The translations under genes and the position numbers were made by a program. From assembly GCA_903835235.1 (NCBI GenBank), contig CAILMF010000032.1, positions 1-44,992 of the forward strand: 44,992 nt of DNA, written 5' to 3'. This document shows, piece after piece, positions 1 to 44,992 of the stretch. The stretch's first letter is position 1; the number at the start of each line of letters is the position of its first letter. The DNA comes from an uncultured Rhodospirillales bacterium. Lineage in GTDB: Bacteria; Pseudomonadota; Alphaproteobacteria; Acetobacterales; Acetobacteraceae. The notes under the pieces are model-generated. The model was not told where the DNA came from. It saw only the letters and a program-made list of their open reading frames with translations, and did no database searches.

Positions 1-120
1 AACAAAGGTCGCAATGGAATCCGTCCGGGCCTTTGCCTGAAACTTCCTGTCGCTCCGCGTCGGCGCCGCGAATCAATGTTGCGGCGTCCGGTGCCGAAAA
101 TCGAATTTCCGCAGCCTGTT

Positions 121-235
121 AGAGCAATATCCGTTCTGATGGAATCATCAGAACGGATTTCTTGCTCTGCAACCTATTGAAGCTACAGCACGATATCCGC
201 ACACGCTGATTCAGCGTGAGCGGATAGTGCTGTAG
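121..235. repeat. double-hairpin intergenic repeat, copy 1
   Basis: This is a 115-nt unit of two adjacent hairpins. Hairpin 1 (121-168) has outer arms AGAGCAA/TTGCTCT and a perfect 12-bp inner stem ATCCGTTCTGAT/ATCAGAACGGAT. Hairpin 2 (183-235) pairs CTACAGCAC with GTGCTGTAG, TATCCGC with GCGGATA, and CACGCTGA with TCAGCGTG. A second copy lies at 40759-40871. There hairpin 1 is identical and hairpin 2 has the same architecture with a different inner stem. It lies upstream of the DoxX gene. Positions 1-120 before it hold no gene I can support. Confidence 0.85.
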
Positions 236-290
236 CCGTTACTGCTGCGCGCGCCACGGCGAACCCGTCGGGCAATCAACGGGGGATGCT

Positions 291-674
291 ATGTCGAGCG
301 AATGGCAATCGCGGGCGCTCAGCCTACTGCGACTGATGACCGGCCTGGTGCTGTTGCAGTACGGGCTGCAGAAGATGTTCGGGCTGATCCCGGGCGGGCC
401 GATCCAGCAGCAGAGCTTCGGCACGCTGATCTGGTTCGCCGGCGCGGTCGAGCTGCTGGGCGGGGCCTTGCTGACGGTGGGGCTGTTCACCCGCTGCGCG
501 GCCTTCGTCGTTTCCGGCCAGATGGCCTTTGCCTATTTCATCGGCCATGCCGGGCGGGCCTTCTTCCCGCTGCTGAACGGCGGCGGCCTGGCGATCATCC
601 TCTGCTTCGGCTGCCTGTACCTGGCGGCGGCGGGCGGCGGCAGCATCAGCCTGGACGCCCGGCGCAACGCCTGA
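291..674 (+). CDS. DoxX family membrane protein
   Basis: A 127-residue integral membrane protein of the DoxX/DUF4267-like group, with four hydrophobic segments (about residues 8-30, 45-65, 70-90, 98-115). Early landmarks are RLMTGLVLLQYGLQKM and the GAVELLGGALL segment, both typical of DoxX proteins. Family members are small inner-membrane proteins linked to redox or quinone-related processes, but the exact reaction here cannot be told. The ATG at 291 is preceded by a purine-rich GGGGGA ribosome binding site. No operon partner is evident, because hisF begins 104 nt downstream after a G+C-rich gap. Confidence 0.8.
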   Translation: MSSEWQSRALSLLRLMTGLVLLQYGLQKMFGLIPGGPIQQQSFGTLIWFAGAVELLGGALLTVGLFTRCAAFVVSGQMAFAYFIGHAGRAFFPLLNGGGLAIILCFGCLYLAAAGGGSISLDARRNA

Positions 675-778
675 GCCGGCGCCCCCTGGCGCTTGACCTG
701 ACCGGGGTTTCTCTGCATGGGGGGCGGCCCGCTAGGCCGGGCGGCCGCGTCCCATCCGACAAGTTGTAAGGTCATCCG

Positions 779-1558
779 GTGCTCGCACTCCGTGTCATCC
801 CTTGCCTGGACGTCAAGGACGGTCGCGTCGTCAAGGGCGTGAACTTCGTGGCGCTGCGCGATGCCGGCGACCCCGTGGAGCAGGCCCGCGCCTATGACCG
901 CGAAGGCGCCGACGAGGTGACCTTCCTGGATATCGGCGCGACGCACGAAAACCGCGCCACCATGTACGACGTGGTCAGCCGCACCGCGGCCGAGGTGTTC
1001 ATTCCCCTCACCGTCGGCGGTGGCGTCCGCAGCGTGGAGGATGTCCGCCGGCTGCTGCTGGCCGGGGCCGACAAGGCCAGCATCAACAGCGCCGCCGTGA
1101 CCGACCCCGACCTGGTGCGGCGCGCGGCCGAGGCCTTCGGCAGCCAGGCGATCGTCGTCGCCATCGATGCACGCAAGGTCAGCGACGGCCATTGGGAGAT
1201 TTGTACCCATGGCGGGCGCAAACCCACGGGGATCGACGCGGTGCAATGGGCGGCGCGGATGGAATCCCTCGGCGCCGGTGAAATCCTGCTGACCAGCATG
1301 GACCGGGACGGCACCAAGGCCGGCTTCGACCTGGACCTGCTGGCCCGGGTGCGCGCCGCGGTGCGGCTGCCGTTGGTGGCCTCTGGCGGCGTCGGCACGG
1401 TGGAACATTTCGTCGAAGGTGCGCGCGTGGGCGCCACCGGGTTGTTGGCTGCAAGCGTTTTCCACTACGGCCAGTTCCGTATCGGTGATGCCAAGGCGGC
1501 GCTGGCCGCGGCGGGGTTTCCGGTGCGGCCGCTGGCCCCAACCATGAAGGCCGCCTGA
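779..1558 (+). CDS. hisF: Imidazole glycerol phosphate synthase cyclase subunit HisF
   Basis: Cyclase subunit of imidazole glycerol phosphate synthase in histidine biosynthesis. It uses ammonia supplied by HisH to convert PRFAR to IGP and AICAR. The 259-residue length matches the family. The two catalytic aspartates sit at the canonical positions: D11 in IPCLDVKDG and D130 in VVAIDARK. The phosphate-binding loops TVGGGVRS and VASGGVG of the (beta/alpha)8 barrel are intact. Translation starts at GTG 779. hisE begins only 2 nt after the stop, so the two are one transcription unit. The other his genes are not in this window. Confidence 0.97.
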
Positions 1559-1560
1559 CC

Positions 1561-2049
1561 ATGGCCAAGGACAGCAAGACCAAACCGAAGGCGGCGCCGA
1601 AGGCGAAGGCCAAGCCGGCGAAGAAGCCGGCCGCGCTGAAACGCGCGGAGTCACGCGTGCTGCGGCCGCTGGAGGTGAATACCGCCGGCGCCGGGCCGGA
1701 CGTGTTGGACCGGCTGTGGCAGACGGTGGAATCGCGCCGCGTGGCCGGCGATGTCGCGGGGTCGCACAGCGCCCGGCTGATGGCGCGCGGCACCGCCAAG
1801 GTAGCGCAGAAGCTGGGCGAGGAAGCAGTGGAATGCGTCATCGAGGCGACGCTGGGCCACCATGAGGCCACCGTGGCCGAGAGCGCCGACCTGCTGTATC
1901 ATCTGGTGGTGGTGTGGGTGAATGCGGGCATCCAGCCCGCCGAGGTCTGGGCCGAGTTGATGCGCCGCGAGGGGATCAGCGGGATCGCCGAGAAGGCCGC
2001 GCGGCCGAAGGGCATTTTCCGGGTTGCCCGGACCACCAAGCTGCCCTGA
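1561..2049 (+). CDS. hisE: Phosphoribosyl-ATP pyrophosphatase HisE with basic N-terminal tail
   Basis: Hydrolyses PR-ATP to PR-AMP, the second step of histidine biosynthesis. The MazG-like HisE domain occupies about residues 47-162 and shows the metal-binding helices KLGEEAVE (84-91) and ESADLLYH (107-114). The first about 30 residues are an added Lys/Ala/Pro-rich segment (KPKAAPKAKAKPAKKPAA) not needed for catalysis and reminiscent of histone-H1-like tails. The annotated ATG directly follows hisF, and no better internal ATG precedes the domain. The HIT gene follows after 14 nt, so hisF-hisE-HIT probably form an operon. Confidence 0.93.
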   Translation: MAKDSKTKPKAAPKAKAKPAKKPAALKRAESRVLRPLEVNTAGAGPDVLDRLWQTVESRRVAGDVAGSHSARLMARGTAKVAQKLGEEAVECVIEATLGHHEATVAESADLLYHLVVVWVNAGIQPAEVWAELMRREGISGIAEKAARPKGIFRVARTTKLP

Positions 2050-2063
2050 GACGGGAGAGAGCG

Positions 2064-2447
2064 ATGTCGGTTTCCGGTCTGCCGCCCTATGACGACGCCA
2101 ATATCTTCGCGCGGATTCTGCGCGGCGAGATTCCCTGCCAGAAGGTGGCGGAGAGCGAGCACGCGCTGGCCTTCCGCGACATCAACCCGCAGGCCCCGGT
2201 GCATGTGCTGGTGGTGCCCAAGGGGCGCTGGGTCAGCGCCGCGGACTTCCACGCCGGGGCTTCGGATGCCGAGATCGCCGGCTTCTGGCGCCTGGTCGGC
2301 CAGGTGGCCAAGGCCGAGGGGCTGGAGCCGCGCGGCTATCGGCTGCTGACCAACATGGGCGAGGAAGGCGGGCAGGAAGTGCCGCATTTCCACGTGCATG
2401 TATTCGGCGGCCGGCGGCTGGGGCGAATGGTGCCGCCGCAGTCGTGA
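2064..2447 (+). CDS. HIT domain nucleotide-binding protein (HinT-like)
   Basis: A 127-residue histidine-triad protein. The signature HFHVHV lies at 108-113, with catalytic-type histidines H108, H110 and H112. The N-terminal part NIFARILRGEIPCQKV is typical of HinT/PKCI purine nucleoside phosphoramidases. The ATG at 2064 is preceded by ACGGGAGAGAGCG, a good ribosome binding site. The position after hisE is a frequent alphaproteobacterial arrangement and suggests co-transcription. The 147 nt after the stop hold no gene. Confidence 0.93.
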   Translation: MSVSGLPPYDDANIFARILRGEIPCQKVAESEHALAFRDINPQAPVHVLVVPKGRWVSAADFHAGASDAEIAGFWRLVGQVAKAEGLEPRGYRLLTNMGEEGGQEVPHFHVHVFGGRRLGRMVPPQS

Positions 2448-2594
2448 ACTGCCGGCGAGGCTGACGCGCCGCCCTCGCCGCATACGGGCCATCAAAAGTG
2501 ATGACCCGCATGGGTCTTCCTTCGCGCGCAGCCGCCACACCAACCTGCGCGCCTGACACCGGTCGACCGAAGTCAGGACTTCCGACGCCCGGTC

Positions 2595-3530
2595 TCAGTA
2601 CCCCGTCGCCCGGTCGATTTCCTGCAGCAGGCCGCCGCCGGCCTCGACGCTCTGGATATTCGCGGCGATCTCGGCGACCAGCTGGCGCACGGTCGGGCGG
2701 CGCGCGACATGCGGCATCACCGTCACCTTGGGGTGCGACCACAGCGGGTTGTCGGGCGGCAGCGGCTCGGGGTGCAGCGCGTCCAGCGCGGCATAGGCCA
2801 GGTGGCCGGAATCCAGCGCGGCGATCAGGTCGGCTTCCACCACATGCTTGCCGCGGCCGATGTTGATGACCATGGCGCCCGGCGGCATCAGCGCGAAATT
2901 GCGGGCACACAGAATGCCCTCGGTCTCCCGCGTCAGCGGCAGCAGGCACACCACGATATCCGTCTGCCGCAGGAAGGGCTCCAGCTGGTCCGGGCCGTGG
3001 AAGATGGGCAGGTCGGGTTCGCTGCGCGGGTTGCGCACCCAGGCGGAAACCGGGAAGCCCAGAGATTGCAGCACCAGCGCCGGCGCCTTGGCCATCAGCC
3101 CCAGGCCAAGGAAGCCGACGCGCCGCGCATCCGGCCGCACGATGGGCCGGCGCAGCCATTCGCCGCGGGCCTGGGCGGCCTGGTACAGCGGCATGTCGCG
3201 ATGCAGGCGCAGCACATGCATGATGACGTATTCGGTCATCATCGGGTCGCCGCCGGAGGGCTCGATCTTGCCGAGCGGGACCTTGGGCAGCCGGGGATGG
3301 TTGACGAAGGCCTCGACCCCGGCCGAGCGGCTGAACATGGCCTTGAGGTTCGGCAGGGTCGGGATCACGTCGAAGTCGGGATGCATGAAGGCGAGGTAGG
3401 TGATCTCCTCCAGCCGGCCGCAATCCGGGAAGATGCGGCATTCCAGCCCCGGCAGCAGCTCGGCGATGCTGTCGCGCCAGCGCTGCGCGGTCCCGATCTG
3501 CGTATCCAGCCCATAGATCAACAGCGCCAT
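2595..3530 (-). CDS. Glyoxylate/hydroxypyruvate reductase A family dehydrogenase
   Basis: A 311-residue D-2-hydroxyacid dehydrogenase of the GhrA subfamily, predicted to reduce glyoxylate or hydroxypyruvate with NAD(P)H. The active-site trio is recognisable: R226 in NIGRGKH, E255 in ALHPEPLP and H274 in VMPHVARRPT. The nucleotide-binding turn reads LGLGLMAK (141-148), so the third glycine of GxGxxG is replaced by Ala147. The start was placed at ATG 3530 because GGGAGACCACC precedes it and the GhrA-like N-terminus MALLIYG begins there. An upstream extension in the same frame has no such signal. It converges on the HIT gene. Confidence 0.88.
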   Translation of the reverse strand: MALLIYGLDTQIGTAQRWRDSIAELLPGLECRIFPDCGRLEEITYLAFMHPDFDVIPTLPNLKAMFSRSAGVEAFVNHPRLPKVPLGKIEPSGGDPMMTEYVIMHVLRLHRDMPLYQAAQARGEWLRRPIVRPDARRVGFLGLGLMAKAPALVLQSLGFPVSAWVRNPRSEPDLPIFHGPDQLEPFLRQTDIVVCLLPLTRETEGILCARNFALMPPGAMVINIGRGKHVVEADLIAALDSGHLAYAALDALHPEPLPPDNPLWSHPKVTVMPHVARRPTVRQLVAEIAANIQSVEAGGGLLQEIDRATGY

Positions 3531-3625
3531 GGTGGTCTCCCTTCCCTGCGGCGGGGATACTGCGCGCAGTGGCCGAGGCTGGCCAGGAAGCGATGCCCGG
3601 GCCGCGGCGCGCGCGGCCCTGGCGT

Positions 3626-4285
3626 TCAGACGCTCCGCGTCGCCACCAGCCGCCAGGTCGGGTCCGGGCTGCGCAGGTCGCGCTGGAAGGTCCACAGGTC
3701 CGCCAGCTCGGTCACGCCGTCATGGCCATGCGCCACGCTGCCATCCGCCGCCATGGTGATGTTCACCTGGTCGGTCACGAACTTCACCGTCACATCCGCC
3801 ACCGTGCCGCGCAGGTCGGCGCTGTCGATCGCCATCTCGTTCACTGCGCGCACCTCGGTCCGCTGGGTCTCGTGCGCCTGCTCCCGCGCGCTGATCGCCT
3901 GCTCGAAGCCGACATAGCTGTCCTCGCTCAGCAGCGGCTGCAACGTGGCGCGGTCGCCGGCGGCAAAGGCGCCGACGATCATGCGGAAGGCGCCCTCGGC
4001 CCCGCCCAGGAACCGATAGGGGTCGAAGCCCGGGTCCACCCCGGCAATGCGGCTCAGCGCCTGGCCAGGCGGGGTGCGCGGATCCGGCACCACCAGCCGC
4101 GGCTGGCCTGCGGCCGCGCCTGGCCGCACCTCCGCCGGGCGCGCGGCGCCGGGCGCACCAGGCGCCGCCACCGGCTGCGCCGGTCGTTCGTAGCCGGTGC
4201 GCTTGCCCAGCACGCTGCGCAGCCGCAGCACCAGGAAGGCCGCCACCATGCCGAACAGGATCAGTTCCGCCGTACCGCCCGACAT
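3626..4285 (-). CDS. Tim44/TimA family adaptor protein
   Basis: A 219-residue protein with one N-terminal membrane anchor (about residues 6-22), a Pro/Ala-rich linker (about 33-70) and a C-terminal Tim44-like domain (about 85-219). In alphaproteobacteria TimA is a membrane-associated homologue of mitochondrial Tim44, and its gene is usually near secB, as here. Its precise cargo is unknown. It is divergent from the phosphatase gene at 4454. The 168-nt gap between them presumably carries both promoters, though I see no convincing -35/-10 pair. Confidence 0.8.
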   Translation of the reverse strand: MSGGTAELILFGMVAAFLVLRLRSVLGKRTGYERPAQPVAAPGAPGAARPAEVRPGAAAGQPRLVVPDPRTPPGQALSRIAGVDPGFDPYRFLGGAEGAFRMIVGAFAAGDRATLQPLLSEDSYVGFEQAISAREQAHETQRTEVRAVNEMAIDSADLRGTVADVTVKFVTDQVNITMAADGSVAHGHDGVTELADLWTFQRDLRSPDPTWRLVATRSV

Positions 4286-4453
4286 CGCATGAACTCCTTT
4301 TCACCTTGATAGATAGGGGCAGCAGCGCGTCGCCGCAACGGCCCTGGATAGGATGCACCCGCCCGTGTTCGCTGCCCTGCCCTTGCCGCCTCTCTTGCTC
4401 CGGGCCGCCGGCACGGCTATCGCCAGCAACCCTGCCCCGGATGGAACCGCCTG

Positions 4454-5029
4454 ATGATCCTGCTGCGCCACGGCCAGAGCGAGTTCAACGCCGCCTTCAC
4501 CGCCACCAAGAAGGACCCGGGCATCCCCGACCCCAAGCTGACCCCGCTGGGCCACCAGCAGGCGCGCGACGCGGCGGAAGCCCTGGCGCATGAGGGCATC
4601 GAGCGCATCCTTTGCTCGCCCTATACCCGCGCCCTGCAAACGGCGGATGCGGTGGCCCAGCGGCTGAAGCTGCCGATCATCGTCACCCCCCAGGTGCGGG
4701 AACGCTACGCCTTCTCCTGCGACATCGGCACGCCGACGACGGAACTCGCCCGCGCCTGGCCGCAGCTGGACATGTCCCACCTGGACGAGATCTGGTGGCC
4801 GCTGATCGAGGAGCCGGACCACCAGATCGAGGCCCGCGCCCGGTTGTTCCGCGGCGAGATGGCGGCGATTCCGGCCTGGCGCAACACGCTGGTGGTCTGC
4901 CACTGGGGCTTCATCCTGGCCATGACCGGGGAGCGCAAGATGAACGGCGAATGGCTGCGCTGCGACGTGACCGAGCCGCACCCGACCGACATCGTCTGGC
5001 GGCAGTACCAGGCGCCGCCGAAGCCCTGA
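4454..5029 (+). CDS. Histidine phosphatase family protein
   Basis: A 191-residue branch-1 histidine phosphatase (phosphoglycerate mutase fold). The phospho-acceptor motif LRHGQSEFN places R5, H6 and G7 at the N-terminus. R59 in SPYTRALQT and H150 in VVCHWGF complete the usual phosphate pocket. The substrate cannot be inferred. It is shorter than true phosphoglycerate mutases and probably acts on a small phosphorylated metabolite or protein. It sits between timA and secB, which interrupts the more usual arrangement of those two genes. Confidence 0.88.
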   Translation: MILLRHGQSEFNAAFTATKKDPGIPDPKLTPLGHQQARDAAEALAHEGIERILCSPYTRALQTADAVAQRLKLPIIVTPQVRERYAFSCDIGTPTTELARAWPQLDMSHLDEIWWPLIEEPDHQIEARARLFRGEMAAIPAWRNTLVVCHWGFILAMTGERKMNGEWLRCDVTEPHPTDIVWRQYQAPPKP

Positions 5030-5192
5030 GGCCCGCACGCCTCCGGCCAGTTCCTCCCGCACGCCTCCGGCGTGACCCTTCCAGCCCTTGCCCCCCGGCG
5101 CCGGGGGGCCCGCGCAAGAAATCCGCCAGGGCGCTTCCGCCCAGGCCGATATTGCGCTAGGCGCCGCCACCCAAGCACAAAGGCGCCGCGCC

Positions 5193-5690
5193 ATGTCCGA
5201 TATGCCTCCCTCGAATATGCCCCCGGGCCAGTCCCCCAACGGCGATCCCGCCCAGGGCCCGCTGGTCCTGAACATCCAGTACACCAAGGACCTCTCCTTC
5301 GAGGTGCCGGGCGCCCCCGAGATCTACGCCACCCTGCGCGAGCCGCCGCGCGTGGACCTGCAGCTGGACGTCCAGGCCCGCCCGATCGAGGCCGGCGGCA
5401 ACGTCTACGAGATCGCGCTGCAAATCCGCGCCGACGCCCAGGTGCAGGGCCAGACCTGCTTCATCGCGGAACTGACCTATTGCGGCATCTTCACCATCAA
5501 CGTGCCGCAGGAACACCTGGAGCCGGTGCTGCTGGTGGAATGCCCGCGGCTGCTGTTCCCCTTCGCCCGCAACATCCTGGCGGAAGTCACGCGCGACGGC
5601 GGCTTCCCGCCGGTCATGCTGCAACCCATCGACTTCGTCGCGCTGTGGCAGCAGCGCCGCGGCCAGGAAGGCACCGTCGGCAACGCCTGA
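5193..5690 (+). CDS. secB: Protein-export chaperone SecB
   Basis: A 165-residue SecB, the tetrameric cytosolic chaperone that delivers unfolded precursors to SecA. Diagnostic stretches are NIQYTKDLSFEVPGAP near the N-terminus and VLLVECPRLLFPFARNI, followed by GGFPPVMLQPIDF. ATG 5193 was preferred over an upstream in-frame ATG at 5088 because the conserved protein begins after it. A 9-bp inverted repeat follows the stop and may end transcription. Confidence 0.95.
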   Translation: MSDMPPSNMPPGQSPNGDPAQGPLVLNIQYTKDLSFEVPGAPEIYATLREPPRVDLQLDVQARPIEAGGNVYEIALQIRADAQVQGQTCFIAELTYCGIFTINVPQEHLEPVLLVECPRLLFPFARNILAEVTRDGGFPPVMLQPIDFVALWQQRRGQEGTVGNA

Positions 5691-5701
5691 ACCGGCAGCC
5701 C

Positions 5702-5731
5702 CCCGGCGCGCGGTTGTTCGCCCGCGCCGGG
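5702..5731 (+). terminator. hairpin after secB, possible terminator
   Basis: Inverted repeat CCCGGCGCG (5702-5710) and CGCGCCGGG (5723-5731) with a 12-nt loop, 11 nt after the secB stop. There is no T-run, so factor-independent termination is uncertain. Confidence 0.4.
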
Positions 5732-5924
5732 CGTTCGCCAGGGTTGCCGAAAGGGTGGCCATGCACGTGTCGGGCACCCAGGGCGCCCCGGCTCGCCATT
5801 CACCACCTGGGGGCGGCATTGATTCGCCCATAGGTTGAATTCTGTGGATAACCTTCGCGTGCATGCTTGAAACGGTCACGCAGCTGCCGTCAAATCATGT
5901 CAGGGAACATCCCTGGGTGAATGC

Positions 5925-7151
5925 ATGGCGCGGCTCTGGCCTATCCCTCTGCCCACAGCGCATCAGGCGCCGCTGTCCTGGCGGCTGCCCCCTGCCGAAG
6001 CCAAGCCGGACAAGGTCTGGCTCTCGCCGCCGCACCTGGTGGGCGGGGAAATGGCCGCGCTCCAGGCCACGCTGGAATCCGGCTGGGTCGCCCCCGCCGG
6101 CCCGGTGCCGGAAGCCTTCGAGGCCGCGATAGCCGAAGCCACCGGCATTCCCCATGTGGTTGCCGTCGCCTCCGGCACCGCCGCGCTGCACCTGGGGTAT
6201 CGCTGCCTGGACCTGCAACCGGGGGATGAGGTCTGGACCTCCACCCTCACCTTCGTCGCCTCCGTGGCGCCGGCGGTGCAGATGGGCGCCAAGCCGCGCT
6301 TCCTGGATGTCTGCCCGGAAAGCTGGACGCTGGACCCCAACCTGCTGGCGGATGCGCTGGCCCGCGCCGGCCGCACCGGGCGGCTGCCCCGCGCCGTGGT
6401 GCCGGTGGACCTCTACGGCCAATGCGCCGACCTCGGCACCATCCGCGCCATCTGCGACCGTTGGGGCGTGCCGGTGCTCAGCGACAGCGCCGGCGGCATG
6501 GGCGCGCGGCAGCGTGGCCGCCATGCCGGAGCCGGGGCGCAACTGGCCGCCTTCAGCTTCAACGGCAACAAGATCATCACCGCCGGCGGTGGCGGCGCCC
6601 TGGCCAGCGAGGATGCGGCGCTGATCGCCCGTGCCCGGCACCTGGCCACCCAGGCGAAGGAACCGGCGCCGCACTACCAGCATGAGACGACGGGCTTCTC
6701 CTACGGCCTGTCCTCGGTGCTGGCGGCCGTCGGCCTGGCCCAGCTGGCCGCGCTGGAGGACCGGGTCGTCGCCCGCCGGTCGATCTTCGAGGGCTATCGC
6801 CAGGGCCTGGCCGGCCTGCCCGGCCTCAGCTTCATGCCGGAACCGGCCTGGGCGCGCTCCAGCCGCTGGCTCAGCACCATCCTGATCGACCCCGAGAGCT
6901 TCGGTGCGGACCGCGAGACGGTGCGCCGCGCCCTGGCCGATGAGGGCATCGAGAGCCGCCCGGTGTGGAAGCCGCTGCACCTGCAACCGGTGTTCCGCAA
7001 CAGCGCCAATGGCGGCGGCGCCAAGGGCAGCGGCGGCACGGTGGCGGCCCGGCTGTTCGAACGCGGGCTCTGCCTGCCTTCCGGCAGCGCGCTCTCCGCT
7101 GCCCAGCAGGCCCGCGTCGTCGGCACCATCCGCGACTGCTGCGCCGGCTGA
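5925..7151 (+). CDS. DegT/DnrJ/EryC1/StrS (PglE-like) sugar aminotransferase
   Basis: A 408-residue PLP-dependent aminotransferase that would place an amino group on a nucleotide-linked keto-sugar. The Schiff-base lysine is K216 in FSFNGNKIITAGGGG, the form typical of PglE/bacillosamine-type transaminases. D187 in LSDSAGG and the SGTAALHL loop serve the cofactor. Downstream, HYQHETTGFSYGLSS matches the family's quaternary contact region. Its natural partner, a PglF-like dehydratase, is encoded at 9871. The stop TGA overlaps the ATG of the next gene by one base, implying translational coupling. Confidence 0.9.
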   Translation: MARLWPIPLPTAHQAPLSWRLPPAEAKPDKVWLSPPHLVGGEMAALQATLESGWVAPAGPVPEAFEAAIAEATGIPHVVAVASGTAALHLGYRCLDLQPGDEVWTSTLTFVASVAPAVQMGAKPRFLDVCPESWTLDPNLLADALARAGRTGRLPRAVVPVDLYGQCADLGTIRAICDRWGVPVLSDSAGGMGARQRGRHAGAGAQLAAFSFNGNKIITAGGGGALASEDAALIARARHLATQAKEPAPHYQHETTGFSYGLSSVLAAVGLAQLAALEDRVVARRSIFEGYRQGLAGLPGLSFMPEPAWARSSRWLSTILIDPESFGADRETVRRALADEGIESRPVWKPLHLQPVFRNSANGGGAKGSGGTVAARLFERGLCLPSGSALSAAQQARVVGTIRDCCAG

Positions 7152-8416
7152 TGCCCTCTCGCGCCTCCCCGTCGCGGCGCATCCTGTACCTGCACCAGCA
7201 CTTCTCCACGCCCGCCGGCGCCACCGCCACGCGCAGCCACGCCCTGGCGCTGGCGCTGGCGGCGCGCGGCCACGCCGTCACCCTGGCCTGTGGCCAATAT
7301 GCCGGGGCCGAAACCGGGCTTGCCGGCCGCTTCCGCTTCGGCCGGCGGGACGGGTCGCTGGGGCCGCTGCGGGTGGTGGAATACGCCATCCCCTGCGGCA
7401 ATGCCCAGCCGCTGGCGGCCCGGGCCGGCGCTTTTCTGCGTTATGCGGCGCGAGCCTCGGCGCTGGCCATGGCGCAGCCCTGGGACCTCGTCATCGCCAG
7501 CTCCACCCCGCTGACCGTGGCGCTGCCGGCGCTGCTGGCCCGGCGCCTGCGCGGCACGCCCTTCCTGTTCGAAATCCGCGACCCCTGGCCGGAATTGCCA
7601 CGCGCCATGGGGCTGGGCGGCCCGGCGCTGTGGTGGGGCATGGACCGGCTGGCCGATGCCGCCTGCCGCCAGGCCGCCGCCGTGGTCGCGCTCAGTGAGG
7701 GCATGGCCGCCACCGCCCTGGCCCATGGCGCCGCGCCGGGGCGGGTTGAAGTGGTGCCAAACGGCTGCGACCTGACCCTGTTCGGCCCGCAGATCGCCCC
7801 CTGGCGGCCGGAGGTTGCCCGCCCGTGGGAGGCCCTGGCGGTCTATGCCGGCGCGCATGGCCTCGCGAATGGGCTGGACCAGCTGCTGGACGCCGCCGGC
7901 GCGCTGCATCGCATGGGGGAAACCCGGGTGCGGCTGCTGCTGGTGGGGGAGGGCAGCGAGAAGCCCCGCCTGCAAGCCCGCGCCGCCGCCGAGGGCCTGG
8001 CCAACCTCAGCTTCCTCGACCCGCTGCCGAAGACCCGGCTGGCGGCGCTGCTGGCCGGCTGCCAGGTGGCGCTGCATTGCCTGGCGCCGCAGCCCGCCTT
8101 TGCCGAATATACCGCGCCGAACAAGCTGATGGACGCCCTGGCGGCAGGGCTTCCGGTGGTGACCAACGTGCCCGGCCACGCCACCCGGGTGGTGGCCGAA
8201 GGCCCCTGCGGCATCGCCGTGCCGCCAGACGACGCCCCCGCCCTGGCCGCCGCCCTGGCCGATCTGGCCACGCACCCCACGCGCCGCCAGGCCATGGCCA
8301 CGGCCGCCCGGCAGCAGGCGGTGCGCCACTGGGACCGCCGGCTGCTGGCCAACCGCTTCTGCGACGTGGTGGAGGCCGCCGCCACCCAGCCGGCAACCGG
8401 GCTGGCGCTGGCATGA
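7151..8416 (+). CDS. Glycosyltransferase family 4 (WbuB-like)
   Basis: A 421-residue GT-B glycosyltransferase. The N-terminal RILYLHQHFSTPAGATATRS is characteristic of WbuB-like GT4 enzymes that add an amino-sugar during O-antigen or capsule assembly. The C-terminal nucleotide-sugar site includes LVGEGSEKPRL and EYTAPNKLMDALAAGLP, which carries the conserved acidic and lysine residues. The start at ATG 7151 overlaps the upstream stop. The end overlaps the next gene as ATGA (8413-8416). The acceptor and donor sugars are unknown. Confidence 0.88.
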   Translation: MPSRASPSRRILYLHQHFSTPAGATATRSHALALALAARGHAVTLACGQYAGAETGLAGRFRFGRRDGSLGPLRVVEYAIPCGNAQPLAARAGAFLRYAARASALAMAQPWDLVIASSTPLTVALPALLARRLRGTPFLFEIRDPWPELPRAMGLGGPALWWGMDRLADAACRQAAAVVALSEGMAATALAHGAAPGRVEVVPNGCDLTLFGPQIAPWRPEVARPWEALAVYAGAHGLANGLDQLLDAAGALHRMGETRVRLLLVGEGSEKPRLQARAAAEGLANLSFLDPLPKTRLAALLAGCQVALHCLAPQPAFAEYTAPNKLMDALAAGLPVVTNVPGHATRVVAEGPCGIAVPPDDAPALAAALADLATHPTRRQAMATAARQQAVRHWDRRLLANRFCDVVEAAATQPATGLALA

Positions 8417-9861
8417 CAGCCGCCCAAGCCGCCCCAGCCCCTGCCGCCCTGCCCCCAGGCGCCCAAGCCATAGCCGCCCAATCCCCGATCCCCCTGGCCC
8501 CGGGCGCCCAAGCGACAGCCGCCCAGGCCCCGGCCCCCTTGCCCCCAGGCGCCCTAGCCACAGCCTCCCAGGCCCCGGCCCCCTTGCCCCCAGGCGCTAC
8601 AGCCACAGCCACCCAATCCCCGCCCTTCCTGCCTCCAGGCGCTAAGGCCACAGCCACCCAGTCCCCGGCCACGCCGCCCCAGCCGCGCTTCCCGCTCGTC
8701 CAACTGCTCCCGCCACCGCCCGCACCGCTGGTTTGCATGCTCTCGGCCGCGCATCCGCCCACCGACCTGCGCGTGGTCGGCAAGCAGGGCGCCGCCCTGG
8801 TGGAGGCCGGCTGGCGGTTGCTGCACCTCTGCCCGGCGCAACCCGGCGCGCCCACCACCCATGCCGGCGTCGCCATCCAGGGTTTCCCCCGCGCCAGCGG
8901 CTGGCGCGGCCGGGTGCTGGGCATTCCCGCCCTGGCCCGGCGCGCCGCCGCCAGCGGTGCCGCCGTGCTGCACGCGCATGAACCCGACAGCTGGGTGGCC
9001 GCGCTGCTGGCCGCCCGCCGCAGCGGCGCCCGCGTGGTGCTGGATGTCCACGAACACTACCCCAGCCGGCTGGACCCGCATCTGCCTGCCCCGCTGCGCC
9101 CCGCCGCCCGCGCCGCGCTGCGGCTGTTCTGCCGCTGGGCCGCCCGCCGGGCAGATGCGGTGGTGCTGGCCAAGGACGGCCTGGCCGCCGACTTCCCCGC
9201 CCGCCGACTGGTCCCCATCCGCAACTACGCCGCCCCCAGCACGCTTGCCCCGCGCCAGCACGGCGCCGGCCCGCTGACCCTGCTGCACCTCGGCGCGCTT
9301 GGCCGCAGCCGCGGCTGGCCACAGATGCTGGACGCCCTGGCCCTGGCCCCGCCCGGCACCCGCCTCCGCCTGGTCGGCCGCTTCACCGATGGCTCGGAGC
9401 CCGCCTTCCACGCCCGCGCCGCCACGCTGGGCCTTGCCGACCGCATCACCACCACGCCCTGGCTACCGCACGCCGAAGCCATGGCCGAAGCCGCCCGCGC
9501 CGATATCGGCCTGGTGCTGTTCCAACCCGGGGAGGCCAACCACACCCTGGCCCTGCCGCATAAGTTGTTCGACTGCATGCTGGCCGGCCTGCCCGTCATC
9601 GCCCCGGCCTTCGCCACCGAGGTTGCCGGCATCATCCGCGCCGCCGGCTGTGGCGAGCTGGTGGCAACCGCCAGCGCCCCGGCCATCGCCGCCGCCATCG
9701 CCCGCCTGGCCTCCCCGGCCCGCCGCCAGGCCCAGGGCCAGGCCGGCCGTGCCGCCGCGCTCGGCCCCTTCGGCTGGCCAGCGGAGGCGGAACGGCTGGT
9801 TAACCTGTATCGCTCTCTTGCACCCTTGCCGGCTGGAATGGCGGCCCCGAGCGGCCTATAG
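8413..9861 (+). CDS. Glycosyltransferase family 4 with repeat-rich N-terminal extension
   Basis: A 482-residue protein. The GT-B catalytic part starts near residue 105 (PLVCMLSAAHPPTDLR) and continues through HAHEPDSWVAALL, VVLDVHEHYPSR and the C-terminal ALPHKLFDCMLAGLPVI segment. The first about 100 residues are a Pro/Ala-rich low-complexity stretch containing four 15-residue repeats such as QAPAPLPPGALATAS (residues 23-82) plus degenerate flanks. The start was placed at ATG 8413 because it overlaps the preceding stop as ATGA. A start nearer residue 109 cannot be excluded. Probable role: a transferase in the same surface-glycan pathway. Confidence 0.82.
   Translation: MTAAQAAPAPAALPPGAQAIAAQSPIPLAPGAQATAAQAPAPLPPGALATASQAPAPLPPGATATATQSPPFLPPGAKATATQSPATPPQPRFPLVQLLPPPPAPLVCMLSAAHPPTDLRVVGKQGAALVEAGWRLLHLCPAQPGAPTTHAGVAIQGFPRASGWRGRVLGIPALARRAAASGAAVLHAHEPDSWVAALLAARRSGARVVLDVHEHYPSRLDPHLPAPLRPAARAALRLFCRWAARRADAVVLAKDGLAADFPARRLVPIRNYAAPSTLAPRQHGAGPLTLLHLGALGRSRGWPQMLDALALAPPGTRLRLVGRFTDGSEPAFHARAATLGLADRITTTPWLPHAEAMAEAARADIGLVLFQPGEANHTLALPHKLFDCMLAGLPVIAPAFATEVAGIIRAAGCGELVATASAPAIAAAIARLASPARRQAQGQAGRAAALGPFGWPAEAERLVNLYRSLAPLPAGMAAPSGL
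8479..8658 (+). repeat. 45-bp in-frame tandem repeat (4 units)
   Basis: Four 45-bp units encode residues 23-82 of the second glycosyltransferase, each beginning with Gln and built on (S/A)PxxLPPGAxATAx. A degenerate copy precedes and another follows. The period is a multiple of three, so copy-number change would keep the frame. Confidence 0.85.
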
Positions 9862-9870
9862 CGTCTGGCC

Positions 9871-11826
9871 ATGGCCCTGCGCGCCCCGTACCGAATCCTG
9901 CTGAACCTGCTGATGGACAGCCTGCTGGCCGGCGCCTCGGTGCCGCTGGCGGTGCTGCTGGCCGCCCCCGGCCAATGGCCCGCGGACTGGGTCTGGTGGC
10001 TCGGCGCCCTGCCCGGCGCCGCCCTGGCGCTGCTGGGCGCCGGCCTGCCGCTCCGCCTCTCGCAGCAATACCTCCGCTTCGCCGGCCTGCCGGACCTGAT
10101 GGCCATCGGCGGCGCCGCGTTGGGCGCGGCCATCCTGTTCAGCGCCGGGCTGCACCTGGTGCACGCCTGGGTCTCGCCCAACCCGGCCTTCCCCGCCATC
10201 CACGCCCTCACCCTCGCCGCCCTGCTCGGCGGTCTCCGCGTGCTCGGCCGCCTGCGCCACGCCCGCCGCGGCCCGGAAGCCGAGGTCCCGCAGCAATCCG
10301 TCCTCCTCGTCGGTGCCGGCGATGGCGCCGACCTGTTCATCCGCGCGCTGATCGGCGAGCGTTCCCCCGGCTACCGCGTCCAGGGCATCCTCTCGCTGCG
10401 CTCCCGCCAGGCTGGCCGGCGCATCCATGGCCACCCCATCCTCGGCACCGTGGATGACTGCGGCCCGGTGCTGGAAAAGCTGCGCGCCGAGGGCCGGCTG
10501 CCCGCGCTGATCGTCGTCGCCACCGCCCATGTGCAGGGCCTGGCGCTGGAACGCCTGCTGGACGCCGCGGACCGCGAGGGCATCCCCGTCCGCCGCCTGC
10601 CCAAGATCACCACGCTGGACCCCCCGCGCCGCCGCGCCACGGACCGCCTGGACGATGAGGACAAGCCGCAGCTCGAATTGCGCCCCGTGGTCATCGAGGA
10701 GTTGCTCGACCGCCCGCAGGTGCCGCTGGACCGCGAGGGCATGGCCCGGCTGATCCAGGGCCGCCGCGTGCTGGTCACCGGCGCCGGCGGCACCATCGGC
10801 GGCGAGCTGGCACGGCAGGTGGCGGCGCTTGGCCCGGCACAGCTGACCCTGCTCGACCACGGCGAATACGCGCTCTACGAAATCGACCTGGAATTGCGGG
10901 AACGCCATGGCGACGTGCCCCGCCGCGCCGTGCTGGCCGATGTGCGCGACGAAGCCCGCATCCGCCAGCTGTTCCACGAACTCCGCCCCGAGCTGGTCTT
11001 CCACGCCGCCGCGCTGAAGCACGTGCCGATGGTGGAAAACGACCCGCTGGAGGGCCTGCAAACCAACGCCGCGGGCACCCGCATCGTCGCCGACGCCGCC
11101 GCCAGCGTCGGCTGCCTGGCCATGGTGTTCATCAGCACCGACAAGGCGGTGAATCCCACCAGCGTCATGGGCGCCAGCAAGCGCCTGGCGGAAATGTACT
11201 GCCAGTCGCTGGACCGGGTGGCCCGCACCACCGGCACCGGCATGCGCTGCGTCACCGTGCGCTTCGGCAATGTGCTGGGCAGCACCGGCTCGGTCGTGCC
11301 CCTGTTCCGCCGCCAGCTGGAACGCGGCGGCCCGCTGACCGTCACCCACCCCGACATGCGCCGCTACTTCATGACCGTGCGCGAAGCCGTCGGCCTGGTC
11401 CTCCAGGCCAGCGTCGTCGGCACCACCGACCCGGCCGACCAGCCACCCGAACTGGCCAATGGCGGCATCTTCGTGCTGGACATGGGCAACCCCGTGAAAA
11501 TCGTCGACCTGGCCCGCCGCATGATCCGCCTGGCCGGCCTGCGCCCGGACGAGGACGTGGAAATCCGCTTCACCGGCCTGCGCCCCGGCGAAAAACTGTT
11601 CGAGGAACTGTTCCACGGCCAGGAACCGCCCAACCCCACCAAATTCGAAGGCCTGCTGGTAGCCACCCCCCGCACCGCGGACGCCGCCCTGGTCGGCCGC
11701 GCCATCGACGAAGTCGCCGCCGCCTGCCGCAGCGGCAACCCCCGCGCCGCGCTGGCGCAACTGGCCCGGCTGGTGCCGGAATTCGACCACAACGCAGACG
11801 CCGTGGTGGGCAAGACCGCGCCTTAG
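9871..11826 (+). CDS. Nucleoside-diphosphate-sugar 4,6-dehydratase (PglF/WbpM/CapD family)
   Basis: A 651-residue membrane-bound dehydratase. About four N-terminal membrane segments (residues 8-125) are followed by a first Rossmann-like domain (about 140-250) and the catalytic SDR domain (about 295-640). The NAD(P) site is GAGGTIG (304-310). The catalytic region reads STDKAVNPTSVMGASK, with M433xxxK437 in place of the usual YxxxK, as is normal for WbpM/PglF-type UDP-GlcNAc 4,6-dehydratases. The product is a 4-keto-6-deoxy sugar, the expected substrate of the PLP transaminase at 5925. It starts 9 nt after the preceding gene. Confidence 0.93.
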   Translation: MALRAPYRILLNLLMDSLLAGASVPLAVLLAAPGQWPADWVWWLGALPGAALALLGAGLPLRLSQQYLRFAGLPDLMAIGGAALGAAILFSAGLHLVHAWVSPNPAFPAIHALTLAALLGGLRVLGRLRHARRGPEAEVPQQSVLLVGAGDGADLFIRALIGERSPGYRVQGILSLRSRQAGRRIHGHPILGTVDDCGPVLEKLRAEGRLPALIVVATAHVQGLALERLLDAADREGIPVRRLPKITTLDPPRRRATDRLDDEDKPQLELRPVVIEELLDRPQVPLDREGMARLIQGRRVLVTGAGGTIGGELARQVAALGPAQLTLLDHGEYALYEIDLELRERHGDVPRRAVLADVRDEARIRQLFHELRPELVFHAAALKHVPMVENDPLEGLQTNAAGTRIVADAAASVGCLAMVFISTDKAVNPTSVMGASKRLAEMYCQSLDRVARTTGTGMRCVTVRFGNVLGSTGSVVPLFRRQLERGGPLTVTHPDMRRYFMTVREAVGLVLQASVVGTTDPADQPPELANGGIFVLDMGNPVKIVDLARRMIRLAGLRPDEDVEIRFTGLRPGEKLFEELFHGQEPPNPTKFEGLLVATPRTADAALVGRAIDEVAAACRSGNPRAALAQLARLVPEFDHNADAVVGKTAP

Positions 11827-11847
11827 CCACCCCCGCCGCCACCCGCC

Positions 11848-11877
11848 GTCATGCCCGGGCTTGTCCCGGGCACCCAC
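11848..11877. repeat. palindromic intergenic repeat, copy 1
   Basis: GTCATGCCCGGG followed by TTGTCCCGGGCAC forms an 8-bp stem (11852-11859 with 11865-11872) and a 5-nt loop. A related element in the same orientation is at 14598-14626. This hairpin class is dispersed in many alphaproteobacterial genomes. Confidence 0.7.
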
Positions 11878-11930
11878 GGCCGGCCTGTGGCGCCCAGCCG
11901 CAAAAATCGGGGCGCCGCCCAAGGGGTTGC

Positions 11931-11991
11931 AGATCGGGGCGCCGCCCCGAACCCCGCCAGGGGGCAGGCGCCCCCTGGACCGGCGTGAGTC
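11931..11991. repeat. 61-bp inverted repeat, left copy
   Basis: This element matches the reverse complement of 14660-14720 at about 57 of 61 positions by hand alignment. It contains GGGGCGCCGCCCC and CAGGGGGC..GCCCCCTG palindromes. Its right end overlaps the stop codon of the methyltransferase gene (11990-11992). A further CGGGGCGCCGCCCAAGGGG motif lies just outside (11909-11927), matching the array beyond the right copy. Confidence 0.8.
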
Positions 11992-13654
11992 AGAACTCCA
12001 ACGCCGGCTGGTTGCCCTTTGGGCGCGCCCGCTCCTTCGGCGCCCGGCGGAACCCCTCGCCCCGACCCACGGGCGGCAACCGGTCGCTGTCATCGGCAAT
12101 GCCGTGCATCAGGTCCTCCACCGTGCGGACCATGATCTTGCGGAACTGCCCCAACCCGGTGGAAGCAAAGCCGTGCTTGGCCGCCTCCTCCAGCATCTGC
12201 CTGGTCGGCTTCACCAACGTCACCAGCACCCCGCCCAGCGCGCCTTCCCGCTGCACGGTGCCGACAAGGTCGCGCACCGCTCCCACGCCGACAGTCTGCC
12301 CGCCCTTCACGCTGACAATCACCCGGTCCAGGTCATCCCCCCGCGGGCCGGTGCGAACCCACCTGATGCCATCAATGCCGGAATCCGCGCCCTTGCGCTT
12401 GCCACCCTGCGGCACGGCATCCAGCAGGGAAACCGCCCACCACTGAAACTGGTACTTGTCCCGCAGCGCCAAATCCTGCGCCCCGGCCAAATCCTTCGGC
12501 GTGCCCAGCACCTCGAATTTAATGCCCTCGAAGGCATCCTTCAGCCGCCGCTCGATCAGGCTGATCGCCAGATGCGTCACATCGATGCCGATCCACTGCC
12601 GCCCCAGCTTCTGCGCCGCATGCACGGCAGTGCCGCAGCCACAGAAAGGGTCCAGCACCACATCACCGGGGTTGGAGGAGGCGTTGATGATGCGTTCCAG
12701 CAGGGAGAGTGGCTTTTGGGTGGGGTAGCCGAGGCGTTCTCCAGCATTGGAAGCGATGGGCGGAATGTCATCCCAAAGTGATTGAAGTCTCTCCCCCAGA
12801 CTCTCGTCGGCATACATCTTTAATCTTAGCGCACCACCGTCCTTCATTGGAAAATGAAGCCGGCCCTCCCTATCATATTTCTCCATTCGTTCGCGATTGC
12901 ATGACCATCCGTTCGGATGAGGATTATAGGTCACTCCATTTGAAGCCGTATATGAGTAGTGCAGGTTAGGTCTAATTCCGGGATTTCGCAGCGTTACTGA
13001 CTGCCATCTCCGCACACCTTCTCGATTCGGATATTTTTCCTCTGCCTGCTCATTAGACAATATTTTATACTGTTGGTTCCATAAGTAATTTTCGCTCTTA
13101 GTGTACCAAAAAATAGTGTCGGTTACATCGCCATAGCTGCGACCAACATTGCCATGGGCATGAGTGCGCTTCCAAACGATCTCGGTGCGGTAATTCTCCA
13201 CCCCAAAAATCCCATCCAACACCACCTTCAAGTAATGGCTCGCGGTGGGGTCGCAGTGCAGATACAGGCTGCCACTCGGCTTCAGCACCCGATGCAATTC
13301 TATCAGTCGCACCGCCATCATCACCAGATAGGCGGTCATGTCGTTCTTGCCCAAGGCAGTCACGATGCCGCGCAGCATGGTCGCCGCGTCGGTATGCGTC
13401 GCCTGGGTCAGCACCTCGTCATAGGCCCGCGCCGCGCTGTCGCCCCAATGCCAGGTGTCGGTGAAGGCTTCCAACTGGCTTTCGCTGCTTTCGCCATTCG
13501 GCGCCCGGAACAGCACATTGTAGTTCGCCGCCGAATTGAACGGCGGGTCCAGGTAGATCAGGTCCACGCTCTCATCGGCCAGCAACGCCCGTCCATCGGC
13601 GTCGCGCCCGCGCAACACTTCCAGGTTGTCGCCGTAATACAGTCGGTTGGTCAT
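11990..13654 (-). CDS. DNA methyltransferase (beta-class N4/N6) fused to a nuclease-like domain
   Basis: A 554-residue protein. Motif IV DPPF (36-39) precedes the SAM-binding motif DPFCGCG (335-341), the beta-class order for adenine-N6 or cytosine-N4 methyltransferases. Residues about 160-310 form the target-recognition region. After about 395 comes YQFQWWAVSLLDA, then GADSGIDGI (422-430) and VIVSVKGG (445-452). This resembles an Mrr-type PD-(D/E)xK fold with Ser448 where Glu or Gln is usual, so cleavage activity is uncertain. The start at ATG 13654 is chosen because the family begins NRLYYGDN; an open frame continues upstream to 13849. DNA coding for residues about 172-292 (12781-13140) is about 45% G+C by hand count, far below its flanks. 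Confidence 0.88.
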   Translation of the reverse strand: MTNRLYYGDNLEVLRGRDADGRALLADESVDLIYLDPPFNSAANYNVLFRAPNGESSESQLEAFTDTWHWGDSAARAYDEVLTQATHTDAATMLRGIVTALGKNDMTAYLVMMAVRLIELHRVLKPSGSLYLHCDPTASHYLKVVLDGIFGVENYRTEIVWKRTHAHGNVGRSYGDVTDTIFWYTKSENYLWNQQYKILSNEQAEEKYPNREGVRRWQSVTLRNPGIRPNLHYSYTASNGVTYNPHPNGWSCNRERMEKYDREGRLHFPMKDGGALRLKMYADESLGERLQSLWDDIPPIASNAGERLGYPTQKPLSLLERIINASSNPGDVVLDPFCGCGTAVHAAQKLGRQWIGIDVTHLAISLIERRLKDAFEGIKFEVLGTPKDLAGAQDLALRDKYQFQWWAVSLLDAVPQGGKRKGADSGIDGIRWVRTGPRGDDLDRVIVSVKGGQTVGVGAVRDLVGTVQREGALGGVLVTLVKPTRQMLEEAAKHGFASTGLGQFRKIMVRTVEDLMHGIADDSDRLPPVGRGEGFRRAPKERARPKGNQPALEF

Positions 13655-13783
13655 CCGGCCCCGCCCCATGCGCGGCCATTCTGGCCTTACCCCGCTGCCG
13701 TCGCCATCCCAAAACCGGGCGTCCGGGGCCGCTTCGGCAAGGCGCTGCGCCGCATCGCCGCCACGGACCCGCGCAGGGAAAAC

Positions 13784-13814
13784 TTGAAAACAGGACGAAG
13801 TTCCTGTTATGTTC
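13784..13814 (+). promoter_or_regulatory. candidate promoter with LexA-type box
   Basis: TTGAAA (13784-13789) and TATGTT (13808-13813) are separated by 18 nt. GTTCCTGTTATGTTC (13800-13814) fits GTTC-N7-GTTC, the site known for alphaproteobacterial LexA, and covers the -10 element. A 7-bp palindrome AACAGGA/TCCTGTT (13789-13808) overlaps it. The element lies between the divergent methyltransferase gene and the gene at 13848. Confidence 0.5.
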
Positions 13815-13847
13815 CCGCCCTTTGCCGCCAGGTGAAAGGGCCTGCCC

Positions 13848-14435
13848 ATGTATCCCCGCCGCTACAGCACTCCGCGCCCCTGGGAACCCCTTTCGGACGA
13901 CGAACTCAACGCCCTCATCCCTTTCGTCGTCCATCGCGGCGCCGGCCGCCCCATCTTCGATATCCGCGCCCGGCTGGATGCCGTCTTCTTCATCGTCACC
14001 TCGCCCCATCCCTGGCGCCTGCTGCCGGAGGAAATGGGTCCGGCCGGCACCGCCGGCCGCCAGTTCCGCCGCTGGGCGCATGCCGGGGTCTGGACCCGCC
14101 TGCTGAAGGCCGTGGCGGACCGCGACTGCCCACCCGCCCTGGCCCGGCTGGAACATTGGATCTGCCGCGCCTATCGCCGCGCGCTGCGCATTCTCAAACT
14201 GGCCGGCATCGTCCTGGCGCGTCGCCTGGGCCTGTGTTCCGCCGTGAACGCGCCGTTTGAACTGCTCCCCGACCCCGATTTGTCCAAAAAGCTGCTTCCT
14301 GTGATCCAGGGGCTGATCCGGGACGCCCTTGCCGCCGGTGGCCTGCCCGACAGGGGCATGCTGAAGACCTGCAAGGCCTTCCACTGGCTGGTTGGCGGGC
14401 GTCGGCACCTCTCCAAATGGCTGGCCCCACCGTGA
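13848..14435 (+). CDS. Transposase-derived protein (IS402/DUF4096-like N-terminal domain)
   Basis: A 195-residue protein. Residues about 10-90 resemble the DUF4096 helix-turn-helix region of IS5-group transposases: WEPLSDDELNALIPF, then GRPIFDIRARLDAVFF, WRLLPEEM, FRRWAHAGVWTRLL. No DDE catalytic domain follows. The rest (about 95-195) is basic and has no family I recognise. It may be a truncated transposase or a domesticated DNA-binding protein. A promoter with a LexA-type box lies upstream, GAAAGGG precedes the ATG, and no terminal repeats typical of IS5 are evident next to it. Confidence 0.7.
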   Translation: MYPRRYSTPRPWEPLSDDELNALIPFVVHRGAGRPIFDIRARLDAVFFIVTSPHPWRLLPEEMGPAGTAGRQFRRWAHAGVWTRLLKAVADRDCPPALARLEHWICRAYRRALRILKLAGIVLARRLGLCSAVNAPFELLPDPDLSKKLLPVIQGLIRDALAAGGLPDRGMLKTCKAFHWLVGGRRHLSKWLAPP

Positions 14436-14597
14436 AGGCGCCGCAGCCCCCCGGATTCCCCCGCCAAGCAGCGCCATCCCGCGGCGCCGTTGGGAGAGCC
14501 GTGCCCGCAACGCCGCGCGCACACTGGCCCCGCCCGCCGCGCCGCACCCTCAACGACGCGCCGGCGGTGCCGCATCCGCAAACCCGCCCCCAAATCC

Positions 14598-14626
14598 GTC
14601 ATGGCCGGGCGTGTCCCGGCCATCCA
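14598..14626. repeat. palindromic intergenic repeat, copy 2
   Basis: ATGGCCGGG (14601-14609) pairs with CCCGGCCAT (14615-14623) around a 5-nt loop, within a GTCATGG...ATCCACG frame. It is related to the element at 11848 and has the same orientation. It lies in the 535-nt gene-free interval 14436-14970. Confidence 0.7.
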
Positions 14627-14659
14627 CGCGCGCGCCCTGTCCCGCCCCGGCGCGCGCCA

Positions 14660-14720
14660 GACTCATGCCGGTCCAGGGGGCGCCTGCCCCCTGGCGGGGT
14701 TCGGGGCAGAGCCCCGATCC
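14660..14720. repeat. 61-bp inverted repeat, right copy
   Basis: Reverse-complement partner of 11931-11991. It carries GGTCCAGGGGGCGCCTG and GGGGCAGAGCCCC palindromes. With the left copy it bounds about 2.8 kb holding the methyltransferase-nuclease and transposase-derived genes. Confidence 0.8.
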
Positions 14721-14870
14721 CTATCCCCTTGGGCAGCGCCCCGAGCTTTATCCCCTTGGACAGCGCCCCGAGCTTTATCCCCTTGGGCAGCGCCCCGATC
14801 CCTATCCCTTTGGGCAGCGCCCCGAGCCTTATCCCCTTGGGCAGCGCCCCGAGCTTCCTCCCCTCGGGAC
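14709..14870. repeat. 27-bp tandem repeat (6 units)
   Basis: Six consecutive 27-bp units, consensus GCGCCCCGAGCTTTATCCCC followed by TTGGGCA, begin inside the right inverted repeat. One matching motif occurs outside the left inverted repeat at 11909-11927. Short frames crossing it give only 9-residue repeats and are not credible genes. The rest of 14436-14970 shows no gene. Confidence 0.85.
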
Positions 14871-14970
14871 GACCGCCTCCGCCACCGCATTGCAGCATTG
14901 AAACCAGCAGTGACTTCCGCGCGCCGCACTCCCGGCGTAAGCCAGCGGCGCGACAAGCCGTGAGCGCCCG

Positions 14971-16134
14971 ATGACCAGCACAACTGCCGAAAAGCCCATC
15001 GCCTTCTTCGACATGAAGGCCCAGCAGGCGCTGATCCGCGCCGACATCGACCGGCGCATTGCCGCGGTGCTGGACTCTGGCCGCTTCGTGGTGGGGCCGG
15101 AGGTGATCGAGCTGGAGGAGAAGCTGGCTGCCTATACGGGCGCCGCGCATGCCGTTGGCGTTTCCTCGGGCACGGATGCGTTGCAGATCGCGATGATGGC
15201 CGAGGATATCGGCCCCGGCGATGCGGTGTTCCTGCCGGCCTTCACCTACACCGCCACGGCGGAGGTTCCGCTGGTGCTCGGCGCAACGCCGGTTTTCGTG
15301 GATGTGGAGGAGAGCACCTTCAACATCGACCTGGCCGACCTCCGGCGCCGCGTTGCGCTGATCAAGGCCGAGGGCAAGCTGCGTCCCCGCGCCGTGGTCG
15401 GCGTGGACCTCTATGGCCGCGCGGCGGATTGGCCCGGCATCCTGAAGCTGTGTGCCGAGGAAGGCATGTTCGCGCTGGATGACGCGGCGCAGGCCTTTGG
15501 CGGGGCGCTCGGCAACAAGCGGCTGGGCGCCTGGGCGCATGCCACGGCGTGCAGCTTCTACCCGACCAAGACTCTGGGCTGCTACGGCGATGGCGGCGCC
15601 ATCCTGACCGACGACGCCGAGAAGGCGGAGCTCTACCGCAGCCTGCGCCAGCACGGCGAGGGCAAGTCCCGCTACGAGGTGCTGCGCACCGGCATGAATG
15701 GCCGGCTGGACACCATCCAGGCTGCGGTGCTGCTGGCCAAGCTGCCGCTGCTGGAGGACGAACTCGCCGCCCGCGACCGCGTCGCCACCCAGTACGCCGC
15801 GCGCCTCGGCGGCGCGGTGAAGACGCCGGCGACCCTGCCGGATGGCGTCCACGCCTGGGGCATCTACTCGATTTTGCTGGACAGCGAGGCGCAGCGCACC
15901 CGCGTGCAGGCCGCCATGCAGGCCCGCGGCGTGCCCAGCGCCATCTACTACCCGCGCCCGCTGCACCATCAGCCGGCCTATGCGCCGAAGCACGCCGCCT
16001 GCCTGGCCGGCGGCCCGCCCGCCCTGCCGGTCAGCGAGGACCTGTGCCAACGCATCCTCTGCCTGCCGATGCACCCCTACCTGGATGCCGGCCAGGTGGA
16101 CCGCGTCGCCGACGCGGTCCTGGCGGGGTTGTAG
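14971..16134 (+). CDS. DegT/DnrJ/EryC1/StrS (WbpE-like) sugar aminotransferase
   Basis: A 387-residue PLP enzyme. The N-terminus IAFFDMKAQQALIRADID and VGVSSGTDALQIAM match WbpE/WlbC-type transaminases acting on UDP-3-keto-hexuronates. The Schiff-base lysine lies in FYPTKTLGCYGDGGAI, and LDDAAQAFGG holds the cofactor-binding aspartate. It is a different subgroup from the transaminase at 5925, so the locus may build two amino-sugars or act on different carbons. It ends with TAG. It is separated from the rest of the glycan genes by the methyltransferase module and repeats. Confidence 0.92.
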   Translation: MTSTTAEKPIAFFDMKAQQALIRADIDRRIAAVLDSGRFVVGPEVIELEEKLAAYTGAAHAVGVSSGTDALQIAMMAEDIGPGDAVFLPAFTYTATAEVPLVLGATPVFVDVEESTFNIDLADLRRRVALIKAEGKLRPRAVVGVDLYGRAADWPGILKLCAEEGMFALDDAAQAFGGALGNKRLGAWAHATACSFYPTKTLGCYGDGGAILTDDAEKAELYRSLRQHGEGKSRYEVLRTGMNGRLDTIQAAVLLAKLPLLEDELAARDRVATQYAARLGGAVKTPATLPDGVHAWGIYSILLDSEAQRTRVQAAMQARGVPSAIYYPRPLHHQPAYAPKHAACLAGGPPALPVSEDLCQRILCLPMHPYLDAGQVDRVADAVLAGL

Positions 16135-16225
16135 TGGTGGGGCCGCGTTCGCCCGGGCAAGAAGAAAGATTGAACACCGCCCCCATGTCAGGCTTCCATG
16201 CGGAAGATGACAGAGGGGTGACGCC

Positions 16226-16945
16226 ATGCAGCGCCGCAGCCTGTTGGCCTCGGCCGGTGCCGCGGCCCTTGCAACGCCACGCCGAAGCCGCGCCGCGGAG
16301 CCGGTGGACGTGGTCCTCGTCCTCGCGGTGGACGTCTCCCGCTCCATCGACCCGGACGAGGCACGGTTGCAGCGGGAGGGGTATCGCAGTGCGGTCAGCG
16401 ACGCCAAGGTGGTTGAAGCCATCCGTGGCGGCATGACCGGCGCCATCGCCCTGGCCTATGTGGAATGGGCCGGCGCCGAGTACCAGCGCACCGTGCTGCC
16501 CTGGACCCGCATCGCCAGCCAGCAGGATGCGACGGCCTGGGCCGACCGCCTGGCCGAAGCCCCGCGCGCCTCGCTGTCCTGGACCTCCATCAGCGGCGCG
16601 CTGAAGTACTCCCATCAGGTGATGAACGAAGCCCCGTTCGAGGGCACCCGCCGCGTGATCGATGTCTCCGGCGACGGCGTGAACAACTCCGGCACCTCGG
16701 TCGAGGAAGCGCGGGACCGGGTGGTGGCCGATGGCATCGTCATCAACGGCCTGCCCATCATCAACGACCGCCCAACCTTCGGCCGCATGCCGCCGGTGCC
16801 GCTGGACGAATACTTCCAAGCCAATGTCATCGGCGGCTCCGGCGCCTTCATGATCGTGGCCGAGAACTTCGAGAGTTTCGGCAATGCGGTGAAACGCAAG
16901 CTGATCCGCGAGATCGCGGGGCTGCCGGGGCCCGTATATGGCTGA
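16226..16945 (+). CDS. DUF1194 domain protein (VWA-like, exported)
   Basis: A 239-residue protein with an N-terminal export signal (MQRRSLLASAGAAALA, twin-arginine-like) and a von Willebrand A-type domain. The metal-ion-dependent adhesion site DVSRS is at 36-40, and the later DVSGDGVNNSG matches the DUF1194 signature. Function is unknown; the fold suggests divalent-metal-dependent binding of a partner in the periplasm. It converges on the DUF3775 gene across a tandem repeat array. No operon partner is visible. Confidence 0.85.
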   Translation: MQRRSLLASAGAAALATPRRSRAAEPVDVVLVLAVDVSRSIDPDEARLQREGYRSAVSDAKVVEAIRGGMTGAIALAYVEWAGAEYQRTVLPWTRIASQQDATAWADRLAEAPRASLSWTSISGALKYSHQVMNEAPFEGTRRVIDVSGDGVNNSGTSVEEARDRVVADGIVINGLPIINDRPTFGRMPPVPLDEYFQANVIGGSGAFMIVAENFESFGNAVKRKLIREIAGLPGPVYG

Positions 16946-17042
16946 GCGGCGACGCCAGCCGCCACCCGTTCCGCCATCGCCCGACCTTATCCCCGCCCTG
17001 TCCAAATGCCGCCGGGCCGCGCCTCTCCCGAGGCGTCCGACC

Positions 17043-17261
17043 TTACCGCTGGACGTTCTCCCGCGAGCGTTACCGCTGGACGTTCTCCCGCGAGCCCTAC
17101 CGCCAGAAATCCTCCCGCGAGCCCTACCGCCAGAAATCCTCCCGCGAGCCCTACCGCTCGACATCCTCCCGCAAGCCTTACGGCTCGACGTCCTCCCACG
17201 GGCCTTACCGCTCGACTTCCTCCCGCGAGCGTTACCGCTCGACTTCCTCCCGCGAGCGTTA
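17043..17261. repeat. 27-bp tandem repeat anchored on a stop codon
   Basis: Nine stop triplets on the minus strand (complement of TTA or CTA) occur at exact 27-nt spacing: 17043, 17070, 17097, 17124, 17151, 17178, 17205, 17232 and 17259. The last is the real stop of the DUF3775 gene. The unit on the minus strand is GAGGAAGTCGAGCGGTAA followed by CGCTCGCGG, so each copy repeats the gene's final codons and stop. The array fills most of the 313-nt gap 16946-17258, which holds no gene. Confidence 0.93.
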
Positions 17262-17681
17262 CCGCTCGACTTCCTCGACGCTGAGGCCGAAGGCAGCGAC
17301 GCCCTCGGCCAGCAGGTCGCCCACCATCTCCATGTTGACCAGGTAGGTGCCGGCGTCGCGGCCGATGTTGCGCTCGGCGGCCAGGCGCAGCGCCTCTTCC
17401 CACTCGTCGGGCCCGTAGTCGCCGCGGCCCACCCAGGCCAGCGCGATCAGCGCCGCCTGCTCGTCCTCGTTCAGCTCGTCGATGAAGCTGGCCAGGGTCT
17501 CCTCGGTCAGCGGGTCGGCCTCGTCCTCGGCCGGCGAGGCGTCGCCGGTGGCGTCCTCATCCGACTCCTCCAGATCGAGCTCCTCGATGCCCTGCAAGGC
17601 CCGGGCGCGGTCCACGATGGTCGCCACCGTCACCAGGCTGACCCCCAGGTCAACGTCATCGTCATCCGGTTGCTTGGCCAT
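17259..17681 (-). CDS. DUF3775 domain-containing protein
   Basis: A 140-residue acidic protein of unknown function matching DUF3775. The N-terminal half is Asp/Glu-rich. The conserved part includes FIDELNEDEQAALIALAW, GRGDYGPDEWEEAL and TYLVNMEMVGDLLAEG. ATG 17681 was chosen because GGAG sits 8 nt upstream, whereas the GTG at 17690 overlaps that site. Its last codons (VEEVER) and stop are the seed of the downstream 27-bp array. It is divergent from the small secreted-protein gene at 17831. Confidence 0.85.
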   Translation of the reverse strand: MAKQPDDDDVDLGVSLVTVATIVDRARALQGIEELDLEESDEDATGDASPAEDEADPLTEETLASFIDELNEDEQAALIALAWVGRGDYGPDEWEEALRLAAERNIGRDAGTYLVNMEMVGDLLAEGVAAFGLSVEEVER

Positions 17682-17830
17682 CGGGTCCACTCCGCCGGAG
17701 CGCGCCGGTCCGCTTCCCGCATACGCCGCGGCGCACCCATCGGTTCCGTCGAAAGGCGCGGGAACAGCAAAGGCCCAAGGTGCGTTGCACGATTGTCAGA
17801 ACTGCGCGACCGACCGCAAGGACCCCCTGC

Positions 17831-18214
17831 ATGCGTGCCATCCTCCGCGCCCGACGCCCTGCGCTTCGCCTGTTGGCCCTGGCGATGCTGGCCCTTGGCC
17901 CCACCCTGCCGGCGGCGGCCGAGCCGCTTTCGCCGCAACCGGTGGACGACCCGCTTGGCCTGGTGGTGCCGCTGCCGGGCTGCGGCATGGCCGGCAACGT
18001 GGTCTCCACCCGCCTGCTCCACCGGGTCCGGGCGGGCGCGCCGCCAGCGAAGAAGCACCGACGGCCGGCGGCACGCCGCAGTGAACGCCCGGCCCCGGCG
18101 CAGCGCCAGGCCGCTACCGGCGCCCTGGCCTGGCAGGCGCTGTATGGCTGCGCCGCGGCGGTGCCGGAGGAAGCCGGGGTGGCCGCCGGCGCCCGCCCGC
18201 TGCGGGGAAGCTGA
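17831..18214 (+). CDS. Small secreted hypothetical protein
   Basis: A 127-residue protein without a recognised family. It has a clear signal peptide (RLLALAMLALGPTLPAAAEP, cleavage near AAA-EP), then a Pro/Arg-rich middle and a C-terminal part with two cysteines. ATG 17831 is preceded by AAGGACCCCCTGC, a usable ribosome binding site; an earlier in-frame ATG at 17780 would spoil the signal peptide. Confidence 0.55.
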   Translation: MRAILRARRPALRLLALAMLALGPTLPAAAEPLSPQPVDDPLGLVVPLPGCGMAGNVVSTRLLHRVRAGAPPAKKHRRPAARRSERPAPAQRQAATGALAWQALYGCAAAVPEEAGVAAGARPLRGS

Positions 18215-18280
18215 GCGTGCCGTTTCGCTTGGCGGCGCGCCCCGGGATGCGCCAGGATGCCGCCAAAGAGACGGGAGGCA

Positions 18281-19255
18281 ATGATGCGGCGACGGCAGGC
18301 CCTGGCCTTGGGCATGGCAAGCGTGGTGGCGGGCAGCGCCGCGGCGCAGACGGCGCCTTGGCCCAACAAGCCGCTGCGCATGGTGATCCCCTGGCCGCCC
18401 GGCCAGGCGACGGACCTGATCGGCCGGATCATCGCGCAATGGCTGACCGAGCGCCTGGGCCAGAACGTGGTGCCGGAGAACCGCGGCGGCGCCGGCGGCA
18501 TGATCGGCACCGACGCGGTGGCGAAGTCCCCGCCGGATGGCTACGCGCTGCTCTCTGCCTCGATCGGGCCGATCACCTTCGCGCCGCTGGTCAACCGCCC
18601 GCCCTACAATGTGGAGCGGGAGCTGGCGCCGGTGGTCAGCTTTGGCCTGGCGCCCTACATGCTGCTGGTGCGGCCGAACTTTCCGGCCACCGATGCCCGC
18701 GCCTTCGTGCGGCTGCTGAAGGCCAACCCCGGCAAGTACAGCTATGCGTCGTCGGGCATTGGCGGGGCGCAGCACCTGTTGACCGCGATGTTCCTGGCCC
18801 GCGCCGGGCTGGAGGCGCTGCACGTGCCGTTCCAGGGCAGCGGGCCGGCCATGGCGGCCTTCCTGTCGGATTCCGTGGACTTCGCCATCGAGACCCCGGC
18901 CGCGGCGCTGGCCCTGGTGCGCCAGGGCAGCCTGCGCCCGCTGGGCCAGACCCTGGGCCGGCCGAGCAAGCTGCTGCCGGGCATCCCACCCCTGGCCGAG
19001 GCGGCGGATGTGCCGGGCTACGATATCGGCGGCTGGAACGGGCTGATGGTGCAGGCGGCGACGCCCCGGCCGATCATCGACCGCCTCGTGGCGGAGACCG
19101 AGGCCGGGCTGGCGCGGCCGGAGATGGTGGAACGCTTCGCCCAGCTGGGCATGGAAGTGGGGCCGCGCGGGCCGGAGGCGTACATGGCCATGCTGAAGGG
19201 CCAGTGGGAGATGTTCGGCCCGCTGATCCGGCAGATGGGGATACGGGCGGAGTAG
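18281..19255 (+). CDS. Tripartite tricarboxylate transporter substrate-binding protein (Bug family)
   Basis: A 324-residue periplasmic receptor of the Bug/TctC family, which binds carboxylates such as citrate. It has an Arg-rich signal peptide (MMRRRQALALGMASVVAG), then the family start WPNKPLRMVIPWPPGQATDLIGR, the GGAGGMIGTDAVAKSPPDG loop and YSYASSGIGGAQHL. GGGAGG lies just before ATG 18281, so the upstream ATG at 18257 is less likely. No TctA or TctB gene is in the window, so it is an orphan receptor, as is common for this expanded family. It converges on the dctM gene. Confidence 0.92.
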   Translation: MMRRRQALALGMASVVAGSAAAQTAPWPNKPLRMVIPWPPGQATDLIGRIIAQWLTERLGQNVVPENRGGAGGMIGTDAVAKSPPDGYALLSASIGPITFAPLVNRPPYNVERELAPVVSFGLAPYMLLVRPNFPATDARAFVRLLKANPGKYSYASSGIGGAQHLLTAMFLARAGLEALHVPFQGSGPAMAAFLSDSVDFAIETPAAALALVRQGSLRPLGQTLGRPSKLLPGIPPLAEAADVPGYDIGGWNGLMVQAATPRPIIDRLVAETEAGLARPEMVERFAQLGMEVGPRGPEAYMAMLKGQWEMFGPLIRQMGIRAE

Positions 19256-19299
19256 CGGGCTGGGGGCGCGGTCCGCGCCTGCGGCGGGGGGAGCGGTGG

Positions 19300-19388
19300 C
19301 GTGCCTTTGGCACGTCACGCCGACGGCGTGCCTTCGGCAAAACCTGGACTGAGGCGTGCCTTCGGCACGACGCGGGCTCATGCCCGCG
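19300..19388. terminator. hairpin cluster between convergent genes
   Basis: Two perfect hairpins, CGTGCCTTTGGCACG (19300-19314) and CGTGCCTTCGGCACG (19355-19369), flank a partial copy at 19327. CGCGGGC-TCAT-GCCCGCG follows at 19371-19388. They lie between the Bug receptor gene and dctM and could terminate both. There is no T-run. Confidence 0.5.
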
Positions 19389-19427
19389 CCAGCCGAGCGG
19401 CCGGACGGCCGCGCCGGCGCCTGAGGC

Positions 19428-20849
19428 TTACTTGAACACCGGCGGGGAATCATCCTCGGGCAGGTCGGGCATCGGCACCTCGATGCGGACCGTGGCCGGG
19501 TCCACGCCAGTGCCCTTGTCCAGCCAGTAGGTCACCGACTGCGGCCAGAAGATCACCACCGCCACCAGGATCAGCTGCAACACCACCCAGGGAATGGCGC
19601 CCCAGTAGATGTCGCTGCTCTTCACTTCCTTCGGCGCAATGCCGCGCAGGTAGAACAGCGCGAAGCCGAAGGGCGGGTGCATGAAGCTGGTCTGCATGTT
19701 CACGCAGAGCAGCACGCCGAACCACACCAGGTCGATGCCCAGCTTGGCCGCCACCGGCGCCAGCAGCGGCACCACGATGAAGGCGATCTCGAAGAAGTCG
19801 AGGAAGAAGGCCAGGAAGAAGATGAAGATGTTGACGAAGATCAGGAAGCCGGCCTGGCCGCCGGGCAGGTGGCTCAGCAGGTGCTCGATCCAGAGCGAGC
19901 CATCGACGCCCTGGAACACCAGGGAGAAGACGGTGGAGCCGACCAGGATGAAGATGACCATGGCGGTGATGCGCATGGTCGACTGGGTGGCCTGCCACAG
20001 CAGGGACCAGCTGAAGCGGTTGTTGATGACGGCCAGCACCACCGCGCCCACCGCGCCCATGGCGCCGGCTTCGGTCGGCGTGGCCAGGCCCATGAAGATG
20101 GTGCCCAGCACCAGGAAGATCAGCACGATCGAGGGCACCATGCCCTTCAGCACGCGCCAGATCAGCGGCCAGCCGCGCTGGGTCAGCGCCTCGTCCGGCA
20201 GCGGCGGCACCTTGTGCGGCTGGAAGATGCTGACGCCGACGATGAACAGCACGAACAGCAGCACCTGCAGGATCGAAGGGCCGATGGCGCCGGCGTACAT
20301 GTCGCCGACCGACTTGCCGAGCTGGTCGCCCAGCACGATGAGGACCAGCGAGGGCGGGATGACCTGGGTGATGGTGCCCGACGCCGCGATGACGCCGGTC
20401 GCGATCCGCATGTCGTAGCCGTACTTCATCATGATCGGCAGGCTGATCATGCCCATGGCGATGACCGAGGCGGCCACCGTGCCGGTGATGGCGCCGAGGA
20501 TGGCGCCGACCAGGATGACGGCATAGGCCAGGCCGCCCGGGATCTTGCCGAAGAGCTGCCCGGTGCCCTCAAGCAGGTCCTCGGCCAGGCCGCATCGTTC
20601 AAGTACCGCGCCCATCAGGGTGAAGAACGGGATCGAGAGCAGCAGCTCGTTCGACATGATGCCGAAGATGCGCAGCGGCAGGTTGCCCAGGTAGGCTTCG
20701 GTGAAGAAGCCGAGCTCGATCGACAGGAAGCCGAAGAACAACCCGGTCGCCGCCAGGGAGAAGGTGACCGGAAACCCGATCAGCAGGAAGAGGACCAGCC
20801 CGCCGAACATGACGGGGGGCATGACATCCAGGGTCAGCATGCTCAGCAT
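19428..20849 (-). CDS. TRAP transporter large permease subunit (DctM-like)
   Basis: A 473-residue integral membrane protein with about 12 hydrophobic segments, the Na+-coupled permease of a tripartite ATP-independent periplasmic transporter. Diagnostic stretches include GLVLFLLIGFPVTFSL, LLSIPFFTLMGAVLE, IPPSLVLIVLGDQLG, PTEAGAMGAVGA and MQTSFMHPPFGFALFYL, the last typical of the larger C4-dicarboxylate/mannitol-type branch. The dctQ gene lies 51 nt upstream in the same direction. Transported solute unknown. Confidence 0.93.
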   Translation of the reverse strand: MLSMLTLDVMPPVMFGGLVLFLLIGFPVTFSLAATGLFFGFLSIELGFFTEAYLGNLPLRIFGIMSNELLLSIPFFTLMGAVLERCGLAEDLLEGTGQLFGKIPGGLAYAVILVGAILGAITGTVAASVIAMGMISLPIMMKYGYDMRIATGVIAASGTITQVIPPSLVLIVLGDQLGKSVGDMYAGAIGPSILQVLLFVLFIVGVSIFQPHKVPPLPDEALTQRGWPLIWRVLKGMVPSIVLIFLVLGTIFMGLATPTEAGAMGAVGAVVLAVINNRFSWSLLWQATQSTMRITAMVIFILVGSTVFSLVFQGVDGSLWIEHLLSHLPGGQAGFLIFVNIFIFFLAFFLDFFEIAFIVVPLLAPVAAKLGIDLVWFGVLLCVNMQTSFMHPPFGFALFYLRGIAPKEVKSSDIYWGAIPWVVLQLILVAVVIFWPQSVTYWLDKGTGVDPATVRIEVPMPDLPEDDSPPVFK

Positions 20850-20900
20850 TTTGGGTGTGCTTCCAGCCGGTGCGGGTTGGGGTGGGGAAGGCCGGAACGG

Positions 20901-21449
20901 CTATTGGTCGGGCCGGTGGTATTCCACCACCACCTCGATATCGGGCTTCAGGCCCATGAGCAGGGCGATGCGCTTGATGAGTTCCGAGAAGCCCTGCAGC
21001 GACAGCAGAAAGAAGCCCAGCGGCATCAGCGCCTTGACCGGCCAGCGGATCAGGCCACCGGCGTTGGAGCTGTCCTCATGCCGGATGAAGGCGTCCCAGA
21101 AGAACGGAAAGGTCATCCAGGTCAGCAGCAGGGTGGCCGGCAGCATGAAGCAGATGAAGCCGAACACATCCACCCAGAGCCGGGTGCGTTCGCCCATGTT
21201 GCCGTACAGCAGGTCGACGCGGACATGTTCGTTGCGCAGCAGCGTGTAGCTGGCACCCAGCATGAAGGTGGCGCCGAACAGGTACCACTGCACTTCCAGC
21301 CAGGCATTGGAGGAATAGGAGACGCCGTAGCGGATGAAGGCGTTGCCGGCGGAAATGAAGCAGGCGGCCAGCACGGTGATGTCGGCGATCTTGCCGACAT
21401 AGCCGTTCAACTTGTCGACCACGCGGCTGAAGGCGAGAAAGCCACCCAT
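20901..21449 (-). CDS. TRAP transporter small permease subunit (DctQ-like)
   Basis: A 182-residue protein with four membrane segments. The core is SNAWLEVQWYLFGATFMLGA, followed by YTLLRNEHVRVDLLYG and the C-terminal LMPLGFFLLSLQGFSELIKR, matching DctQ proteins of the FcbT2 type. The start is ATG 21449, preceded by GGGAGGTGTCTGCGT; the longer upstream frame has no good signal. It pairs with the large subunit downstream. The position where a DctP receptor gene is expected holds only a 44-residue ORF. Confidence 0.9.
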   Translation of the reverse strand: MGGFLAFSRVVDKLNGYVGKIADITVLAACFISAGNAFIRYGVSYSSNAWLEVQWYLFGATFMLGASYTLLRNEHVRVDLLYGNMGERTRLWVDVFGFICFMLPATLLLTWMTFPFFWDAFIRHEDSSNAGGLIRWPVKALMPLGFFLLSLQGFSELIKRIALLMGLKPDIEVVVEYHRPDQ

Positions 21450-21518
21450 ACGCAGACACCTCCCAGTGCAGCGGCGGGTGGGGTTGTCTCCCCGGCCCGC
21501 CATACCAAGCCCAGTTGT

Positions 21519-21653
21519 TTAGCGGCGCGGTTCCGGCGCCGGCATGCGGAAGACGGACATGTCGAAGGCGTTCTCCGACAAGATGGCAGGCGTGGCCAGG
21601 ACGACGATGGGGACCGCGGCGGCACCCCCGACGATGAAACGACGGCGATCCAA
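21519..21653 (-). CDS. 44-residue signal-peptide-like small ORF upstream of dctQ
   Basis: An open frame from TTG 21653 to TAA 21519 with AGGAG 7-8 nt before the start. The product begins DRRRFIVGGAAAVPIVVLA, a twin-arginine-type or similar export signal with an alanine-rich core, followed by about 25 residues ending in PAPEPRR. It has no receptor domain. It may be a real tiny exported protein or the remnant of a DctP gene that lost all but its signal peptide. The 235 nt upstream hold no other gene. Confidence 0.45.
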   Translation of the reverse strand: MDRRRFIVGGAAAVPIVVLATPAILSENAFDMSVFRMPAPEPRR

Positions 21654-21888
21654 GAAAACTCTCCTGGCACTGGTTGCAAGTTCGGCCGCAAACGGTTGCG
21701 GCGCAATGCCTGTTCCTAGCGGTGCGCTGGTGTCATGTTAAGTGAATGTTGCAGCCATCCAGCGAATGCATGCCTGCCCTGTGGCGCCTGAGCCAATGGC
21801 CGAGCGGCTGGGTCGGGCTTGCCGGGCCTTCGCAGGGCGCGGCGCCGGGGGTTAAGCTGCGGGCCGTGACGTCCTGGCCGCCCCTATC

Positions 21889-23910
21889 GTGCTGACCGCA
21901 CTCTCCCTGGTGATCGGGGGGCTGCTGCTGCTGGGCCTGGCGGCGGTGCCGCTGGCGCGGCGGCCGGCCGGGGTGCGCGTGGTGCATGGCGGCTGCGTGG
22001 TGGCCTGCCTGCTGCTGGTGGTGCTGGCCGCCTGGGCGCTGCTGGCGGGTGGCGGCGGCGTGCTGGCGCTGCCCTTCGGGCCGCCCTGGGGCCGCGCGCT
22101 GCTGGCGCTGGATGGGCTTTCCGCCTGGTTCCTGCTGCTGCTCGGCGTCACCGGGGCCATTGCCTCGCTTTACGCCATGGCGCATCCGGCGGCGCAGCCC
22201 GGCGCGGTGCCGCCGTTTCCGCTGTTCCTGGCCGGCATGGCGATGGCGGTGGTGGCGGCGGATGCTTTTACCCTGATGTTCGGCTTCGAGCTGATGTCGC
22301 TGGCCAGCTGGGCGCTGGTGGCCGCCGACCACCAGCAGGCGGAAAACCGCCGCGCCGCGCGGCTTTACCTGATGATGGCGGCGCTTTCGGCGGCCTGCCT
22401 GGTGCCGGCCTTCGGGCTGCTGGCCGGGCATGCCGGCGGGTTTTCCTTTGCCGCCCTGCGCGCGGCGCCGCCCACGGGCTGGCTGGCCGGGGGCGTGCTG
22501 CTGCTGGGGCTGCTGGGGGCCGGCGGCAAGGCCGGGTTGGCGCCGCTGCATGTCTGGCTGCCGCTGGCCCACCCGGCCGCGCCCAGCCATGTCTCGGCGC
22601 TGATGTCGGGCGCCATGACTAAGGTGGCGCTGTATGTGCTGGCGCGGCTGCTGCTGGATTTGTGCGGCCCGGCGCAGCCGCTGTGGTGGGGCGTGCCGCT
22701 GCTGGTGGTGGGGGCGTGCACCGCCGTGCTGGGCGCGCTGCGCGCGAACCTGGAAGACGACACCAAGGTGCTGCTGGCGTGCAGCACCATCGAGAATGTC
22801 GGGCTGATCGCCATCGGGTTGGGCCTGGCGCTGGCCTTCCGCGGGGCTGACCTTGGCCCGCTGGCGGCGCTGGCGGCGGGGGCGGCGCTGCTGCACGCGC
22901 TGAACCATGGGGTGTTCAAGACGCTGCTGTTCCTGGTGGCCGGCAGCGTGCTGCACAGCGCCGGCAGCCGGCGGATCGACCGGTTGGGCGGCTTGATCCA
23001 CGCCATGCCGGTGACGGCCGGCTGTGCGCTGGTCGGCATTGCGGCGGCGGCCTCGCTGCCGCCGCTGTCGGGCTTTGCCAGCGAATGGTTGCTGTTGCAG
23101 GCGCTGCTGGCGGGCTGGCGCACCGGGGATATCGGCTTCCAGGTGCTGGCGGCGGCGGGCACCGCACTGGCGGCCATGGCGGCGGCGCTGGCGGCGGCGG
23201 CCATGGTGCGGCTGTTCGGCCTGGTCTTCCTGGGCCGTCCGCGCACCCCGCGCGGCGCCGGCGCGCATGAGGTCGGCCGGCTGGAGCGCTGGGCGCTGAT
23301 CATCCCGGCCGGGCTGACCCTGCTGCTGGGGTTGCTGCCCGGGCCGCTGCTGGGGCTGGCGCAGCCGGCGCTGGTGGCGCTGCTGGGGCCGGCGGCCATG
23401 GCGCCCGCGCGAGGCTTCGCGCTGCTGGGCGGCAATGGGGAGGTGGCGGCCTGGTACCTGCCGCTGGCGCTGCTGCTGGTATTGCTGGTGGCGGGGCTGC
23501 TGGTGGCGCTGGCGGTGCGGGCGCGGTCTCCGCTGGAAACGCGGCGCGGCCCGGTATGGAATTGCGGCTTCATCAACCCGCCGGACTTCCTGCCCTTCGG
23601 CGACCCGCTGAGCCAGCCGACCGCGGGCGGCATTGCCCAGCCGTTGCGGCGGATGCTTGGGACTTCTCTGCTGGGCGCGCGGGAGGCGGTGGACATGCCA
23701 CGCCCGGGCGAGACCCGGGCGGCAGGCTATACCGCCAGCTTCGCCGACCCGGCCTTCGGTTGGCTGGTGCTGCCCGCGGCGCGGCTGCGGGATGCGGTGG
23801 CGGCGCAGTGCGAAAAGCTGCGCGACTTCACCATCCGGCGCTGCCTGTCGCTGGGCTTCGGCACGTTGCTGGCGCTGCTGGCGCTGCTCGCCTGGCTGGA
23901 GGCGCATTGA
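21889..23910 (+). CDS. hyfB: Hydrogenase-4 type membrane subunit HyfB-like (Ehr complex)
   Basis: A 673-residue antiporter-like membrane subunit related to NuoL/M and HyfB, with about 14-16 hydrophobic segments. The conserved acidic helix FGFELMSLASW and the GGKAGLAPLHVWLPLAHP segment, with its channel lysine and histidines, are present, so ion translocation is plausible. The C-terminal WNCGFINPPDFLPFGDPLS is typical of HyfB. It starts with GTG at 21889. Its stop overlaps the next start (TGATG). It is the first gene of a six-subunit operon related to group 4 hydrogenases and complex I. Confidence 0.9.
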   Translation: MLTALSLVIGGLLLLGLAAVPLARRPAGVRVVHGGCVVACLLLVVLAAWALLAGGGGVLALPFGPPWGRALLALDGLSAWFLLLLGVTGAIASLYAMAHPAAQPGAVPPFPLFLAGMAMAVVAADAFTLMFGFELMSLASWALVAADHQQAENRRAARLYLMMAALSAACLVPAFGLLAGHAGGFSFAALRAAPPTGWLAGGVLLLGLLGAGGKAGLAPLHVWLPLAHPAAPSHVSALMSGAMTKVALYVLARLLLDLCGPAQPLWWGVPLLVVGACTAVLGALRANLEDDTKVLLACSTIENVGLIAIGLGLALAFRGADLGPLAALAAGAALLHALNHGVFKTLLFLVAGSVLHSAGSRRIDRLGGLIHAMPVTAGCALVGIAAAASLPPLSGFASEWLLLQALLAGWRTGDIGFQVLAAAGTALAAMAAALAAAAMVRLFGLVFLGRPRTPRGAGAHEVGRLERWALIIPAGLTLLLGLLPGPLLGLAQPALVALLGPAAMAPARGFALLGGNGEVAAWYLPLALLLVLLVAGLLVALAVRARSPLETRRGPVWNCGFINPPDFLPFGDPLSQPTAGGIAQPLRRMLGTSLLGAREAVDMPRPGETRAAGYTASFADPAFGWLVLPAARLRDAVAAQCEKLRDFTIRRCLSLGFGTLLALLALLAWLEAH

Positions 23911-24869
23911 TGGAGACGCTCGGCGGGCTGCTGACCCAGGCGCTGCATGTGATGTTGGTGCTGGTGGCGGCGCCGCTGGTGCTGGGCTGCACCCGCTGGC
24001 TGAAGGCGCGGATGATGGGAAGGCGCGGGGCCTCGCCGTGGCAGCCGGTGCGGGATTTTTCCAAGCTGCTGCGCAAGCGGCCGGTGCTGGCCGAGAACGC
24101 CTCCGCGGTTTCCGAGGTGGCGCCCTATGTCGGCGTGGTCGCCACGCTGGTGGCGGTGGCGATGGTGCCGAGCTTCGCGCAGGGCATGGCTTTCGCGCCG
24201 CTGGGCGACCTGTTGCTGGTGGCGGGCCTGCTGGCGCTGGCCCGGGTGGCGCTGGCGCTGGCGGGCATGGATGTCGGCACCGCCTTCGGTGGCCTCGGCG
24301 CCGCGCGGGAGATGAGCTTTGCCAGTTTTGCCGAGCCGGCCTTGCTGGTCTCGGTGCTGAGCTTCGCCATCCTGGCCGGCAGCACCAACCTGGACCTGGT
24401 GGCCGCCACCTTCCGCGATGGGCAACTGGGGCTGCGGGTTTCCCTGGCGCTGGCCGGCATTGCCATGCTGGCGGTCGCGGTGGCGGAGAATGCGCGAATA
24501 CCGGTGGACAATCCGGCGACGCATCTGGAGCTGACCATGGTGCATGAGGCGATGCTGCTGGAAAGCAGCGGCCGGCACCTGGCGCTGTGGGAGTTTCAGG
24601 CGGCGCTGAAGCTGGAGCTGTGGCTGGCCTTGTTGGCGGCGGTGTTCCTGCCGTTCGGCGCCGCGCCGGCCGGGGCGGGGCCGCTGGCCTGGGCGCTGGG
24701 GCTGGGCGCCTGGCTGGTGAAGATGGCCGGCTTCATCCTGGCGCTGGCGGTGTTTGAAAGCGCCATCGCCAAGATGCGGGTGTTCCGGGTGCCGGAGTTC
24801 CTCGGGGCTGCGCTGCTGCTGGCGCTGCTGGCGGCGGCGCTGCTGTTCGTCTCCACGGGGTTGGCGTGA
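23910..24869 (+). CDS. hyfC: NuoH/HyfC-like membrane subunit
   Basis: A 319-residue membrane protein of the complex I ND1/NuoH family. The loop AENARIPVDNPATHLELTM and the following HEAMLLESSG keep the acidic residues at the interface between the hydrophilic arm and the membrane arm. PWQPVRDFSKLLRK is the typical N-terminal cytoplasmic loop. The start ATG 23910 overlaps the hyfB stop. It links electron transfer in the HyfG-HyfI pair to the ion-pumping subunits. Confidence 0.93.
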   Translation: METLGGLLTQALHVMLVLVAAPLVLGCTRWLKARMMGRRGASPWQPVRDFSKLLRKRPVLAENASAVSEVAPYVGVVATLVAVAMVPSFAQGMAFAPLGDLLLVAGLLALARVALALAGMDVGTAFGGLGAAREMSFASFAEPALLVSVLSFAILAGSTNLDLVAATFRDGQLGLRVSLALAGIAMLAVAVAENARIPVDNPATHLELTMVHEAMLLESSGRHLALWEFQAALKLELWLALLAAVFLPFGAAPAGAGPLAWALGLGAWLVKMAGFILALAVFESAIAKMRVFRVPEFLGAALLLALLAAALLFVSTGLA

Positions 24870-24970
24870 TGGCGTGGCCCCCCACCCTCCCGCCGCGGGC
24901 GGGTCCCTCCCTGCCCCACTGGGCGAGGCAGGGCTGGGGCGCGGGCCGGCGCAAGCGGGGCAGCGCATGA
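24869..24970 (+). CDS. 33-residue overlapping small ORF between hyfC and hyfE
   Basis: The ATG at 24869 overlaps the hyfC stop (TGATG), and its TGA (24968-24970) overlaps the hyfE start (ATGA). The peptide is Pro/Gly/Arg/Trp-rich (MAWPPTLPPRAGPSLPHWAR at its start) and matches no family I know. It may be only a translational bridge that couples hyfC to hyfE across a 97-nt gap. Confidence 0.3.
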   Translation: MAWPPTLPPRAGPSLPHWARQGWGAGRRKRGSA

Positions 24971-25692
24971 CCTTCGGCCAACTTCCCTACGACATCGCGC
25001 ATCTGCTGGGCGGCGCCATGCTGCTGCTGAGTTTTGTCCTGCTCTACCAGCGGCGGGTGCAGGCGGTGATCAACGCCTTCGCCTGGCAGGGCGGCGTGCT
25101 GGCGCTGGCGGCGGCGTGGCAGGGGGCCATGCAGGGCGCGCCGGAGCTGTACCTGACCGCGGTCATCGCCTTCGTCGCCAAGGCGGTGCTGATCCCGCTG
25201 GCGCTGCGGGTCATCGTGCGGCGGATGAACCTGCACCGTTCCGTGGAAACCGCGCTGGGCATCGGCGCCAGCATGATGGCGGGGGTGGCGGTGGTGGCGC
25301 TGGCGATCCTGGTGGTGCTGCCGATCACCGCGGGCGCGCGGGCGATTGCGCGTGAGGACCTGGCCCTGGCGCTTTCGGTGGTGCTGCTGGGCATGCTGAT
25401 GATGATCACCCGGCGCAACGCCATCAGCCAGGTGGTGGGGCTGATGAGCCTGGAGAACGGGCTGGTGCTGGCCGCCGTGGGCGTGGCCGGCATGCCGCTG
25501 GTGGTGGAGCTTTCCACCGCGGCGCTGGTGCTGGTGGTCTTCGTCGTCGCCGGGGTCTTCGTGTTCCAGATTCGCGAGCGCTTCGACAGCGTGGATACCG
25601 CGGCGCTGGAGAGTCATCGCGGCGAGGGCGCCGGCGATGGCTGGCGGGGCGAGGGCGCGTCCGAGGCTCCGCGTGGCGGGGGGCAACCGTGA
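24967..25692 (+). CDS. hyfE: HyfE-like membrane subunit
   Basis: A 241-residue membrane protein. The NuoK-like part has about six or seven hydrophobic segments and the conserved glutamate in VVGLMSLENGLVLAAVG. The last about 25 residues (after FQIRERFDSVDT) form a hydrophilic Gly/Glu-rich tail longer than usual for HyfE. The ATG at 24967 overlaps the stop of the small upstream frame. The stop overlaps the hyfF start as TGATG. Confidence 0.88.
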   Translation: MTFGQLPYDIAHLLGGAMLLLSFVLLYQRRVQAVINAFAWQGGVLALAAAWQGAMQGAPELYLTAVIAFVAKAVLIPLALRVIVRRMNLHRSVETALGIGASMMAGVAVVALAILVVLPITAGARAIAREDLALALSVVLLGMLMMITRRNAISQVVGLMSLENGLVLAAVGVAGMPLVVELSTAALVLVVFVVAGVFVFQIRERFDSVDTAALESHRGEGAGDGWRGEGASEAPRGGGQP

Positions 25693-27134
25693 TGCCCTTG
25701 CCCTGGCTGGTGGTGTTCTTCCCCTGGGTCGGCGCGGCGCTGCTGATGGCGTTGCCGCGGCTGCGGCTCGCGGCGGCGGTCAATCTGGGTGTCTCGGCGG
25801 TCTCCCTGCTGCTGGCGGTGCTGCTGCTGGGCACGCCCCATGGCGAACAGGGCTGGACCCGGGTGGATGCGCTGAACCAGCCGCTGGTGCTGCTCTCGGC
25901 CATCATCGGGCTGACCACGTCGGTCTATTCCTATGGCCAGGTGGACGCCAAGGGCTTCGACCATTGGCGGTTGCGGGCCTATCATGGCGCCTACCAGATA
26001 TTCATGGGCGCGCAGGCGCTGGCGCTGCTGGCCGACAACATGGGCGTGATGTGGGTCGCGATCGAGATCGCCACCATGGCCAGCGTAACCATGGTGGCGG
26101 TGCATGGCACGCCGGCGGCCATGGAAGCCGCGTGGAAGTTTTTCATTCTCTGCGGCGTCGGCATTGCGCTGGCGCTGTTCGGCACCGTCATTCTGTACAT
26201 GGCGGCGCAGCCGGTGGTGGGGCATGGCGACAATGGCCTGTCCTGGGTCGCCTTGCGCGCGGTGGCGGCGCGCTGCGACGCCGGCCTGCTGAACCTGGCC
26301 TTCGTCTTCCTGCTGGTGGGCTATGGCACCAAGGCCGGGCTGGTGCCGCTGCATTTCTGGCTGCCGGATGCCGAGGCCGAGGGGCCTGTTTCCATCAGCG
26401 CGGTGTTGTCCGGCCTGTTGCTGAACGCGGCGATGGTGGCGGTGCTGCGCGCCAAGACCATCGTGGCGGCGAACCCTGAGGCGATTCCGCCCGGCCCCTT
26501 CCTGATGGCGTTGGGCCTGGCTTCCGTGCTGCTGGCGGCCTTTGCGCTGTGGCGGCGGCGGGATGCGCGGCGGCTCTTCGCCTGGTCCAGCATTCAGCAC
26601 ATGGGGCTGGCGGCCTTTGCGTTTGGGCTGGGGGGCCTGGGCGGCACCCTGGCGGGGCTGCTGCACCTGCTGGGGCATAGCCTGACCAAGTCGGCGGTGT
26701 TCTTTGGGGTCGGCCTGGCGACGCGGCTGAAGGGCAGCCAGAAGATCGCCGCCATCGGCGGGTTGGTGACCAGCCATCCGGCGTTGGGCTGGTCCCTGGT
26801 GGTGGCGATCGCCGCGGTGGCGGGCATGCCGCCCTTCGCGCTGTTCGCCAGCGAGTTTCTGCTTGTTGGGGAAACCGCCAGCCGGTTCTGGTGGTTGGCG
26901 CTGCCGCTGGGCCTGGGGCTGTTCATTGCCGTGGCGGCCAAGGTGAACGTGCTGCAACAGCTTTGCCTGGGCGATGCCACGCCAAATGCAGCCGGTCCGC
27001 CGCCGGGGCGGCTGGCCTTCGCCTCCACGCTGGGGCCGATCTGGGTGCATCTGGCGCTGGCGGCGGTGCTGGGCGCGGCCTTGCCGACGGGCGGCGCGGC
27101 GCTGCTGGCGCAGGCGGCGGAGATGCTGAAGTGA
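25692..27134 (+). CDS. hyfF: HyfF-like antiporter-type membrane subunit
   Basis: A 480-residue subunit of the NuoL/M/N family and the second putative ion-translocating subunit of the complex. Features are MWVAIEIATMASVTMVAVHG with its acidic helix, GYGTKAGLVPLHFWLPDAEA and HLLGHSLTKSAVFF. Start at ATG 25692, overlapping the hyfE stop; an in-frame GTG three bases earlier is possible. No HyfD-like subunit is present, so the complex appears to have two antiporter-like subunits. Confidence 0.92.
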   Translation: MPLPWLVVFFPWVGAALLMALPRLRLAAAVNLGVSAVSLLLAVLLLGTPHGEQGWTRVDALNQPLVLLSAIIGLTTSVYSYGQVDAKGFDHWRLRAYHGAYQIFMGAQALALLADNMGVMWVAIEIATMASVTMVAVHGTPAAMEAAWKFFILCGVGIALALFGTVILYMAAQPVVGHGDNGLSWVALRAVAARCDAGLLNLAFVFLLVGYGTKAGLVPLHFWLPDAEAEGPVSISAVLSGLLLNAAMVAVLRAKTIVAANPEAIPPGPFLMALGLASVLLAAFALWRRRDARRLFAWSSIQHMGLAAFAFGLGGLGGTLAGLLHLLGHSLTKSAVFFGVGLATRLKGSQKIAAIGGLVTSHPALGWSLVVAIAAVAGMPPFALFASEFLLVGETASRFWWLALPLGLGLFIAVAAKVNVLQQLCLGDATPNAAGPPPGRLAFASTLGPIWVHLALAAVLGAALPTGGAALLAQAAEMLK

Positions 27135-27156
27135 CCCGGGCTGCGGAGCAGCCACA

Positions 27157-28662
27157 ATGAGCGGCGCCGATGCCATTCGCGCCGGGCGGCCACAGGGCTG
27201 CCGGCCGCACCAGCGATACCTGCTGGAACCAGGCCAATGGCGCGCCCTGGTGGTGGCGTTGCGCGATGACCGCGCGCTGGAGCTGCTTTCCTTGTGGGCC
27301 GAGCCGGGCTTTGTCCACGCCGCCTTCCACCAGCCCAATGAGGGCGTGCTGCTGGCCAGCCTGGCGGTGGCGGAACGCAGCTACCCCGCGCTGTCCCCGG
27401 TGCGCGCCGGGGCGGTGCGGTTCGAGCGGATGATCCGCGACCTCTGGGGCCACCAGGCCGAGGCCGGCGTCGACCTGCGCCCCTGGCTGGACCATGGCCG
27501 CTGGCCGGTCACGGCGCCGATGTCGCCACGGCCGGTCGCCGTGACCACGCCGCCGCCGCAGCCGGAATTCCTGGCGGTGGAGGGCGAGGGGGTGCATCAG
27601 ATACCCGTTGGGCCGGTGCATGCCGGGGTGATCGAGCCGGGGCATTTCCGCTTCCATGTCCAGGGCGAGACGGTGGTGCGGCTGGAGGAGCGGCTGGGCT
27701 ACCTGCACAAGGGCACGCTTTCCCTGATGCTGGGCAAGAGCCCGCGGCTGGCGGCGCGCTTCGCGGCGCGGCTTTCCGGCGACAGCACCGTGGCGCATTC
27801 CTGGGCTTTTGCCAGTGCGGCCGAGAATGCGGTGGGGCTGGCGGTGCCGGCGCGGGCGGTGCTGCTGCGCGCCCTGGCGGCGGAGCTGGAGCGGGTGCAC
27901 AACCACCTGAACGACATCGGCTTCGTCTGCAACGACGCCTCCTTCGCCTGGCCGCATGCGCGCTGCGGGCTGCTGCGGGAAGGCGTGCTGCGGGCGGCGG
28001 CACTGGCCTTCGGGCACCGGCTGATGATGGACCTGGTGGTGCCCGGCGGCGTGGCGCGGGACCTGGCGCCGGGCGGCGCCGAAGCGATCCGCGCCGCGCT
28101 CGGCGCCGTGGTGGCGGCGCTGCCGGAGCTGGAACGGGTGTATGACAGCCATGCCAGCCTGCAGGACCGCGTGGTCTCCACCGGGCAGGTGATGCCGGAA
28201 CTGGCGGCGCGCTTCGCGGTGGGCGGGCATGTCGGGCGGGCCTCGGGCCGCGGGTTCGATAGTCGGAAACTGCCGGGCTATGCGCCGTACAACACCATGG
28301 CCTTCACCGTGCCGGTGCTGCAGGCCGGCGATGTCGATGCGCGCGTTCGCATCCGCCTGGCCGAGGTGCAGCAGAGCGCGGCACTGATGGAAAGCCTGCT
28401 GGCGCGGCTGCTGCCGGGGGAGACCAAGGTGGATTTTCCGCAGGCCGGTGGCGAGGGCGTGGGCCTGGTGGAGGCGTTCCGCGGGGATGCGCTGCACTGG
28501 GTGCAGCTGGATGATGGCGGGCTGATCCGCGCCATCTTCATGCGCGACCAGTCCTGGCTGCAATGGCCGCTGCTGGAAGCGGCGATCGAGGGCAACATCG
28601 TCGCCGACTTCCCGCTCTGCAACAAGAGCTTCAACTGCTCCTACAGCGGGGTGGACCTGTGA
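27157..28662 (+). CDS. hyfG: HyfG-like large subunit lacking Ni-binding cysteines (Ehr type)
   Basis: A 501-residue protein. The N-terminal about 170 residues are NuoC-like (RFERMIRDLWGHQAEAG); the rest is NuoD/hydrogenase-large-subunit-like (GPVHAGVIEPGHFRF, EERLGYLHKG). Group 4 [NiFe] hydrogenases have RxCGxCxxxH here, but this protein reads RLSGDSTVAH, with serine at both cysteine positions. The C-terminus has FPLCNKSFNCSYSGVDL instead of DPCxxC. A Ni-Fe site therefore cannot form, which places it with Ech-hydrogenase-related (Ehr) complexes of unknown substrate. It starts 22 nt after hyfF and ends overlapping the glyoxalase-fold gene. Confidence 0.93.
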   Translation: MSGADAIRAGRPQGCRPHQRYLLEPGQWRALVVALRDDRALELLSLWAEPGFVHAAFHQPNEGVLLASLAVAERSYPALSPVRAGAVRFERMIRDLWGHQAEAGVDLRPWLDHGRWPVTAPMSPRPVAVTTPPPQPEFLAVEGEGVHQIPVGPVHAGVIEPGHFRFHVQGETVVRLEERLGYLHKGTLSLMLGKSPRLAARFAARLSGDSTVAHSWAFASAAENAVGLAVPARAVLLRALAAELERVHNHLNDIGFVCNDASFAWPHARCGLLREGVLRAAALAFGHRLMMDLVVPGGVARDLAPGGAEAIRAALGAVVAALPELERVYDSHASLQDRVVSTGQVMPELAARFAVGGHVGRASGRGFDSRKLPGYAPYNTMAFTVPVLQAGDVDARVRIRLAEVQQSAALMESLLARLLPGETKVDFPQAGGEGVGLVEAFRGDALHWVQLDDGGLIRAIFMRDQSWLQWPLLEAAIEGNIVADFPLCNKSFNCSYSGVDL

Positions 28663-29006
28663 CGCTCAGCTTCGGCCCTGGCGTGCCGGTGCTGCGCAGC
28701 TTCGACGAGGCCCGCGCGCGCGCCTTCTACTGCGGGCTGCTTGGCTTCGAGGTGGATTGGGCGGAGCGGCCGGCGCCGGGTTCGCCGCTATACATGCAGG
28801 TCTCCCGCGGCGGCTTCGTGCTGCACCTCAGCGAGCATGATGGCGATGGCCGGCTGGCCGCCCGGCTGCGGATACCCGTGCATGGGCTGGGGCGGCTGCG
28901 CGATGAGATGCTGGCGCAGGGCTTGCCGCAAGACGACCCTGAGGAGGATGCGGTGACGGTGCACGACCCCTTCGGCAATACGCTGCACTTCGTGGAGCTG
29001 GGCTGA
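28659..29006 (+). CDS. Glyoxalase/bleomycin-resistance-fold protein within the hyf operon
   Basis: A 115-residue single-module VOC protein. RSFDEARARAFYCGLLGFEVDW, PLYMQVSRGGFVLHLSEHDG and the closing DPFGNTLHFVE follow the BleO/glyoxalase pattern. These proteins usually bind or sequester small ligands. The GTG start (28659) overlaps the hyfG stop (GTGA) and its TGA overlaps the hyfI ATG, so it is translationally coupled on both sides. A VOC gene between the large and small subunits is not part of known hyf or ech operons I can name. Its role is unknown: possibly a ligand chaperone, or a passenger. Confidence 0.85.
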   Translation: MTLSFGPGVPVLRSFDEARARAFYCGLLGFEVDWAERPAPGSPLYMQVSRGGFVLHLSEHDGDGRLAARLRIPVHGLGRLRDEMLAQGLPQDDPEEDAVTVHDPFGNTLHFVELG

Positions 29007-29527
29007 TGCTGTGGCCCAGCTTGGCGCGCGCGCTGTTCGGCAAGCCACTGACCGATGCCGGCCCGGCCGTGCCGGATGCCACGGTGGAGGCCCTGGCGCT
29101 GCGGCTGGACCAGGCGGCGCAGACCAGGCTGGGGCGCAGCCTTTCGATCCGGGAAGTCGACTGCGGCAGCTGCAATGGCTGCGAGCTGGAAGTGAACGCG
29201 CTGGCCAATGTGGCCTATGACATGGAGCGCTTCGGGCTGAAATTCGTGGCCAGCCCGCGCCATGCCGATGTGCTGCTGGTGACGGGGCCGCTGACCCACA
29301 ACATGCGCGAAGCCCTGCTGCGGGTCTGGGATTGCACGCCGGAGCCGAAATGGCTGGTGGCGGCCGGCGACTGCGCGGTGGATGGCGGCGTGTTCAAGGG
29401 CAGCTACGCCATTGCCGGCGGCATCGGCGAGGCGCTGCTGGTGGACCTGGTGATCCCCGGCTGCCCGCCGACGCCGACGCAGTTGCTGGAAGGATTGCTG
29501 GCGCTGCTGGAAGCCCAGGCTCGCTGA
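29006..29527 (+). CDS. hyfI: NuoB/HyfI-like iron-sulfur small subunit
   Basis: A 173-residue small subunit that should hold the N2-type [4Fe-4S] cluster. All four ligand positions are present: CGSCNGC (two cysteines of the CxxC type), the cysteine of AAGDCAVDGG and the cysteine of VIPGCPPTP. So the electron-transfer subunit is intact although the partner large subunit has lost its Ni site. It starts at ATG 29006, overlapping the glyoxalase-fold gene. Its stop codon is the first member of a 16-bp tandem array. No HyfH-like ferredoxin subunit follows. Confidence 0.93.
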   Translation: MLWPSLARALFGKPLTDAGPAVPDATVEALALRLDQAAQTRLGRSLSIREVDCGSCNGCELEVNALANVAYDMERFGLKFVASPRHADVLLVTGPLTHNMREALLRVWDCTPEPKWLVAAGDCAVDGGVFKGSYAIAGGIGEALLVDLVIPGCPPTPTQLLEGLLALLEAQAR

Positions 29528-29596
29528 GGCAGTGGCGCGTTGACGCCCCGGCGCGCTGAAGCCTTGGCGCGCTGAGGCCTTGGCGCAATGAAGCCA
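29525..29596. repeat. 16-bp tandem repeat anchored on the hyfI stop codon
   Basis: TGA occurs at 29525, 29541, 29557, 29573 and 29589, exactly 16 nt apart, in units close to TTGGCGCGCTGAGGCC. The first TGA is the true hyfI stop. The array occupies the start of the 332-nt gap 29528-29859, which otherwise holds one hairpin and no gene. Confidence 0.85.
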
Positions 29597-29645
29597 GGGC
29601 AGGCCGGGTGCCAGCCGCGCGAGGGACAGGTCCGCTGAAAGAAGC

Positions 29646-29671
29646 GGGCCGGCCGGAGGTCCGACCGGCCC
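29646..29671 (+). terminator. hairpin after the hyf operon
   Basis: GGGCCGGCCGGA (29646-29657) pairs with TCCGACCGGCCC (29660-29671) with one mismatch and a minimal loop. It lies about 120 nt after hyfI and could end the operon. No T-run follows. Confidence 0.4.
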
Positions 29672-29859
29672 GGGGGCAGACAGAGTAGCTGCCAGTCAGG
29701 CGACGACCTGCCGGGAATGTGGCCATCGCCAACGTCGCCCCTGAATGAGACAACGCGTCCAGCTTGCGCCACGGCTTCCTAACGGCGGATGGGAGCGGGC
29801 TTAACTCGCGGCAATGCGCGGGGCCTTTCGCGCCGGCGCGGCGCGGGCGAGAACGGCGC

Positions 29860-30978
29860 ATGGTGGACCCCGAGACCCTGAAGGCGATTGCCGCCGCCGC
29901 GCCGGCGCATGACCGCGACGCCAGCTTCCCCGCCGGCAGCATTGCGCGGCTGGGCCAGGCCGGCACGCTGGCGCTGACCACGCCGGCCGCCTGGGGTGGT
30001 GGCGGCGCCGGGCTGACCCAGGCGGCGCGGGCCGTGGCGGCGGTGGGTGGGGCCTGCGCCTCCACCGGGCTGGTGCTGGCGATGCAGTTGATCCAGCAGA
30101 AGCTGCTGCCGGAGGATGCCGGCTGGCCGCCGGCGCTGCGCGAGCGGATCGGCCGCATGGCCTCCACTGACGGCGCGCTGTGCAACACGCTGCGGTCAGA
30201 GGCGGCGCTGGGCGCGCCGACGCGGGGTGGCCTGCCGGAGACGGTGGCGCGACGCACTGCCGGTGGTTGGGCGCTGACGGGGCGGAAGACCTATTGCACC
30301 GGCCTGCCGGCGCTGCGTTGGCTGCTGGTCTGGGCGCGTACCGAGGAGGACGTGCCCCGCTGCGGCTACTTCCTGGTGGAAGCCGGCACGCCGGGGCTGC
30401 GGATGGCGCCGAGTTGGGACCATCTGGGGCTGCGGGCCTCGGCCAGTGACGACCTGGTGATGGAGGACGCGCCGATCCCGGCCGAGTATGCCGGGGAGCT
30501 GCGCCTGCCGGCCGGCTGGGCCGCGCTGCCGGATGCGCTGCTGGCCTGGCACGCGCTGCTGCCGGCCGCCGTGTATGGCGGCGTGGCGCGGGCGGCGCGG
30601 GACTGGCTGCTGGGGTTTCTGCGCGCGCGCACGCCGACGGCGCTGGGTGCACCGCTGGCCAGCCTGGCGCGGGTGCAGGAAGCGGTGGGCGGTATCGAGG
30701 AGAAGCTGCTGGCGCATGGCCGGCTGCTCGGCTCGGCCGCGGCGGCGGTGGATGCGGGGGCGCCGCCCAGCGGGGTGGAATCCGGCCTGCTGAAGCTGTC
30801 CCTGGCCGAGCTGGCGGTGCAGGTGGTGGAGGGCTGCGCCGCGTTGGCCGGCAACCATGCAATGGCGCGCCGCAACCCGCTGGAGCGGCATTGGCGGGAC
30901 GTGCTGTGTGCGCGCATCCACACGCCGCATGGGGATGCGGCGCGGGCGGCGGCGGGGCGGGCGCTGCTGTTGGGGTAG
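29860..30978 (+). CDS. Acyl-CoA dehydrogenase family protein (possibly DszC/SfnB-like)
   Basis: A 372-residue flavoprotein of the acyl-CoA dehydrogenase superfamily. It shows the N-terminal helical domain, the middle beta domain (GWALTGRKTYCTGLPALRW, SWDHLGLRAS) and a C-terminal helical domain ending NPLERHWRDVLCARIHTPHG. The RHWRD-type end is common in the group that includes the flavin-dependent monooxygenases DszC and SfnB, so oxygenase activity is as likely as acyl-CoA oxidation. The start was placed at ATG 29860 (MVDPETLKA), because the upstream frame looks like non-coding sequence. No fatty-acid genes are next to it. Confidence 0.78.
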   Translation: MVDPETLKAIAAAAPAHDRDASFPAGSIARLGQAGTLALTTPAAWGGGGAGLTQAARAVAAVGGACASTGLVLAMQLIQQKLLPEDAGWPPALRERIGRMASTDGALCNTLRSEAALGAPTRGGLPETVARRTAGGWALTGRKTYCTGLPALRWLLVWARTEEDVPRCGYFLVEAGTPGLRMAPSWDHLGLRASASDDLVMEDAPIPAEYAGELRLPAGWAALPDALLAWHALLPAAVYGGVARAARDWLLGFLRARTPTALGAPLASLARVQEAVGGIEEKLLAHGRLLGSAAAAVDAGAPPSGVESGLLKLSLAELAVQVVEGCAALAGNHAMARRNPLERHWRDVLCARIHTPHGDAARAAAGRALLLG

Positions 30979-30984
30979 GCCGAA

Positions 30985-31115
30985 AGGGGCGTTGCCCCTC
31001 TCGGGCTCTCCCCACCAAAGGCCGAGGGGCCTTTGGAAACCACGTGTCAGAAACCCGGGGTCCAGGGGCCTCTCGGCCCTTGGCCGGGGAGTTTGAGGGG
31101 GCGGAGCCCCCTCAA
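30985..31115. terminator. three hairpins between convergent genes
   Basis: AGGGGC-GTT-GCCCCT (30985-30999), CCAAAGGCC-GAGG-GGCCTTTGG (31015-31036) and TTGAGGGGGC-GGA-GCCCCCTCAA (31093-31115) are perfect stems of 6, 9 and 10 bp. A degenerate copy of the last runs into the stop codon of the methyltransferase at 31151. They probably serve as bidirectional terminators and belong to common alphaproteobacterial intergenic hairpin types. Confidence 0.6.
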
Positions 31116-31150
31116 GGTGACGAACTTGAGTTTGAGGGGGCAGCGCCGCC

Positions 31151-31921
31151 TCAGTCGATCAGCGCCACCACCATGGCTTCCAGTGCCTCTGCTGTCAGCC
31201 CTGCCGGCAGCGGCGGTGGCGCGCCCGCGCCGGTCTTGCGGATGGTGACCAGCAGCGTTTCGGCCTGGACGGCCTCGACCATGCAGGGGCAGTCCAGCGC
31301 GGTGGCCACGTCGATGCTTTCGGTGGGGGTCCACAGCACGAAGCGGCCGTCGCGCAGGTCCAGGTTCCACTGGTGGAAGCCGCTGTAGCCCTCGCGCTCG
31401 CCCTCGTTGGGGAAGTGGTCCAGCGCCACCGCGCCGCCCACGCGCGTCACGGCCAGCATCTGGCGGATGCCCAGCAGCGGGTCGGCGGCGTGGTCCAGCG
31501 CGTTGCGGCAATGCACCAGGTCGAAGTGGCCAGCGGGGAAGAACAGCGGCAGTTCCTCCATGGTGGCGAAGCGGGTCGGGATGGGCGGCTCCACGCCGTG
31601 CGCCGCCAACAGCCGGGCATAGAGCGGCGCCAGCGGGTCCACCGCGGTGACCTCCAGCGCCACACCGGGCAGCACGCCACCCAGGGAGGTGATCGGCCCG
31701 GCGCCGACATCCAGCAGGCGCAACGTCGGCTGGGCCAGCGCGGTGGCAACCTGGGTGGGGAAGGGCCAGAGCGGCGCCGCGGGGTTCATGCGCCAGGAGA
31801 AATCCTCGGGCCACTGGCCGCCCCGGCTGGCGATCCAGCCTTCCCAGAAGCGGCGTTCCTCGGGGATGCCGGCGGCCCAGCCGGCCAGGCGCTGTGTCAG
31901 CTGCTGCATGGGGCGGGGCAT
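31151..31921 (-). CDS. Class I SAM-dependent methyltransferase
   Basis: A 256-residue protein with a Rossmann-like SAM domain. Motif I is LLDVGAGPITSLG; VTAVDPLAPLY gives the acidic residue that contacts the SAM ribose; DLVHCRNALDHAADPLLGI is the post-II/IV region typical of Methyltransf_11 members. The substrate cannot be deduced. It converges on the acyl-CoA-dehydrogenase-like gene across a hairpin cluster. A secreted-protein gene lies 21 nt upstream in the same direction, so the two may be co-transcribed. Confidence 0.85.
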   Translation of the reverse strand: MPRPMQQLTQRLAGWAAGIPEERRFWEGWIASRGGQWPEDFSWRMNPAAPLWPFPTQVATALAQPTLRLLDVGAGPITSLGGVLPGVALEVTAVDPLAPLYARLLAAHGVEPPIPTRFATMEELPLFFPAGHFDLVHCRNALDHAADPLLGIRQMLAVTRVGGAVALDHFPNEGEREGYSGFHQWNLDLRDGRFVLWTPTESIDVATALDCPCMVEAVQAETLLVTIRKTGAGAPPPLPAGLTAEALEAMVVALID

Positions 31922-31942
31922 ACAGGGAGGTTTGGTTCCAGG

Positions 31943-32428
31943 CTAGAACCGCGTGCGCACCGCCTCGCAACTGCCGGCCAGCGTGGCCACCGGCATCGGC
32001 AGGTCGCAGGGCGGCGGCGGGCTTGTCGATTCGGCATTGTCGGTGCGCTGGGCGGCGGCGGCGGCGGTGGCGTCGCGGCAGGCCTGCACCTGGGCCGCCG
32101 GCGGCAGGCGGGACAGCGAAAGGCGCGCCTCGCCGGTCTGGCGGTCCAGGCTCAAGGTGAAGCGGTCATGCGCCGGGGGCCGGCCGCCGGCTTCGGGCGG
32201 GATCGGCAGGTTGAAGCCGGCGATGACGGGGTCGCGCAGCGAGGTCAGCTCATCCGCTTCCTGCCAGAGCTGGCGGCCCGGCAGTTGCAGCGCAAGGCCC
32301 TGCGGCTCCAGCGCCAGGCGCAGCCGCGGCCCGTTCTCGAACCGGCAGGCCAGGAAGGTCTGCGCCCCGGCCTGGGCGGCCAGCAAGGTAAGGGCCAGGG
32401 GCAGTCCCCGGAGCAACCAGCGGTGCAT
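31943..32428 (-). CDS. Secreted hypothetical protein
   Basis: A 161-residue protein of no family I recognise. It has a signal peptide (RGLPLALTLLAAQAGAQ, cleavage near AGA-Q) and three or four cysteines after it, including one in LACRFENGP and one in PPPPCDLP, which may form disulfides in the periplasm. It is divergent from ccmC across an 82-nt spacer and reads into the methyltransferase gene. Confidence 0.6.
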   Translation of the reverse strand: MHRWLLRGLPLALTLLAAQAGAQTFLACRFENGPRLRLALEPQGLALQLPGRQLWQEADELTSLRDPVIAGFNLPIPPEAGGRPPAHDRFTLSLDRQTGEARLSLSRLPPAAQVQACRDATAAAAAQRTDNAESTSPPPPCDLPMPVATLAGSCEAVRTRF

Positions 32429-32510
32429 GCAGAAGCCTCGGCTTGCGTGCCGTGGTTATGGCCGCCCGCAGCCGCTTCAACAACCGCCTGCAAGCGCCTA
32501 GGTTGGGGGG

Positions 32511-33290
32511 GTGAGCAACACGCCCCCCCTGGCCGCCCGACCGGCGGCTTCGCTGCACCGTTTCGCCAATCCCGGCCGATTCCTGCGGCTGTCCGGGCGG
32601 GTGCTGCCCTGGCTTTCGCTGGGCGCCGTGCTGGTGCTGGGCGTGGGCCTGCCCTGGGCGCTGTGGTTCTCGCCGCCGGACTGGCAGCAGGGCGAGACGG
32701 TCCGCATCCTCTACATCCATGTGCCGATGGCCTGGCTGGCCATGGGCGGCTATGCCGGGCTGGCGGTGGCTTCGGCCATGGCGCTGGTCTGGCGCCATCC
32801 GCTGGCGGATTTGGCGGCGCGGGAGCTTTCCCCGGTGGGGGCGGCGGTGACGGCGCTGTGCTTGGCCACCGGCAGCCTGTGGGGCAAGCCGATGTGGGGC
32901 ACCTGGTGGGTCTGGGACGCCCGGCTGACCAGCGTGCTGGTGCTGTTCTTCCTGTGGCTCGGCCACGCCGCGCTGGTGCGCGCCTTCGACGACCCCGAGC
33001 GCGGGGCGCGGATGGGTGCGATTCTGGCCCTGGTCGGCGCGTTGAACCTGCCGGTGGTCAAGTTCTCGGTGGATTGGTGGAACACGCTGCACCAGCCGGC
33101 CAGCTTGACCCGGGTCAATGCGCCGGCCTTGCATGTGGATATCCTGTACCCATTGTTGACCTGCGCGGTAGGCTTCACGCTGGCCTTCGCGGCGCTGGTG
33201 CTGTTCAGGGTGCGGGCGGCGGTGATGGAACGGCGGATCCGCACGCTGCAGATGGCGGCAGCGCGACGGGCGGAAACGGTGGCTGGATGA
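32511..33290 (+). CDS. ccmC: Heme exporter/heme-handling protein CcmC
   Basis: A 259-residue inner-membrane protein with six membrane segments that loads heme onto CcmE in system I cytochrome c maturation. The tryptophan-rich WWD motif is present as WGTWWVWDARLTS. The conserved external histidines lie in ILYIHVPMAW and WWNTLHQPAS. It starts at GTG 32511, directly after a run of G that can act as ribosome binding site. It is the first gene of the ccm cluster; ccmA and ccmB are not in this window. Confidence 0.96.
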   Translation: MSNTPPLAARPAASLHRFANPGRFLRLSGRVLPWLSLGAVLVLGVGLPWALWFSPPDWQQGETVRILYIHVPMAWLAMGGYAGLAVASAMALVWRHPLADLAARELSPVGAAVTALCLATGSLWGKPMWGTWWVWDARLTSVLVLFFLWLGHAALVRAFDDPERGARMGAILALVGALNLPVVKFSVDWWNTLHQPASLTRVNAPALHVDILYPLLTCAVGFTLAFAALVLFRVRAAVMERRIRTLQMAAARRAETVAG

Positions 33291-33433
33291 TGAGCCTGCA
33301 TTGGTGGCATGTGGGCATCAGCTACGCGCTGGTGCTGGGCGGCTTCGCCGCGCTGTCGGTGGCGGCGGCGCTGCGCCATGCCGAGGCGAAGCGCGTGCTG
33401 GCACGGCTTGAGACCAGGCCGCGCCGCGCATGA
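33287..33433 (+). CDS. ccmD: Heme exporter protein CcmD
   Basis: A 48-residue single-span membrane protein. HWWHVGISYALVLGGFAALS is the membrane segment, followed by a basic cytoplasmic tail rich in Arg and Lys. CcmD helps release holo-CcmE from the CcmABC complex. ATG 33287 overlaps the ccmC stop as ATGA, and the gene's own stop overlaps ccmE. Confidence 0.9.
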   Translation: MMSLHWWHVGISYALVLGGFAALSVAAALRHAEAKRVLARLETRPRRA

Positions 33434-33933
33434 CCCGCAAGAAGAAGCGCCTGTATCTGCTGCTGCTGTGCGGGCTGGGGCTGGGCAGCGCCACCGCGCT
33501 GACGCTGACGGCCTTCCAGGACAACCTGGTGTTCTTCCGCAGCCCCAGCGACATCGCGCGCGAGGCACCGGCGCCCGACCGCGCCTTCCGCCTGGGCGGG
33601 CTGGTCGAGAGCGGCAGCCTGACCCGCAGCACCGAGGCCGGGCGCCCGCTGGCGCGCTTCGTGGTGACGGATGGCGCGGCCAAGGTGCCGGTGGCCTTCG
33701 GCGGCGTGTTGCCGGACCTGTTCCGCGAAGGGCAGGGCGTGGTGACACTCGGCAAGCTGGGGCCGGATGGCGTGTTCATGGCCAGCGAGGTGCTGGCCCG
33801 GCACGACGAGACCTATATGCCGCCGGATGTGGCGGACGCGCTGAAGCGCAGCGGCCATTGGAACCCCAACCAGGGCGCGGCACCGCCGGCCAGCAGCTGG
33901 AACACCTTGCAGCCCGGGCGGGGCGGCGGATGA
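33430..33933 (+). CDS. ccmE: Cytochrome c maturation heme chaperone CcmE
   Basis: A 167-residue periplasmic heme chaperone with an N-terminal membrane anchor (about residues 8-28) and a beta-barrel domain. The histidine that binds heme covalently is in LARHDETYMPPDV, the expected form with the nearby tyrosine. The C-terminal tail is flexible and Pro/Gly-rich. It is coupled to ccmD upstream and to the small acidic ORF downstream by 4-nt overlaps. Confidence 0.96.
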   Translation: MTRKKKRLYLLLLCGLGLGSATALTLTAFQDNLVFFRSPSDIAREAPAPDRAFRLGGLVESGSLTRSTEAGRPLARFVVTDGAAKVPVAFGGVLPDLFREGQGVVTLGKLGPDGVFMASEVLARHDETYMPPDVADALKRSGHWNPNQGAAPPASSWNTLQPGRGGG

Positions 33934-34193
33934 GCGACGACCCCGCCGCCGAAGCCGACCCCGAGGCATCGCCGGGCCTGCCGACGCCGGATGCCCGGCA
34001 TGGCGAGCCGGAACCCGCCACGGTGGCGGAACTGGCGGAGGATTTGGCCCGCAGCGCCGCCGAGCAGGCCGTGCTGGACGCCCTGGCCGGCAACCCCGAT
34101 GGCCAGGCGCTGGAAATGCTGGTGCAGCACCTGCGCCACGCGGCGACCGACCCGGAACCCGCCCCGGAAGACGAGGAACCGCCCGCCCCATGA
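33930..34193 (+). CDS. Small acidic protein between ccmE and ccmF
   Basis: An 87-residue soluble acidic protein, without signal peptide, that I do not recognise. The ends are Pro/Glu/Asp-rich and disordered-looking. The centre (VAELAEDLARSAAEQAVLDA, LEMLVQHLRHAA) should form two amphipathic helices. The ATG overlaps the ccmE stop and the stop overlaps the ccmF start (both ATGA), so it is made with the maturation proteins. It may be a lineage-specific accessory factor or only a coupling frame. Confidence 0.7.
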   Translation: MSDDPAAEADPEASPGLPTPDARHGEPEPATVAELAEDLARSAAEQAVLDALAGNPDGQALEMLVQHLRHAATDPEPAPEDEEPPAP

Positions 34194-36163
34194 TCCCCGA
34201 ACTCGGGCATTTCGCGCTGGGGCTGGCCTTGGCCCTGTCGCTGGCCATGGCCGGGTTTGGCCTGGTTGGCGCGCACCGCGCCGAGGCCCGGCTGATGGGG
34301 CTGGCGCCGCCGCTGGCCATGGGGGCGCTGCTGGCGGTGGGCATGGCGTTTCTCTGCCTGGTCGCCAGCTTCATGGTCAACGACACCACGGTTTCCGCCG
34401 TGGTGGCGAACAGCCATTCGCTGAAGCCGATGCTGTACAAGATCAGCGGCACCTGGGGGAACCACGAGGGTTCCATGCTGCTGTGGGTGCTGATCCTGGC
34501 GCTGTGCGCCGGCGCGGTGGCCGGGTTTGGCCGCAACCTGCCCAGCGCCCTGCAGTCCCGCGTGCTGGCGGTGCTGGGGCTGATCGCGGCGGGGTTTTTG
34601 GCGTTCATCCTCGGCACGTCGGACCCCTTCGGCCGGGTCTGGCCGCCACCGATGGATGGCAACGGGCTGAACCCGATCTTGCAGGACCCCGGCTTGGCGT
34701 TTCATCCGCCGCTGCTCTACCTCGGCTATGTCGGCTTTGCCGTGACCTTCGCGTTTGCCGTGGCGGCGCTGATCGAGGGCCGGGTGGATGCGGCCTGGGG
34801 GCGCTGGGTGCGCCCTTGGGCACTGGCGGCGTGGTCCTTCCTGACCCTCGGCATCGCGTTGGGGTCCTGGTGGGCCTATTATGAGCTGGGGTGGGGCGGC
34901 TACTGGTTCTGGGACCCGGTGGAGAATGCCTCCCTGCTGCCTTGGCTGGCCGGCTGCGCCCTGCTGCACAGCGCCATCGTGGTGGAAAAGCGCGAGGCGC
35001 TGAAGACCTGGACGGTGTTCCTGGCACTGCTGGCCTTCGCACTGAGCCTGCTGGGCACCTTCCTGGTGCGGTCCGGCGTCCTGAACAGCGTGCATGCCTT
35101 TGCGAGTGACCCCAGCCGCGGTGTCTTCATCCTGGCGCTGCTGATGCTTTACGTCGGTGGTGGGTTCGCGCTGTTCGCGTGGCGGGCGCAGGCGATGGCG
35201 CCGACCGGGGTGTTTGCGCCGGTCAGCCGTGAAGGTGCGCTGGTGCTGAACAACCTGCTGCTGTGCTCGGTGGCGGCGGTGGTGCTGGTGGGCACGCTCT
35301 ACCCGATGTTCGCCGACCTGGTGCTGGGGCAGAAGATTTCCGTGGGGCCGCCCTTCTTCAACACCGCGACCCTGCCGCTGGCGGTGCCGCTGGTGGGCGC
35401 CATGGCGGTGGGGCCGTTCATGCCGTGGAAGCGGGCGCGGCTGTGGCCGGCCCTGCAAAAACTGTGGTGGGTGGCGCTGATGGCGCTGGCCGCGGCGCTG
35501 CTGTGCCTGGCGCTGGAGGGCGTGCGGGTTGGCCCGGCGCTGGGCTTCTTCGCCGCGGCCTGGCTGATCTTTGGCGCGGCGGCGGATGTTGCCCAGCGGG
35601 TCGGGCTGTTTGCGCGGCCCAAGGCGGCGCTGGGCCGGGCGCTGGCGCTGCCGCGGGCGGCCTGGGGCGGCGCGCTGGCGCATGGCGGCCTGGGGGTGAC
35701 CATCCTCGGCCTGGCCGGCATGGGGCTGGCGGTGGACCGGCTGGCGCTGCTGAAGCCCGGCGAGAGCGTGGAACTCGCCGGCTATGAATATCGGCTGGAG
35801 GGGGTGGCGGATGCCGCGGGGTCCAACTTCGCGGCCCGGCGCGCCACGGTGCGGGTGACGCGCCAGGGCCGCGAAGTTGTGACGCTGCACCCGGAAAAGC
35901 GCAGTTTTCCCTTGGCGCGGATGACCACGTCGGAGGCGGCGATCCACACGACGTGGCTGGAAGACCTGTACGTCGTGCTCGGCGAGGAACGCGAGGGCGG
36001 CGTGGTGCTGCGCATCCATGACAATCCGCTGGCGCCTTGGATCTGGCTGGGTGCGGGCATCATGGCGTTGGGCGGCGGGCTCTCGCTGAGCGACCGGCGG
36101 ACCCGCGTGGCCGCGCCGGCGGCCAAGGCTGCGGCCAAGGCTGCGGGCACGGTGCGGGCATGA
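34190..36163 (+). CDS. ccmF: Cytochrome c heme lyase subunit CcmF
   Basis: A 657-residue membrane protein with about 14-15 hydrophobic segments that attaches heme from CcmE to apocytochrome c. The WWD domain reads WGGYWFWDPVENASLLPW. The conserved histidine regions include GNHEGSMLLWVL and FHPPLLYLGYVG. Near the C-terminus is a periplasmic domain with HPEKRSFPLARMTTSEAAI. ATG 34190 overlaps the upstream stop and the gene ends overlapping ccmG. Confidence 0.97.
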   Translation: MIPELGHFALGLALALSLAMAGFGLVGAHRAEARLMGLAPPLAMGALLAVGMAFLCLVASFMVNDTTVSAVVANSHSLKPMLYKISGTWGNHEGSMLLWVLILALCAGAVAGFGRNLPSALQSRVLAVLGLIAAGFLAFILGTSDPFGRVWPPPMDGNGLNPILQDPGLAFHPPLLYLGYVGFAVTFAFAVAALIEGRVDAAWGRWVRPWALAAWSFLTLGIALGSWWAYYELGWGGYWFWDPVENASLLPWLAGCALLHSAIVVEKREALKTWTVFLALLAFALSLLGTFLVRSGVLNSVHAFASDPSRGVFILALLMLYVGGGFALFAWRAQAMAPTGVFAPVSREGALVLNNLLLCSVAAVVLVGTLYPMFADLVLGQKISVGPPFFNTATLPLAVPLVGAMAVGPFMPWKRARLWPALQKLWWVALMALAAALLCLALEGVRVGPALGFFAAAWLIFGAAADVAQRVGLFARPKAALGRALALPRAAWGGALAHGGLGVTILGLAGMGLAVDRLALLKPGESVELAGYEYRLEGVADAAGSNFAARRATVRVTRQGREVVTLHPEKRSFPLARMTTSEAAIHTTWLEDLYVVLGEEREGGVVLRIHDNPLAPWIWLGAGIMALGGGLSLSDRRTRVAAPAAKAAAKAAGTVRA

Positions 36164-36744
36164 GCGAGGCGACGCCGAACCCGTGGCGCCGCCGCGCCCT
36201 GCTCGGCCTGCCGCTGCTGGCTGCGGGCGGCGCCGGCCTGGGCTTCTGGGCCATGCTGCGCGGCCTCGGCACCGGCAGCTACGACCCGCATGGCGTGCCC
36301 TCGGCGCTGCTGGGCAAGGCACCGCCCGACTTCACCCTGCCGCCACTGGCGGGCAGCGACCTGCCGACCCTGGCCGCGGCCGACCTGCGCGGCGCCCTGG
36401 CGCGGCCGGTGCTGGTCAATTTCTTCGCCAGCTGGTGCGTGCCCTGCGTCATCGAGCACCCGCAGCTGATGGCGCTGAAGCGCCAGGGCGTGCCGGTCTT
36501 CGGCATTGCCTACAAGGACAAGGCGGCGGATGCGCTGGGCTTCCTGGCCCGGCGCGGCAACCCCTATACCCGGCTGGCGGCGGATGAGCCGGGGCGGGTG
36601 GCAATCGACTGGGGCGTGTATGGCGTGCCGGAGAGCTACCTGATCGACCGCCAGGGCATCATCCGATGGCGCTGGGCCGGGCCGATTACCGAGGACACCG
36701 TGGCCGCCGACCTGGGGCCGCTGCTGCGGCGCTATTCCGCGTGA
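36160..36744 (+). CDS. ccmG: Thiol:disulfide interchange protein CcmG/DsbE
   Basis: A 194-residue membrane-anchored thioredoxin-like protein that reduces the apocytochrome heme-binding thiols. The N-terminal anchor spans about residues 14-32. The active site is FFASWCVPCVIEHP (CxxC). The cis-proline region VYGVPESYLIDRQG is intact. The ATG at 36160 overlaps the ccmF stop. Confidence 0.96.
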   Translation: MSEATPNPWRRRALLGLPLLAAGGAGLGFWAMLRGLGTGSYDPHGVPSALLGKAPPDFTLPPLAGSDLPTLAAADLRGALARPVLVNFFASWCVPCVIEHPQLMALKRQGVPVFGIAYKDKAADALGFLARRGNPYTRLAADEPGRVAIDWGVYGVPESYLIDRQGIIRWRWAGPITEDTVAADLGPLLRRYSA

Positions 36745-37190
36745 GGCGCTGGCTGTTCGCGCTGCTGGTGGCGAGTGGCCCCGCCTGGGCGCTCTCCGAC
36801 CCCGCCGAGCAATTGCCGGACCCCGCGCAGGAACAGCGCGCCCGCGCCCTGGGCCGGGAGCTGCGCTGCCTGGTCTGCCAGAACCAGAGCATCGAGGATT
36901 CCGACGCCGAGCTGGCGCGCGACCTCAGGCGGATCGTGCGGGAACAGGTGGCGGCCGGGCGCAGCGACGGCCAGGTGATGGCCTTCCTGCATGACCGCTA
37001 CGGCGATTTCGTGCTGCTGCGGCCGCCGGTGAACGCCGGCACCGCGCTGCTGTGGGCCACGCCGGTGCTGGCGCTGGGGGCGGGGGCGCTGCTGGTGCTG
37101 GGGCTGCGGCGGCGGCGGGCCGCCCCCGCGCCGGCGGCGCTGACCCCGGCCGAGCAGGCACGGCTGGCTGAACTGGACCGGATGCCATGA
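36741..37190 (+). CDS. ccmH: Cytochrome c-type biogenesis protein CcmH
   Basis: A 149-residue protein with a signal peptide (RRWLFALLVASGPAWALS), a periplasmic three-helix domain carrying the LRCLVCQNQSIEDSDAE redox motif, and a C-terminal membrane anchor (about residues 105-125). It presents apocytochrome thiols to heme lyase. GTG 36741 overlaps the ccmG stop (GTGA) and is preferred over an upstream ATG inside ccmG, because it gives the normal signal peptide. Confidence 0.95.
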   Translation: MRRWLFALLVASGPAWALSDPAEQLPDPAQEQRARALGRELRCLVCQNQSIEDSDAELARDLRRIVREQVAAGRSDGQVMAFLHDRYGDFVLLRPPVNAGTALLWATPVLALGAGALLVLGLRRRRAAPAPAALTPAEQARLAELDRMP

Positions 37191-37981
37191 TCTGGCTGTG
37201 GATGCTGCTGCTGGCGCTGCTGGCGCTGGCGCCCTTGGGCTGGGCGCTGTGGCGCCCGCGCGCGCTGCGCGGCCGGCGGGAAGCCGACCTGGCGCTGTAT
37301 CGGGCGCAACTGGCGGAGCTGGATGCCGACCTGGCCGCCGGCCGGCTGGACGCTGCGGGCCATGCGGCAGCCCGGCTGGAGGTGCAGCGCCGGCTGCTGG
37401 CCACGCCTGAGGCGCCTTCGCCCGCGCCCCCCGGGCGGCTGACGCCACGGATGCTGGCGCCGCTGCTGGCGGTGCCGGTGGTGGCGCTGGGCATCTATGC
37501 CGCGACCGGGTCGCCGGAAATGCCCTCGGCGCCGTTCAGCCTGCGGCAGGAAAGGGCGGAGCGCGACGAGGCGCTGCTGACCCAGCTGCGCGCCCGGCTG
37601 GTACAGTTGCCGGCCGACAGCGACCAGGCCCGCCAGGGCTGGATGCTGCTGGGCAATGCCGAGCGCAATCGCGGCCGGCTGGAGCCGGCGGCCGAAGCCT
37701 ATCGGCAGGCGCTGGCCACGCGCTTCGACGCCGATGCCACGGCGCAGCTGGCCCAGGTGCTGCTGGAGGACGACAAGCCCGCGGCCGCCGCGACGCTGCT
37801 TTCCCAGGCGCTGCCGCAGGCGCCGCAGCATATCGGGCTGCGCTTCCTCAGCGGCGCGGCGGAACTGGCGGCCGGGCATACCGAACGGGCGCGGGCGGTA
37901 TGGCAGGCGCTGGTGGCGGATTCGCCCGAGGGGGCGCCTTGGCGGGCCATGGTGCAGCGCCGGCTGGAAAGCCTGCCGTAG
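37187..37981 (+). CDS. ccmI: Cytochrome c maturation protein CcmI
   Basis: A 264-residue protein with an N-terminal membrane segment, a cytoplasmic coiled region (YRAQLAELDADLAAGRLDA), a second membrane segment (about residues 91-108) and a periplasmic TPR-like domain (SDQARQGWMLLGNAERNRG onward). CcmI is an apocytochrome chaperone of the heme ligation complex. It is shorter than some CcmI proteins. It is the last gene of the cluster. The 237 nt to the tRNA gene hold only a G+C-rich palindrome and no gene. Confidence 0.92.
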   Translation: MIWLWMLLLALLALAPLGWALWRPRALRGRREADLALYRAQLAELDADLAAGRLDAAGHAAARLEVQRRLLATPEAPSPAPPGRLTPRMLAPLLAVPVVALGIYAATGSPEMPSAPFSLRQERAERDEALLTQLRARLVQLPADSDQARQGWMLLGNAERNRGRLEPAAEAYRQALATRFDADATAQLAQVLLEDDKPAAAATLLSQALPQAPQHIGLRFLSGAAELAAGHTERARAVWQALVADSPEGAPWRAMVQRRLESLP

Positions 37982-38218
37982 GCGTGATCGTCCGCGGCGG
38001 CATCGCCGGGCATGTCAACCGCACCACGAAGCAAGGCGGTGGAGGCTGCCAAGCGCTTCCATCAGCGCCTGACGGTCTCCGGGCGGGGTCACGTTCGCCT
38101 GCGGACATCCGGTCGCGGGACGATGGGCTGGGATCAAAATACCAGAACCGTGCCGGCGGATCGCCCCGCGGGGGGCGGAGCTCCGCCGCGACGGCGGCGG
38201 GTTATCTCAGGCGGCGGA

Positions 38219-38294
<76 letters not shown>

Positions 38295-38316
38295 ATCCGT
38301 GCCGCGAGAGGCGCGC

Positions 38317-38345
38317 TCTTTGCCTCCATGGCAACGCCCTGTCAA
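38317..38345 (-). promoter_or_regulatory. candidate promoter of the tRNA-Ala gene
   Basis: On the minus strand TTGACA (38340-38345) is followed after 17 nt by CAAAGA (38317-38322). The spacing to the mature tRNA 5' end (38294) is right for a short leader. The -10 element is weak. Confidence 0.45.
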
Positions 38346-38419
38346 GCGGCCTCGGCGCATCCTTGCAGCGGACGGGAGCGGCTACTAGGTTGCGCCCCGC
38401 GTGAAGGGGACCCTGCCGC

Positions 38420-38725
38420 ATGCATGCGTTGTTCTGGCTGCTGGATACCGGCATCAGCCTTTTTGTCTGGGCGATGATCATCGCGGCCGTGCTGAGCACG
38501 CTGCTGAGCTTCGGCGTGCTGGACCATCGGAACCGGCTGGTCTGGACGGTGACGGATTTCTTCGAGCGGCTGACCCAGCCGGTGCTGCGGCCGGTCCGCA
38601 ACATGCTGCCCAACCTCGGCGGCATCGATATCTCGCCGATCGTGGTGATCCTGCTGCTGCAGGCGCTGCGGATTCTGCTGGGCGAGATCGAGGTCAGCCT
38701 GCTCCGGGCCGGCATTGGCCTCTGA
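38420..38725 (+). CDS. YggT family membrane protein
   Basis: A 101-residue integral membrane protein with two hydrophobic spans (about residues 5-30 and 68-90). The central FFERLTQPVLRPVRNMLPN and GGIDISPIVVILLLQ are the YggT signature. Members affect osmotic tolerance or membrane organisation, but no reaction is known. It overlaps the DUF167 gene by 11 nt, the usual partnership for these two families. Confidence 0.93.
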   Translation: MHALFWLLDTGISLFVWAMIIAAVLSTLLSFGVLDHRNRLVWTVTDFFERLTQPVLRPVRNMLPNLGGIDISPIVVILLLQALRILLGEIEVSLLRAGIGL

Positions 38726-39026
38726 CCGCTGCTGGCGGGAAACGGCGGCCGGCATCCAGCTGCGGGTGAAGGTGCAGCCGAAGTCGCGCCGGCCGGGCCT
38801 GCAAGGGCTGGTCGAGGCCGCCGACGGCCCCCGGCTGAAGCTGGCAGTGACCGAGGCGCCCGAGGATGGCCGCGCCAACAAGGCGGTCTGCCTGGCGGTG
38901 GCCAAGGCGCTCGGCCTGCCCGGCGGCGCCGTCTCGGTCGAACACGGCGCCACCAGCCGCGAGAAGACCTTGCTCCTCGCCGGCGAGACCACCGACATCA
39001 TCCCCAGACTGGAGGCGCTGGCATGA
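38715..39026 (+). CDS. DUF167 (YggU-like) protein
   Basis: A 103-residue protein of the DUF167 family, a small alpha/beta fold of unknown function. LRVKVQPKSRR near the N-terminus and EAPEDGRANKAVCLAVAKAL in the middle are diagnostic. It overlaps yggT upstream and folD downstream (ATGA at 39023), so the three genes are probably co-translated. Confidence 0.93.
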   Translation: MASDRCWRETAAGIQLRVKVQPKSRRPGLQGLVEAADGPRLKLAVTEAPEDGRANKAVCLAVAKALGLPGGAVSVEHGATSREKTLLLAGETTDIIPRLEALA

Positions 39027-39865
39027 GCGCACGCATCATCGACGGCAAGCTGGTGGCGGAGGCGCTGCGGGCGCGGCTGGCGGCCCAGGTGGCCACGCTG
39101 CCCTTCAAGCCCGGCCTGCGCGTGGTGCGCGTGGGCGAGGACCCCGCCAGCGTGGTCTATGTTCGCAACAAGGACCGCGCCGCCGCCGCCTGCGGTTTTG
39201 ATAGCGCCACCCAGGTGCTGCCGGAGACGACCACCGAGGCCGAGCTGCTGGCGGTGGTGCGCGCGCTGAACGACGACCCCACCGTGGATGGCATCCTGGT
39301 GCAGTTCCCACTGCCCGCTCACATCCGCCAGGAGGCGGTGATCAACGCGATCTCCCCGGCCAAGGACGTGGACGGGCTGCACCCGATCAATGCGGGCCTG
39401 CTGGCCAGCGGCGCGCCGGCCCTGGTGCCCTGCACGCCGCAGGGGGTGATGCACCTGCTGGCCGCCGCCGGCACGCCGCTGAAGGGGGCGCGGGCGGTGG
39501 TCATCGGCCGTTCCGTGCTGGTGGGTCGGCCGGTGGCGCAGCTGCTGCTGGCCGCCGATGCCACGGTGACCATGGCGCATTCCCGCACCATGGACCTGGC
39601 CGCGGAATGCCGCCGGGCCGAGGTGGTGGTGGCCGCCGTCGGCCGCGCCGGGCTGGTGCGCGGCGACTGGCTGGCCCAGGGCGCCACCGTCATCGATGTC
39701 GGCATCAACCGCACGGCGGAGGGCAAGCTGACCGGTGACGTGGTCTTTGCCGAGGCGCTGGACCGCGCCGGCGCCATCACCCCGGTGCCGGGCGGCGTCG
39801 GGCCGATGACCATTGCCTGCCTGCTGGAGAATACCGTGAAGGCTGCCCTGGCCCGGCGCGGCTGA
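39023..39865 (+). CDS. folD: Bifunctional methylenetetrahydrofolate dehydrogenase/cyclohydrolase FolD
   Basis: A 280-residue enzyme interconverting 5,10-methylene-, methenyl- and 10-formyl-tetrahydrofolate, supplying one-carbon units for purines and formyl-Met-tRNA. Catalytic Tyr46 and Lys50 lie in VVYVRNKDRAA. The substrate signature ILVQFPLPAHI and SPAKDVDGLHPIN, and the NADP-binding VIGRSVLVGRPVAQLL, are all present. Start ATG 39023 overlaps the DUF167 stop. Confidence 0.97.
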   Translation: MSARIIDGKLVAEALRARLAAQVATLPFKPGLRVVRVGEDPASVVYVRNKDRAAAACGFDSATQVLPETTTEAELLAVVRALNDDPTVDGILVQFPLPAHIRQEAVINAISPAKDVDGLHPINAGLLASGAPALVPCTPQGVMHLLAAAGTPLKGARAVVIGRSVLVGRPVAQLLLAADATVTMAHSRTMDLAAECRRAEVVVAAVGRAGLVRGDWLAQGATVIDVGINRTAEGKLTGDVVFAEALDRAGAITPVPGGVGPMTIACLLENTVKAALARRG

Positions 39866-39896
39866 GCATGCGCCGCTCGCCAAGGGCCGCCGGCTG

Positions 39897-40760
39897 ATGC
39901 GCGGCTTCCTGCTGGCGGCGCTGTTCGTCACCATCTGGGCCTCGGCCTTCACCTCCATCCGCGGGCTGGTGCCGGAATGGCCGGCCTTCTGGGGGCTGGC
40001 CAGCCGCTTCACCCTGGTGACGCCGCTGCTGCTGGCGGTGGTGCTCTGGCGCGGCGCGGCGCTGCCCAGCCGGGAGGATCGCTGGCGCATCGGCGTGATG
40101 GGCATGTTCGGCTCGGCCTTCTATCTCGGCGGCGCCTGGATGGGCTCCCGCGTGTTGCCGACCGGGCTGGTGGCGCTGCTCTCGGCCACCGCGCCGCTGT
40201 TCGTGGCGGGCGGCGAGGTGCTGTTCCACAAGCGCCGGCTGCCGCCGCTGGCCTGGGCCGGGCTGGCGCTGGGCTGGCTGGGCGTGGCGGTGCTGGGCAT
40301 TGGCCGCGGCGCGCTGGGGGTGCGGGCGGAGGAGCTGCACGGGCTGCTCTTCGTGCTGGGCGGCGCGCTTTCGCAGGCGGTGGGCATATTGGCCTTCGCC
40401 CCCGCGCGCGGCCGGGTGGACCCCTGGGTGGCCAATGCCGGCCAGGCCGGGGTGGCGGCCTGTACCATGCTGGTGCTGGCCAACCTGGCCTCGCCGGGGC
40501 TGCCGCCGCCGCCCAGCGCCACGCTGCTGTGGACCCTGGCCTATTCGGTGCTGGTGGTCGGCGGGCTGGGCTATGCGCTGTTCTTCATGATGCTGCAGCG
40601 CTTCCCCGCCGCTTCCGCCGCCGCGCTGCAATTGCTGGCGCCGCCGCTGGCCGCGGTGTTCGGCTGGGCGCTGCTGGGGGAGGCGCTGGGCTGGCTGGAC
40701 GTGCTGGGCGGCGCGGTGACGCTGGCGGGGCTGCTGCTGCTGTTCCGCGCCAGGCGGTAG
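39897..40760 (+). CDS. EamA/DMT family transporter
   Basis: A 287-residue membrane protein with ten predicted spans arranged as two EamA repeats (about residues 1-135 and 145-287), as in drug/metabolite exporters such as RhtA or YdcZ relatives. Landmarks are TIWASAFTSIRGLVP, LLSATAPLFVAGGEVL and QLLAPPLAAVFGWALLGEAL. Substrate unknown. Its TAG stop (40758-40760) overlaps the first bases of the second double-hairpin repeat. Confidence 0.9.
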   Translation: MRGFLLAALFVTIWASAFTSIRGLVPEWPAFWGLASRFTLVTPLLLAVVLWRGAALPSREDRWRIGVMGMFGSAFYLGGAWMGSRVLPTGLVALLSATAPLFVAGGEVLFHKRRLPPLAWAGLALGWLGVAVLGIGRGALGVRAEELHGLLFVLGGALSQAVGILAFAPARGRVDPWVANAGQAGVAACTMLVLANLASPGLPPPPSATLLWTLAYSVLVVGGLGYALFFMMLQRFPAASAAALQLLAPPLAAVFGWALLGEALGWLDVLGGAVTLAGLLLLFRARR

Positions 40761-40871
40761 AGCAATATCCGTTCTGATGGAATCATCAGAACGGATTTCT
40801 TGCTCTGCAACCTTTTGAAGCCGCAGCACCAGCCCCTCACACTGATACAGTGTGAGGGGTTGGTGCTGTAG
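40759..40871. repeat. double-hairpin intergenic repeat, copy 2
   Basis: Hairpin 1 (40759-40806) is identical to 121-168. The 14-nt linker differs from copy 1 at one position. Hairpin 2 (40821-40871) keeps the outer CAGCAC/GTGCTG stem, but its inner stem is CCCCTCACACTG/CAGTGTGAGGGG, unrelated in sequence to copy 1 yet fully paired. It begins at the stop codon of the EamA gene. Confidence 0.88.
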
Positions 40872-40877
40872 CGCCTG

Positions 40878-40904
40878 GTCGTCGCCGGTGGAATCACCGA
40901 CGAC
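40878..40904. terminator. third hairpin after the EamA gene
   Basis: GTCGTC and GACGAC enclose CGGTG-GAAT-CACCG. It stands directly behind the double-hairpin repeat and may act as a terminator. The remaining bases to 40988 contain no gene. Confidence 0.45.
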
Positions 40905-40988
40905 GCAAACCGGTAGCGCGCGCTTCCGCACCCCAGCCCTGCACGGTCTGCGCTTCCGCCACGGCGCAACCATGCCTAGATTGGCGCC

Positions 40989-41801
40989 ATGCCCCAGACC
41001 AAGCCGCGCGTCGCGCTCTTCGTCACCTGCCTGGTGGATCTCTATCGGCCCAATGTCGGCTTTGCCGCCATCAAGCTGCTGGAGGCGGCCGGCTGCACGG
41101 TGGAGGTGCCGCCCAGCCAGACCTGCTGCGGCCAGCCCGCCTTCAACACCGGGGACCGCGCGACCACGCGCGACCTGGCCCGCGCCGTGATCGACGCCTT
41201 CCTGCCCTACGACTACGTCGTGGCGCCCAGCGGGTCCTGCGCCGGGATGATCGCGCATCACTACCCCAGCCTGTTCGAGAACGACCCGCAGGGCCGCGCC
41301 CGGGCCGATGCGCTGGCCGCCAAGACGCATGAGCTGGTCAGCTTCCTGGTCGATGTGCGCGGGATGACCCAGGTGGCCGCCCAGTACGACGGCCTGGCCA
41401 CCTACCACGACAGCTGCTCCGGCCTGCGCGAGCTGGGGGTGAAGGCGCAGCCGCGCGCGCTGCTGGCCAGCGTGGAAGGCCTGGCGCTGAAGGAGATGGA
41501 GAATCCCGAGGTGTGCTGCGGCTTCGGCGGCACCTTCTGCGTGAAGTATCCGGACATTTCTACGCGCATGGTCAGCGACAAGACCGCTGATATCGCTGCG
41601 ACCGGCGCGGATACGCTGCTGGCCGGCGACCTCGGCTGCTTGCTGAACATGGCGGGGCGGCTGAAGCGGGAAGGCTCCCCGGTGAAGGTGCGCCATGTGG
41701 CGGAAGTGCTGGCGGGGATGACGCGCGACGTGCCGCCGCTGGGTGACGCCGTCGTGGCGGAAGCCGCGCCAAATGCCAACCTGGCCACCAGCGCGCCATG
41801 A
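40989..41801 (+). CDS. (Fe-S)-binding protein, LutA/YkgE-like (CCG domains)
   Basis: A 270-residue protein with two CCG domains. The first has SQTCCGQPAFNTG (C46, C47), the second HDSCSGLRELG and EVCCGFGGTFCVKY. These are the cysteine-rich motifs of LutA-type subunits that, with LutB and LutC, oxidise L-lactate, and of related heterodisulfide-reductase-like subunits. No lutB or lutC is adjacent. Instead its stop overlaps the start of a 2OG-Fe oxygenase gene (ATGA at 41798), which suggests a different partnership. Confidence 0.9.
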   Translation: MPQTKPRVALFVTCLVDLYRPNVGFAAIKLLEAAGCTVEVPPSQTCCGQPAFNTGDRATTRDLARAVIDAFLPYDYVVAPSGSCAGMIAHHYPSLFENDPQGRARADALAAKTHELVSFLVDVRGMTQVAAQYDGLATYHDSCSGLRELGVKAQPRALLASVEGLALKEMENPEVCCGFGGTFCVKYPDISTRMVSDKTADIAATGADTLLAGDLGCLLNMAGRLKREGSPVKVRHVAEVLAGMTRDVPPLGDAVVAEAAPNANLATSAP

Positions 41802-42535
41802 GCGCGCGCCCGCCGATTGCAGCGTTGCAGGCCGAGATTGCCCAGCACGGCTTTGCCATGCTGCCCGGCGCGCGGCTGGCGGGGTTGATGGGCGCCGCCG
41901 GCAGCGCCGAGCAGGTGGACGCCTTCGCCGCCAGCTGGGAACGGCTGGAGGTGGACAGCTTCATGGCCGATGGCGGGCGCTATCGGCGCCGGCGCATTGC
42001 CAATTTCACCGCCCGGGCCGGGGTGGCTGGCCATGTCCGCGGTGCGCATCGGCCGCATTTCCAGGCGGTGGTGCACAACACGCTGAATGGCGGGGTGGAC
42101 CGCTGGTTCGCGCCGGTGGAGGACGCCATCGGCGCCTCGGCCCCGGTGCAGGCGCTGCTGGGCCTGGGGCGGGAGGTGGCGGACAGCGTCAGGCCGGGCC
42201 AGGATTGGTTTGTCGAGATGCATCAATTCCGCATCGAGGCCGGGGCCGGCGCGCCAGGCTATCCGACGCCCGAGGGTGTGCATCATGATGGCGTGGACGT
42301 GGTGCTGATCGCGATGCTGGCGCGCACCAACCTGATGGGCGGCGAGACGCTGATCACCGACGATGCCGATCGCGAGCTGGCGCGCTTCACGCTGCTGGAC
42401 CGGCTGGACGCGGCGCTGGTGGATGATGCGCGCGTCAAGCACGGGGTGACGCCGGTGGGGCCGGCGGACATGTCGCAGCCCAGCTGCCGCGACGTGTTGG
42501 TGCTGACCTGGCGGGCGGGATTGCCGCCCGTCTGA
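41798..42535 (+). CDS. 2OG-Fe(II) dioxygenase family protein (2OG-Fe_Oxy_2)
   Basis: A 245-residue non-heme iron dioxygenase related to the family that includes L-isoleucine 4-hydroxylase. The metal triad is readable as H162-x-D164 in EGVHHDGVDVV and H215 in VKHGVTPVG, with R231 in QPSCRDVLVLTW as 2-oxoglutarate ligand. A free amino acid is a plausible substrate by family, not proven. It is translationally coupled to the LutA-like gene. Its stop codon is the first member of a 14-bp array. Confidence 0.87.
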   Translation: MSARPPIAALQAEIAQHGFAMLPGARLAGLMGAAGSAEQVDAFAASWERLEVDSFMADGGRYRRRRIANFTARAGVAGHVRGAHRPHFQAVVHNTLNGGVDRWFAPVEDAIGASAPVQALLGLGREVADSVRPGQDWFVEMHQFRIEAGAGAPGYPTPEGVHHDGVDVVLIAMLARTNLMGGETLITDDADRELARFTLLDRLDAALVDDARVKHGVTPVGPADMSQPSCRDVLVLTWRAGLPPV

Positions 42536-42770
42536 GAGTGGCCGTCTGAGAGTGGCCGTCTGAGAGTGGCCGTCTGAGAGTGGCCGTCTGAGAGTGGCCG
42601 TCTGAGAGTGGCCGTCTGAGAGTGGCCGTCTGAGAATGGCCGGCAGGGAATGGCCGTCTGAGAATGGCCGTCTGAGAATGGCCGGCAGGGAATGGCCGTC
42701 AGGGAAGGGCGAGCCGGAAATGGCCGGCTCAGACTGCCCGTCTTAGAATGGCCGGCCGGGACGGGCCGGT
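42527..42770. repeat. 14-bp tandem repeat joining two convergent stop codons
   Basis: Seventeen consecutive 14-bp units (42527-42764), consensus GCCGTCTGAGAGTG, then a partial unit. The first seven are nearly identical and later ones diverge (for example GCCGGCAGGGAATG). The TGA of the first unit (42533-42535) is the stop of the oxygenase gene. The final partial unit contains the minus-strand stop of the kinase gene (42770-42772). The whole intergenic region is thus one satellite, with no spacers and no frame continuity. Confidence 0.95.
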
Positions 42771-44152
42771 CAGGCCCCCGTGGTGTTTTCCAGGCGCCGG
42801 GCCGGCTTCGCCTCGCCACCGGCGGGCAGCCAGACCTTGAAGCAGGCGCCGCTGCCCGGCGGGCTTTCGATGATCAGCCGGCCGCGATGCCGGTTGACGA
42901 TGTGCTTGACGATGGCCAGCCCCAGCCCGGTGCCACCGGCAGCGCGGCTGCGGCCACGGTCCACCCGGTAGAAGCGCTCGGTCAGGCGAGGGATGTGTTC
43001 CTTCGGAATGCCCGGGCCGTCATCGCTGACGCTCAGCATCGCGCCGGCCTGGCCGGACTGCTCGGCCGCCATGGTGCGCAGCACCACCTCGCCGCCGGGG
43101 CGGCCGTGGCGGATGGCGTTTTCCAGCAGGTTGCGCACCACCTGGGCCAGTTGCTCGGCATCCGCCGGGGCGGCCACCAGCCCTGCCTCCAGCTGCAATT
43201 CCAGCTTGACCTTGCGGGCCTCCAGCAGCGGCGCCAGGGCAGCGGCCTCGGCATTGACCACCTCGGCCAGCTTGGCCTTGCCGGCGGGGGCCTGGTGTTC
43301 GGTGATCTCGATGCGCGACAGGCCCAGCAGATCGTCGATCAGCCGGCGCATCCGCTCGGACTGCTCGGCCATGATGCCGAGGAAGCGGGTGCGGGCCGGG
43401 GCGTCGTCCTCGGCCGGGCCGCGCAGCGTCTCGATGAAGCCGATCAGGCTGGCCAGCGGGGTGCGGAGCTCGTGGCTGGCATTGGCCACGAAGTCGGCGC
43501 GCATCCGCTCCACCTGGCGTTCCCGGGTGCGGTCCGACAGCACGACCAGCACGGCGCCGCCGCCGGGCAGCGGTGGCATCGGGATGACCTGGGCCTGCAA
43601 CTCCCGCAGCACCGGCACCGGCAGCACCAGGTCGGCCAGCTGCGGCTTGTGCTCGGCCATGGCGCGGTCCACCGCCTCGGCCAGGGCGGGATGGCGCAGC
43701 AGGGCCGCGGTATCGGCGCCGAACAGCGCCCGTGCCGCGGCATTGGCGCGCAGCGGCTGGCGGTCGGCGGCCAGCACCAGCAGCGGGTCGGGCAGCCCCT
43801 CGACAATGGCGCCATCGGCCTCCCGCAGCTGGCTGACCTGGGCGTTGCGCTCCTCCAGGTTGCGGGCCATGCGGCGCACGCCATCGGCCACCTCGGCGGC
43901 TTCCGGCAACAGCGGCGTGGTCTCCGCCAGGAAGAAGCCGCCCTGTTCGGTGCGGCGCAACGCCTCCGCCAGCCCGGCCAGGGTATGCACCCACAGCCAG
44001 CCGATGCCGGCCGCGGCCAGGCCGCAGACCGCCATGGCCACCGCCGTGTGCAACGGGCTCAGCGCCCCGGCCAGGCAGAGCACCAGCAGCACCAGCGCCG
44101 GGACACCGCCCACCAGGAAAGCTTCACGCAGGACCCGGGTGGCGGAGACCAT
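42770..44152 (-). CDS. PhoR-like sensor histidine kinase
   Basis: A 460-residue kinase. Two close membrane spans (about residues 12-30 and 35-57) leave almost no periplasmic sensor, as in PhoR of the phosphate system. A HAMP-like stretch and a PAS-like domain (about 100-210) follow. The phospho-acceptor is H227 in FVANASHELRTPL. The ATPase boxes are LLENAIRHG, SDDGPGIPKEHIPRL, RFYRVD and GGTGLGLAIVKHIV. It starts at ATG 44152, one base after the stop of the receptor-like gene (TAGCATG). No phoB or pst genes are in the window, so phosphate sensing is inference. Confidence 0.88.
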   Translation of the reverse strand: MVSATRVLREAFLVGGVPALVLLVLCLAGALSPLHTAVAMAVCGLAAAGIGWLWVHTLAGLAEALRRTEQGGFFLAETTPLLPEAAEVADGVRRMARNLEERNAQVSQLREADGAIVEGLPDPLLVLAADRQPLRANAAARALFGADTAALLRHPALAEAVDRAMAEHKPQLADLVLPVPVLRELQAQVIPMPPLPGGGAVLVVLSDRTRERQVERMRADFVANASHELRTPLASLIGFIETLRGPAEDDAPARTRFLGIMAEQSERMRRLIDDLLGLSRIEITEHQAPAGKAKLAEVVNAEAAALAPLLEARKVKLELQLEAGLVAAPADAEQLAQVVRNLLENAIRHGRPGGEVVLRTMAAEQSGQAGAMLSVSDDGPGIPKEHIPRLTERFYRVDRGRSRAAGGTGLGLAIVKHIVNRHRGRLIIESPPGSGACFKVWLPAGGEAKPARRLENTTGA

Positions 44153-44153
44153 G

Positions 44154-44992
44154 CTAGCTGCCCGCGGCGCCGGGCACCGGGGCCGGCTCCACCAGCTTCG
44201 GCTCGCCCGAGGGGTCGAGGGCGAAGACCGCCAGGCCACGGGCGACCTGGCCATCCGCCAGCAGGCGCAGCGGACCATCGGCGCCGAGGAAGGCCTCGCC
44301 CACCGGCAGCGCACCGCCGCCGTCCCGCGCGGCGCGGGCGGCCAGGCCGGCGGCGTCGTAGGCCACGCCGGCCAGCCGCGGCGGGCGCTCACCGAAGGCG
44401 GCCTGGTAGCGGCTTTCAAACCCTTGCCGGGCCTGCGGGTCGGCGCCGGGGAACCAGGCGCCGGCCAGCGCCGGTTCCTGCGCCAGCGTGGTGTCCTGCG
44501 CCCAGAGCACGGTGCCCAGCAGGCGCGGCGGCTTGGCGAAGACGGCGGGAATGGCCATGGCGGCATTGCGCGCGGCCAGCCCGGTTTCCACCAGCAGCAG
44601 CGCGTCCACCGGGGCCTCGCCGGCCATGTTGGCGATGTCCCGCACCGCCTGGGCCATGTCGATCCGCGGCGGGTGCAGCAGCACGAAGGGCGCCGGCGCG
44701 CCGGCGGCGGCCAGGCGTGCCCGCAGCGCCTGGGCCATGCGGCGGCCGAACTCGTCATCCAGCCCCAGCAGGGCGAAGCGCTGTGCCCCCGCGGCATTGG
44801 CGGCGGTGACCATGCGGGCCACCTGCTGCACCGGGGTGACGCCCAGCACCCAGACGCCGTTGCCGGCAGCGGCGCCATCGCTGGTGAAGGCCAGCAGCGG
44901 CAGCCCGCCGGAGCGCGCCGGGCCGGCGGCGGCGGCGGTCTCGGGCGCGGTCAGCGGCCCGGCCAGCACCCGGGCGCCGGCGCCCAGCGCCT
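44154..44992 (-). CDS. Periplasmic binding protein / penicillin-binding protein activator-like (partial)
   Basis: The C-terminal about 279 residues of a type I periplasmic-binding-fold protein; the start lies beyond the window end. It reads VLAGPLTAPETAAA, LPLLAFTSDGAAAGNGVWVL, then RFALLGLDDEFGRRMAQALR and the second-lobe GVAYDAAGLAARAARDG. This matches branched-chain amino-acid receptor-like proteins, including the LpoA/LppC-type activators of penicillin-binding proteins. It is followed one base later by a PhoR-like kinase, suggesting joint translation. Confidence 0.8.
   Translation of the reverse strand, partial: ALGAGARVLAGPLTAPETAAAAGPARSGGLPLLAFTSDGAAAGNGVWVLGVTPVQQVARMVTAANAAGAQRFALLGLDDEFGRRMAQALRARLAAAGAPAPFVLLHPPRIDMAQAVRDIANMAGEAPVDALLLVETGLAARNAAMAIPAVFAKPPRLLGTVLWAQDTTLAQEPALAGAWFPGADPQARQGFESRYQAAFGERPPRLAGVAYDAAGLAARAARDGGGALPVGEAFLGADGPLRLLADGQVARGLAVFALDPSGEPKLVEPAPVPGAAGS

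Follow-up and report, generated by a model that had tools for sequence, protein, structure and literature searches.

Many bacteria, including aerobes, have Ech-hydrogenase-related (Ehr) complexes, encoded by ehrABCDLS (Coppi 2005 and Marreiros 2013, as represented in papers citing them), and the portions of the literature consulted assign them no established function. Four reports (PMC4378227, PMC10284858, PMC10432482, and PMC6688271), in the sections consulted, describe the function as unknown; a sequence-only reading of the DNA studied here had likewise held that the family is known while its electron donor and acceptor are not established, and these sections indeed give no donor, acceptor, or activity. 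The complexes they describe share with our operon their gene content and a hydrogenase-like large subunit without Ni-Fe motifs, but our operon differs by a VOC-fold gene that separates the gene for the large subunit from that for the small one. The Mycobacterium tuberculosis Rv0081-Rv0087 operon is called Ehr-like in the consulted part of PMC6728331. A locus of this type on an M. branderi plasmid (L087) also lacks Ni-Fe motifs, but it forms a distinct branch with the motif RVEGIAS, a small subunit annotated as ferredoxin, and another gene order.

Among solved structures, the closest match for both soluble subunits is E. coli formate hydrogenlyase/hydrogenase 4 (HycE/HycG, 7z0s), which also has the same membrane subunit types; unlike it, our complex lacks Ni-Fe ligands and its genome lacks HypD. 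The large subunit is likewise homologous to that of Mbh (6cfw, E 2e-51), itself a Ni-Fe hydrogenase, and to 6u8y (E 4e-33, far below HycE), which we take to be Mbs of hyperthermophilic archaea. Complex I (NuoB/D/H/L/M/N) shares homologous subunits and the charged residues of its NuoH-type and antiporter-type subunits, whereas the Ehr operon includes neither an NADH module nor NuoI and does not conserve the quinone-ligand residues.

The operon and its former Ni-Fe site

The stretch of DNA that we analyzed (the window; 44,992 nucleotides) comes from an Acetobacteraceae bacterium and carries a complete six-gene Ehr operon, HyfB-C-E-F-G-I, at 21889-29527. Subunit identities were assigned from Pfam/NCBIfam profile matches, and the features are as follows.

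21889..23910, + strand: antiporter-type membrane subunit resembling HyfB/EhrA, 673 aa, starting with GTG (PF00361, 9e-45)
23910..24869, + strand: membrane subunit resembling HyfC/NuoH, 319 aa (PF00146, matched at 6.7e-31 by the longer ORF 23556-24869)
24967..25692, + strand: HyfE membrane subunit, with its start placed by comparison to homologues (6.4e-22 to the hydrogenase 4 membrane subunit model, under its cut-off)
25689..27134, + strand: HyfF antiporter-type membrane subunit, 481 aa (PF00361, 5.6e-44)
27157..28662, + strand: HyfG/EhrL large subunit, 501 aa (PF00346, 8.1e-33; PF00374, 8.3e-10)
27769..27798, + strand: R205-L-S-G-D-S-T-V-A-H214, former RxCGxC motif of HyfG (alignment)
28606..28659, + strand: D484-FPLCNKSFNCSYSGVD-L501, former DPCxxC motif and end of HyfG (alignment)
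28659..29006, + strand: VOC-fold (Glyoxalase_7) gene of 115 codons, starting with GTG (PF19581, matched at 4.7e-23 by the longer ORF 28563-29006)
29006..29527, + strand: small subunit HyfI/EhrS, whose C56, C59, C123, and C153 make up one [4Fe-4S] site (PF01058, 4.9e-31)

The six subunits named in the sequence-only reading were thus all recovered by profile, although it had overlooked the VOC-fold gene, which starts within the HyfG stop and whose own stop overlaps the HyfI start. Every ORF of the operon is uninterrupted, and at several junctions, including that of HyfB and HyfC, a start overlaps the preceding stop. HyfB matched the hydrogenase 4 subunit B model at 3e-181, which is under its curated cut-off, while HyfG has a NuoC-like N-terminus fused to a NuoD/hydrogenase-like body. 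Antiporter-like and NuoH-like membrane subunits are encoded together in this one operon, as is characteristic of Ehr. Of the window's 42 predicted genes, 37 were scanned, and these included no hyp gene, no HyfH-like or HycB/HycF-type ferredoxin subunit, and no HycI or HycH, consistent with the earlier claim that the window holds neither a HyfH-like subunit nor maturation genes. The end of HyfG presumably corresponds to the mature end of a hydrogenase.

HyfG aligned readily to HycE (7z0s chain E; phmmer 7.5e-50, profile 1.8e-78), with RVCGIC of HycE opposite RLSGDS and DPCYSC opposite NCSYSG. The four Ni-Fe ligand positions are therefore occupied by S207, S210, S495, and G498, none of them cysteine, and the claim that both group 4 motifs are missing (RLSGDSTVAH in place of the first, no DPCxxC end) was borne out. 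All 81 sequences compared (80 loci plus the window) share R205, S207, G208, and D209, so the loss of the ligands is neither chance nor an assembly error. In two alignments, E160, G208, R442, and D484 were invariant and R205 and D209 invariant or nearly so; the glutamate E160 and the arginines R205 and R442 align with those of HycE. An AlphaFold model of HyfG (pLDDT 83.9) found 7z0s_E as its best Foldseek match in the PDB (E 2.4e-29), but the pocket regions 148-166, 168-184, and 496-501 had pLDDT <50, and the pocket geometry is therefore read from alignment only. In a HyfG tree that did not contain the published Ehr reference sequences, the window's group stood apart from hydrogenases, NuoD, and the mycobacterial sequence (an off-frame Acinetobacter NuoCD row was left out and the Mycobacterium row is present twice).

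A search of the organism's whole genome (98.97% complete) for HypD, the maturation gene used as the genome-wide marker, returned nothing. Since all four ligand cysteines are replaced and HypD is absent, the predicted complex is not a Ni-Fe hydrogenase. A hydrogenase or similar metalloenzyme could in principle use substitute ligands (S207, D209, S210, D484, S495, D500, or C488/C494), and conserved polar residues do replace the thiolates, while two relatives (L154 and L228) have a cysteine at position 207. C488 and C494 were considered as replacement cysteines, but the alignment places them away from the ligand positions, and neither is invariant (present in only 63/80 and 59/80, respectively). 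Across the family, HypD was found in 24 of 150 genomes versus a HyfG match at 1e-32 in 123 (a few of these not Ehr), and it was missing from 28 of the 47 genomes having the window's Ehr type. With the cysteines and HypD both gone, we regard a substitute-ligand enzyme as very unlikely; a different, non-Hyp metal in the complex is conceivable.

Genome content, distribution, and gene neighborhood

The operon is not unusual, but rather an ordinary member of a known family. A homologue of ≥40% identity and >300 bits was found in 47 of the 299 genomes sampled across the phylum (leaving out the fragment G132). The complex persists even in a genome of ~0.9 Mb (G162), in which NuoD, NuoF, and a separate NuoH were not found.

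A formate connection has precedents: an FDH-Ehr complex was proposed for Riflemargulisbacteria (PMC6349859), and Geobacter Ehr subunits were more abundant on formate, with a formate link suggested there (PMC7894505), in each case according to the sections consulted. If formate oxidized by a cytoplasmic formate dehydrogenase fed the complex, the Methylovirgula Ehr operon adjoining fae and the presence of FdhD and FDH-alpha-like proteins in the window's own genome would fit. However, the organism has a separate complex I, and its single PF01512 protein lies in the complex I region on another contig, so no FdsB-type NAD-linked formate dehydrogenase is encoded. The N-terminus of the best FDH-alpha-like protein resembles a twin-arginine signal, and its gene precedes a ferredoxin-like gene and a membrane-protein-like gene; by eye, the protein reads as a periplasmic quinone-linked enzyme. 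The single PF01512 protein and this Tat-like N-terminus led us to reject a cytoplasmic formate dehydrogenase with NuoE/F-like subunits. In addition, FdhD was present in 20/47 genomes having this Ehr type versus 155/252 lacking it, and thus shows no positive association, and no FDH-like cluster recurred beside the operon in 60 loci. Formate feeding is accordingly a most improbable explanation here. With complex I present, HypD absent, and no NuoF-like subunit of an NAD-linked formate dehydrogenase, the window offers a clean canonical case whose genome content speaks against both the hydrogenase and the formate explanations for this Ehr type.

The neighborhood was surveyed in 60 dereplicated loci by clustering neighbor genes with blastp and inspecting clusters found in at least 3 loci, most of them by eye. 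No recurrent partner-like neighbor or recognized electron donor was found beside the operon in this set, and the Ehr cassette is self-contained. Recurrent neighbors consisted of TRAP-transporter genes (reflecting synteny among relatives of the window), a broad transporter cluster, and apparent shadow ORFs, together with helix-turn-helix regulators (by eye; 7 and 5 of the 60 loci) and a mixture of genes each shared by 3-7 loci. At one locus (L145), a Si-specific transhydrogenase lies 5 bases after HyfI and is followed by an Rnf-like operon (by eye), an arrangement not seen in L147 or L149 of the same family. The PF01512 match of L145 coincides with its RnfC-like gene, which makes PF01512 an ambiguous formate dehydrogenase marker.

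Membrane-arm residues and a proposed redox-driven pump

The four HyfI cluster cysteines (C56, C59, C123, and C153) are kept in 55 of 55 canonical members, and the ion-path residues examined in HyfB (E134, K214, K245, K344, and E399), HyfF (E126, K150, K215, K334, and E389), and HyfC (8 charged positions scored) are all conserved, in keeping with the original description of both the small subunit and the membrane arm. Of 160 loci submitted to the survey, 105 were readable for all five subunits, and 93 of these combined at least 4/5 HyfB charges with 4/4 HyfI cysteines. HyfF was complete (5/5) in 91 of the 93, as was HyfC (8/8) in 90 of the 91 covered. Ten of the 93 scored 4/5 for HyfB, and in six of these ten (25-31% identity) the HyfB query had seemingly aligned to HyfF.

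Taken together, we consider it likely that the canonical Ehr complex encoded by this operon is a membrane-bound, redox-driven ion pump without a Ni-Fe centre, related to formate hydrogenlyase and complex I; redox-driven pumping as such is, on these residue patterns, a good supposition, and the pumped ion is probably the proton. As the operon has no NuoI/HycF-type subunit, the HyfI cluster would take electrons from a small soluble carrier, for which ferredoxin or flavodoxin is the foremost candidate, though a tentative one. The electrons would then reduce a small molecule in the former Ni-Fe pocket, either quinone-like or another polar organic compound; a quinone-type acceptor is the more doubtful of the two assignments, and the new substrate that had been suggested for the complex is possible. 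This reduction would move charge along HyfC, which in turn would drive ion transport through HyfF and HyfB. The presumed quinone ligands of complex I are His38 and Tyr87 (Thermus Nqo4 positions). HyfG has I159 and G208 at the aligned positions, and a complex-I-type quinone site is thus not preserved.

A related clade with an altered membrane arm

Within the window's own family, 33 loci bearing 20 genus labels form a derived clade in which the operon is kept (the comparison leaves out L230, a Ni-hydrogenase by motif, and eight rows whose HyfG matches were short). All four HyfI cysteines were present in 25 of 27 readable members. None of the five HyfB pump residues was found in the 17 loci whose alignments covered all five, nine of which were gapped at one or more of these positions (scored as loss) while eight had a letter at each. 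In 13 of the 33 loci HyfB had no match at E 1e-6, and in 3 it had a partial one; these loci were not counted. Counts were taken from tblastn/blastp alignments because HMM iteration was unreliable for the membrane subunits of the most diverged loci; register is uncertain below ~35% identity, and the residues were also lost where HyfB is still 42-44% identical to that of the window. Some replacements were conservative (aspartate at position 134 of L213; arginine at position 214 of L194 and L216). An alignment-free check of charges in hydrophobic stretches gave means of 4.4% for 15 canonical loci versus 2.7% for 43 fetched loci, with overlapping ranges, the latter set including canonical and hydrogenase loci and two loci without a membrane ORF scored as 0. 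The ion-pumping charges of HyfF and HyfC appear to be missing from the clade as well.

R205 appears to be retained in the clade, while many members have lost the pocket motif. Loss of the motif probably came later than loss of the pump, because L221-L224, L218, and L219 keep most tested pocket residues without the pump charges. L215, L216, and L157 have lost cluster ligands too. Such extensive loss of conserved residues in a related clade might suggest a decaying, non-functional hydrogenase relic. However, the window's ORFs are unbroken, overlap at several of their junctions, and retain the tested residues. In the derived clade too, dN/dS for the probable operon ORFs was mostly 0.08-0.46 (seven pairs; the two highest 0.53 and 0.69), signs of purifying selection in a clade that spans ~20 genera. 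A relic is therefore an exceedingly remote prospect.

We lean toward viewing the derived clade as a naturally uncoupled relative of complex I, one that appears to have kept its subunits, most of its [4Fe-4S] ligands, and R205 while shedding the pump charges; with similar modest confidence, the window operon would represent the canonical, coupled form and the derived clade the uncoupled one. That the clade sheds the pump yet mostly keeps the cluster argues that a redox step, rather than ion antiport, is the core Ehr activity. The converse proposal is an Mrp-like cation/proton antiporter that works without redox chemistry and serves pH or stress homeostasis, with HyfG and HyfI having only a structural part. 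The antiporter-type subunits, the cluster ligands lost in the three loci above, universal stress proteins annotated near three Ehr operons, and statements in the consulted parts of two reports (a role in pH homeostasis suggested for Methylacidiphilum, PMC6688271; a copper-stress context noted in Marinobacter, PMC8233155) are all compatible with it. However, the cluster ligands are invariant in canonical members, and the derived clade, by losing antiport residues while keeping its cysteines, shows the opposite of what an antiporter predicts, which makes this proposal unlikely.

In the derived clade, natural evolution would have separated redox chemistry from pumping in a complex-I-like machine, making the oxidation and reduction partners of Ehr a testable question. 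If uncoupling is correct, the core task of Ehr is electron transfer that is still useful without energy conservation, and its donor and acceptor could be found where pumping cannot mask a phenotype. It should be noted that pump residues can evidently go without loss of the complex, and that cluster ligands are missing from a few members of the clade; both observations count against the pump reading. In L218 and L219, the membrane arm is encoded elsewhere in the genome, away from the locus.

The window operon and its HyfG ligand positions

Gene calls with Pfam and NCBIfam models bore out the operon of an Ech-hydrogenase-related (Ehr) complex and the HyfG motifs described in a sequence-only reading, whose gene list held for all six subunits but overlooked a VOC-fold ORF. 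The subunit genes all run in the same direction with ends overlapping at several junctions, and the majority of the NCBIfam matches fall under the model cut-offs.

Features of the window operon (21889-29527, + strand)
HyfB and HyfF: PF00361 (Pfam)
HyfC: PF00146 (Pfam)
HyfE: hydrogenase-4 membrane subunit model (NCBIfam)
HyfG: PF00346 and PF00374 (Pfam)
28659-29006, GTG start: VOC-fold (Glyoxalase_7) ORF between HyfG and HyfI
HyfI: PF01058 (Pfam)

The start of the VOC-fold ORF overlaps the HyfG stop and its stop overlaps the HyfI start. HyfG and HyfI are spaced by >200 bases in 25 of the 77 loci in which both genes are readable (window counted), and a VOC-like reading was obtained directly in seven of these 25, the window among them, while four others have a different small ORF. 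Still other loci have no gene at this spot. Downstream of HyfI, an acyl-CoA-dehydrogenase-like (SfnB-like) gene (29764-30978) is shared by 3 of 81 searched loci, window counted. The window also encodes a protein with two cysteine-rich CCG domains (40989-41801), its gene overlapping that of a 2OG-Fe dioxygenase (41798-42535).

E. coli HycE is both the nearest solved relative of HyfG by sequence (phmmer 7.5e-50; profile 1.8e-78) and its nearest fold (Foldseek 2.4e-29; HyfG model pLDDT 83.9). As previously read, neither cysteine motif is present: HycE RVCGIC aligns with RLSGDS and DPCYSC with NCSYSG. R205, S207, G208, and D209 are invariant in 81/81 sequences (80 loci plus the window), and position 207 in a wider set of loci is nearly always S, otherwise A (L088, L141) or C (L154, L228). 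HyfG stops where the hydrogenase has its mature C-terminus after processing; a maturation protease would therefore be unnecessary.

In a HyfG tree that leaves out published Ehr reference sequences, the window's group stands apart from Ni-Fe hydrogenases, NuoD, and a mycobacterial Ehr-type protein. Earlier papers describe Ehr complexes as group 4 hydrogenase relatives without metal motifs, their function being given as unknown or no more than suspected (PMC6349859, PMC10284858, PMC4378227, PMC10432482, PMC6688271, PMC7894505, PMC6728331). The window operon is a real, intact, ordinary member of this known, functionally unexplained family.

Pump residues and cluster cysteines in diverged relatives

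Some genomes of the window's family carry strongly diverged versions of the same operon, for which forty additional regions were retrieved. HyfB of one such locus, L220, is 42.9% identical to that of the window over 673 columns (direct alignment, E 3e-147), and its five pump charges (E134, K214, K245, K344, E399) are replaced by L, L, V, V, and L, while a control at 47% identity (L228) keeps all five. Of 160 loci compared, 105 were readable for all five subunits: 93 retain at least four of the five HyfB charges together with all four HyfI cluster cysteines (C56, C59, C123, C153), ten retain no charge, L138 keeps two, and L230, a Ni-hydrogenase, keeps three. L138, from another bacterial family, is possibly an independent partial loss; it has 2/5 HyfB and 2/5 HyfF charges but 8/8 HyfC residues.

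In a HyfG tree of 68 sequences, 33 diverged loci (20 genus labels) form one clade within the window's family (SH-like support 0.892). No HyfB charge is left in 17/17 clade loci covered at all positions; eight of these align a residue to each of the five positions, and nine have gaps scored as loss; the remaining loci gave no HyfB match (13) or a partial one (3). R205 is retained in 33/33, and the four HyfI cysteines in 25 of the 27 readable loci. Pump-less loci with these cysteines mostly kept include L220, L221, L222, L223, L225, L212, L194, L155, L156, and L206. In addition to these 27, L206, L207, and L231 (one genus) have HyfI, cysteines intact, a few kb downstream of HyfG; a TonB-dependent-receptor-like gene, identified by eye, follows HyfG in L206 and L207. 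L215 and L216 have lost three of the four cysteines; both retain a TGD motif in HyfG. The picture is not entirely clean: L157, of the same family but excluded from the tree because its HyfG match was short, has lost the fourth HyfI cysteine along with the pump charges, and HyfI was not readable within the fetched stretch of clade loci L198, L204, and L226.

Genomes G386 and G430, which belong to a single additional genus and were not part of the tree, have split loci. HyfG and HyfI (L218, L219) are isolated from the other subunits and keep 4/4 HyfI cysteines and 8/9 pocket positions. The genes for HyfB, C, E, and F form a separate cluster (L261 pairs with L218, L262 with L219). Identity to the window HyfB is 44% for L261 (E 2e-131) and 42% for L262 (E 8e-123), yet both proteins have 0/5 charges, each of the five positions being aligned to a residue, and HyfF likewise has 0/5.

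The derived clade shows signs of purifying selection. Across seven pairs of derived loci, with subunits assigned from ORF position and usable dS missing for single ORFs in two or three pairs, dN/dS of likely operon ORFs was mostly 0.08-0.46; the highest two values, 0.53 and 0.69, both came from ORFs taken stop to stop, and overlapping ORFs regarded as shadow ORFs gave dN/dS >1. Five of the derived genomes have a single PF01058 gene each, and this together with genome size makes acetic acid bacteria the suspected hosts.

Tight conservation of cluster site, pocket, and ion path alike makes a redox-driven pump the simplest reading of the window's canonical complex. Because members of the derived clade have lost the ion path but, for the most part, not the cluster side, electron transfer seems to be the core activity of Ehr, an argument against a pure antiporter. 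The window Ehr does not conserve the quinone ligands of complex I, so any quinone would need to bind in another way. No description of the pump-less form was found in the one paper collection searched, and these relatives are the part that merits follow-up.

Host genomes, distribution, and neighboring genes

HypD is absent from the genome that carries the window (5.97 Mb, 98.97% complete). This genome has FdhD, a separate complex I, a single PF01512 protein on the complex I contig, and seven PF00384 proteins, one within the complex I region. Its best FDH-alpha-like protein, which scores under the model cut-off, has a twin-arginine-like N-terminus, with a ferredoxin-like and a membrane-protein-like gene downstream; by eye it reads as a putative periplasmic, quinone-linked enzyme.

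A HyfG homologue (≥40% identity) occurs in 47 of 299 genomes drawn evenly across the phylum. HypD is present in 19/47 of these versus 53/252 others, and FdhD in 20/47 versus 155/252; the Ehr complex requires neither. Within the window's family, 123/150 genomes have a HyfG match at 1e-32, a count including at least one Ni-hydrogenase by motif (G325) and one genome whose sole listed match is NuoD-like (G368), and 24/150 have a HypD match, 23 above cut-off. HypD was not found in three same-genus genomes with HyfG 92-93% identical to the window's. The complex also occurs in a ~0.9 Mb genome without detectable complex I (G162, locus L137), where NuoD and PF01512 searches gave zero matches and the only two NuoH-type matches, both partial and one on the Ehr contig, look like two ends of one split gene.

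No recurrent electron donor gene was recognised around 60 dereplicated loci by neighbour-gene clustering, interpreted mostly by eye, and the cassette looks self-contained. In L145, a Si-specific NAD(P) transhydrogenase gene (11551-12957) lies 5 bases past HyfI and is followed by an operon that appears Rnf-like by eye, an arrangement not observed in L147 or L149 of the same bacterial family. Plasmid contexts vary between loci: a Methylovirgula plasmid operon (L084) has as neighbors a fae (formaldehyde-activating enzyme) gene and, flanking it as well, a cluster for an F-type ATPase; a plasmid from Variovorax has two Ehr-type operons. A copper island carrying a complex-I-like cassette is described in PMC8233155. 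Universal stress proteins are annotated close to three Ehr operons.
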